Shown in pieces: positions 1 to 64,000 of a stretch of DNA of 64,000 nucleotides; the first letter of the stretch is position 1, and the number at the start of each line of letters is the position of its first letter. The DNA lies in assembly GCF_025024155.1 (NCBI RefSeq), contig NW_026251773.1:1-64000 (forward strand). The letters run 5' to 3'. The stretch comes from Gamsiella multidivaricata (Eukaryota > Mortierellomycota > Mortierellomycetes > Mortierellales > Mortierellaceae). The notes below the pieces were generated by a model. It did no database searches. It was not told the origin of the DNA and saw only the letters and a list, made by a program, of their open reading frames with translations. A program made the position numbers and the translations under genes.

Positions 1-144
1 GTCCATGAAGAGGGAGAGATGCAGCAGGCCATAGAGGATTGCAAAGCCCAGGGTGGTGATCTGCAACTGACGCAGGCCCTCGTTGGTTTCTACGCGCGGG
101 ATGAGTGGTCGTGGAACGAAGTTGGCGAGGATCTGGGCGATCAT
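1..144 (-). CDS. Unknown membrane protein, N-terminal fragment
   Basis: An ATG at 144-142 opens a reading frame that runs without a stop off the left edge of the window (48 codons visible). The peptide starts MIAQILANFV, has a short basic/proline stretch (PRPLIPRVE) and then a hydrophobic segment from about residue 29 to 47 that looks like a first membrane helix. I do not recognise the family. Only the N-terminus is present, so nothing can be said on function. It is transcribed leftwards, in the same direction as the DUF952 gene 234 bp upstream of it. The ATG is the first in frame after a purine-rich leader, which is why I chose it. Confidence 0.5.
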   Translation of the reverse strand, partial: MIAQILANFVPRPLIPRVETNEGLRQLQITTLGFAILYGLLHLSLFMD

Positions 145-377
145 GGCTGAAGAGGAATGGGAGGGATGAGAATGAAGAAGGAGAAGAAAAAGCGATGGCA
201 AAGAAAAAGCGATGGCAAGGAGAGAGATGCCGTTGAGAAAAACGGCACATTGATCGAAACCTTAATAAAGAGGCGAGGCAGAAGGGTCTAGAGTTCATTC
301 ATTGGCGCGACTGAAGAAGGAACGCTGCCGGTGCTCTTTATTCCTCTTCATTGGACCATCAAAAGCACAACCCTATC

Positions 378-788
378 TCATTGGACACGCTCCTCCCACC
401 CAGTCGAAAAGTCCCAGGCCCCGGCCTGCTCGTCCCAGTCGAGGAGGATGGTGCCGATAATGTGCTCCTGCTCCAGGTCGCCATATACATGTGGGAAGAT
501 CCTGCTGGCATCTGGCGGGTGCTCTCCTCGCGCAGCCTCCCACTTGACCTGGGGTGCAATTCCTGCGAAGCGGATCTTGAGGATCAGCAGGTCGCTGAAC
601 TTGCTCCGGGGAAAGAATCTGTTGGCAGTGCCTGGGACCTGTGCCGACGTCGAGAGGTGGTAGAAGCCATCGGCCTTGTCCAGCGCAGAGAGCGGTAGCA
701 CCTTATCTGAGGGGTCGAAGGACGCTGCAGGCGAGACTAGCTTGTAGACGAACTCTGGTGCGACAGAGGGGGCGAGTGGTTGAGCCAT
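378..788 (-). CDS. DUF952 family protein
   Basis: Single-exon gene of 136 codons. The protein reads FVYKLVS near the start, then a central DKADGFYHLSTSAQVPGTA block and, later, FPHVYGDLEQEHI followed by a short acidic end (LLDWDE). This order of a YK(L/I) strand, a GFIHLS-like block and an HxYG..DL.A/EHI block is the signature of the DUF952 family (small bacterial and eukaryotic proteins of unknown role, about 110-130 residues), and the length fits a complete member. No signal peptide or membrane helix is seen. It is divergent from the methyltransferase gene to its right, with 213 bp between start codons. Family assignment is from motif memory, not a search; the biochemical role is unknown. 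Confidence 0.8.
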   Translation of the reverse strand: MAQPLAPSVAPEFVYKLVSPAASFDPSDKVLPLSALDKADGFYHLSTSAQVPGTANRFFPRSKFSDLLILKIRFAGIAPQVKWEAARGEHPPDASRIFPHVYGDLEQEHIIGTILLDWDEQAGAWDFSTGWEERVQ

Positions 789-1001
789 AGTTGGTGTGGG
801 TCCTCAGTGTGTATGGGAGTGGAGATGGGGAAAGGTGATGGAGGAGGCACACTCAGTGGTGAGAGTCTATTGTCCATTGGACGCGTACGTCGCTGTCTGC
901 GGAGCGGAGTTCGCTTTGTGCGTCGTCGTCTTTTTTTTTGGTGGCCAACGCGCAAAGAGTTCTAATCAACCGTTGATCAACCCAATCATCCCCCAGCACC
1001 A
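789..1001. promoter_or_regulatory. Bidirectional promoter region, DUF952 gene / methyltransferase gene
   Basis: The 213 bp between the two divergent start codons must hold both promoters. It contains a T run (923-931) and a short repeated GTTGATCAA-like element around 972-981. No clear TATA box was found. Confidence 0.4.
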
Positions 1002-1899
1002 ATGCACAACATCACGCTCGCCTCGCGTGAATACGAGTTCAACGACACTTCTATCACGCCTTTGGAGATCGACGAAGACCCCTCTGGACTATTGTAAGCC
1101 ATGTGTATCGCTGGAGAAGAATCATATAAACGCTCGTTTGTTAATAACCTCTTGCTCCGTTGCTCTACTCACGTATTTCAGGCGAGGAGGCGTTGGATCA
1201 ACAATCTGGGATGCAGCGATTGTGCTTGCCAAATATTTTGAGCGCCTGGACCTTACTTCTTTCACTTCCACAACAACGCCGGCAGAGTCTCGCATTATCA
1301 ATGTCCTCGAGCTTGGATCAGGAACGGGGATCGTCGGTCTGGCAGTCGCAAGGATGCTAAGCGCAAAGGGACTAAAGGCCAAGGTCGTGCTAACAGACAA
1401 AGACAATGTTGTGCCTTTGCTACAGCGGAACGTTGCGAAGAATGCCTCCCCTGGAATTCATATCGATACCCAAGTCTTGGACTGGGAGGCCATCAGTGGG
1501 ATCAATGCGGACGCCACCAATACACCGGCAGCAGATGGATCATCAGCATCGCAGGCAACAGGAGCGACTGAAGTGTCGTCGTCAACCGAAAGAATGACAT
1601 CTGTAAGAACGCACACTGACCTAGCAGATATTAATTGGGATTTGGTCATTCTCAGTGATTGCATCTGGGTTCCTAAATTGTACGGACCGCTCATCAGCAC
1701 CATCAACACTATCATCCAGCCCGGAAGCAGTACAAAGCTGGTTGTTGCGTTCGAAAAGCGTAATTTCTCTGAGGAGATGGAATTCTTTGCCTTGCTCGGC
1801 AAGTCCTTTCGTTTCCGGGACATCAAGCCAGAGGAGCAGGATACCAACTATCAGAGCGAAGATATCTATCTCTTCGTATGCCAACGTCGGACAGAATAA
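1002..1899 (+). CDS. METTL21-type protein-lysine methyltransferase (Methyltransf_16 family)
   Basis: Two exons, 1002-1093 and 1182-1899, joined across an 88-nt GTAAGC..CAG intron; 269 residues. The intron splits a Leu codon and restores the family hallmark RGGVGSTIWDAA at residues 32-43, which fixes both the start and the splice. S-adenosylmethionine motif I is ELGSGTG (74-80); a second acidic turn is VLTDKDN; the post-motif is LVILSDCIW, close to the D-C-x-(Y/W) of METTL21/Efm enzymes. These are seven-beta-strand cytosolic enzymes that methylate lysines on chaperones, elongation factors or VCP/p97. The sequence does not tell which substrate; a Ser/Thr/Ala-rich insert (about residues 140-165) is peculiar to this protein. 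The gene converges on APN2, with only 70 bp between the stop codons. Confidence 0.85.
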
Positions 1900-1969
1900 A
1901 TTTGGCAGAGTTTCACAGCTTGCGGAAAACGAAGCAGGCGCTTTAGATGTTTATTTGCCATGCGTGCTG

Positions 1970-4325
1970 CTACTTCTTCCGCTCAGAATTGAGCCATTCA
2001 AAATAATTACAACGGTATTCTGGCTTCTGTCCGATCGCATCGCCTTCTGGACCAACGGGCCTTAAAAGTATGCAAAGATCGTGTAAAGAATAGAAAAATC
2101 GAAAAAGATCAGTTTCGGAACAACCTCACCGTAACACAACTCTAGGTCGAGGTGACTTACATGGAACACGAAAAGAACCGCCGGCCTTTGTTTGGTCCTT
2201 TCTTGCTGACCGTGTGTTCTGTACAAGGAACGCCATGAAATCGACATTTTGGAACTGCCTTTGGCTGGAATAAACTCTGCCACTTTGATGTTGTTGACTC
2301 TCCGTTTGTTGAGAATGGCATCACATCCTGCGATCCTGGGATCCAGTCTGCAAAGTCGTTTGGCGAGAATGTCGACGAGGATCCAGCAGTAGAATCCAAA
2401 GATAAAAGCGACATATCCTGCGACGACTCCTGCGGTTGTGATAGCGTTGATGAGACGTTTGACGGTGACTGAGAGCCGGTCGTGGTGTCCTGGTTCAGCG
2501 ACTGACTATCAGTTTCTGTATCTCTAGCAACGGATTTGCTTGTTGCTGGTACATCGTTCGATTTTTTAGACGAACTTGAAAAGAACGAGAGTACCGACTG
2601 CTGCCCAGATGGTTTCGAGTTGATGGATTTTTTCAATGTCGGTTTATCTTGGATTGAGCGTCCAGTGCCTACTTTTGTCGGTGCTTTGCTGGCACTCCTG
2701 GGTATATTTTTAGACGAGTCGCTCAAGCTATTTGCTGTCGATGTCATAGCTATGGTCGAGGTAGACGACGTCTTTGATAATGCCGAACTACTCTCAGAGT
2801 TGAAAAATATCTTCTTCCTTGGTGCTGGATCGCCCATGTAGTCAAGTGAAAGCGGTCGTTTAATATCGGCTGCTGCCTGTGATGGCGACGAAGGCATTGA
2901 TTGACTCGTTGTTGCAATCATCGATACCGGTGAGCTGGCAGGTATCTGAGAAGGTTTCTTGAAAAACGCAGATAACTTTTGCTGCTTTCCTGAAAACTCG
3001 TCAAAGAACCTTGCTGCAAGGGCATGGCCGGTCGTGCCTCCGAATGAGTCCAAAACGTCTTGCAGCCTTTGCGTCTTTTGCCAATACTGCTCCTGTTCCT
3101 CCCAAGGTTTTTCCATAGCGAGTTCCGTAAACATTTCCGCCACAACTGGACAATGATCCGAACCAACAACGTGGGGCTTTCGGTCGCATGACTTGAACCA
3201 TGGTAATAATCCGTCCGTAACAAGAATGTAGTCCAAGCGCGTCCCGTAATTCGAGGGCCTAGTAGGACAAGACACTGTTAGTCAGCTACATGCAACCTCA
3301 CGCAATTAAACCTCTCTGGCTCGATAAAGACTTGGGATATGGATGAATTCCGTCTGTGCTACCTTGCGTTGATCTTAGTGTTCCAGCATGTGAACGCGCC
3401 TGGCTCATCCTTGTGGAACACACGAAACAGATCTGTCATGGGTCCGTTCGGCGCCAGGAAGCTGTTGAACCATCGTCTGGGTGGCGTGTTTGTGAAATCG
3501 TCCTCTCCTGCCTCCTTCCTCCACTTTGCCGGGTCGCAATGATCCAGTTCCGTTGGCACGACATTCATATCGCCCATTACGATGACCTCTCGTCCTTCTT
3601 TGATCAACTCCTGCACACGCGCCTCCAGCAGATGATAATAATCCATTTTGAATGGTAGTCGCGTTTCGTCCGTTTCGTTCGGACAGTAGAGATTGAACAG
3701 GACAAAGAACCCAAAGTCGAGGATGAGACCGCGACCTTCATTGTCCAGCTCCTGGAACCTGGTGAGTGCAATTGTGCTGTCTCCCTCTAATGATGGGTAT
3801 CCTCCGACTCTTTTCTTTGCCGAGCCGTTGTCGTCCAATGCACTATCTGGCAATGGTCTGTTCAGCAAGGAGCCATTTTTTTGAGATGTAGATAATGCTT
3901 CCGGTAAGGCAATGTTCCCTGAGAGTACTCCTGATATGCCTTCTTCTACCGCCAACAGTTTGATGTGGTCCTTGATGTAAATGGCGACTCCCGAGTAGCC
4001 CGACTTTGTTCGATGAAAGGACCAGTAGGATTCGTAGCCAGGGACCAACGCCAGATCTGTATCGAGTTTAGAACGTGTAATCTTTGTTTCCTGCAAACAT
4101 ATCACATCGGCATCGAGATAGTCGAGAATCTCCTATGGCGTATGAGAACAATGCAAGGCAGAACGATATCCGGTCAGCCACGCAACTATGTAGATACGTT
4201 ATACAATAGTGTTGATTCCAGAAAAAAACGCGCTTTACCCTATAGTTCTTGTGCAAGTCATCGCAGTAGGGATGGTACTGGATTAGGGCGCGGATCCCGT
4301 TGACGTTCCAGGTCATGAACTTCAT
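1970..4325 (-). CDS. APN2: DNA-(apurinic/apyrimidinic-site) endonuclease 2
   Basis: Four exons on the minus strand: 4325-4239, 4132-3363, 3258-2161 and 2060-1970, with introns of 106, 104 and 100 nt; 681 residues. The ExoIII-type nuclease domain begins at the first residues (MKFMTWNVNGIRAL) and shows the metal/catalytic residues CLQETK (Glu), MGDMNVVP (Asp and Asn) and GSDHCPVV (Asp-His). The middle is Ser/Thr-rich and disordered and contains QQSVLSFFS-type short boxes that resemble PCNA-binding peptides. The end is a zf-GRF finger: CRFHGVPC..GRRFFSC, finished only by the last exon with CNYFEW, so the last intron is certain. Apn2 cleaves abasic sites and trims 3' ends in base excision repair in the nucleus. 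The start ATG lies directly before the first strand; a longer start would need a GTG. Confidence 0.9.
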
Positions 4326-4496
4326 GCCTCGAGTGATGCGTGATGTGGGGATGGAAAGGGAGGCTGCCACAGGGCTCTTTTAAAGTTGGTGGCGCTTGTC
4401 AGTGACTTGATTTGTTACGCTGTTTTCTTTTCTTTTTTTTTTTTTGCCATGGACAAGGCAGCTTTCTCCATTCACAGCGTCAACATATACAACACC
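4326..4496. promoter_or_regulatory. Bidirectional promoter, APN2 / nucleolar protein
   Basis: 171 bp between divergent start codons. It has a long T tract (about 4429-4445) immediately followed by a non-used ATG (4449). No TATA box is evident, as is common for housekeeping pairs. Confidence 0.4.
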
Positions 4497-5694
4497 ATGT
4501 CGTCAAAACTATCAGCGAAGGCTAGCGCCAAAGTTAAGAAGGTATAGATATAATCGATCCGGCCGGTTCGTCTCAAATGACATTAGTTTAATATCAAGAC
4601 TATGTTTGACACTCAAGAGCAACCCCTCAATTGTAGGCTGCCGGGCAGGATAAAGGAAAGAAGGGCTTGGGCCATGATGATCTACTTATGCAAGAAATTA
4701 TTGCTATGGGAGGCTCAAAGCAGGACCTGGAGCTCTTGCAGGGCATCGACTCGGATTCAGAGATCGAAGAAGTCGACGATAACCAGAAACAAATCAAGCA
4801 GAAGTCGAAAAAGTCGTCAAAGCTGGAAACGGATGTGGAGGTAAGACTTTACTACAGCTCTCTATATCCATCGCCTGGGCCATTCGCGGCGCGGAACTTA
4901 TTAACATCGCATTCGCTTCGTGTTTCGAATTTTAACAGCCCGAACTCAAGAACGAGCTGACCAGTTTCATGAAGTCACTTTTCGGATCTGCCAAGATGAA
5001 TCACGGAAAGATAGATCTTGCTGTAGAGGAAGAGGAGGATGAGGAAGAGCTGGAGGAAGAACCGGAGGGTGAATCGGAGGGTGATCACGATAGTTCAGAA
5101 GGCGAATGGGAGACAGAAGAAGAGGAAGAAGAAGAGGACGCACAGAGAGATGGAGCCGCGGACGACTCTGGAGATGACAGCATGGATGACTTACCTCAGG
5201 AACTGAAGGATATTCATGCCCAATTGGGAAGCCGGAAACGGAAATCTGAATCAGCTACCGCCTCAACATCGTCCACGACCACGAAACCAGCCAAAAAGAT
5301 CAAAACTGGAGTGGTACCAGCACACACGCCAGCAAAGAAGACAGAGGCACCAAAGCATTCAGCTGGCCCGGATAAGGCAACGAAGGGAGCTCCCAAGGAC
5401 GTCCAGAAACAGATCTCGGCGACCCTTGGCAAACCAGCACAAAAACCAGTGGCCAAAAAGACTGGCGCCGTGAAAGCAGCACCAGCATCTACAAAGCCCA
5501 AGAGCAAAAACGAATCTGCAAAGGCAACGCCCGGATCTTTAAAGAAACCTGCCGTGACATGGAAGCTAGGAGACGGCTGGAGTAAAGGATTCGAGGACAT
5601 GCTGGATGATGGCGATACTGGCAAGGGCACCAAAAATACCCAGAAGAATAAGAAGCATGCACTCAGCAAAGCACGGAAAGGTGCCAGAAAGTAA
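4497..5694 (+). CDS. Acidic/basic nucleolar-type protein with Noc1/CEBPZ-like N-terminal motif
   Basis: Three exons, 4497-4541, 4637-4840 and 4939-5694 (introns 95 and 98 nt, both phase 0); 334 residues. The N-terminus is Lys-rich, then comes a conserved-looking block, LLMQEIIAMGGSKQDLELL (about residues 31-49), followed by DSDSEIEEVDD. That block matches my memory of the extreme N-terminus of the ribosome-assembly factor Noc1/Mak21/CEBPZ (GG-T/S-KQD). The rest differs: an Asp/Glu-only stretch (about 100-165), a Lys/Ala/Pro-rich linker and a compact end (WKLGDGWSKGF, then Lys/Arg-rich). The CBF helical-repeat domain of Noc1 is absent. Composition and the basic end suggest a nucleolar ribosome-biogenesis protein; this is an inference. 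Shares a 171-bp promoter with APN2. Confidence 0.7.
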
Positions 5695-5768
5695 CAACTA
5701 CATCGCTAGCTCCTCATCATTAAGTGTTAATAAACTGTTGCATCTTTCATAGTTTTTTGTTATTATTA

Positions 5769-5969
5769 TTACAGTGTTATTATTCTAATGGGATTACAAG
5801 GTGACGATCGCGCTACATCCATGGCATGGGGTAGCTCCTGGCCTTCAATCCTTTCTACTGCATATTCAATCGTCTCTATAATCACCGAGATGAAGTCGAG
5901 CGGATGGATTTTGCGACTGCCTGTGACGACCTTATGATCCATATTGCTGCCGAAGGCAAGGTACCACAT
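5769..5969 (-). pseudogene. Gamma-glutamylcyclotransferase-like gene scrap
   Basis: A 66-codon frame starts MWYLAFGSNM and continues KVVTGSRKIHP, which matches the beginning of gamma-glutamylcyclotransferase-fold proteins (YFAYGSNM then a G-R/S-x-x-x-P turn). The rest of the roughly 150-200-residue domain, including the catalytic Glu region, is missing; after about 30 residues the sequence jumps to an unrelated-looking or C-terminal-like helix (TIEYAVERIEGQEL) and stops. No further exon with family motifs was found up to 6.8 kb. I read this as a truncated or internally deleted remnant; a short expressed peptide is possible but not supported. Confidence 0.4.
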
Positions 5970-6822
5970 TGTTTCTGTGGGGTCTGGAGAGCAGGTTTTC
6001 GTGTCGAGCGCTATGTGGGTTATTCTGGGCTGCGATATCGGTTATACGAACAAGCAAAATTGAAGCCAAAAAGACAGCGATATGAAGGGAGAAACAAATA
6101 CTACGGCGAAACATGAAGAGAATATGTTGCGAGGAAAATGGCGCTTTTGTGCAGGAAGGAAACGATAGTGCCGACTAGTTTTTTTTAAAAAATTGCTCAA
6201 AGATGTCTTTCTTGGACACACAAGACGCGCATTTTGGGGCTTGAGAGTTGACGACCTGCCCTCAGTTTGATTGTCCCTGCTATCTGAGAAGCCTAGAGCT
6301 GCTGGCAACAAAGATCTAGAGAGGGAAAAAGAGGGGAGAAGAAAGCAAGTGGTCCCTGTGAAAGGGTGATGTAGACAGCAACAATAACTGGGAGAAATAA
6401 GGAGGGGTAGTCTTTGTTCATGAGCGAGGGGGTAGCTCACGTTCTTCAGTCTACAGCTTTACACGCAAAAAAAAACCCGGCATGTGAAATGAAAACTGGA
6501 AGAGAGATGTACGCGTCTCTGCCCGTACTATGGGTTCAAGAGGACTATGGGGTCATCGCTGAGTGGGTTATCCTTCATTTATAGCGGTTTAGATGAAGGA
6601 TGGGTACATCAGGTACGAGGCATCGCAGCCAAAGAATCAAATCACCAAACACAAAACGCGTTTAAGTTGAACGCCAAAACCTTAGAAGACGTCTTGACAG
6701 AAAAAAAAAAATAGTATTATTATTAAAGATGAGGCAGAGGGGACATAAGTAACAGTAATGAGCTCACTAGATGAAGAATAAAAGACGTTACAAAACATGA
6801 TGAACGCCGATTATTATTATTT
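5970..6822. other. Intergenic region
   Basis: About 850 bp between the cyclotransferase scrap and the 3' end of the adenylate cyclase gene. It is moderately AT-rich with short homopolymers (A8-A9 at 6467 and 6701). Open frames here have no family resemblance and look random. Confidence 0.5.
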
Positions 6823-9800
6823 CTACAAAAGGTTGGGCGAGTCCAGCCCGCCCATAATGCCGACATACATCTGTAGAGCACGCAGAATGTACGACGGGTC
6901 CGTATCAACAGCCCTTCCTAACGACTCGAACACATCCACAAAGTACCCCGCCTTGGCCATATACAGCTGCGAGAAGCAGTTCTCAATCCGAGTAATGTAG
7001 TTCTCAGCAATCCGTAAGAGATCCGCCTGGTCCGCATTGTCCTTGATTGGCAACGATAGCAGTGTAAGAGTCTGATCCGTAGCACGACCTTGTTGCGCTG
7101 TTGTACCCGAAGCAAGTCTCTCCAGACGCAAACATATCATCTGCAAGGCTCGAACAGATGATGGGTCCAAATCCATTTTACTCTCGACAAGTTGCTAATG
7201 AGCCAAAAAAAAAAGTTAGTACATGCCTTTAAGTCGGTAGGAAATAGATGTGTCCGAACATGTATGAAAGCCCTGGTAGCTTACCGTTTCCAGAACAGAA
7301 GTGCCAGACATAGCCTTGGAAGGGTTGATCGCGAGGCGACCAGCCAACGCACGCGAGTAGATCAAATGCAAGTTCTCCGGCGTTTCCAATCCCTTCAGCT
7401 TCTTCTCGCCAAGATCGATCACTCCAAAGCCCATCCTCTTCAGATCGCGCACATGTTCCGCTTGCGGTGAGTGCGAATACTCTATCTCTGGATCCATGAG
7501 AAAGTGCTGCAGTACGTTGATCACATCGCTGCTGACACAGATCTCACCTCCGTCGGCACTGTCGCAGATACGAGCCGCACGGTTGACCATTGGACCATAG
7601 TAATCCATTCGTCGCGTCACCGCATCCCTGTCACTGACAGGCCGACCCCAATGGATACCCATCCGAACAGAGAGACCACGGTACACGCATTGTTCAGGAG
7701 CAGAGTCATCAAAGATAGCTCTGCACTCGGTGGAATTAAGGATATCCTGAGGCCAATCCGCTTCGACCAAAAGCTCCTGTACTCTGAAGCACCAGAGCAT
7801 GGCGGCAGGAACGCTCGAGAATGAAGCCATCAACGCATCTCCTTCCTTCTTGACCTCATAACCTCCGATAGACAGAAGCTGTCGTCTCATGACGTTGAAG
7901 TGTTCCTTGATCGCAATGGCCATGGCACCAGGGATGCTCTCCCACAGCTTGGTCGAGTTTTTGATATCTGTGAATATCATCGCCACATCGCCTTGAGGAG
8001 GTTCAATCTCAGGTTTCAGGTATTTGAGCTGAGATGATGAAAATGAATGAGAAAGTGGAGTGAGAATATGTTACAAGAAAACAGAATATGCGCTTCAGAA
8101 ACAAGCATTCAGTAAAGGCCCGAACTTACAGTATTGATAGGTCCTTCAGGTGCCTTGGGTCTTTTGTAGTTCTGCTGATGATACTCATAGACGTCTGAGG
8201 GCTCCTTCTTCTGGAACAGATCTCCAACTCCGATCAGCATGACAACCATATGATCCTTGGCGCCGTACGAGATCGCAATGTCTCTCAATTTTTGCGAGGC
8301 ATACATCAAGTCGCCATAATCCCTCTTGGCTGCTTTGGCGATATCGACCGCCGTTGCATACGACATCACATCCCAGAAAGCACTTGACGCCATGATAAGG
8401 AAGTCATCGTCTTCAGACAATGTCGTCGTCTCAATGTACGGATTTGAGTTGACAACAGGAACTAAGTGATACTGCCCAAAAGATCGTGAAATGTCGAGCT
8501 CATCATTCAAAAGACCTGTCGCGCCCACAAAACCGCCCGAACTCTTGATTCTCGATGCTTCGGTGGGGTTCCATGGGATGTGCTTCTCAGAGATGACCTG
8601 GTACGTGTCCGATTTCTTGACCAAAATCGCGATGGCATCTCCGACGTTGGCACTATAGAGCGTCACGCCCTTGATGTAAGCTACCAATGCCGATGCCCCG
8701 CCTTTGCCATCGTTGTCCTGCCCCAAATGCCAGAGTTCGCGGTCGAGACCCAAAAATGTCCTCCGCAGGGCACTTGCAGTAGTATCGGTATCCCCCAGCT
8801 TTTCGAGCTCGATCTTTAGACAAGATCCAAACCGATCCTTGAGGTGATTGATCATATTGGAGCTTGACCGGTACTGATCATTTCGTCCGTCAAAAAGTCC
8901 GAACAAACTCTCGTCTTCCTTTGTCTGGAATTTTGGATGGACCAGGTCCCAGATGCATAAATTGTCCGATTCGCCCAGAGTGTCTGCCATGCCATAGGAC
9001 ATATTGTGCAGAGTCGACATCGATGTTCTGACACGTCTGTCAACAGAGTTTTCCGGAACGTTGTCGGTTATGGTCACGTCCATGAGCCCCAGAATGCGCA
9101 GGTGGGTGAGATTTCCAAACTCTGAAAGGTTGCCGCGCTTTGATGCTGCAGTCGGTACGTTCTCTGTATTCTGGCGCTTGATCTGCAGTCGTTTGTTGCC
9201 AGACATGTTGAGGTACTTGAGTTCCAGATTCCAGTTCCTATAAGTAGATCGAATAAATGGTAATGTCAATAAGCTTTGAGTAATATAGCAAATTTAGTCG
9301 CATTATCCACTACGCAAGTATAAACAACTTACCAGTTCCAATCATATGGCCAGTTGGAAATGTTATACTTCAGCATGTTGCAGCCAACATCCAGCACCCC
9401 AAGTCTGTTGATCTTGCCCAGTTCCGCAGGAAGTGTTGTCAGCTTGTTGCCGTTCACATGCAAGACCCGTAGGTTTCGAAGTCGCTCAATGTCTTCGGCA
9501 GGCAAACTAGTCAACTGGTTGCCGCTCAAATGCAATTCCAAGATCTGGCCAGGGTTGGGAATCTTGCCTCGAGGAATTTCCGCAATGTAATTGTGACTAA
9601 GGTTCAGAATCTGAAGATTTATGAACTGCGAGAGCGGATAAAGTACTTCGTCCGGAAGTCGATTGTCACCAAGGCAAAGAGTGATCAAAGAAGACGCTAG
9701 CGGCGGCGCATAAGGTGCCCTTCCAGAGGGCGTGCTCACAAGTGGCACAGGTGGTGCCGGCAAGGGCTTTGATCGCGAGGATGATGGTGAAGGCATTGCT

Positions 9801-12800
9801 GTCATAACTGTCGAAGGCGTCGCGGTAGCTATGGTCGAGGATGACGATGCGAACGCGCTATCCATGTCTATTAGAGTAACAGTGGAGGACGAAGCGGAGA
9901 GAGCTCCAGCATTCATAGTTGGGAGAGCGAGGAATTTTGGAGGGTCCGGGAATGTCTCCAAAAGATTGGACGATGCATTTAGCATGGTGAGCGAACATTT
10001 CCAGATCGCAACAGGCAACTCGCCGAGGCTGTTGCTATGTAGATCCAGTTCCGCTAGAGATTCCAGCTGACCAATCTCCTCGGGCAAACTCGAGAGCAAG
10101 TTGTTTGAGATCGAGAGTGTCTTTAGTCGCTTCAGAGATCCAATGGTTAAGGGTATTGAGCTGATGCTGTTGTTATCCAGCTTGAGAATTTCAAGGCTTC
10201 GCAGATGTTCGAAAAACGTCGATGCCAGATTCGACAGCCTGTTGGAAGACATGTCCAGGAACGTCAAGGTGTCTCCTGTGCCGCGAATGCTGGCGTTCGT
10301 CATGTTGCATTTCAGAAACGATGCCTTGACGAGAGCTTTGAAAGAATTGTTGAAAACGACGTTGGCGTTGTAGTCGACGAGGAGTTCCTGCAGAGATGGA
10401 AGGTCATTCAATGCATCCAAATTCAAGATCTCGTTCTGTCGAATATCCAGTTTCCTGAGCCGTGTCAGATCCGAAAGAGTCTTTGGCAGCTGCGGCCCAA
10501 TCCGATTTCCAAAGAGCAACAAAATCCGGAGCCGTGAAAGGCGTCCAATCTCCCCCGGTATTTCTGTGAGGTTGTTGAAACTCATATCGAGCTCCTCCAG
10601 TGTCAAGATTTGAAAGAGGACAGCTGGCACTGCTGAGAAATTATTGCTAGAGAGACTCAGGATTCGAAGGTATTCGAACGATTGAAAATAGGCTGGTATC
10701 GAGTCCAGGCGATTGTTTTGCAAAAAGATGGTCACGAGCTGTCGCGCCTCCTCCAACCGTGCCTTTTCCAAAGTCTTAATCCTGTTTCCCCGAAGATCCA
10801 GTACCTGAAGATAGGTGATCGATCGAACATTGCTTGGGACTCTGTCCAAATCGTTGTACGCCATGCGGAGCTCGCGTAGGACACTACAGTTTTGGACGAA
10901 ATCTAGTGGTAAATCCATCCTTTGGTTGTGAGAGATGTTCAGTCGTACGATGTCCTTTGCTCTCGAGTACAAAAAGATGGGGATCGTCGGCAAGCATTTC
11001 CGCTCCAAGTTCACATCTGCGTAGTTGGTGCTGTCAGGAAAGTCCGCCTCCTGAGAGTAACATGGAGAAATGGAAACAGATAGATGTTAGAATTTCATAC
11101 CACAGGTCCAAGCGCCGCAACCAATACCATGTCACTTTAGATACTCACAGTGGTCAGTGGTGCGCCGTTCTCTGCAAAAGTGAACCGACAAATGAAGCTG
11201 TTATCCTTGCCGGACAATTCCTCCAGCTTATCCTGATCCGTGTAGCCAAATTGCAGCAACAGTTTCCGAAGAATATTGAGGGGTCTTTCATGAGAACTCA
11301 AAGGACGAACTAAATTGACCGCGATATCGTTTATATACTATGCGTTAGGCTGATCCCAATTGTGGCAATAAAATACCAGAAACAAAAGCACTCCAAACGT
11401 ATTCTCGAGCTTACTGATTTTGTTCCGTTGTATGTAAAGGTGGTATTTTGACGTGTCCGGCTTGAAGATCTTCTTGCCCAATATGGTGCTCAGTTCACTT
11501 GCGGTGATGTTGAAGACGCAGTTTACTGTTGTGTAGGTCGTATCAGGTCTGAAAATTCTGATAACTGACAGCTTTTTCTTGCCATAATCCCAATTCTCAT
11601 AGTCGCTCTCATCCAGATCTTCCATTGTGGGATCCTCTGATGCCAAGGAAAGCGAGCGCGGAATTCCTGCTACGGGGATCGTGGGCGGCTGGACTCCCCA
11701 GCTCTCAGGCGCAAGCCAAGTCTCTGCGCCCACTGCTGGCGAAAGTGGTAATAAATGGTTGTATTTGGAGTCTCCCTTTATGCCTGACATATCGTTGAGA
11801 TCGACTACTTACGGAGGACACCATCACAGTAACAGACAGAAATAAAATCGTCATAAGCTTTCACGTTCATATAAAAAGAATGCATTGGAGAATAAGTGCT
11901 GCTTTGTTCTTACCGACAAACCCCTGGAAGATGGCGTCCTGCTAGAGAGTGGTCAAGAAAAAGGGCGAAAAGTAGTGAAATTGAGTATGAAGTGTGCTAT
12001 TTAATAGTTATAGTAGCTTGCAAAAAGCAGGAAATGCCTTATAGGCTGTGAAGCCTTTGAAAATACATACGCCTGAGATATCTCTTTTCGATCCTTTCTT
12101 CGACCTCTGGGTGGGGTCGCCTCCGTCAAAGGCGTATCGCTTTTCAAATCCGCCGTAATGTGAACTGGTGTCTTGGTCTGAAATAAGCGCCATAGAAAAT
12201 GCATGCAAGGCGGACGTGAGTGGTGGCGGAAACGAGTCGTCTCTTGATAATTTGCGCGATTCTGCATGCCGGACAGTTATCCAACAACGGCGTTAATGCG
12301 CAATGGATTCAGGCCTTTTGAATAAAGACCAGAAGATCCCGAAAAAAAAAATCATAATACTTACTTTCATTATGAGTCTGCTGGAAGTAATGCTGCTGTT
12401 GTTGTTGCTGCTGCTGCTGTTGTTGTTGCTGTTGTTGTTGCTGCTGTTGTGAGCTGGAGGAGCTATGATGATGGAGCGCTTTCTTCTTGAGTCGACTAAA
12501 GAGCGTCCGCTTTGACTCCTTGGCAGGGCTCGCGATTGGCGCCTGGAATTCAAGTTCCTGTGCTGGGCGAGCCTTTCCGTACATCTCGCTAAAATCACTC
12601 GACTTTGTCCTCCTGTGCTGAGCCTCCATCACATTCTTGATCGACTCTGTCCGCTGGTGGGAACGGATGTGAATAGGCGGGGTCGTGGGAAAGAGATGCC
12701 TTTGGCTGCCAGTACTAGCCTGCTGTTGCTGTTGTTGGTTTAGCTGATGTTGTTGCTGATACTGCTGCTGCTCTGACGTACGATCGGGTGATGATGACCT

Positions 12801-13481
12801 TGAATAGGACTCACTGGACCGCCGCCTGTCCGTATCTAAGTCCAATGGGTGTTTCTGGCCATTACTGGTAGTGCTGTTGAGTCCACCGCCATTGTGAGGT
12901 ATACCATTATTGCTATAGCCGACTGAGCTGATGACGATGCTGCCATTATTGGATACAAAGGACCCAACAGACCCTGACGCAGCCACCGATCGATAGTTGC
13001 TGATGCCGTTGTTGCTGTGGCCAGAGAAGGATGTATTTCGCGTATGGCTGTTGCTGTTAAATGGTTCCTGCAAGTCAGGCGATGGTGGTCTGGACGAGTT
13101 TGATCGAAAGAACGATAGCGATAGCAGGCCGCTGGACTCATTACCGTCTTTGTTCTTTCGCCGGGCAGCAGAGGGTGTGTGGGACCCTGCTTCGAGATGC
13201 GCCCTGCTGCTATGTGCCCATGGACGCTCACTCACGTCTTGATGACTGTAGGGTGATTTGACCTTTCCGTTGTTGTTGCTTCCAATGCTGTTGATACTTA
13301 CCTGGTCGCTGTTCGAGCGACCATTTTGGTGTGAAAAGTATCCAGAACCTGCAGAAGGCCTCCTCTCCGCGGCTGTGGAGCCAGGGCTGGATTCAGCATA
13401 AACTAGATCTGAGGGTCTAGATGTGGTGGAGGCGGTTGAACCCTTGCGATCGCCGTTAGTATTAGGTTGAGAAGGGGCCAT
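6823..13481 (-). CDS. CYR1: Adenylate cyclase (fungal Cyr1/Cac1 type)
   Basis: Nine exons: 13481-12365, 12177-12071, 11938-11914, 11804-11392, 11337-11149, 11050-9333, 9237-8130, 8028-7285, 7194-6823; all phases agree and give 1930 residues. Order of parts: a disordered Ser/Asn-rich N-terminus with a 20-Gln tract (about 1-370); a Ras-association domain (about 450-615, rejoined by a 54-nt intron before YINDIAVNLV); leucine-rich repeats (about 630-1190); a PP2C-like domain (about 1230-1545) whose DGHGG motif reads FDGRND, so probably not a phosphatase; and a class III cyclase domain (from 1570) with VAMIFTDIKNST (metal Asp), KKEGDALMASF (second Asp) and YYGPMVNRAAR. It converts ATP to cAMP downstream of Ras/G-alpha for nutrient and morphogenesis signalling. 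Exon 3 is only 25 nt; its acceptor could also lie 3 nt upstream. Confidence 0.93.
12391..12450 (-). repeat. CAG/CAA tract encoding poly-Gln in adenylate cyclase
   Basis: Sixty bases of mixed CAG/CAA codons on the minus strand code for about 20 consecutive Gln. A second, interrupted Gln region lies at about 12720-12775. Mixed codons make it more stable than a pure repeat, but length variation between strains is likely. Confidence 0.85.
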
Positions 13482-14376
13482 GATTCTAGTACGAAGATGC
13501 TAGGGAATGCGGTGCTCGTGTTCTCCTGCTGGGTGCGAGAGTGAGAGAAGAGACTGAAACGCAAGGGCTGTCCAGGAAGGGAAGAAGGAAGGTTGAGAGA
13601 AATAGGTGACGACGGCAGGAAGCGAGGATGGATTAGATGCAGAGGATGAAGAAGAAGAAGAAGGGCGTGAGGTGAGGAGGGGTGCGTGTGAGGAGAGAGG
13701 TGGGGGCGGGGCGCGGCGGAGGGAGAGAAAGGGCGAGGGGCGACAGCAGCAAAGGGAGGGCTGATGAAAAGAAAAGAGAGGTTGCAATGTGATGCGACAG
13801 ATGCGAGAGAATGCAAGGAGAGGAGAAGAGATGGGGAAGAATAGACGTGAAGAGAGGGGAGGGTGGAACAAAGGAGCGATGGAGCTGAATGATGAAGATG
13901 GGGTTGATGGATGAGTTGATGAATGGATGGTGGATGCGATGAAGTGCGATGATGCTTAAAGGTATGATGAGAGCTTGTTTAAGATCGCTTTGCGCACTTC
14001 GTTTCCAATCTCGATATAGATATTCTGCAGATAACCTTGTTTGTTCGACCATGGCCCAACCTTGATAGCATCTGTAGCAAAGGGCGTTGTGGAGTAGACT
14101 ATAGCAAGTTTATATCGTTTGTATCGCTCTCTTCCCTCTTTCGTTTTCTGCACTTCTAGTCTGCTCCCCCAAGGACCCTTTGTCCCTGGACGGCAGTATA
14201 TTTATGCTAGAAATGCTGCTTGTTTAGTGCACAGCCCTACATTGCGCACTGGCGCCCATTCTGCAAATGCAATCAAGCACATTGTCCTGTGCGAGTACGT
14301 GACCAAGCAGCTGGCATGCATACAAACAACACTTGCCTCGCACGTTTATTTTAAGGAAATGGAAGGAACAAAGGCC
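13482..14376. other. CYR1 promoter/leader and TAPT1 3' region
   Basis: The 895 bp between the cyclase start and the TAPT1 stop. On the minus strand 13,500-13,900 is strongly C/T-rich (e.g. CTTCTTCTTCTT near 13650), typical of a long pyrimidine-rich fungal leader. Open frames in this stretch are Ser/Pro/Leu products of that composition and are not genes. Confidence 0.5.
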
Positions 14377-17300
14377 CTATGGTATGCGCGACTTGAACAA
14401 CGTGTACCGGTCGATCGTGTCCAGTCCATGTACCGCTCGTTTATCTCCTCCAAGCACATATGCATCCCCTCCTCCATGCCCTCCTCGACCATCAAGCATA
14501 CCCGACACGGCCGCACTCGCTGCCTTCTCCTCCAGTACCGCATTCGACTCGCGCATCGTCCTGTCTGCCTGTCGCTCGACTTCCTCTCGTGACTCCATCG
14601 TCAAGTATCGATGGTGTGCAAACCCAAGCAAGTTGATCCCAATTAGCAACTTCAATGCTACAAGGCACGCATACGTTGCCAAGCATGCCAAACCAATGAC
14701 CGCATATTCCATCACTCGACGGCCGAGTTCCTGTGAGATACCGGCTCGATGGGCCCACGTCACCACCATATGACCCAACACAACGGAGCTCTGGCTAAGC
14801 ACTGCCGACGCAAACCTGAAGAGCGAAACAAAGATCTCGGCAACTCCTGACAATGCTGCGGACGGTCCAGAGGAAAAATCAACCAGAGGCATGATCCACT
14901 CAAAAGAAATCTTTTCAAAGGACACCGCTGCAGCGGGCATAGTCTCCGCTACGACAACAAGCGTGCGTCCAGTGTCATTAGGATGGTTCGACAGGACCAT
15001 TTGTAGCGTCTGTATAGTTACGCAGATAACAAGGCAAGCCAACGGCAGTGCTGCGAGACCGATACGGCGCGACACCATGGGCGACTGATCCACAAACATC
15101 TGTTGTTGCTACAATGGTGAACGAGAAAAGAACAGATGTTTAGCACAATTGCCATGAAATCTCCTTGCAGATAAGGCTCGTATCCAGTGTACTTGCGTTA
15201 TTACGACCGGCAAGACGAGCAGGGCTGCCAAAGACCAGATCTCTGCTCAAAATATCAACAAATCGACCGTACACACTCGGGCGGATCTGGTTGAACTTTG
15301 TGATAAATGCATGCTTCAACCAATCGACAAGAGTCTCGCATCCCAAGACCAAGAAGCACGGCGTCAGTAGGCGCGCAACAGCTGTCATCGAGGAAAAGAG
15401 CGGCACGAATGACTGAGGATACACAGAAAAAGGCGAAGGTGGAGAGGCTGAGAGTTCCACGAGATTGCGAATGGTGATGATGGCGACAAACACAGACAGC
15501 TGAAACCGCTCGACAATATCTAGAATAATAATAGTGAGTTGGTTTCCTGCAGCCCAGCATCGTACAATGAAATCATCCAGAGAAGACATCTTACCGCTGC
15601 AACTCAGCTGAAAGAGGTTTTCCTTCTCAAACTTCTTGAACACACTGCCTTTGATCTCAACAAACTGGTTGCTGATCAGTAACGTCAGCAAGGCGTTGGA
15701 ATAAGAGTTGACAGCTACGTTCAAAGTGACCATCTGGAAGAAGAGGACCATGGTATGCGCCACTATAGTCAGAAGGATTCAATGTAAATCAGTTTGAGTA
15801 AACACGCGAATTGAACTTGAAAATCCATATTATTGCAAAGAGGTATACAGGTGCCCATACAGATATAGAAAATAGCCAGGATGACAAATGTGATAGGGCG
15901 TGCATGCCGCGACGCTGTCAAGCTGGCTTTGGGGGGATGGCTGCCCAACGTCGACTTGGAGAACAGCGAGTCCAGAATATCCTGACCGAATGAACAGCAA
16001 AGGCGATCAAAGATCTATCATGAAGGCAATATGAAGGACATAGCTCTTTAGAGTGTGTTCGCATGCGAAGATCATGGTCCTCTTATTTCAGCGCCCCGGC
16101 AAGACATACCTCCAGGCAGTTGAAGATAGCGTAGAGTTTCATCGCATTTTGTCCGCGTATGAAATGATACGTCCTCGAGGCGTCGACAGACTGCAGTATC
16201 GTGCACGCTATGACAACTAATGTGACTTTAATGAGGTCGCATTTTTGTGACGATTTGAGACGACTGAGAAAAAGGAACCGCGTCAGTGTCCCCGGAGTGA
16301 TTCATTGCTGCCCTCCACAGACCACCCATCCCTAACGAGTGATAACGAGACGGCAACTTACGTCCTTTCAGCTCCTTTGGCGAACCATGTACGTGAAAAG
16401 ATATAGCGGAAAAGTGCAGCTGTTGCCAGGAAGAACCGTGCGGGAAGGATAGTGAAGGTGTAGAGAAACGAATCCAGGCACACAAAGTAGCCGAAGACAA
16501 GCATCTAAACACACCAACTGAACGTTAGCGATCGTAAAAATGGAGTCACCAGTGCATGCTTCGAACATATCGACTCGGCATTCAGACACCATACCTTTTC
16601 AAAGGCGATAGGTACACTAAGAAAGTTGGCTACCCGCTCTCTCTTCAGTTCCTGAGTTGTTTCAAAGTCCGCGGCCGTCAGCTCCTCCTTGAGATAGTCC
16701 CATAGAGATACCGTTGGGTAGTTTGAGGGTGATATTGATCCAAGCAAGTTCTTTAGCTTGAGGTCATCAAGCATAACTGGGTGCAAAGCAACTGTGAGTC
16801 GAGATGCCGATATACGACTTTCCTTTTCGTGCACATGCTGAGGTAATCCATGAATGCCCTACATACCCTTTGAACTCTCTGGAGGTTGGACGGTTGATGT
16901 TGGCGCCTTTAATATTTGAGATAATTCATGTTCAAATACTTTGCTAGATCCACCTGTACTGGACACATTAGACGCGACGCTGTTGTACTTGATGTCCATG
17001 TTGCCTGCTGGTGGACTCTGCTGTCCACGCTCTTCGCTCCGCTGAAGTTTGATGAGCTGAATATCCAGGCTCTGTAAAAAGTCATTCTTCTTCGGTGTCG
17101 TCGCCCCTGTTGAACTCGTTGTATTCTTGTTAAGCACCTCAGATTCATTACTGAGTGGCGAATGTGGGTTTCTGTTCTCTTTGTGGTCCTGCCCTGAGCT
17201 GTGCTGGGAGTTCTCCATCAGTTGACTTGGTTTTGCTACCATGTTTTTAGACGAAAGGCTATTTGATTGTGCAATGGTCGTCTTTAAGTTGCTGTTACTG

Positions 17301-17515
17301 GTGACAAGGGTATTACTATTGGGATGGTTGACATTCGTATTCATATTCGTCTCGCTTAAGCCAGCCGTCCGAGTGTCCACTGCGGATTGTGAGGGTGATG
17401 AAGGTGTGCTTTTGAAGCCGGCTTTCCAAGAATTCCTCGATTTTTTCTTGCCATGCTTCTTGGCGGGGCCTGCAGGCTGCTGCCGGGCAGAAGATGGGGG
17501 TGCCGGTGTGGACAT
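14377..17515 (-). CDS. TAPT1: TAPT1/Emp65 family ER membrane protein
   Basis: Eight exons: 17515-16867, 16791-16595, 16504-16362, 16263-16110, 16014-15861, 15762-15595, 15519-15197, 15108-14377; 839 residues. Family blocks in order: MLVFGYFVCLDSFLYTFTIL, KCDLIKVTLV, FNCLEIFDRLCCSFGQDILD, NSYSNALLTLLISNQFVEIKG, DIVERFQLSVF and MVSRRIGLAALPLA, with about eight hydrophobic helices, all as in TAPT1 (vertebrate) and Emp65 (yeast; partner of Slp1 in ER protein quality control). The first 215 residues are Asn/Ser/Pro-rich and disordered. Intron 7 (15196-15109) uses a GC donor (GCAAGT), required by phase. Intron 1 can end at 16792 or 16777, which changes five residues. An upstream in-frame ATG at 17668 exists, but would leave only 40 bp to SMC5; I prefer 17515. 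Confidence 0.9.
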
Positions 17516-17708
17516 GTCGACGATGTTAGCTGGTTCAAAGAACGCCAAGTGCCATAACCTCAGTTTAGTACATGGATTTCCTGTCGTCATCTTCATGCCA
17601 ACAGTCACCAGGGGTGCGTTGTTGGGTTTGTTTTTTGCCGCCAATTTTTGTTCTGGTGTCCTTCGCATCTTCAAAGTATTTCCTCAATTCGCACCGGCGT
17701 TGAAAGAG
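17516..17708. promoter_or_regulatory. Bidirectional promoter TAPT1 / SMC5
   Basis: 193 bp between divergent start codons. It is mildly AT-rich, without a clear TATA box. Both genes must be driven from here unless the longer TAPT1 start is used. Confidence 0.45.
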
Positions 17709-22489
<4,781 letters not shown>

Positions 22490-23914
22490 AGTCATCCTTA
22501 TCTTTACTGTGTGCCTAGTAGCTGGTATGCCCTCGTTCTTATGGTGATATAAATATAAAAGCAAAAAAAAAAAAAACTGTTTCGACTTGAGCCTTCGCTT
22601 GGGTGCGAGACCGATGTCGTTTTATATGTGGTGGCACAGAACAATTTGCTTGAGTTGGTGGAGATGGAGCAGGACAGCAAGAAACAATCTTCTCCTTGGT
22701 TGGAGGAGAAAAAAAAAAGAGAAGGAAAAAATGGATACAAGAGATGACAAAAATAGCGTTGAACATCAACCTGTTTACCTGACTGTAACAGAGCATGTGT
22801 GTACCCGGAGTCAGGATATGGGAAGTCTAAGTGACAGTCTCCTGGAATGGTATGCATGGCATGCATGGCATGCATGCAAGCATAGCCTCTTGATGTATTT
22901 GTGTGTGTTGCTGTGTGTGTGGTGGAAATCTAGGCCGCCTCTTGGTTGGGACCCATTTTATTTGATTTGTGTGTTACCCCCCACCCCTTTCCGCGTTACA
23001 ACCAAATTAAATAAATTTGATTTATGGCCCATACAAACAATGCACGGATGGAATCTGTATACAAATTCATAGTCTACTTCAGACACTAGACGCGATTGCG
23101 TTACAAACATGGATTCGTAAACAAGATTCTCTCTGGGAACTGTAAGAGGGCGAGACACGATCGTCTCCTGCATCCCCCGCCTGTGCTGTTTATTTACTTT
23201 CCCAGTCTTCTTCGCCTCTGCTCATGGTCAGTGGAATGTCGCTCTATTACCGTTTTGGAAATCAAAATGGACGGTTGCACAAACTCAACGCGTTTCATGA
23301 ACATTTGTTTCTTACGCTCAGTTCCTTGTTCCTGAACCTGAACCTGAACCGCTTCCCACTTTTTTTTTTGTCATCCTTCTTTTTCTCCCGCTACCTCTTT
23401 TCTTTCTTTCCTTTCTTTCTTCTCTCTCGTAAACACTCTTATCTTCATCCCCATCCTCATCCCCATCCTCAATTGTGTTTTCATACCCACTTCTCCCTAC
23501 CATTCCCAAGTCAACCTGACATTCTTTACTTATCGTGCACACCCATCTACACTCTTCATCTTCCTCTTCAGCAATCTCCACTCCTCCAACACAGCACCAC
23601 TTCGACGTCCTCCCGCCTCTTTCTTTCTTCCTTCTCGCTCGTTTACGACCCCCTCTTTCTTCCTCACTTGCATGCAACGCCCTAATTCCTCTGCCATCTT
23701 CTTCCTCCGCCTATTCACACCATCCCTATCCTCGAGATAATCCCACCCTCCTCCACTCCTTATCACTATATCACCGCATCAGCAATAACAACATCCAACA
23801 GGAACAGACTGACTCCTCGCAGCAAGCTCGCCAAGCGAGCACCCAAAGAGTCAAACACAACAAAGCACACACGACAAAAAAAATAACTCTTGCATCTCCG
23901 GAATAATACTCCCC
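22490..23914. other. Intergenic region with tandem repeats and long pyrimidine leader
   Basis: 1.4 kb between SMC5 and the next gene. It holds a (GGCATGCAT)-type tandem run at 22848-22880, CCTGAA units at 23331-23350, a CATCCC/CATCCT run at 23446-23470 and a C/T-rich tract from about 23350 to 23770 that probably is the leader of the gene at 23915. No protein family is recognisable in its open frames. Confidence 0.5.
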
Positions 23915-25603
23915 ATGCCTGCTAAATCTAAAGTCCCGCCCACGACCACGACGCAAGCACATCCTGATCCACCTGCAGGAAACAGCTCCATAACGAAGGG
24001 TTTCCCAGAACAGAATAATGCCACATCCTACGCCTCAACCGTCATAGCCACTACAACAACGACGCTCGTGGCCCCCGCACCGACTCTTGTTTTCAACAAC
24101 AGCGGCTCCTCACAAAATCTCGCCCCAACACTCGAAGCCCCATTCCCTATAGCCCTAGTAGCAGGAGGCGCCGGTGGAGGCCTCGTCTTGCTCCTGTCGA
24201 TCCTGGTGCTCGTGCTCTGTATGAGGAAAGAGAAGCGACGACAGAAGCGGGCACAAGAGCAGTATCTCTTGCCGAGAGACGAGGAATACAATGGTGAAAA
24301 TCGCAGCATCTATAATGAGAAGCGTGCGCTGCACGTGCGCACGCCTGGTACTAGCGTGAGCGATGAGCGCGGGCATAGCCGTCGTGGATATGGTAGCGAG
24401 AGGGAGTACGAGAAGGCGCTATCGGTCGCCGACACGGGGTATGGGAGTAATGGGAGTGAATGGGGAGATGGTCGAGTTGATGGTCGAGTCGATGCGGTTT
24501 CTGTTGCGAGATGGCAAGCGCAACAGGGGCAGATGCAGCGGGTGCAACAACCAATGCCTCCGCCGGGGGCTGCTCTGAGGCCGGACGGACGTGGATATCC
24601 GCGTGAACCTGTAAGACACGGTGGTCCGGGTGTGCGAGGAGGAGCTGGGATGGATATGGCAGAGAGTCCAATGCGTGAACGGCGAACACGTTCTCCAACA
24701 GGGTCTCTTCAGATGCATTACCACCACCAACGACAGCTTCAACAGCAGCGACAGCAACAGCAGCATGATCTTTCGTCACAGTCATCGCGGTCGTCTCGGT
24801 CGCAGCAGGATCCGGAGTATGAGAACCATAAATGTGAGATCTTTTCACACCCGCAACCGCAGCCCAAATCCCGAAACCAGCCTCCGTCTTCGGCACCAAT
24901 GTCAGGCATTCCTCGGCCTATAGCAAGCACGGCTACCTCCACGAAAAGTCGCCCGACGACGCCTAATTCGAATTCTAAATCAATGTTGTCGCCTAGGCAT
25001 CCTTACCAGGGACATTCCAGTCATGCAGCACTGGTGGCAGCAACACCGGTAGAGTTTATGCCCAAGGACTTACACGGTGCATCCTCATCGTCATTATCGT
25101 CGTCATCGGCTTCCGGGTCTGCTATAGGTCTTACGCCGTCGCAACGCCGGCTGCTACAGCAAAAACAACAGCAAGAAGAGAAAGAACCCACTCCGAAGCC
25201 GCATTTACCAAAGCTACGCAAGAACAGCATTGCACCTTCGATATTCTCCGCGACCTCGACCAAGTCCAAGTACCCCTGGAATGATACCGAGTCCGTTGGC
25301 GGGTACATTGACCTCATCCCCATCAATACTCCGCGGATATCACAGGCGACGTTGATGTTCCAGAACTATGTGTCGAAGGGGAAGCAGAGGAAGGTGGATG
25401 ATGAGGATTATGACATTTATGACCAACTGAACGACGAAAATGGGGAACTGGATTATTATGGATCTGGTGAAGGAGGAGCAGGAGGAGCATTGACGAGGTC
25501 GGGGACGAGGAATACGGCGGTTTCCGGTGGACGGCCGAGCGGGAGTGCGGCGTCGAGGAAGGGGGGCGTGAGGAATGATGATGATGAGATCCAGTACCTG
25601 TAG
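23915..25603 (+). CDS. Single-pass membrane protein with long disordered cytoplasmic tail
   Basis: Intronless gene of 562 codons. Residues 1-75 are Ser/Thr/Pro-rich (runs such as TTTTT and NNSGSS) with NNAT and NNSG as possible N-glycan sites; residues 77-100 form one membrane helix (IALVAGGAGGGLVLLLSILV, then a basic stop CMRKEKRRQKR). The remainder is hydrophilic, rich in Gln, Arg, Ser and Pro, with conserved-looking aromatic/acidic pieces near the end (PWNDTESVGGYIDLIPI, FQNYVSKGKQR, DYDIYDQL). No cleavable signal peptide is seen, so a type III topology is likely. The plan (Ser/Thr ectodomain, helix with Gly motif, basic stop, long tail) is that of fungal cell-wall or cell-surface sensors such as Mid2/Wsc, but I cannot place it in a family. 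Confidence 0.75.
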   Translation: MPAKSKVPPTTTTQAHPDPPAGNSSITKGFPEQNNATSYASTVIATTTTTLVAPAPTLVFNNSGSSQNLAPTLEAPFPIALVAGGAGGGLVLLLSILVLVLCMRKEKRRQKRAQEQYLLPRDEEYNGENRSIYNEKRALHVRTPGTSVSDERGHSRRGYGSEREYEKALSVADTGYGSNGSEWGDGRVDGRVDAVSVARWQAQQGQMQRVQQPMPPPGAALRPDGRGYPREPVRHGGPGVRGGAGMDMAESPMRERRTRSPTGSLQMHYHHQRQLQQQRQQQQHDLSSQSSRSSRSQQDPEYENHKCEIFSHPQPQPKSRNQPPSSAPMSGIPRPIASTATSTKSRPTTPNSNSKSMLSPRHPYQGHSSHAALVAATPVEFMPKDLHGASSSSLSSSSASGSAIGLTPSQRRLLQQKQQQEEKEPTPKPHLPKLRKNSIAPSIFSATSTKSKYPWNDTESVGGYIDLIPINTPRISQATLMFQNYVSKGKQRKVDDEDYDIYDQLNDENGELDYYGSGEGGAGGALTRSGTRNTAVSGGRPSGSAASRKGGVRNDDDEIQYL

Positions 25604-26100
25604 ACGATAAAATATCCCTTCGCGAATAATGTTCATAGCACACAAAATAAACCACGCGAACGATAAGACACGTATGAAATGACAACAGTACCTGAACTGG
25701 ACGCGTCGATTACAAACTCGATGAAGACCTTGAGTTCTTTGCGGACAAAAAAAAACTTCGCCGAGACAGTTGAGCGAGTAAGCGAAGATTATTTATCGTA
25801 CAGACTATGCAACCATGCGACCATGCAACCGTGCAGCAATGCTGTGCAGGGAAGAGGTTGGGGGCATCCTAGGGCGCAGTCGCAGCCGCAGCATGGGTCC
25901 AGAACACAGAAAAATGCGGGGCGAAGCAGGGATCGCCTTTGTCTATGTGAGAATTACGGCCAAGGAAGAGTTCGAATGGAAAATGAGTCCATCGATACCG
26001 CCTGTTCGTTCTTCCGCCCGTTGATGGGAGTCTATATTTAAAGCGTTTTCTAGCTGGGATTCGAGAAGATTGAGAGCACAGCCCAAGTGCTAGTTGTCTC

Positions 26101-26131
<31 letters not shown>

Positions 26132-26475
26132 ATTGGTGTTGTCGCATGGATGTTCACTCGGGAGTAGATGCATATGTGGCAGAGTCGATGCTAAGGGGGA
26201 GAAGAGTCATCCGCAGGGGGATAGAGCGCATGGGATGGGGCATTGTTGCAGTCTTTTTTGCAGTGTGAGAACATAAAAAACTCCACTTTTCTTTTTTCTT
26301 TTCTTTCATCACTCATCGCTTGAAGGAATGAAAGAGCAAAACACATAGCCATATATCCAATTGAAACCAACTTCTCTTTCTCTTTCTCTCACTTTCTCCT
26401 TCTCTTTCACTTTCACTTCCAACAGACCAACTAACCAACCGACCATCCCCAGCAACAAGAGACAGGACATTCACC
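25604..26475. other. Intergenic region with (GTT)n microsatellite
   Basis: About 870 bp. A GTT/TTG microsatellite lies at 26102-26131, and a CTTTCT/CTTTCA-rich pyrimidine leader at 26370-26430 precedes the next start codon. A repeated CAACCATGCGACCATGCAACC stretch is near 25809. A 120-codon frame starting at 25679 has no coding signature. Confidence 0.5.
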
Positions 26476-29139
26476 ATGCAGCGATTTTTGAATGGCGGCC
26501 GCAACCACCCCCCTCCCAACATGAACAAGCCCTTGCCAGAGCCACTCGTCGACCCAGATGAGGGAAAGACCCCTATCGGTAAGAAAGAAACAGGATCCCG
26601 TTGCTGCATGCGTGCGTGCAAGAACAACAACAGCAATAGTAACAATAGAAACTATGTCCTGTTTGACTTACTCGGACCCCTCTTGCTCCTTCAACACTAA
26701 AGGCGAGCTCGTGATTGTTCCTATTCAAGGAAAGGACCTCCCTAACCGCGAGAGATTCGGCAAGCAAGACCCCTTCATCCTCTTCAAGCTCGGAAATGTC
26801 AGCAAGAGAAGCTCAACAGATATCCGCGGTGGACAGAGACCGCGGTGGAAGGACGATCAGGTACGCTACAAGGGCTGAATTTGTCCGAGCCGAGGAAGGA
26901 GTCAATTGATGCCCAACCTGGCCCATGTGCTGCTGTCTTTTTCCACGCCCTTCTTCCCATTTCCTTTCTGGTGTTGCCTCGTGCACACTGGAGGAGAGGG
27001 GAAGCCGCACGAGTGACAACAGGAGTAGCCAAAGACACTCTTTACCTGTCTTCGACCGCACTGCAAACCTGCAACGAGGTCGTATGTCTTTGATATTGCA
27101 CCCCATTGTATCATTCAACCTGAACTACCAGGAGCAAACACAGGAGCGAAATACAGCCGGGACACATTAGATGGGATAGCAAGCAAGATATTAACACGCC
27201 GCTTTTTCTGCAACGTTTTACTGTAGATCAACATTTTCATGTATCAGAGCGACGCCAAGGATGCCACATCGCTTTATGTTACTTGTCTGGATGAAGATCC
27301 GCAGAAGAACGATCTGATCGGTGATTGTGTCATCAACCTTGCCAAGGTCCTGGAGCAAGGAGAACACGATGGTACGATTGACTAAGCGCACTGGGCTGTC
27401 CTTTTTTTTCATGCACAAAAAGGATGGGGGTGTTATCTATAACTGAATCACTCATGGTCGCCATGAATGCTCGCTTCTTGTGCTGCTTCGTGAATAGACT
27501 GGTTCGAGCTATCGTTCAAGGGAAGGGAGGCAGGCGAACTCATGCTTCAGCTGACATATTACTCCCATGTAAGTCCATCCACTCGCCCCCACGAGCGTCG
27601 TTCTTTACCTTTCCCCTTTTTCCGAGGAGAAAAAACAATAAAACGTGAGCTGGACGTTTCATTAACTGCTTGTCTGTTTTGCACACGCCCGTGCAACGTG
27701 TCATTCCTCGTGCGCAGGACCCGAAGCACCCGACCAACAAGATGAACCGCCCTCCGCCTGCAACACCCACGAATGGTGCGCCTGCACGTCGGCCTATCCA
27801 TCCAGTCAAGGAGTCAAAGAAGGCGGACGAAAAGCCAGTAGAGGACGAGCATGTGGATGAGGGGCCCGTATACAAGCCCCCTGTGGTCTCTGAGCCCCCA
27901 ACCCCCCAGGTGCCCATGGTGCCTGCAGCAGCATATCCATACGGCACTTTGCCGACAGGAGCAGGACGTCCAGTGTCACCCTCAGCTCAGGGCCACTATG
28001 TGAGCCATCCTACGCCCCACGTGCCACCAGCGGTCCCATATGGACACCCTGCAGCAGCCAATCCCTATGGAGCCAACCCTGCTGCCTACCCCGGATATCC
28101 CACTGCGGGTGGAGCTCCTGCGTATCCTGACCCTGCTCTCGGAGCGGATCCCAGCAAACGCGTTTCGTTCCCAGGACAGCCAGTACAGGCGGGTGGGTTT
28201 TTGCCCACAGTATATCCACCCCATTCCCCTGGATTCCCGCCTCAGGCGCCAGGCCAGGCACCAGTAGCAGGAGCATATTCGCCTGCATTTCCACCGCACT
28301 CTCCAGGCTTCCCACCAAACGGGCCATATCCGCCTGTCTCGAATGCCAACGTGAACTCACCTTACCCGCCCGCTCAGCTGTTGCCGAATAACCAGGGCAT
28401 GCCCAACAACGGACCACCAGCAGGATATCCGTTTGCGGCCCCCGGCGGTGTTTACCCCCCCAACAGCAACAGCAGCAACAACAGCAATGGTAGCAATGGC
28501 AGCGGGCCAGGTTTCCCAGGACAGCAGCAAGGATTCAGTCAGGGCGGACCTGGTTTCCCCACGGGACCTGGAAATAACAGCTTCCCTGGAGCCTTCCCCG
28601 GAAACAACAATAACAACAGCGGCAATAACCATCCATATAACAATAATGGTGGCAACATGGACAGCCATAGCAATGGCAATCTGAACAACATGAACAACAA
28701 CGGCGGTTTCAACAACGGCGGCAACAACTTTAACAATAACAGCAACTTCAACAACGGCGGCAATAACAACAACAACAGCTTCAACAACGGAGGCAGCAAC
28801 TTTAACAACAACAATAACGGTGGCAATAACTTCAACAGTTTCAACAACAACGGCAACAACTTTAACAACAACTCGAACAACTTCAACAACAACGGCAATA
28901 ATTTCAACAATAATAACAGCAATGGAGGCAATTTTAGTAACAACAACAACTTCAACAACAACGGCGGCAACAGCTTCAATAATAACAATAACAACAATAG
29001 CGGGTTCGGCAACAACAACAACAACGGCGGCGGTTATTCCAGTGCAACGTTCACAAAGCCGAACACGATCTCGCCGACGCCAATACCTGCTGCGATTGTA
29101 AAGCAGCCAACGGTCATGTTCAGACCAGATGAGTTTTAG
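26476..29139 (+). CDS. C2-domain protein, Inn1/Fic1-like, with Pro-rich and Asn-rich tail
   Basis: Five exons: 26476-26578, 26703-26860, 27227-27371, 27498-27568, 27718-29139; 632 residues. After a 34-residue lead the C2 domain (about 35-160) reads GELVIVPIQGKDLPNRERFG, KQDPFILFKLG, GGQRPRWKDDQINIFMYQ, DLIGDCVINL and DWFELSFKGREAGELMLQL, close to the N-terminal C2 of fungal cytokinesis proteins Inn1 (budding yeast) and Fic1 (fission yeast), which bind membranes and, through PxxP motifs, SH3 proteins of the division ring. The next 250 residues are rich in Pro, Gly and Tyr (many PPxxPGFPP units), and the last 200 are an Asn-dominated low-complexity tail. Intron 2 is unusually long (366 nt). The cytokinesis role is inferred from architecture only. 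Confidence 0.85.
28440..29040 (+). repeat. AAC/AAT-rich low-complexity coding tract (poly-Asn tail)
   Basis: About 600 bp of AAC/AAT codons broken by Gly, Phe and Ser (NNNGGNNF-type units) at the 3' end of the C2 gene. On the opposite strand it produces spurious long Val/Leu-rich frames. Confidence 0.85.
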
Positions 29140-29938
29140 GCAGCCATTGGGACCTGTTTGCTGGACAAGGGTCAAGAAGTCCTGCTATTGAGCACCATCC
29201 AAAATATTCAACCAATTTTAAATAGCACCAATAAAAATAAAAAATAAAAAAAAAGTTTTTTCTAGCGTCGAACGCAGTGTAAGCCACGCCTTTTTTTTGG
29301 TATTCAACTTGGTGGCGTTTCTGAGCAATGAGAGGGGAGCAACACGCGAAGCGGGCAAATGTTGACAGCGGCGTAGGACCCGTGCTTGGCCAGCCAGCCT
29401 CTGGTCGCCCGCCTGTGATTCATCCCGGCTCACCGATCTTCAAGCCAAGGCGATAAGAAACGGCCTTCTCCGCACTTTTTTGATTTCCTTTTCTGGATTA
29501 ACATGCTACGTCGGTGGTTCAATCAACCTTGCTTGCCTTCTGCCGCAACAGAAGGTTTTCAATCTCGGACTGAGAAAGAAAAAAAATGTTCAAGTCCAGA
29601 CTGGGCGATATCTGGGGTAAAGAGGAGCAACTCCTTGCCTCACCGATCCATGAGCGTTCTGGGGCATCCCACAGAGACGCATGAGAAACGGGGAACAGCG
29701 CCCAGTGGGTGGTCGGATTTCCTACGGGGATGTTTATGCTTATCCTGTATTGTGTGAAAAAAAAAATGAAGGGACTGAATAAAAGGGACTTGAGAGATCT
29801 CCTCGTCCAATCCTAGTTCAATCTCATTCCCCTTTCTCTCACTTTCTCTCATTCCTCCTCCTTCACCACTCCGCTCCTCCTCGTCCTCCTCCTCCCTTCC
29901 TCCGTCCCCCCTCCATACCAATTCATATATAAGAAGCC
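29140..29938. other. Intergenic region / promoter of FGAM synthase
   Basis: 800 bp with a T-run, two A-runs and a pyrimidine-rich leader (29815-29920). A TATATAAG sequence sits at 29926-29933, so close to the ATG at 29939 that it is unlikely to be the working TATA box. No gene recognised. Confidence 0.5.
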
Positions 29939-32900
29939 ATGTTGGTACTTCCCGGAACACAGGCCCTGTCGCCTTTCAAGGCCCATGCCCTTCTGCAGCA
30001 GGTCCAGGCAGCTGTTCCCTCGGTCCAGACCGTCTCCACACGCGCTGTCCACTTTGTACAGCCCAAGGCAGAACTGGACCAGACCACCCTAGTCGAGTTC
30101 TTGACCAACTACGCTACGCCCGAGAGAAAGATCCTCGATACCATGTTTTCTTCACCATCTTCTACTCATCTTGAGGTAACTAATGCCTTGCCTATCGATC
30201 GTCAATCGCATGCTGCGATGACCCTTTGCAGATGAACGTAATAGAGCAAGTGGATCAGTTAAAGCGCCGATATGGACCTGACAACCTCTCTTTTTTTCCC
30301 CGCTCTTTGTATGCGTGCGAACAATTTTTATATTTTCATTCATTCTCGGCAGGATGATCAAGAGCTAGTCAAGCTGATCTCTCAGCACGACAATACAGGC
30401 GCGACGAGCACAGAGGAAGGGTTCAACTTTTTCATTGTCCTCCCCCGTGCGGGTACGATCTCCCCATGGTCGTCCAAGGCGACGAACATTGCGCAGATGT
30501 GCAATCTGGACCGTCATGTGCAGCGTGTCGAGCGTGGTCAGGCATATCTGATCAGGACAAAGGATGGAAAGTCATTGACCGAGGCAGAGTTCAAGGCCAT
30601 CGCTGCACTCGTACACGATCGTATGACCCAGGATGTTTTGAACGTCATCCCAGATGAAAGGGTTGTTTTCAAGGTAAGGAAACCACAGAAAACAGTGGTA
30701 GTTGATCTGATCAAGGTAGACCAATTGTGGACCAGAGAAGGGCAGGCACAGGATTGAAGAGCGATGGAGGATTATCGATAACCCAGCAGGGTCGTGATCC
30801 TTCTCTCCGTTTTGCACATGTTCCCTTCGCTTCAATATATTCGCCAAAAAGGACAGCTTACCCCCTCCAAGGATGACTCGGGATCCCTCAGCGCTTGAAA
30901 AACAAAGAAAAAATTGTTTACCTTGCACTGCCGAAGACAAGCAAGTCACGAAACGATCCATCGAGTTTTCATCCAGCTAAACCACTCTCCCCGCCTTTCT
31001 ATATTATGAATGACAATCGGTACTTTAATAGCAAGGAACGCCCGCTCCCTTGAAGACCGTCCAATTGATGGGCAGTGATGAGGAGCGCAACCCGCGTGAG
31101 GCCCGCGAGCGATTAATCACTGCGAACAAGGAACTGGGACTGGCCCTGGCCGAGGACGAGATCGATTACCTGGTCGCAGCCTTCATTGGCAGCAGCAAGC
31201 TGAGCTCCGATAGCTGTCTGGCCCGCAACCCCACGGATGTGGAGCTCTTTATGTTTGCTCAGGTCAACTCGGAGCACTGTCGCCACAAGATCTTTGGAGC
31301 TGACTGGACAATCGATGGCGAAAAGAAGCCCCACTCGCTCTTTGGCATGATCAAGAACACGCATCAGCTTCACCCCCAGCATACCCTCTCGGCTTATTCC
31401 GATAACGCGGCTGTCCTCCAGGGACCCAAGGGAACCCGGTTCGCGCCCCTGGCCGAGGACAAGTATGCCTATAACTTCTTTGAGGAAGAGGTCCACACCG
31501 TCGTCAAGGTCGAGACTCATAACCATCCTACTGCAGTTTCACCCTTCCCCGGAGCGGCCACTGGATCAGGAGGAGAAATCCGTGATGAGGGAGCCACGGG
31601 TGTGGGATCGAAGCCCAAGGCTGGATTGACAGGATTCACCGTCTCGAACTTGTTGATCCCTGGACACATTCAGCCCTGGGAGACCGATTACGGAAAGCCT
31701 TCGCATGTGGCCTCGGCGTTGGATATCATGATTCAAGGACCCCTTGGAGGAGCCGCCTTCAACAACGAATTCGGTCGTCCCGCCATCACTGGATACTTCC
31801 GTACGTTCCTCGAGGCCGTCCCCAGCGTTAGCGGCAAAGACGAGATCCGTGGATTCCACAAGCCCATTATGCTCGCAGGAGGCCTCGGAACCATTCGTCC
31901 CCAGCATGTCCACAAGAACAAGATCCAACCCGGAGCTCATCTGGTAGTCCTCGGTGGCCCTTGTATGTTGATTGGCTTGGGAGGTGGTGCAGCCAGTTCG
32001 ATGACCTCGGGCGAGTCCTCGGCCGCGTTGGATTTCGCATCCGTTCAGCGTGAGAACCCAGAGATGCAGCGTCGGTGCCAGCAAGTCATTGATACCTGCA
32101 CGGCGCTTGGTGAGAAGAACCTGATCCAGTCGATTCACGATGTCGGCGCTGGAGGACTCTGCAATGCCTTACCTGAAATTGTGCACGACTGCAACCTGGG
32201 AGCCGCGATCGAGCTCCGTAATATTAACAACGACGACCCCAGCATGTCACCCATGGAGATCTGGTGCAACGAGTCGCAAGAGCGTTATGTCCTCGCTATC
32301 GGACCCGAGAACATTGAGCAGTTCAAGGCGATCTGTGAGCGCGAGCGCTGTCCTTATGCGTTGGCTGGTATTGCCACCGCGGAGGAGAAATTGGTGTTGA
32401 CGGACAGTCTCCTGGGTACCACACCTATTGACCTGCCCATGTCGACCCTCTTTGGCAAGCCCCCCAAGATGTCGCGTGCGACCTCGACGATCGTGCCCCC
32501 TCGTGAGGCCTTTGATACGTCCTTGAGGGCCTACTTGCCTTCGATCACGGAGGCCGGGGCCCTCGCGACGGACGCTGTCCACCGCGTATTGCGTCTTCCT
32601 GCTGTCGCCTCAAAGTCGTTCTTGATCACCATCGGAGACCGCACGATTACGGGATTGGTTGCTCGTGACCAGTTCGTTGGTCCCTGGCAGGTGCCTGTCG
32701 CCGATGTCGCTGTCACGGCTACTTCGCTCGGTGTCTCAGTCGGAGAGGCAATGGCCATGGGAGAGCGTCCTCCTATCGCTTTGATCTCGGCGGCTGCTTC
32801 GGCTCGTATGGCTGTTGGAGAGTGCATCACCAACATGGCTGCGGCTAACATTCCTTCGCTTGGCCAGATCCGTATGTCTGCGAACTGGATGGCAGCACCT

Positions 32901-34631
32901 GACCACGAGGGTGAGGGTGCTCGTTTGTATGAGGCTGTTCAGGCTATTGGTCTGGACTTGTGCCCGGCTTTGGGAGTCAGCATTCCTGTCGGCAAGGATT
33001 CAATGTCGATGAAGATGAAGTGGAAGCAGGATGGAGAGCAGTTGGAGGTCACGGCTCCGTTGGCCCTCAACATTACCGGATTCGGACCTGTGGCGGATAT
33101 CCACAAGACACTCACACCCGAGTTGATCACGGATGTGGAGGAGAGCACCGTGTTGGTGTTGATCGATCTTGCGAACGGAAAGGAGCGTTTGGGAGGTTCG
33201 GCCCTGGCACAGGTTTATAAGCAGATCGGAAGTGAGGCGCCCGATGTCGAGAGCGCTGAGGTCCTCAAGGCGTTCTTCCAGGCAATTCAGGCGGTTCGTG
33301 AGCACGGCGACCTTGTCCTGGCGTACCATGATCGTTCGGATGGTGGTCTGTTTGCGACGGTTGTGGAGATGTGCTTTGCTGGACACGTTGGTGCCAAAGT
33401 CGAGCTCTCCTCGATCACTTCGGATGCCATTGCTGGATTGTTCAACGAAGAGTTGGGAGCTGTGATCCAGGTGCGCCAGTCACAGGTTGAGCAACTCAAG
33501 GCTGTCTTTGCCGAGCACAACTTCCCGATCGAGTCCCTGAAGACGATTGGTACGGTTAACGCCAAGGGCGATGACTCGTTCATGGTGTCACACCAGGGAC
33601 GTGTTGTTCTGGACATGAACCGTGTGGAACTGCAGCGGATCTGGACTGAGACCTCGTACCATATGCAAACGATCCGTGACAACTATGAATGCGCGCAGCA
33701 GGAATTCGATGGTTTGCTTGATGCTCAGGACCCGGGTCTGTCGTACCAGTTGACATTCGACCCTGCGGAGGAGATCTTGTCGAGCACAGAACTGGCTATT
33801 GAGAAGGAGAACCGTCCGAAGGTTGCGATCTTGCGCGAGCAAGGAGTCAACGGTCAGATCGAGATGGCATATGCATTCCATGCTGCGGGTTTCACGGCCG
33901 TGGATGTGCACATGTCTGATATCTTGAGCGGCAAGGTGACGCTGAAGGATTTCAAGGGTATTGCAGCCTGTGGTGGGTTCTCGTATGGAGATGTGTTGGG
34001 TGCCGGATCTGGATGGGCCAAATCGATCCTTCTGCACGAACATTCGCGGAACGAGTTCTATGATTTCTTGACGGTCCGCAAGGATACGTTTGCGTTGGGC
34101 GTGTGCAACGGATGTCAGTTCCTGTCCCAGATGCGTGAGCTGATCCCTGGTGCTGAGCATTGGCCATACTTTAAGCGAAACCAGAGCGAGCAGTTCGAAG
34201 CACGCTTCAGTATGGTCGAACTCGAGGATAACTCCTCTACCTCTGCCGCGACCGTTCCCTCAGTCTTCTTTGACGGCATGCGCGGATCCAAGTTCCCAAT
34301 TGCGGTTGCGCACGGTGAGGGCCGAGCGGAATTTGTGAAGTCGGATGATTTGGAGAAGTTGCAAGTTGCGGGATTGATTGCGGCGTCGTTTGTGGATAAC
34401 TATGGAAAGAAAACGGAGCAGTACCCGTTGAACCCGAATGGATCGCCATTGGGTGTTACGGCGGTGCAGACGCCAAATGGCAGAGTGTTGGCGATGATGC
34501 CGCATCCGGAGAGAGTGACGAGTCGGGAGGCAAACTCGTGGTACCCGCGTGTGGAGGGTGCACAATGGGGGGAGAACGGGCCCTGGATGAGGATGTTTAA
34601 GAACGCACGCAAGTGGGTTAGCACTCATTAA
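29939..34631 (+). CDS. ADE6: Phosphoribosylformylglycinamidine synthase (FGAM synthase)
   Basis: Three exons, 29939-30175, 30353-30673 and 31032-34631 (introns 177 and 358 nt, phase 0); 1385 residues, the normal size of the single-chain eukaryotic/large PurL enzyme. The N-terminal domain carries [20 protein letters not shown]; the synthetase domain has [32 protein letters not shown] and [17 protein letters not shown]; the C-terminal glutaminase has the nucleophile in [11 protein letters not shown] (Cys about 1211) and the His/Glu in MMPHPERV. It catalyses the fourth step of de novo purine synthesis (FGAR + Gln + ATP to FGAM) in the cytosol. Codon choice is strongly biased to C/G-ending codons, unlike its neighbours, suggesting high expression. 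Confidence 0.96.
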
Positions 34632-35020
34632 GAAGGAACGAAGAGGTTATTTCATTTTTTTCATTTGCATTTTCTTTTTTGGAAAGTAGATCATTCTTTC
34701 TACATTATTCGGTTTTCATTTCTGGGAAAATAAACTATCAAGCATACCAGGCATTCAAGGGTATACATGAAGATTATGGTGTAATGAAGAGTAAAGGTTG
34801 AAGAACTGCTCAAATTAAAGAAGCGAGTACAGAGTGAAAAGCAGTTTAGAGTTTTTCTTAAAAAATTAAATAAATATGTCACAGCAGAGAATCTTCAGGC
34901 GCATACATTGAGCATGCACAGCAACAACAACAACAATATGCACAGCAACAACAGCATGCACAGAGTGTCTTCCATACGATCAAACTTGTATATATCCTTT
35001 TTTTCTTTTCCTTCCTAAAA

Positions 35021-35103
35021 AAATGCGTTCAAACATAGATCGCTCGTTCACATGCATCCTAGTGGCATGGTGCTTCAATGGTGCTTCAATTTTGAGTGCA
35101 TTT
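35021..35103. repeat. Short hairpin element, copy 1
   Basis: The ends are AAATGCGTTCAAA (35021-35033) and its near-inverse TTTGAGTGCATTT (35091-35103). The layout, with the second arm starting exactly 70 bp after the first, repeats at 35288-35370. Probably a miniature element; see findings. Confidence 0.45.
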
Positions 35104-35287
35104 TTGCATTTACTTTTTTTTTCTTTTTTTCATCTTTTCATCCCCTGAAACAACTCAGGGGTCTCCAGCAGGGGCTGAGCTGGAGGTTTAACGAAGAGGC
35201 GGGAATCAATCTTGGGAAAAGAACAAAAAAAAATCTTCCCGGCGGCGAGAGAGAGACAGAGACAGAGAGGAAAAGAGAGAGAGAGAA

Positions 35288-35370
35288 AAATGCGCTCAAA
35301 TCGAGGGACCATGGACACACCCATGGTACCATGGAGCATAGAAATGAGAGGTTCAACTTTGAACGCATTT
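35288..35370. repeat. Short hairpin element, copy 2
   Basis: The ends are AAATGCGCTCAAA (35288-35300) and TTTGAACGCATTT (35358-35370), again 70 bp apart. The region just inside the right arm (GGTTCAACTTTGAA) resembles the corresponding part of copy 1 (TGCTTCAATTTTGA). Confidence 0.45.
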
Positions 35371-36070
35371 TGGGTAATGAGGACTTTTGCCTCCAAAAAA
35401 AAAAAAAAAAAAAATTCCACGCGTGCCCCCTCAATAAAAAAAAATTCAGGTACGAGTCGAAAAATAGAGTTTCCTGGTTGGGGGGGGGCATCCTTCCTCC
35501 GCGCACATGCACGCACACACACACTCTCTCTCTTTCTCCTTCTCTTTCGCTCTCTGCTCCTAGTCCTTTCTTCCTCCTCTCCTCCGCTTCTTTAATACTC
35601 CACGTCGTCTTTCTTTTTATTTTTATTTTTGTTTTTTATTTTTTAAGCCAAGCCGAAGGAGCAAAACACGAATAACTGGCAACCGAGGATTTTCTTCAGA
35701 GAATGAACGAAGCTTTGCCCTGATCTCAGTCCTGGTCATGCAGGATATATCTACCTTCGGTATCGCCAGTCAAATCTAGGACAGACACACTCCCCTTCCT
35801 CATCTTATTCTTTTTACTCCAATATGAGCAACATCACCCTTTATAATATAATAAAAACACATGTAAAAGGACATTGGATACTGGATTCTGAAAAGGTATT
35901 GCAGGATGCCAAAAAGACTCTCTGTATCTCCCTTGCTTCCTTGCTTTCTTGCTCCCTTGCTTCCTTGCTGCTTTTTATTGTCCGTAACACTATCTCTGAA
36001 AAACACCAATAACGATGCAACGATTTCTATTTCGAAAAAAAAAATCGTCTTCTTCCGTATGGTTGCTCTT

Positions 36071-37099
36071 TCACTTGTGCTTCTTCTTCAACAACAAAGA
36101 TGATGATCCTGATGCTCCAATACTGGGCTTCGGCGGCAAGGGAATCGGCTTGTGCGGGAGTGGGATCGGTGTTCTTCCATGAGGTTTCGGCTTTGAAGAC
36201 GAAGACGAAGCCGAAGCCGAAGCCGTCAATGGCGATGATGATGCTGGCATAGCTGTAGCTGCAGGTAGCACGGTTGGGGACGTTACGACAGGACTCTTCT
36301 CCTGTTTCGAACCCATTGTCGGTGCAGCCGATGTTGCGATAGCAGGCGTGGTCGTAGTAGTAGCGACAGTAGAGGTAATAGCAGCGGTGGTGATGGTGGC
36401 GGGGGTGGATGTAGCAGCGCTGGATACAGAAGCAGGGATCGTACATGGCGTCGAAAGACCAGATGTTGACGTGGTACCAACACCGACTCCACCTACTGTT
36501 GAAGAAGTGTTCCGAGAATGACTGTTGGGCTTCCTGTTCAGTGACAGCACTGCTGGTTTGGGTGGCAAGGGCACAATGTTCGGTCGGGGTGGAAGAGGCA
36601 GCGGTTGATGGCCCGTCCGCTTTGGATGTGATCCATGATGACCGGATGAGGATGATGAGGACGGATTCCTGTGGTCTACTGTTGCCTCCGAGTCCCGTTT
36701 GCGATGAGTATAATTGTTGCTGCCACTGTTTACAGCACTAGGAGTCGCAGGCGAGCTTTGCTGGGATACGGGTGCAGATGCAGAATGAGTCGAGGGTGGG
36801 CTTGATAGGGTCGTCGATGCAGCTGTTGGAGTCGCAGCTGGCGTAACGGGAGACTTGGGGGCAGTATCGGCTGCTAGCTCCTTGCTGTCCTCCCTGCTTG
36901 GCGTTGAGACCTTTATCGACTCGATTTTATCCTCGACCGCCTCTTTAGGCTCATCAAGTTTGGTCACTGAAGGCTCCTTGTTCTTGACAGCAGATGTCGC
37001 ACTTGAAGGCGAACCAATGTCCATTTCAGAGTCAGCGCTAGCCTCCTTGTCCTTGACCTCATCCATCATAACCTCGTCCTCAATCATCTCAGAGCTCGC

Positions 37100-37140
<41 letters not shown>

Positions 37141-38744
37141 ATTCTATCACAGACTTGTCCTTTGATTCCTCTGTAGCTGGCGCCTTGTTGGAGTCCTCTT
37201 CTGCTGCAGGTTCCTCCATTATAGTGTCCATAGCTGGAGTTGCTGTTGGGTTTACTTTAGATGCTGCTTCAGCTCCCTCTGTCGACGCATTATTTTCCTG
37301 TGAAGACAGATCCTGTACCACAGTCACACCTTTTTCTTGACTCGAGTTCAAGTACTCCATTTCTTTGAGGGCTTTCTTCGCCAATTTCTTGGCTCGACTT
37401 CCTGATCGCTCTCCACCATCGCCATCTGATTCCGGACCTGAGCTTGAAGGTGGATCCGAAAGCGAAGAATTCGAATCCACACTGCGTCGCCTGTTCCTCT
37501 TCTTTGTTACCACCTTCCTTGACGAACCCTCAGTACTGAGATTGTTACCACTGCCTCCATTACTCTCGCTCGGCTTTCCTGAACTCTCTGAGAGGGACAC
37601 TGCTTCCCCTGTCATGGGACTAGGTTCCTGAGGACTGGGTTCCTTTTTGATGACGGATCCTGGAATATTACCGCCGCCATTGGTGGCGATGTTATTAGTG
37701 CTGCTACTGTTGGTGGCTGTGTTGTTTGTGCTTGGAAGAGGATCCTTCTTTCTTGGTTGAGGTCGTGGTGGTAAGCTGAGGTCTAGATCTCGCCTAGTCG
37801 GTCGATCCTTTGGACGTTTCTCTGTCGATCTTGAAACGTTAAGGTCATCTCGCCTCAGAGGTAATGAAGTTGACTTTGAGAGGGAGGGTAGTAGTGAGTT
37901 AGAAGAGGACGTTGTAGAATTATGTTTAGAGTTGGTTTGAGTAGATCCTGCTTCCTCCTTAACATGGTTCGTCGAGCCAGCGACGTGGTTCCTTTTGAAG
38001 CTCTTGTGGTCCTTTTCCGTTTCCTTTTCCTGTTCTTCTTCCTTCCCTTTCTCTATTATTTGTTTATTGCAGTTATACACGGGTTAAATGATTATTTTGA
38101 TCCACGACCTGTACTATCTCGCACAATGGTTGGTTGGCATGACAAACATACCTAGCGGCGGTACCTGTTCTCTGACAATGGTCATAAGAGTGTCCTCGAT
38201 CTTGCTCATGTACTGCGTGGGCTGTAGCAGCGAGTCGACAAACTGTTGCACCTTCTTGTACTCGGATGACCTATCGTTAAGACCAAGCCGAAAGAGCCGA
38301 AAAATGTTAATCATTTATCCATGGCCCCCAATTGCTCCTATCCATGCATGCTGCCGCTCCAGAAAGATGTTTTCTCTTAAAAAAGAAAAAAGAAACCTAC
38401 TTTGAAATGCGCTCGACCATGAGTTGATGAAACTCTGACTTTTCGCGCTGGAGCAGGCTCGGATCTTCATTGATACAGCTCTGTAAAATGTCGCCCAGCT
38501 GTGTCGTAAACTGCTTTCCAACGGACTAAAAGTCGGCGGAGAAGGAAAAGCAGGATACAGAAGTGTTAGAAAAACGCTTACACCCACTTCATTCAGCGCA
38601 TTATCATACATAGCACTCCTTTGACATGATGCGGCTTTATTGAGGGGCACATACACTGCTCTGAAAATCGTTCAATAGGTTCTTGCGTGTGCTGTCAAAG
38701 TCGCCTCGCCGCTTGAACAGGAGAGCAAGTTCTTCTGGCGTCAT
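36071..38744 (-). CDS. SHG1: Shg1/BOD1-type COMPASS subunit with long disordered tail
   Basis: Four exons: 38744-38655, 38525-38401, 38270-38152, 38052-36071; introns 129, 130 and 99 nt, all in phase; 771 residues. The first ~110 residues form the helical Shg1/BOD1 domain: LLFKRRGDFDSTRKNLLNDF, VGKQFTTQLGDILQ, LLQREKSEFHQLMVERI and FVDSLLQPTQYMSKIEDTL. Shg1 is a subunit of the Set1/COMPASS H3K4 methyltransferase complex, and BOD1L/BOD1 are animal relatives. The remaining 650 residues are Ser/Thr/Pro/Glu-rich and disordered, with an (EP)7 run, acidic patches and a proline-rich end (LPLPPRPNIVPLPPKP, IPLPPKP) that may bind SH3/WW partners. The large tail is unusual for fungal Shg1 and more like BOD1L. 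COMPASS membership is inferred from the domain. Confidence 0.82.
37098..37141 (-). repeat. (GGTTCT)n hexanucleotide repeat encoding Glu-Pro
   Basis: Seven tandem 6-bp units within the SHG1 tail give alternating Glu-Pro. Near-perfect units suggest recent expansion. Confidence 0.85.
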
Positions 38745-39424
38745 GAGGGTGGTTGATGAATCAAGGCTGAGCAGTAAAATGATGAACAATAAAGCGGAAG
38801 CCTAACAAGTCAGACAAGGCCAGACAAGGCGGAGTTTGGGCAAAAAATGAGCGATGGAGAATGAGATGCTTCTGAAAACAAGAGGGAGGTGATGAAAATA
38901 ACGTGATCAGATGAAAAGAAAAGCAATGTAATAAAAGGGCTGCAAAAGGATGTCGTCCAGCAAACGTATATAGTACAGAAAAAAATGAAAAGAATTACTT
39001 CGCAAGGAGTGGGCAAGACAGGAGAGGAGAGAGAGGGATGGAGGCAAAGAAGTGGTGCCGTACTGTTGCGAGGGGCCTTTTGTGATAAACAAACTTTTCG
39101 CGTGCGAGTCACATTCTGTTCCTATCCAAGTGATGGGTCCAACCAAGGCGATTATCATGCTGCAATGCAAAATTTATTTGAGCACTATGCCATTTTCAGG
39201 TCGCTGACCTCGCTTTTCTGCCTCAAACGCTTGCGCCGCATAGTCTGGCTCTTGGGCGGTCGGGTTTTTGCCGACAAAAGTAATAGAATTGAAGTACGCG
39301 TCAGACGGACCTTAGGGCTTTTTCCGCGTCCGTCTTTGATTGTGGACTTTACGTCGTTCTAGCCATAGAAATATAAGGACGGTTATGGAGGCAGAGGAAG
39401 AAGGTTGACTAGTGGTTAGACACT
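38745..39424. other. SHG1 promoter and intergenic DNA
   Basis: About 680 bp upstream of SHG1 up to the first accessory element. A duplicated GCCAGACAAGGC pair lies at 38818-38831. Nothing else recognisable; a 125-codon frame at 38985 has no family resemblance. Confidence 0.5.
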
Positions 39425-39430
39425 CAGTTG

Positions 39431-40211
39431 AATTGCGTATCCAACTGTAGGGTTGTAAAAGTTCATTCTGGACAAACAAGACCAAGTATCGGTGTGCTGT
39501 GATTGCTGGTGATAGAGCATCCTTTATCACAGCTCTTGACTGAAGAGCATTCGAATTCACTACGTAGAAATATGTCAACTAAAGATGATGTGCCAGCTTC
39601 ATGTTGTAAAAAAAAAAGTAGACGTGTTACATCGCGTAAGCCATTTCTTGATTTCTTCAATAGTCTTCGCACATGTGCTGCTTGAGGAATTTGGTCGAGA
39701 TAAAGCGGGATTTTGACCTGGATTAGTATAACCACGTGTGTCTTTCGTCCATGAACATAGCTGCATGCGAGCTATTTGTGCTGCATGCAGTGGCTGTAAC
39801 AATGATATACCGGCCGCCTGATAATATTCTTCATTAAAGACCTTTTACTCTGAATGCCCTTGTTTTTTTTTCTCGGTTCCATACCATTCCCCTCTCTTAC
39901 ATGCGCGCTTTATCCTTCATCGAAGATATAGATTAAACCGTACTAGCACCACGTTCTGCCACTCCAAGGAGGCATGCATCAACGGAGCTACACTTATCCC
40001 AGGCGAAGAAGACCAGGCTGATGCTGAACTTGGTGCTGCGTATGAAAGCGAATAAATAGAGTATGGGAGTGAGCTGGAAGTGTAGGAGTGAGAAATGGGA
40101 TGAATGATCCAGCCTGCCTTCAGTTTTGGGCGCAGGCACAATTTGAGTTGACCCAGGCGTTATTTGAGCAGAGTCAAAATGAGTTGACCTGAGGAGTTGC
40201 CCGGTCAACTC
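39431..40211 (-). mobile_element. TIR element copy A (non-autonomous DNA transposon)
   Basis: Positions 39900-40161 match 44388-44647 in inverted orientation almost base for base (one substitution and one 2-bp difference seen), so the two are copies of one repeat. The right end is a 40-bp terminal repeat (40172-40211) with the core GTTGCCCGGTCAACT, the same as the termini of copy B apart from a 3-bp insertion. It is followed by CAGTTG (40212-40217), and the same CAGTTG occurs at 39425-39430, which would be the 6-bp target duplication. The left terminal repeat, starting AATTGCGTATCCAACT, is only weakly similar, so the left boundary is less certain. No transposase is encoded; a conserved ~80-codon frame is shared with copy B. 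Confidence 0.65.
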
Positions 40212-40426
40212 AGTTGTTTTCACCCATTAAATAGTACGTCAGATAAAAATACAAAGTTGTCCATTTGTCTACTATGGTAAGTGAGAAAGAAAGAGAAAGA
40301 GGCGGGAGACGCGAGCAAACGAAACCATGGAACCATTGGCGGTAGGTTCTACAGATGGTCGCCCTCAAGTATCAGTCATCTCTTGTCATGGCCGTTCACC
40401 GACTGGGATACCGATCCGGATATGAT

Positions 40427-41656
40427 TTAAGACCCCACCTTTTGATTGGAATTGATAGCCTCCTTTACTTGGACCAGTAACGTCAGATATTCGTTGCATC
40501 GATGCCATGCTACACCCGCCACTGCGACCAGTTCCGGTAGGGTTTGACCCTCAATATGTTCAGCCAGAGACCGCACAATGGCTTCAATCAGTCAACAATG
40601 TAGCTAAATAGTCAAAGAGCGTTCGTTATTAGCCACGTTGTCCCAAGGTATTGTTTCCAGAAAATCTATTGTTTGCAAGTGTCCCATACCTCGTTGCGAT
40701 ATCGAAGTGGTAGCCGTTCAGCCATGCGTTTCATAATCAGTTTCCTCACCAGCTTTCGTACCGCTCCTCCAGCTCCGACTCTTGACGCGCCTGCATTGGA
40801 GCTGTTGGGTCTCGCAGGGATCCTGGGTACTGTGATACCTTTTCCCTTTGCTCCAAGACCTACTCCAGTAGTACCAGATCGTCTCTGTCGACTTGCGTCC
40901 CGTCTATTGTTCTCGTCGTCATGACTGTTGTAGAGATTAGAGAGTGGTGATTTTATACGCTCCGCTTCCAGTCTCTCTGCTTCAACCCTCTGTTACTCCT
41001 GTTCCTATTGCTGCTCCAAGCTCTGCTGGCTTCTTATCCATCCCAGTTTCCCCACTGCTGCTGAAGCATGACTACCTCCGCCTCTCGTTGCTCCATCCTT
41101 TCGAACGATCGCTTCGTAGGCGCCTAGTTTAAATTTACAATATACAGATGTCAATAATATTGCACCTCATCACTCTTCGTAGACACTCGCTTTGTCCAGC
41201 CCTTTATCTTTGTCCACTCCACGTCTTCCGCAATCATTTTAAGGCCGTACAGGAACACGCCAAATGATTCATTAAAGTACGCCAGGCCCGCATGGATATC
41301 CGCCACGGCAGCGAGCTTTTTCTCGAGTTGGTTCGCGGGAGCGAAAGCTGATCAACAGGATCCTCGAGTTGCTGGGAGATGGACTGGAATGGCGCCAGTG
41401 CTGAGTGCTGTTGTTCATGCTCCTCCTGTTGTCGCTGCTGGTAGGAGAAGTGGGACGTGCTTGAAGAAGGGCCTCGTGGGCTGTGATGTTGTGAACGCCG
41501 GAGAAGGTTGCCATCATGATCATGCCTTATTGAGTTGAACAGTATGTGGCCAGCATCAATTGCTGTTGTAGACGCGCCTCCGCGTTTGACAGAGCGCTTT
41601 AGAAGCAGGCCGGGTCCTATTCTCGACTTGCGGCGGTGTGGTGTATCTTGAACCAT
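40427..41656 (-). pseudogene. DAM1: Dam1-like (DASH/Dam1 kinetochore complex subunit), frameshift and in-frame stop
   Basis: On the minus strand the pieces are: 41656 to about 41345 (MVQDTPHRRKSRIGPG, later APFQSISQQLEDPVDQL), then, one frame over, to 41187 or 41166 (NQLEKKLAAVADIHAGLAYF directly followed by NESFGVFLYGLKM), 41123-41076 (APTKRSFERMEQREAE), 40989-40690 (RVEAERLEAERIKSP to RMAERLPLRYRNE) and 40603-40427 (LIEAIVRSLAEHIEGQTLPE to the stop). The FNESF..FLYGL block is the core of Dam1, the microtubule-contacting subunit of the DASH ring at kinetochores. Two lesions are seen: a one-base frame change at about 41345, and TGA at 40594-40592 in the last exon, probably from TGG. Introns of 86 nt keep phase elsewhere. 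Either a young pseudogene or a gene with sequence errors. Confidence 0.6.
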
Positions 41657-44326
41657 GGGTCGTATAGACGTGTATAATTCCTGAGCAATGCCTTGAATAA
41701 GGGTGAGGAGGAGACAGAGTGATGTATGCGTTTTTCACCTAATCTGCTCGCGCAAAAGACGCGCTGAAATTTGGGATTTTTGGGCTCAAATGCTGCATAG
41801 TAGACCGACACCATGGTGTAAAACTAATAACCAGTTTACCTTAGAAATCTGGGGTCTGCGAATTGTCTAGCGCATAGAATCTTACTGAGCGAGCAAATCA
41901 AGGACCTCGAGTTTATTTATAATTTGCCAGCCTTTATGCCTTTATGCCTTTATGCTAATAAAAAACCTGCTTGAGGAATACGACCTTTGAACCGCCTGGT
42001 GTGTGATTGGTCTTCGTGATTGAGGGGATGTCTCTTGATCTCTTGTTTTTTACATGGGCTGGATGGTTTAGTGCGGGCAGCTCTGAATCATTAAGGCCCT
42101 AGACACCGTAGTTAACTGGCGTGCTGGTGCCAAAAGGAAGACTTTGGGTAACCGAGCAGGCGATGCTGAATCGTTTGATGTGCCCTGCTTGAGGGAATAT
42201 GCTAATCTGCATTCGCGAGATTACCTTTGCACATCATCCGTTGTCGACTTTAGCCTGATACTTCCAGTGTTCAAGATCAAAACTGGTTTCCTTTCTAGCT
42301 GGTAAGGACATATCGCTAGTTCGCGTTCGCGTTTTCGTCTGGGCTGAAGCGCGTTGCACTACACCACTCCATGCATAAGACGATCTAGGGTATTCAAGTT
42401 GGGCTTGCAAGAACCCGTCGAAATAGGTGGTCGTGCCGGCGTTGCCAAATAAAGTTGACTCCTTCACGTTGCCTTGGAGATCGCGGCAAAGAGATCGCGG
42501 TCCAAATCACTAGCACAACATGCAGATAGACGCGCCTTCGTCGCTTGTATGTCATTGCCACCATAAAGTCACTCAAATAGACTGTTTGAAGGAACAATTC
42601 TTTATTGCATTGTCTGTTATTCCTACAATTCCTATCGGCACCATCGGCTCAACTTGCTATCAGTCAACCTTGGTTGCAAAGGTTGTGCAGAGTACACCAC
42701 GGGCAGGTTGCAAGTCATCGTACTCCGAAAAAAACCGCACAAAGCCCAAACAGACCAAGTGGATAAAAAAAAGGGTTCAGAAACATTCTCGGGAACTCTT
42801 TTGTTTTTGCGTGAAGAAAAGGCGAAGCTCCTTGGCCGAAGGCACGACCAGAGATGATGATAACCTGAGGGGAGTAGGGAAGTGGGGGAATTTGATGCTC
42901 CCGGTCTAAATGCACTACTAGGGTTAGTAAACCCTCTGGGGAGCGGGTATAATCCACAGGTTGAAAATCTGGGATGGGTTGCCGAGGGCACGCATGGATG
43001 GAGGGTTACAGCCCCAGAATCGAAGTCAAAACTCCTGGGACCTCTATATTTTTTATCTAGGGAACAGTGGAGAGGGAATAGTGGAGTAAGCTTGCTGACG
43101 AAAATGCGTGTGAAGGAGGGTTGCTGACGAGAGTGGGCCCAAGAGATGGGAGTGGGAAGGAGGAAGGTGGGAGTGCGGTGGAGGAGAATGGGACCGAGTA
43201 AAGGACGAAAGACGAGGTTGTGTCAGTGAAGAGAAGAGGTATGGGGTGGAGGGTGGAGAGTGGAAGGTGAAGAGCAAAGAAGAAAAACTTATATCATACG
43301 TACCTGGAAAGAAACTTGCCGTAAGAGCGCGTGGGGAAGAGTGTGGAGGAGGTGGAAGAGGTGAAGAGGGAACGCGTAAGAAAGAAAGAGAGGAAAGAAA
43401 GAGGTGGAACAAAATCGAGTTTAAAATATGCCGCGTGGTCGGTGGCTGAGTCAATAACGAGGGGTCTGCGAGGACTGGAGGACTCGTATGGCCGCTAGGG
43501 CCTAAGGGACGGACTATAGGGAACGAGACGGTAGTAACGGTAGTGAGGGTATGCCTGGGAGTGAGCGAATAACGCGCGCGGCTCATCAGAGAAAAAAGGA
43601 ACCATCATTCAGCGCTGTTCACCATGAGCCCAACTTGCATCAACATTGTCTTTGCCAGTGATGGGTGTTACTTTTGCCAGTGATGAGTGTGTTTTTTGAC
43701 AGCGAAGGTGCATGATGCCGGACATATTGCCACCAATTTCATGAAGGTTGTTGGAAGTCGCTGATATTCTGTTCGCGTGGTTTCTTAACAACCTTAAAAA
43801 AACAAACAGCGCACCAACCACACGCGACTCAGCCCAAGCGAGCACTGCCAATAAAGTTTGGAAAACATTAAACATTGACAGCATCAACATGCGTTTGCTA
43901 TGCTGCATGGTTCATATTTACTGCAACAGAGAAGAGGCGGCAGATGCAGTGCCACCATTCTATGAAAGGACAAGAACGCTGTCTCTAATGCGAAATATAC
44001 TAATATCGTCTCACCAGCGCGTGCAAGCGATTGCGATTCGATAAACCCGATTCCTCCTGGAGAGAACAAGAATAAACGATAAGAACACAGTGAACATGAG
44101 GTCCACAAAGAGACACCCACTGCAGAAGAAACTATTTCTTCTTTACCGCTATTGCCTTTGCCTGCAGCAATAGCAAAGAGATTTTCGTGCTGGTAGGGAG
44201 TGAGGAGGAAAGGAAACACTAAAATGGTTGGTGAGCCATTTCTAGGCGATAAAGGCGCACTTAGACGAAATAAAGCACTGCTTTAAACAGCTGAAGACCA
44301 GTAAACGAATATATTATGGACGAAAA
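41657..44326. other. Gene-poor stretch inside the accessory island
   Basis: 2.7 kb. It contains (GCCTTTAT)3 at about 41931-41957, a purine-rich block (43130-43440) and a local duplication of TTTGCCAGTGATG (near 43650 and 43674). A 65-codon frame ends against the DAM1 start (41814-41617, minus) and may be its 5' leader. I recognise no gene. Confidence 0.45.
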
Positions 44327-44332
44327 CAAATG

Positions 44333-44927
44333 AGCTGACCGGGCAACTCAGGCCAACTCATTTTGAACCTTAATGTCCACCCAAATGACGCCTGGGTCAA
44401 CTCAAATTGTGCCTGCGCCCAAAACTGAAGGCAGGCTGGATCATTCATCCCATTTCTCACTCCTACACTTCCAGCTCACTCCCATACTCTATTTATTCGC
44501 TTTCATACGCAGCACCAAGTTCAGCATCAGCCTGGTCTTCTTCGCCTGGGATAAGTGTAGCTCCGTTGATGCATGCCTCCTTGAAGTGGCAGAACGTGGT
44601 GCTAGTACGGTTTAATCTATATCTTCGATGAAGGATAAAGCGCATGTCTCCTCTTTCAATCTCGCTGCTCAATGGCGTACGATCATCGCAGCCGAATGAT
44701 ATTTGTTGGATCCCTTTGCAAAGGGCTGTCTCAACTGCAGATAGTGCAACACTTCGCATGGCTGCATGAGGTGAGAGGTGCAGAGATCGAGTAGGGGGGA
44801 ATGGCTGTTTGCGCCGTTTGTTTTGAGTGAACCTTTTATTTTTATTTTTATTTTTGTAACTGCCCCCGTCATTTGAGTGGATATTATTCTGGGTCAAAAT
44901 GAGTTGACCTGAGTTGCCCGGCCAACT
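44333..44927 (+). mobile_element. TIR element copy B (complete)
   Basis: 595 bp bounded by 37-bp imperfect inverted repeats: left 44333-44369 begins AGCTGACCGGGCAACTCAGG, right (reverse strand of 44891-44927) begins AGTTGGCCGGGCAACTCAGG; 33 of 37 positions agree by eye. The element is bracketed by a perfect direct repeat CAAATG (44327-44332 and 44928-44933), read as a 6-bp target-site duplication. It encodes no transposase; an 80-codon plus-strand frame (44373-44615) is conserved with copy A and an overlapping antisense frame covers 44493-44930. A second internal GTCAACTCA motif near 44396 echoes the terminal repeat. It is a non-autonomous class II element; the superfamily is unknown. Confidence 0.8.
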
Positions 44928-44933
44928 CAAATG

Positions 44934-46153
44934 TATACTCCCTTTTGTTTATTGCTCTATCATACACAGAATAGTTTCTTTATTACTTGCGTGCCTTGCC
45001 GCTTTCATTAAGATTATACCAATCTCAACGTTGTCAAAGCGGAGAGATGATTTCTCGACTCGGATCCAGTATGGCAGGAGGGTTACTTCCTATTTAGTTT
45101 CACATCTAGAGCACCAGATCAACATGAAATGGGTGCAATATAGTAAGCAACGGGAACAATTATCTGATGCGCCTGCTTCATTTTGTTGCTACAGCAGACT
45201 GTACTTCAGACGGTTAATTGCACTCTTTGCGAGATAGACAAGGAAAAGCCAGCTAGGATGGATCATACTTTGCTCAGGCAGGGAGCCTCGGCATTCCTGC
45301 CATTTGATATCCTGATATTCTAATGTTCTGATATTTAGATATTCCATTTATTGTTTTGATGTTCTGATATTCTGATATTCTGAGATTCATTTTTTTTTTC
45401 TTTTTTTTTTTTGGTTGAAAGAAGAGGAGGCAGTGAAACTCTCAGAATGTGCGACCGCCCTCATCATAGCCCTTAAAAAAAGAGCCAGACAAGATCATCA
45501 ATAAGCAAACAGGAACGCCCCCAAGAGGAGGCAGACCCGTGCTTCGCTTCCCTTTACGGGCAGCGCACTTCAACTCATCGTCGAGAGTAAACTGTGTGTC
45601 TAAGTTGGAAAACGAAGACTAGAGATGTACTAGACAGAAATCCTGTAAGTACAGTCGATAAAGAAAAAATTACTTCACGGTTGGAAGGTTCTTTTATACC
45701 ACAGAGGGGATCGGTGACTGTTACCTCGATGGAAAACAAGACTACTGGGATTGAAAACAAATGGGAGCCAGACCCAGCTGTAATTGAAAGTAAAAAATAA
45801 CAATGTTGTTTAGACTGTTGCAAGATGGTGTAAGACTGTTTGTTCTGCTTGAAGTCCACCTTTTTTCTCAGCTCCTTCAACTCCTGCGAAAGTATGTGGC
45901 ATTGCTACTAAATCTGCGCACAGACGCTCTGATCTGTCTCCCTGTCAGCCTGTCCGCCAAACGGTTCAGAAAATCAAAACAGAAAACAGCAGTCCATTTT
46001 TTTTTTTTTTTTTTTGTTGCTATTGTGAGCAGCTTCAGACTTGTACCTCGACCCAGTGCGTTGTTCCTGTCGTTTTGCCCGACCGTCTTTCATTCTCCAC
46101 TCGCATCTCTCATTCCCTCTCATCCATAGAAATAGAAACTTACGCAAGTCGTC
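44934..46153. other. Intergenic region with AT-rich minisatellite
   Basis: 1.2 kb up to the NUG1 start. It holds the minisatellite annotated separately, a T24-like tract (45390-45412) and a T20 tract (45997-46016). A 68-codon frame at 45594-45800 starts MCLSWKTKTRD but has no recognisable family; I do not call it a gene. Confidence 0.45.
45297..45391. repeat. TGATATTC minisatellite
   Basis: About ten degenerate units of TGATATTC/TGATGTTC/TAGATATTC in tandem, most regular at the 3' end. Confidence 0.7.
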
Positions 46154-48363
46154 ATGGGTCGAGCTAATAACAAGGCCAATACAAAGGGTGCAAAAGGACA
46201 CAGGCAGGCGAGAGCTGCTGCCAACGCCAACGCCAATAGCAGTACGTCCCTTTCGCCTCATTATTCATCCGCAGTTATTGCTATAATCAAAGTCCATGCC
46301 TCATTCAGCAGTGTCTATGCCCTCAGACTTTCGTCCTAACTGTATGTACAACAATTTTTTTACTTTCCCCGCACTGTAGAGCTCAAAAAGGATCCTGGTG
46401 TGCCTAACCTCAACCCCCTTCGGGAGCAGATGCTCCTGAAGAAGCAGCGTATCGCTGAAGCTAAACAACTTCAAAAGGAGGCACGGGAGAACGCCATGAA
46501 CAAGAACCGCAAGATTATATCCCGTTCTTCCATACTCTCCATCCAGGACATTGCTCATCAAGCCACTGCTAGGGGCCAGGATTTCGATGCCACTGCGGTC
46601 GAGGTTAAAGAGGACGACGGCGTTCGGGAGGTCGTTGATTCCGCAGCTGTCGGTGGCAAAGATAACTCTAGAAAGGCGTATTACCGAGAGTTCAGGAAGG
46701 TCCTTGAGAATGCAGATGTTATTCTGGAGGTGTTGGACGCTAGAGATCCATTGGGCTGCAGGACAAGACAGATTGAAAGATTGATCATGGATTCTGGCAA
46801 GGACAAGCGCATCATTCTTGTTCTCAACAAGATCGGTATGCCTTGCTCTAACATCTTAGCTCTTTAAAGCAATTGTTCGCTTGGTCACTTGTAACTCCTG
46901 TTAGACTAACGAGCCGTTAATGATTCTTGGATAGATTTGGCGCCGAAAGGGAACGTCGAAAGCTGGCTCAAATACCTTCGTAACGAATATCCCACCATTG
47001 CTTTCAAGGCATCAACTCAGAATCAGCGCACGAACCTCGGACAGAGCAACATCGGCACAGATTTGGCATCAGAGGACATGTTGACAAGCAGTGAGTGCTT
47101 GGGAGCAGACCAGCTTGTGAAGCTGCTCAAGAACTACTGCCGTAACGCCAACATCAAGACCGCTATTACTGTCGGCGTCATCGGATACCCCAATGTCGGA
47201 AAATCCTCGGTCATCAATTCTTTGAAGCGCTCCAAGGTCTGCGGAGTCGGCTCAACACCAGGATTCACCAAGGTCGCACAGGAGATCGCTTTAGACAAGA
47301 ATATTAAATTGCTGGATTGTCCCGGCATTGTGTTCTCCAAGGGAGACAATGGTGAGACAGCGGCCGAGCTGTTGCTTCGAAACTGCGTCAAGGTCGAATT
47401 GCTGGAGGACCCCATTTCGCCTGTCGAGCTGATTGTGGGCAGGTGTCAAAAGGAGCAGCTGATGGAGATGTATGGAGTGCCGTTGTTTGAGGACGTTAAC
47501 GACTTTTTGGTTCACTTGGCCCGCCAACGAGGAAAGCTCAAGAGGGGTGGTATTCCAGATATTTTTTCTGCAGCACGATCGATTCTGAACGACTGGAACT
47601 CTGGAAAGATTCCCTTCTATACGATCCCGCCTGTTACTCGCCACACTCCTGTTGCAGCGGCTTCAATGGTTGAAGGATGGAGCAAAGAATTCGATATAGA
47701 TACGCAGGAAGATGTTCAGGTTTTGGCCAGCATGAAATCGACTGTGGATATGAAGTATGCTATGGCCATGGCAGCTCAAGAGCGCGAGGAGGACGAGGTG
47801 GACATGGCAGATGAAATCGAATATCTTGGAGATGATGACACTTTTGGCGATGATACGGCTATGGACGAGGACGATGGCATGGACGAGGACGATGGCATGG
47901 ACGAGGAGAGTGGCGATCAGGAGGCGCCGGTTGTCCCACGGTCATCCAAGCCCATTATCAACTTCAAGCCCAAGGGTAAGAAGTTGGAGCCCAAGGTGAA
48001 GCCTCAGATGGCATTCACACCCGAGGAGGCCGAGCTGAATCCGAGGTTGAACCAGGATCGTAAGAAGTGGCTGAAGCAGCAGCAAAAGAAGGCTCGTAAG
48101 ATGCAGGCAGCGATTGAGGCAGGCGAGGATTTGGATATGGACGACGATGACGAAGAGAATATGGGTCAGCAAAACTTTGGACAAGGGTCTCGATTCGACT
48201 TTGGCAGCTTTGGAGTACAGTTTGGTGGCGACGATGAGTGTAAGTGCTTTTATCCGTTAATTGTCAGTGGATTACTGTATGATATGAGAAAATCTGCCCA
48301 AACTGACACGTCTCTTACTAATGCGTGTTGAACATAGTGCCCGATGAGGATGAAGACCTGTAA
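46154..48363 (+). CDS. NUG1: Circularly permuted nucleolar GTPase, Nug1/nucleostemin (GNL3) family
   Basis: Four exons: 46154-46241, 46380-46835, 46935-48239, 48338-48363; introns 138, 99 and 98 nt; 624 residues. The basic N-terminus is followed by KKDPGVPNLNPLREQML and a coiled coil, as in the GN3L_Grn1 domain. The GTPase motifs come in permuted order: LEVLDARDPLG and LVLNKID (G4), then GYPNVGKSS (G1), GSTPGFT (G2) and LLDCPG (G3). The C-terminus is acidic with two MDEDDG repeats. The family works in the nucleolus and nucleus on 60S ribosomal subunit assembly and export. The last exon is only nine codons including the stop. It lies in tandem with the downstream PSMG2 gene (315 bp between stop and start). 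Confidence 0.92.
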
Positions 48364-48677
48364 AGTGCCAATTACCATGTTTCCTATCCACTTACTATTC
48401 TTTTTTTTACCATCGCATATCACCCATGTCCTCCTTCCCTTTTTATTATTTGATAACCCATTGCATCCCCATCTACTCCACAGCACATTGTAATAAAACC
48501 ATTTCGCAAAGAATAGCGCGAACCATTTCATTTCAGGCATATGTAAGCGTTGTGCGCGGAAAGAGTCACGTTTCACACGCAAGTTTGAACGCGCGTCCTA
48601 CTTTCGAGTAGTTAAGAACCCTGCCTGGAACCGTTTAATTCAAGCTCCAACCATCAACAACAGCAACTTACAGGACC

Positions 48678-49673
48678 ATGAACACATTTGTGCCATCACC
48701 AGGTTTCGATGCCAGCCGTTTCAAAGGCACAATCCTCATCCTGCCCTCGGTGTCGATCGGAAATGTGCCCCAGCTGACAACAGATCTTCTCCTTGCGACT
48801 CTCAAGCTCGACCGTGTTGGCTGTATCGAGGACGAGAATGTCATTCCCGTCGTTGGGCCTGCCGATAAACCACACGAGGCAACTTCGCCATTATCAGCAA
48901 CAGCAACAACTGCACCAGGGTCAGCAGCGTCAGGAGCAGGGCTTTCTTTGGCCGTTGAGGTCTTCCAATCCAAGGATGGCAAATGGACCCTGATCCAGCA
49001 GCGTTCGCCTACAGTTCGTCACCGGTCACACTTTTATGCAGACAACCTTGTTCAGTTCATCAAGGATGCAGAATTCGATCAAGTGGTGCTCTTGGCCTCG
49101 GCAGATGGAGCTCGTCGAGTGGATATTCAATTGAGGTCGAGTACACCTGTCCGATATATTTCCTCACCCGCAGTACCCAAGACCTTGCTGGAGACGATCC
49201 AAGGATTAGGACTAGAGCAGCTCGAGAATGTGGCCACGACAGAGGATGAAAGGCGAGAGGCATTGATCAGACGACAGGAACACTTCCTAACACACGACCC
49301 GTCCAGTGCAGCCGCAGTTTCTTCTACATCCGCATCTGCATTAACTGATCGAGTAGAAGGAATGCAACTGGACGAGTCCGCCACAGTGGGTCAACAGCAG
49401 CTAGAGAAAGTACCAAGGATACCCAATGGCGGGATCGCTCGTCGATTGCACTCTTTGTGTCAGGAACAAGGGATCGCCATCTTGACGATCGTCAAATTCG
49501 CGATGGAAGGAGATAATGCGCCGGATGCGATTTTCCTAGCCAATGTGTTAAATGCGATCTTCAAGATGCATGCCCCAACAGAGCAGCAGACCCTGCAGGG
49601 CGAAGGGTGGAAGGCCCCCAAGAGCTGGGACTCGCTTTACGGCAACACATTTCATCAAGACATGTACCAGTGA
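48678..49673 (+). CDS. PSMG2: Proteasome assembly chaperone 2 (PAC2/Add66)
   Basis: Single exon, 331 residues (human PSMG2 is about 264). The N-terminus is diagnostic: FKGTILILPSVSIGNVPQLT, then DLLLATLKLDRVGCIEDENV and IPVVG. FQSKDGKWTLIQQRSP, followed in the protein by DNLVQFIKDAEFDQVVLLAS, continues the fold. Two low-complexity inserts (Ala/Ser/Thr at about 68-90 and 205-240) explain the extra length. The end, WDSLYGNTFHQDMY, matches the usual (L/W)xxxFG..xDxxI-like tail. PAC2 pairs with PAC1 to guide alpha-ring assembly of the 20S proteasome in the cytosol. Confidence 0.9.
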   Translation: MNTFVPSPGFDASRFKGTILILPSVSIGNVPQLTTDLLLATLKLDRVGCIEDENVIPVVGPADKPHEATSPLSATATTAPGSAASGAGLSLAVEVFQSKDGKWTLIQQRSPTVRHRSHFYADNLVQFIKDAEFDQVVLLASADGARRVDIQLRSSTPVRYISSPAVPKTLLETIQGLGLEQLENVATTEDERREALIRRQEHFLTHDPSSAAAVSSTSASALTDRVEGMQLDESATVGQQQLEKVPRIPNGGIARRLHSLCQEQGIAILTIVKFAMEGDNAPDAIFLANVLNAIFKMHAPTEQQTLQGEGWKAPKSWDSLYGNTFHQDMYQ

Positions 49674-50000
49674 TTCCATTCGAACTAAAAACGAAAACGC
49701 TGAGGAAAAATGGCAATAAAAAAAAATGGCAATAAAAAAGAAAAGTCGGCATGTTTAGGGACATGGTGTATGTCTAGGACTGAGAGAATGATTTATTGTA
49801 CAGGGTGTTGTTTGATTTTGTGAAACGCTTCTGATGATGGTGCGACAAAGATCCAAGGAAATAAGGCGATTCAAGTTGAGCTATTTAATCTCTAGCCGAT
49901 CCATCCCTACAATTGTGGATATATCAATGTATACGCTCGTTAGATCATCCATGCAATAGATGAGGGATCGAGCGGCAGCAATCGAATGAAAAAAGAAAAA
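49674..50000. other. Short intergenic region between convergent genes
   Basis: 327 bp between the PSMG2 and SPT4 stops. It has two AAAAAATGGCAATAAA units (49708-49735) that also look like polyadenylation signals. Nothing else recognised. Confidence 0.5.
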
Positions 50001-50639
50001 TTACCTTGGTCGGTACTTGATACCCTTTGATTCTAGATCGTCCTCAATATCCTCGGGCAAACGTCCTTGCACCTGAACTGCGTAGATGCCCTTTTCGAAT
50101 TTATCTATTATGGACGCGACAAACAAAGGTACAGACAATTGATCAGTATCGTTGCAGCGCCATCCATGACTATTTGGTTCTCGCCTCGGTAACTGAAGTC
50201 CATTCTCACCGATGCGCTGCCACTTGGCGACCCAGCTCTCTGAAGGCTGCATCACAGCAATTGCACTTGAAGAGAGAGATGACGAAACAATTGAAAAGTG
50301 TGAGTCGAATGTGGTTGAGGAAAGAAGGTATCAGCATAACATCCTGTTTCCTATTGTTTCCATACCCATCGTAGTGCTGGCTGGTACAGTCCATGACCCT
50401 ATCCATGTGCCCTCGCATCTCCAGCAGTGATTCGCAATTGTCGCATCCATTCTTGAAAAACTGTTCTTGCTTCTATAGGTGAGAGGATGGTACGAGTGTA
50501 CGTGATAAGGGGTTAGTATTCGAGCAGGTGCTGAGCAGTTCGTGTTCTTTACCGAGCGAGGTATGATCCTTGCCTTGATAAGCGAGCAAAGTAGACAGGC
50601 TCTAAGTTGCTTCTTGTCCGTAGGAATGATGCCCGACAT
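50001..50639 (-). CDS. SPT4: Transcription elongation factor Spt4
   Basis: Four exons: 50639-50553, 50472-50366, 50265-50210, 50104-50001; introns 80, 100 and 105 nt; 117 residues. The zinc finger is split between exons: RACLLCSLIK (two Cys) and KNGCDNCESL (two Cys). Then come HMDRVMDCTSQHYDGAIAVM and SESWVAKWQRIDKF, the Spt5-contacting part, and a short acidic/basic end. Spt4 with Spt5 (DSIF) promotes elongation by RNA polymerases I and II. The segment between the finger halves (ARIIPRSKQEQ) is slightly longer than in yeast, but no better splice exists. Divergent from ESA1. Confidence 0.92.
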
Positions 50640-52646
<2,007 letters not shown>

Positions 52647-52715
52647 CAAACGGTCCAATGAATGGATTCAGTCTGCAATAATAAAGTTAAGCTTCAAAAC
52701 AAACAGTATATTTCC

Positions 52716-52832
52716 TATTGGGGTCCTAAAAATTTTTTGGATGGGGGAACTGTGCCAGTATCCCAAATTCGAAAGAAATACTTGGGGGATATTACTCTGG
52801 ATTCCTCCTAGTGTAGTATTAGGATCCCAATA
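52716..52832. repeat. Small inverted-repeat (MITE-like) element
   Basis: 117 bp bounded by TATTGGGGTCCTAA (52716-52729) and, on the opposite strand, TATTGGGATCCTAA (52832-52819); 13 of 14 match. Lies between ESA1 and the Crypton recombinase. Confidence 0.5.
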
Positions 52833-52982
52833 CAATGCACTCACTTTTTTCTACTGTCTGTAGGTCTGTAGAATAAAAAAAAAAAAAAAAAAAAAAGGCT
52901 GGCTGCACCATCTCATCTCCATTCTCATGTCGCATGTTGCACGTCTTAATGGTCATAATGGCAAGCTTTTTTTATTCACTTT

Positions 52983-55900
52983 CTATCTCTCTACGTCAAG
53001 TGTTTTCACGTACCGGTTCATAGACATCGTTTGGAGCTGCTCTTCTACTGATTGTAGAGCTGCTTCAACCCTCAACTCCAATGTGGACCCAGGCATCCGC
53101 AAGGAGGTTTTCAACACCGAGCGGATCAGACGCCTCTTGTAGTAGAATTGCTTTGACCGCGTGTTAGCTTTCTGGTCGCTCCCCTTCCGCCACTTGGACT
53201 TGTAGTGCTTGTTGAGTTGCCAAAGTGATGGTTGCCCATTCAGTCCAAAGAACCACTCCTTCCATTGGTCTCGAAGAGGATCGTCGCGTCCAAGCATGAT
53301 GTGGTCAGCAATAAAAGGTGGTTGATATCTAGGGTACGCCAGCGCTTCTTCCATTTGGTCCATTTGGTCCTCTATGTCATGCTCTTCAGGCTGTGGTTGA
53401 TGCTCTGGCGGTTGAAGCGCCTGTTCCTGGTCCGGTAGATGCAAGGTGGCTTCCTGATGGATTTCCGATTGCTGTTCCTGCTCATCTTCTTGTTCCACCA
53501 CCGCTTGCTCCTGCTCCGCCGCTGTTTCTTGTTCTTCACCCGGCAGTTGTCGTTCTACTTGAGAACGTTGAACACGAACATGCGGCTGGAGCGTATGCAA
53601 TAGCTGATGTCCTTGGGGCTGAATTAGCTGTTGCGTTTTCTCTATAAGCTGGATGTACAGCTCTTGCGCTTGCGCTAGTTGCGGGCTGGGTCCCAGATTT
53701 CGGAGTAGCTGCAACCCCTGCATTTGATCCTGTTGAAGTTGTCGTAAGCCATTCAAGTTCTGTTGACTCTGTGGTTGACGCCCTTGATCTGCTCCCTGCT
53801 GCTCCCTCTGAGATAAATTGGTTATCGCTTGAGTGAGGCCAGATGATATGTCGAAGGCAAAGCTGACGAGAGCGCTGAATCGATCGTCGATTCGAGCCTT
53901 AATGGTGGAGGTAGCCTCCATGAGGTCTTCTCTCTGCTCGTTTCTTACAGCAGATGTGGTCTTGAGGAGCTCGTTGAGTACGCGGTTATTCTGCTCATCT
54001 CGCATGTGCAGCGAGCGGAATTCGTGGTTGATGGCTGGAGCGTTTGCGGCAAGGCTGTCCGATACCGGGGAGCGTGTAGTTTCTATGCTGTGAAGTAAGC
54101 GTTCCTGGAACCTCAAGAATAGAGTGCTGCCAAATAAACGATCTCTGAAGATGTGGTGCTCGCCGTAACGAAATTCGGAAGTTCGAAGATTGATGAGAAC
54201 CGCAGCGTCTTGAAGAAGGACTTTGCGCAGATGTGTCAATAGAAGAAGGATGCGCAGCTTGGGGATGTCCTGGCTCAGAATTTTCATCCTGGTGTTGGAA
54301 GGCCGATCCTCGAATATATCGCGATCCATCATGATATTGGAAGTCCATACGAGCCAATCCTCGGAATCCGTGAAGTAGTGTTCGATAAATGGGAAGACTT
54401 GTCGCTGAAGGTCAATAGGCGGGATGAGAGTATTTCGCGCGAGCCATAGACGCTCCCCTGGCAATGTGCACCCGGCCATTTTCAGAGCCACCTGCGCAGA
54501 ATGTCGGTCCAGATAATGTGTCGCCACGCGATCAACGCTCCAGTGTCCAGCTTGCGCAATTGAGGCGATGTCCGCCCCGGCCGCGAGAGCATGGCGCGCT
54601 CCAGAACCTCGATGCGCATGAGTGGGCTTGTTCGTTGGGTTGGCCGATTTATTCCACATTGTGGCGGCATGCCTGTACTGTGCACTGTGTGACAACTGCT
54701 TCAACGGATCCCCTCCTGCATATAGGATGAAGATCTCGCTCCAGGAGTGTTCGTTGAAATCCGGAGGGCTTCTTGGATGCTACAAAGGAAGAAATGAAAA
54801 GGCGATTGTTATGAGCGCGAAAAAAAAAAAAATTAAAAAAAATTAAAAAAAAAAATTAAAAAAAAAATTAAGGAAAAAAATTAAAAAAAAATAGAGGAAT
54901 AGAGGAGAGAGATCATACCATCCACAGTTCATAGAGGTAGAGTACGAAGGCACCGACGGGGCAGACCTCAACATCCTTGCTTCGCACTATAACTCCTTTA
55001 TTCTCCTTGCCCTCGCGGTTCGTTTTCCCTCGTAGCATCGAAAGAGAGATACCAACAACACTTTGTCCTCCAGAGTTTCCTTGATTGACGGTGTGAGTGG
55101 CGAGGTCAGCCAATGTAGCCATCCTCATGTTTTCACCGCGCATTACCATATAGTGGGACCATACAGCGTTAAGCCGAGTGCGGAGGCCAACGACATCGTG
55201 CTTCCTTCCACCGCCTAGATGCCGGTACTTGTGGGTCCAAGCTGTCTTCATCGTCTGCCTCAACACCTCCAAGTCGTTTCCCTCGTCAAAGGTCAGATCG
55301 GTCGAGACCATAGATTTCTTCAGCGCGGCCACTCTTAGCTGATACTTCTTCATGAGCGTCCGGACATGAGCGGAGCGTGGGTGGGGCTCGTTTTGCATGG
55401 CCTTGTTTGAGGAGTCGGATTTCTGGCTGACATAAAGATCGATGGCGGCCTTGATATACGCATCCACCGTTTCGTAGGAAGGCAGGGGCAGGTTTGGATC
55501 GTACGCCAGCCGTTGCTGAGATCGGACCTTTGGGTTGGCGCGTAAAGGTTCGATACCTTTCATAGGGTCTGGCTCCTCAGCAACATTCTCAGCCATATAT
55601 CGCTGAAACTTCTTGCAGTAAACGTTGATATCTGGGTATCCTTTTCGACGGCACCACTCCTGGAGAGATAGAAGTCAAGCATTAGGTCAGGTTCATTAGG
55701 TTTTACGCGTGCTTGTTGCGAGTATAAGGTATTAGAGGCAGTGCGAACCTCACACTTACCACCCAATGCCGCTGGTATCGTTCGTACATTGATACGGTCG
55801 ATTTGGTCAAAAGTGCCTGGCGTTCTTGCTGGATCATAAGGTCGATTTCTTGTTCTGCCAGCGTGTTCATCATCATTCCTAATCTCTGTCCTGAAACCTG

Positions 55901-56519
55901 TCCATCCGCAAGCTCCATTTCTACTCCTGCCTCGGCCAGAGAGTTCTCCACAGCTCGTCGACGTTGTTCTCGCAGACCCTCCTGGACCTGGGATATTGTT
56001 TGCCGGCTTCGCGTGCGGGACGACAGGCTGGTCACCAATGTAGAGGAGGACGCCTCGCTGGAACCGCTGGAAAGCAAGGCCGAGGGCCGAGGATACATCT
56101 CACGGTGAACAGATTTCTCTAGAGCTCTTGGTGACAGGTGTTGCTGGGTTGCATGTTGTTGAGAGAATTGCGGTTGCATGGAAGGGCCATGACCCATGTC
56201 GACAACCTCATCACAGGAGGGAGTAATGAGGCCTTCGAAAAGAGTCTCGGGTACCATCTCTTGCTCCACCTCTTCCAGCTCCTCCAGCTCCTCTCCTCTG
56301 TCGGAACCGCCGACGGACAACGCTGCTATGCAGACATGTAGGCGAAAGGAGAGCGAACCGTTGAGCGCCAGTCTGCCATGGACGTGCTCCGTCTAGACGA
56401 ATGTCGCGTCGATTGTCATTGAAGATGAGCGTGCATTTACCATTAGGAATTGGGTTTTGGGAAGAAGAGCCAGCTCGGCTGCTGGGGCCGTGGGTATATG
56501 GGGTGTGTGGGTGCTCCAT
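52983..56519 (-). CDS. Crypton-type tyrosine recombinase with GCR1_C domain
   Basis: Four exons: 56519-56441, 56325-55760, 55659-54919, 54779-52983; introns 115, 100 and 139 nt, all in phase; 1060 residues. A core-binding region starts YERYQRHWVEWCRRKGYPDI (about 207-226). The catalytic domain has Arg in MRGENMR (about 389), GKTNREGKENKG and VCPVGAFVLYLYELW, then HAHRGSGARH (His 516, Arg 519), AQAGHW (His 541) and THYLDR (Tyr 551): the full R-H-R-H-Y set. A long Gln/Glu-rich coiled coil follows and the protein ends with a GCR1_C DNA-binding domain (QWKEWFFGLNGQPSLWQLNK, YYKRRLIRSVL). This combination defines Crypton transposons, which insert by site-specific recombination. No frameshift or stop is present. 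The third intron is almost pure A/T runs. Confidence 0.85.
52983..56519 (-). mobile_element. Crypton DNA transposon (minimum extent = its gene)
   Basis: Cryptons carry only a tyrosine-recombinase gene and lack terminal inverted repeats, so the ends cannot be seen in one copy. The true element should extend somewhat beyond the gene, at most from the ESA1 end (52646) to the small membrane-protein gene (57212). Confidence 0.7.
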
Positions 56520-57211
56520 TGCTGTAGACTTTGTCGAGAATGATGGTGGATGGAGTGGGTGGAGTGTCTGAGTGTGCCTGAGTGCGACGCGTTTGTTCAG
56601 TAAACAACATCTGGGTCCTGGTTTCCCAATCCTTATAGTGGTCTCTATTGTAAAGCACTAGGATTCAATTCAATTCGCACTGATTTAATGTAAATTAGGA
56701 TCTTTTTTTGCAAAATATCGTCACAGTACATGTACTTGATGGATCCATAGCTGAGAGCAGAAACCTGGCTCATCATTTCACGCAAGTCCCATGCCTCAAT
56801 TGCTCGTTAAATGAAAGAACCACGCCTCCCTGTTAATATTGTTTATTAGCTCATATCCCAGAGACCACCCTCGTTAGAGACATGAGCTTATCTGCCTACT
56901 GGTGCTATGTATTCAAGAGGCGCTATACATGCAATGCAACGACGCATGTACCGAAGACGGTGAACAACCCTTTTTCCTTTCCGTAGCACTCATCCAGGCC
57001 GCGCACGCACTCATTCACAAGGTAGAAAGCGCAAATGGTATGGCCTCATCGCTCCATGTGGATGGGATGCTTCGATGATAGATAAGCAATCCCCATCCCA
57101 TGTGAAGGCTGAGGCAATTCAAGTGCTATGCGGGTATCTGAAGGAGCGCGGCGGGGATCACGAGCGAGTGAGCAAGCAACGGGGCTCCTCTTGTTTCTTA
57201 TCAATGGCACC
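56520..57211. other. Upstream region of the Crypton gene
   Basis: About 690 bp with no recognisable gene. The right end of the Crypton probably lies in it. Short AT-rich part near 56660-56720. Confidence 0.4.
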
Positions 57212-57577
57212 TTAAGAATGGGCGAGGCAAGCTCGAATGCCAAAGATCAGGCAAACGGCCAGGAGCACTAACACCGGGAACAAAGCTACGAAGCTGATCG
57301 GGGATATGATCATACAATGCCACACACTTCGACCTCCGTGAGTGGCCGCGAATGTGGATGTTTCTTCTTGAACGACCGTGGAGGCGGGACTGATCTGCGG
57401 AGATGGTAAGCTGGCCGAATCGACATCCACAATTACTGGATTAGCCATGAGCAGAACCTCGGATTGTGCGCCGGTGAGGTTATCTGGCTGTGGGGGCTCC
57501 GGCTGAGGGGCTGGCTGTGGAAGAGGGCCGACATGATTCGGAGCCGTATTAGGGTATCGACGCATGGCAGAGTTCAT
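57212..57577 (-). CDS. Small Pro-rich membrane protein, unknown
   Basis: Intronless frame of 121 codons. Residues 1-85 are hydrophilic and Pro/Gln/Glu-rich (QPAPQPEPPQP), and a hydrophobic helix occupies about residues 88-115 (ISPISFVALFPVLVLLAVCL), leaving a very short tail. That is the layout of a tail-anchored or single-pass protein. I do not recognise a family. The ATG context is good and composition is not random, but there is no homology support. It lies between the Crypton and the capping protein gene and could be part of an insertion. Confidence 0.45.
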   Translation of the reverse strand: MNSAMRRYPNTAPNHVGPLPQPAPQPEPPQPDNLTGAQSEVLLMANPVIVDVDSASLPSPQISPASTVVQEETSTFAATHGGRSVWHCMIISPISFVALFPVLVLLAVCLIFGIRACLAHS

Positions 57578-57869
57578 GATGGAGCGGGTGCTGTGGGTAT
57601 AGGAACGGGGTGTGGAGTAGGAAAATAAGATGCGAGATTATTACCCTAAATCGCTTTGTTTTTATAGGCAAGAAAAGAAGAAAGACTGCGCCCGAAATGC
57701 ACTATTACATTAGTGATCCTGCGGAGGGAAAGGATAGAATCTTGCTTCGCCAGGATCGTGGTTCTAAAAATTCCTATGTGCCATGCGAAAAAAAAAAAAG
57801 ATACACTCGGTCCCCCAAGAATAACAAACGATCATATTCACCAACATAAAATGAGTCTTTCTTCCAGGC

Positions 57870-57902
<33 letters not shown>

Positions 57903-57981
57903 TGCTATTAAAGATAAACATTTAATTTTTTTATTGGGTGCTTTGCTCACTTAAAGAGTCGCCTCTTTATAGTCAACACAT
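57578..57981. other. Intergenic region with poly-A run
   Basis: About 400 bp containing an A31 homopolymer (57870-57900). No gene. Confidence 0.5.
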
Positions 57982-59385
57982 TCACTGTTGAGTCTTTGGC
58001 TGTCTCTCTTGAAGTTTGGACGCAATCTCCCTCTGCATTTCTTGTTGTCTCTTGATCTTCGCCAGCGACTCACTCGAACGCAGGTCATTGACGGTATCCT
58101 TCGTCTTTCCGAAATAAACGTCCTTCAGCAAGTGTCGCATCTTGATCTCCATTTCCTCAACCATGCGTCCAATGTTGGCGATGTGCATCGAAGGGTCATC
58201 AACCAGACTGTCTTGCTCGGCCTATGAAGAAAATCCGAGACGCAAGAACGCAAGGCATTCCAGCCGCATTGTCCAATTTGAGAACTGGGCCACTGGGTCA
58301 TAACGTAGAGAACAAAAATGGGCATCTATTTTTGCCACAAAAATAAAATAAATTATAGACGAACCTGGCGCGTCATACTCCCACTCAGATTCATATGGCC
58401 GAGTTCCGGCTTGTTTGTAACCATGTACAACATCACGGTCGATGTCAGTTGGTAGTGTGCGTTGCGACCCTTCTCTTGAACATCAAAGACGTGAATTGAG
58501 TCCCACGCGCCCTTCATTCTGCGGTTACCATCGCCGACTATCGAAAATAAAAACAACAAAAAAAAAAAAAAAAGCGGACATCAGTGGTGAGATGATTCCT
58601 GCACAGACGTGATGGTGTGCACTGACGATCTCCCTTTAAAAGATCCGGATCTATTGCAGCTGAAAAGCACATCGAAAGGCGTACCTTTCTTGATCAGGAC
58701 GACTCCAGCAAATCCAGGATCCAAGTCCCAAAAGTATACTGACGAGACACCCCCTTCAAAGTACAGTTCCCTGTAGGTATCAAAGGCGTCGTTGGCTGCC
58801 TGCTCCAGTCTGCGAAGCTTTGATGAGGGATACGTTGCTTCAGCCAAAGGCGGGGAGAACTCGTTCGACCATGGTGATCTACAAGCAAGCGTCGATAGAA
58901 TGTTAAACGAGTTAATAACCAATGTCGGGTCAAGCGCCCATGGCATTACAGACAAAATATGCTACTAATGCACCTTTCGACGCACCACTGCCTACCTGTA
59001 AGAGTTACCGTCGCGGTTGTATTCGCACAAGAGGTATTCTTTGCCTGTCTTCGCACAGGTCTGGACCTTCAGCGGTTGGTCAACGGTGTTAAGCAAGTCT
59101 TCAGTCAAGTCAGGAAGGAGCGTGACAAGCGAGGCCAGGTTCTCCTCTGCATTTTGAGGAGGCAGGCGACGCATCAGGTCGAGCGCCAGGTTCACCTGAG
59201 GGTTGACTTCTTCATCCTGCATGTCCTGCGAAACGACAAGCAACATGTCAACGGTCTCTGTTAATGGTTGTCGTTGTCCTTGGTATGATGCAAGGCGGCA
59301 AGTGGGAATAGGTGTAGCACAGGGTGACTCGAGCATTCACTTTTCATGGAAGAGGCCCAGGAGAGCAAGTACGCATGCTTACCAT
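57982..59385 (-). CDS. CAP2: F-actin-capping protein subunit beta
   Basis: Five exons: 59385-59383 (the ATG only), 59225-58996, 58878-58685, 58537-58365, 58221-57982; introns 157, 117, 147 and 143 nt; 279 residues, as in animal CAPZB. Blocks: [90 protein letters not shown] and [31 protein letters not shown]. With the alpha subunit it caps actin barbed ends. The start could instead be the second ATG (59222-59220, after the first intron), which would shorten the protein by two residues; the ATG ending exactly at a GTAAGC donor favours the split start. Confidence 0.93.
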
Positions 59386-59515
59386 GGTCGATGTGATGAT
59401 GATGATGTGATTGATTCGATAAGATGTCGAGAAAAAAGTAGGAAAGATGCTGATGCCTGACTCTTGCCTATCCCCTGTTGCCCCTGAAAGCCGTCGCTTG
59501 GGACCCACAACACGT

Positions 59516-60957
59516 CACGACAAGGACAAAACCTCACCGTAATGACCTGCAACTCATCAAGATCCCAGAGCTCGTCAGCTTAATCGCCCCGACACCTCTC
59601 GCCGAGCGACCTAACCGTTTGTCTGCGTGTCAACCACAACTGATTGAGGCCACTTTACCGGGACTATCTGTGTCTTTGATTATGAATACGCGCTATGGAC
59701 TTCCCCACAAGAGCACGACAGCGGCGGCGACACAAGGCTAGGTGGGAGCAGTGTCCACCAATATGCACATTTCATCAAGACCGCCACCATCGCCAATGCT
59801 TTCTCCTTGCAGTACCTGGGAGACAATTGCACCAGTTTGACACGTATCTCCAATATAAAAAGCGCGCGTGAGGCAGAACATGCCGCTTAGCGCTAGGGGA
59901 TGTCAGCTTCCTACGCGACAATTGTCCATGTTTGAGTCAAGCTAATTAGTCAAGATCCAGAGATCAGAATGAACCTTTCGAAAGTTGCCAGGGACGTGGA
60001 CAGGGTCGCAGCAGCTCTAGGACAGTTATCGGGCCTCGAAAACCTCACTGTTTCAGAACTACCGCAGCAGGACACACTAGAACTCTTGCTCGATCATTGT
60101 CTCAACATTCACACTTTAACATGGAGTCCAGAAAGGTCCTCCGCTGTCGTACAATGACTGCTGTGTTGTTCGGACCAAGAGACGTTTACTTACATTCGGT
60201 GCCTAGATACACAGGCGATTGCCTTGGACCCTTGTTACAAAGATGCCGGGTTACTCGAACGTTATGGATTCCCAATCGACGCAGGAGAAGACCTTTTTCT
60301 ATAGTTAGTCACCACCATTTCTGCAGTTTGTCCCAAGATCCGGCGAGTTGACATTATTCAAAGACGTGAATATTATGCAAATCAGTCGAGCATGCTGGGC
60401 CGAACGCTGGCAGGCTTCCCTCAGCCTGTATCTTTGTGGTTGCAGCTGATCAGGGTTGACTTCTCGATGGGACATCATCTTTCGTGGATTGGGCTGATGG
60501 ACAAGCCGGAAGAGTGTTATGCGCGAACCCGGATGTTCACTCAGCACACCCCATACCACCTAATCTTTGGGGTACTCGAGCTGTGTCCGAACTTGAGGAT
60601 TTTTGATCTGACTGAGATCCCTACAGTTGATAGACACTTCTTGCAGCTCCATTGGGCGTGTCGGGAGTCTTTAACAGAGCTGGAACTGACCCATTGTCTG
60701 CCAGGATCACATTTACGACTCGGATGGGATGTCCAGGGCTGCACATGTCAGCAATATGGACGAGGGTAGTAGGAAAATACCCTCATCATTGGACAGCTTA
60801 CATCGGCCTCAGCAAGAGCAGATGATGAATCAACTGGTCCAGTTGAAGAACCTTGTGGAGTTGACCATGGACCTTGAGGTCTTAAGAAGATTGGTTCCCA
60901 TAGCAAATGAACGGTGCGGCAATAGCGCGGTTTGTAGAGGTAAAGGGGCCCAAAGCA
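59516..60957 (+). pseudogene. Degraded F-box/leucine-rich-repeat gene
   Basis: The pieces lie in several frames, in the right order. LIKIPELVSLIAP near the start resembles the F-box-like opening of large LRR families in this fungal group; VHQYAHFIKTATIANAF, followed by LQYLGDNCTSLTRI (about 59752-59850); LGQLSGLENLTVSELPQQ (about 60020-60075); LELCPNLRIFDLTEIPTVD, followed by ESLTELELTHCLPG (60575-60710); LVQLKNLVELTMDLEVLRRL (60830-60890). Frame changes and stops between them rule out a working gene, and no splice sites rescue the frame. Start and end are approximate. Confidence 0.65.
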
Positions 60958-61011
60958 TTGAGTGTCAATGGTACATAATACTGAAATCAATGGGACACTG
61001 CATCTCAATAC

Positions 61012-61015
<4 letters not shown>

Positions 61016-61046
<31 letters not shown>

Positions 61047-61047
61047 C
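61016..61047. repeat. (CT)n microsatellite
   Basis: A CT/TC dinucleotide run of about 30 bp with one TTT interruption, just after the F-box/LRR relic. Confidence 0.85.
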
Positions 61048-61250
61048 GGTGTATTAAGATGCATTAAAGCTCGGGGCAAATATTTTCTGCTTCTTGTATT
61101 TTTTTATTCTTTTTATTCTTTTTTTTTTCTCTTTTTTTTTTGTACTGTCATTGGATGGCATATGGTGCTGGCGATGAATTGGATATTATGCGGTATATAC
61201 AAATTGTATGCAAACAGATATAACAGGAGCGAGTCAACTCATGCCTCGCC

Positions 61251-63442
61251 TCACTGCAAGTACTCTGCAAGGCGATCAACGACATACGACATTGTTGGCC
61301 TCCTTCTCGGATCTTTCCTCCACATGTCCTGAATAAGCGACAACAGCGACGTAGGATACTTTCTGAGCCTATCCAGGGGCGGCCTCACATCCTTGTCCCG
61401 CACGGCCTCATACAGTTGATGCTCGGTCAAGTTGTGATAAGGGTATCCGAGGTCAGCCCAGGAGAGGATCTCCCAAAAGATTAGTCCGCAGGCATAAACG
61501 TCGACCTTTTCGGTGTAGCGGGGGTTAGGTGTCCAGAACTCGGGTGCTTGCCAGTTGGGTGTTCCGCATTGGGTGTGCATCGAAGCGTTGGCACGAGGAC
61601 GGATTCGGGCGAGACCAAAATCATTGATCTTGGCTCTGTCGTCAGACGAAATCTGTGGGTGGAAGTGAAGATATGGGGCCGAAACAATGCATGGTGAGCT
61701 ATTGAATACTATATTCTGCATTACAAGGATGAGTTGCGAGGATAAAGAACGTACCAGAATGTTCATGGATTTCATGTCCTATTCAGAAGAGCGTCAGTAT
61801 CGACGATAAGAATAAAGGTTAGATAATCTTTCAAGAAAATGAGCCATGCCTCGGCCTAAAATTCAAAAGCACTCACTCTGTGGATGATACTTGGTCGGCG
61901 TGTATGGAGATATGAGCAGGCCTATTTGGTGCAAAAAAGAGAATCGAATCGATATTCGTTAATGGAGCACAACTGGGATTAAGTCACGTTGGTATAGATC
62001 CGACTGTATTTTTCATCCTGTTGCTCATTTTGTGCTTCTTACCAAGGCGATATCATGCATGTACATGATCTATAATGCAATAAGGAGCACGTTAGCTTAC
62101 TATTCGGTGTCAATAAACTCTTAGCGATTTAAAAGTAATGCAAAACCCCTCCCCCGGCTACTCACCATTCGGCCAAAGGTGGGTCTTCGAGCTTTGCGCA
62201 TATAATCGTACAGGTCACCGTGCTCACAAAGCTCTGTAACAATGCAGAGGTGTCGAACGTTGGTGCAAACCCCGACAAAACGCACAATGTTTTCATGCCT
62301 CAGTTGCCTATCCAACAAAGGAGAAGACGACGTTAGAGCAACCAAAAAAAAAAAAAAAAAAAAAAAAAGCCTCCATTGCATCGACAACAGAAAAGGAACG
62401 GGGCAGGGACGAACTACTTACTTGAGCACATCGATCTCATGCTTCATCTCTTTGATATCCGTCTCTGTGAAGTTCTGGATCCTGAGTTGTCCAATAGCCA
62501 CATCCTCCTACGATTTCGCCGTTCGAGACAAGGCAAGACACGCGTTACGACCTGCTCCTCGACACCCCTCTCCTTGTCTTCCATCGGCTGAACACCAGTT
62601 CACTTACGCCTTTGTATTTTCCGGCATAGCAATCCTTGAATCCTCCAGATCCTAGCTTCCGTCCTACTTGAATCTGATCATATGTGATTTCACCCTGGAA
62701 GTTGGCATCCATCAGTAGTGAGTTCAGATACACAGTGTTGATGGCTGCCTTCTTGGACACAACCGGTATCTCAGGACAATATAGCTGAGGTGTCGATGGG
62801 CCTGGTACTGGCTTTGCTTTTTGCTATCAAGATTCGAACGAAGTATCAGACAAACGAGCATGAAGCGGCAGAAACATGGGCGAGATGCTGCTCGTTTTGA
62901 AGACTTACCCAGTCCAGCAAGTACTTGATCAACTGCTTCTTTTCGCCCTCAGCAGGCAGGCCTAATGAAACCCATTAACGTTTAGTAAAGTAGACTACAA
63001 ATCGCATACCAATTGATATCTGGGAGATGGTTCCCTACCTCGGTCCTGGCACATGACGACGATGTCAGCTTTGATACGAGCGTTCAAGGTTTCCTCGGTC
63101 TCGTTCTCGAGTCGCTCGTCCACATGTCGCTCGATCGTCTGGAAGCCCTTTCCCATGAACGTGGAATGAACAGGTGGAGTAATGAACTGCCAATCAAAAT
63201 GTCCGTTTGCGTTTCTCAACATATTGTATGTGATGTGTTGTCCTGAAGTGTTGTTGTAATGTGAATTTGCGATCGTGGAGATCAGGGTTCTGTTATTGTT
63301 TAATGCGGGCCGCACAGCAAGTGGAAAATAAAGAAAAGATTATGAGAGAGTAGGGATGAAAAGGAAAGGTTGGAAGGAGGGTAGAAAGATGTGAGAAAAA
63401 AGAAACATGGACGCGACCTTCCAGCTTGCTCTTCTCAAGCAT
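61251..63442 (-). CDS. TKL-like protein kinase with relocated (WNK-type) active-site lysine
   Basis: Ten exons: 63442-63418, 63242-63039, 62961-62909, 62823-62608, 62507-62422, 62307-62166, 62069-62043, 61921-61877, 61778-61755, 61652-61251; 407 residues. Residues 60-95 (CQDRGLPAEGEKKQLIKYLL) resemble a SAP-type helix pair. The kinase domain starts at about 140: glycine loop GSGGFKDCY (152-160), beta-3 VAIGQL (169-174, Gly where Lys is normal), EIDVLK helix C, HRDMKSMN (265-272), NDFGLA (284-289), GTPNWQAPEFW, DVYACGLIFWEIL and RRRPTMSYVVDRL. Lys157 in the glycine loop is where WNK kinases keep their catalytic lysine. The first exon and its weak GTCGCG donor are the least certain part. Two exons are only 24 and 27 nt. 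Confidence 0.85.
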
Positions 63443-64000
63443 CTTTGGCGTGCTTTTTTTTTTTTTTTTTTTTTTTACCTGGAGAAAGATGAAAGAAGGG
63501 GTCAGGATGAATGAAGGCGCTGGAGGCGAGTGGAGAGTGAGGAGGAGAAAGAGAAGAGTTGCTCAGGATGATGGCAGAGGTACAAAACAAAGAATGATCG
63601 AAAAGGGTGAACGCGGTTCTTTTTATATATGTCTAGCCACGCGATGAAGTAAAGTGTTGCACACGACTAAGAATGCACTATCACTAGGCTGAAATGTAAC
63701 ACAGGAGGAAGCAGAGTTACCCTGGCTGAACACAAAAAAAAAATCCAGGGCCTTGTACCGCGTGGCCCAATTTACTTCTCAAACAAGTTGCACTGCATTC
63801 ACAAACGAATAAACTGTCGCCCAGTCCCTCGATTGCATGAGTCAAGGAGCTGGCATGTCATGCGCAGGAATGGGTCAGTCCCTCGCTGTATGGCCATCGA
63901 CTTTAGGATACAGGGCACTACATGCTCCTGTGCTAATGTGCGTGGACCATGCAATCTACCTTATCTACCCGTTGGCAAGAGTAATCATTTCCATGCATCA
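63443..64000. other. Kinase promoter/leader and window end
   Basis: About 560 bp upstream of the kinase start. A TATA-like ATATATAAAA lies on the minus strand at 63630-63621, some 180 bp before the ATG, followed by a C/T-rich leader (minus strand) and a T24 run at 63454-63476. No gene is recognised to the window end. Confidence 0.45.

Follow-up and report, generated by a model that had tools for sequence, protein, structure and literature searches.

A recombinase gene lies on the minus strand of a 64,000-nucleotide stretch of Gamsiella multidivaricata DNA (assembly GCF_025024155.1, contig NW_026251773.1, positions 1 to 64,000; the window), and the question raised by this locus is whether the gene belongs to a mobile element or is a host gene kept in place. 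A preliminary description had read it as an intact Crypton tyrosine-recombinase transposon. The gene was real and had been placed correctly, with the ATG at 56519 and a stop codon ending at 52983. A four-exon splice model gave a protein of 1060 aa with 0 internal stops and three introns of 115, 100 and 139 bp, each of the form GT...AG (splice sites taken from sequence alone). The element extended past the gene on both sides (52703-56728 vs 52983-56519). Features are listed by window position.

52703..56728, minus strand: whole Crypton element, 4026 bp; stretch common to five copies, with TACTGT on both sides
56723..56728, minus strand: left (5') terminal direct repeat TACTGT; this end in 5/5 copies
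56441..56519, minus strand: exon 1, with the start codon (splice model)
55760..56325, minus strand: exon 2, N-terminal region and predicted start of the core-binding part (splice model)
54919..55659, minus strand: exon 3, predicted core-binding part and first portion of the catalytic part, the latter including R389 in the RGEN box (splice model; NDC10_II, E 4.7e-8)
52983..54779, minus strand: exon 4, catalytic part with H516, R519, H541 and Y551, Gln/Glu-rich linker, GCR1_C (splice model; NDC10_II, E 2.9e-8; GCR1_C, E 1.1e-10)
53076..53273, minus strand: GCR1_C DNA-binding domain (Pfam PF12550 match)
52703..52708, minus strand: right (3') terminal direct repeat TACTGT; this end in 5/5 copies
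50979..52646, plus strand: host neighbour outside the element, frame for an ESA1-like MYST histone acetyltransferase (MOZ_SAS, E 2.8e-85; PDB matches include ESA1)

Exons were compared with Pfam. The tyrosine-recombinase-like NDC10_II model was matched in two halves, one in exon 3 (E 4.7e-8) and the other in exon 4 (E 2.9e-8), and the GCR1_C domain claimed for the protein was recovered in exon 4 (E 1.1e-10; 42.1 bits vs a cut-off of 23). Exon 2 gave no Pfam match above cut-off. The five catalytic residues previously claimed (R, H, R, H, Y) were all located by motif: R389 (RGEN), H516 and R519 (HAHR), H541 (GHW) and Y551 (THYL). Their assignment used the motifs together with a sub-threshold alignment to the integron integrase IntI4 (2a3v), which covered the H..R ... 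GH stretch below significance (E 0.23 and E 0.58). The E 0.58 alignment came from an exon-4 profile built with two relatives and ranked last of the three matches listed, below two low-complexity matches to the linker. The IntI4 alignment is taken as a hint of a tyrosine recombinase, short of proof. An AlphaFold model of exon 4 plus one relative had a mean pLDDT of 39.5, too poor for use. The linker between the recombinase (YR) and GCR1_C domains contained 42 Q and 20 E among 175 residues and aligned poorly among the element protein and the two outside relatives described below (P0001 and P0002). It reads as variable low-complexity sequence, and, given that poor alignment, the earlier emphasis on an unusual Gln/Glu coiled coil is not supported.

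The genome (37.5 Mb, 180 contigs; repeat counts are lower bounds) was searched for further copies, which had been expected to reveal the ends of the element and did so. Five copies were found, on contigs C143 (the window copy), C31, C96, C57 and C170, with lengths of 4026 (C143), 4027, 4028, 4028 and 4042 bp. All five carried TACTGT at both termini, which set the ends at 52703 and 56728 with a 6-bp direct repeat. Substitutions were confined to three fully linked sites (C143, C57 and C170 vs C31 and C96), and the remaining differences were lengths of homopolymer tracts, mostly poly-T, with the largest such difference in C170. Each copy encoded 1060 aa, and because five genomic copies do so the gene is beyond chance. 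The sole amino-acid difference, G522E in C31 and C96, falls three residues past the catalytic R519; since P0001 and P0002 likewise have G here, the E522 form may be altered in activity.

Sequence outside the left TACTGT was compared among copies. Seven bases, GTACATG, were common to the C143/C31 and C96 sites, whereas C57 had GGAC and C170 CACTG; the common end was therefore set at TACTGT. At the C143/C31 and C96 sites the preferred target may be longer, or the boundary may lie slightly elsewhere. Counting both strands, and with the two at the ends of the element, the window contained 27 occurrences of TACTGT, so that by itself the core confers little target specificity. Between the right end and the histone acetyltransferase stop codon there were 56 bp. 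An inverted repeat around the circle junction (AAATAT, 9 bp, ATATTT) was no better than chance, with 563 of 5000 flank shuffles as good and 64 of 1728 window 80-mers scoring as high. Subterminal repeats common to both ends, examined as candidate GCR1_C sites, amounted to one 9-mer (equalled in 192/500 shuffles) and five 8-mers (equalled in 70/500). Rfam gave no match reaching the gathering score in window positions 50000-60000. At C98:400683-400723 a lone 41-bp stretch resembled the left end of the element (42 aligned columns, 95% identity, G for the first T); the 3-kb locus around it had no element protein match and no TACTGT right end.

Four distinct left flanks and four distinct right flanks were present among the five copies, only C96 having both flanks unshared with any other copy. 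C31 and C143 had a common left flank and different right flanks, the sharing extending 5.1 kb to the end of contig C31, with 0 substitutions and 12 single-base gaps over 4550 bases compared. C57 and C170 had a common right flank and different left flanks, the sharing extending 9.1 kb to the end of contig C57, with 1 mismatch and 10 gap openings in the first 4469 columns. The right flank of C31 (1500 bp) occurred once in the genome, and the 5.7 kb beside the right end of the window copy had one other match, of 168 bp at 76%, on C120. Because the differences are almost all indels and the shared flanks run to contig ends, the one-sided sharing is probably misassembly, in which unpolished reads of one locus were misjoined inside the 4-kb repeat. 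The same one-sided pattern (left flank only for C31/C143, right flank only for C57/C170) is what would be seen if, in some nuclei, recombination at or inside the element had swapped chromosome arms between copies. That reading is unlikely: both shared flanks reach a contig end, near indel-only differences are typical of unpolished reads from a single locus, and contigs C1 and C169 likewise share identical sequence near their ends. A broader version is slightly less likely again. It holds that the family is active now, that inter-copy recombination (by the recombinase at TACTGT, or homologous) linked different chromosome arms in a fraction of nuclei and so explains both one-sided shares, and that the E522 sub-lineage was moved by the G522 enzyme or works by itself. 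Separately, a segment beside the C170 copy occurred twice within about 23 kb of that contig (C170:250210-259353 and 273351-279063); the second occurrence, which repeats part of the right flank of C170, was considered as an empty site and rejected, as homology begins 972 bp inside the flank; no empty site was observed.

The identity of the element was weighed against other origins. The Pfam models matched here carry the names of yeast host proteins, and host genes of Crypton origin are described in the available part of PMC3212892, so that a domesticated gene, like yeast GCR1, MSN1/HOT1 or CBF2/NDC10, was considered. Domestication predicts one copy kept in place, which fails here, with five near-identical copies at different places, unless the copies are assembly duplicates; it is very improbable. 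Equally improbable is a tyrosine-recombinase element of another kind, either a DIRS or Ngaro retrotransposon or a Starship captain without cargo. A Starship captain is a DUF3435 protein, and Starships too use tyrosine recombinases according to published abstracts. DIRS and Ngaro elements are likewise said to use them in the available part of PMC3212892. Exons 2-4, however, gave no Pfam match to reverse transcriptase, RNase H or DUF3435, and none of the seven other element frames of at least 100 aa matched Pfam at E 0.1. Each of the five copies is the same 4-kb unit, in which a single gene is recognisable, and its domains are those of CryptonF. The element is thus, with high confidence, an autonomous CryptonF DNA transposon that was recently mobile. 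Recent transposition and not domestication is indicated because the copies differ only at three substitution sites and in homopolymer lengths and their proteins are near-identical; with four left and four right flanks, the earlier reading of a mobile copy, as opposed to a syntenic domesticated gene, was sustained.

Movement of Cryptons as circles was put forward by analogy with prokaryotic elements, and in the scheme given in the available text of PMC3212892 the recombinase joins the terminal repeats, frees a circle and inserts it at a different locus. Applied to this family, the encoded tyrosine recombinase, aided by the GCR1_C DNA-binding domain, would recombine the two TACTGT repeats, and the element would be released in circular form with a single TACTGT. 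This circle would then recombine with a TACTGT at a new place via a covalent tyrosine-DNA intermediate at Y551, and the resulting insertion would be flanked by TACTGT on both sides. The TACTGT pairs, the multiple flanks and the intact protein agree with this scheme. We infer the circle and its excision, the recombination with the target, the role of GCR1_C and present activity.

Relatives were sought in the same genome and outside it. GCR1_C was matched 16 times in the genome, five of these being this family, and NDC10_II 34 times, with ten in this family. Diverged relatives were found by tblastn at C1:1060 kb, C57:314 kb, C22:82 kb, C145:20 kb and C93:1009 kb. The catalytic stretch was read by motif scan in four of the five (not C22), and H541 was replaced in all four, by S in C1, C57 and C145 and by N in C93. 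Beside the C22 relative, at about 82.5-84.7 kb, lies a frame which we take to resemble the end of a Tc1/mariner transposase. A second YR family was present at C155:34500-38500 and C151:96400-100400 (99.2% identity across 3988 bp). Its frames, of 566 and 226 aa, gave an NDC10_II match and no GCR1_C match, and no ends were located for this family. A stretch carrying a diverged GCR1_C relative was identical over 3123 bp on C1, C109 and C169. These loci were rejected as a second multi-copy family, as sharing continues for a further 5 kb, and they represent either a longer duplication or an effect of assembly; on C1 and C169 the identical shared sequence lies near the contig ends.

Two outside relatives came from searches, of limited sensitivity, against some 5.8 billion protein sequences. 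With a query including the Gln-rich linker, scoring was limited to the 7997 candidates with the most shared words and gave one match; without the linker there were two matches among 3891 candidates. P0001, a public-assembly protein, had 49% identity over 68% of the YR region searched and the same H, R, H and Y in the exon-4 part; it differs in being 653 aa long, in beginning at the exon-4 equivalent, in its poorly aligning linker and in a GCR1_C match below cut-off (18.1 vs 23 bits). P0002, the only named relative found, is the Mortierella alpina hypothetical protein EC968_003501. It shares NDC10_II and GCR1_C (39% identity over 71% of the YR region used as query), but has N at the H541 position and is a 654-aa model beginning at the exon-4 equivalent. 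The early-diverging fungal setting proposed for the gene fits this relative.

As a discovery of a kind the element is ordinary. Five near-identical full-length copies with exact ends and a 6-bp core make it a usable subject for circle formation and target choice, and the family also suits study of how an element that excises and reinserts gains copies.

CryptonF elements are described by YR and GCR1_C, and most of those from fungi have 6-bp terminal repeats (PMC3212892, Kojima and Jurka 2011, available part), and the same text lists CryptonF from Rhizopus oryzae, there under Zygomycota. Crypton families are reported from Rhizophagus irregularis in the accessible text of PMC11075540, and a Mucorales genome table in the accessible part of PMC5604411 gives 1037 bases of Crypton for a single genome out of three. 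A literature search on Cryptons in Mortierella, Mucoromycota and early-diverging fungi returned PMC5604411 and papers that look unrelated, in sources that mostly exclude subscription papers and so are weak evidence of absence. The element studied here has R-H-R-Y residues and GCR1_C in the same protein and short (4-6 bp) terminal direct repeats, and stands at several places; the Crypton identity first claimed was thereby borne out and narrowed to CryptonF. As in CryptonF, a single protein carries YR and GCR1_C, the terminal direct repeats are 6 bp, there are no long terminal repeats and the host is a fungus, a likeness judged from the published description in the available part of PMC3212892. 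It differs in forming its own family with TACTGT ends, in its three introns and in its long Gln/Glu-rich linker. The element is a further example of the known CryptonF kind, and the evidence that it moved recently is clean.
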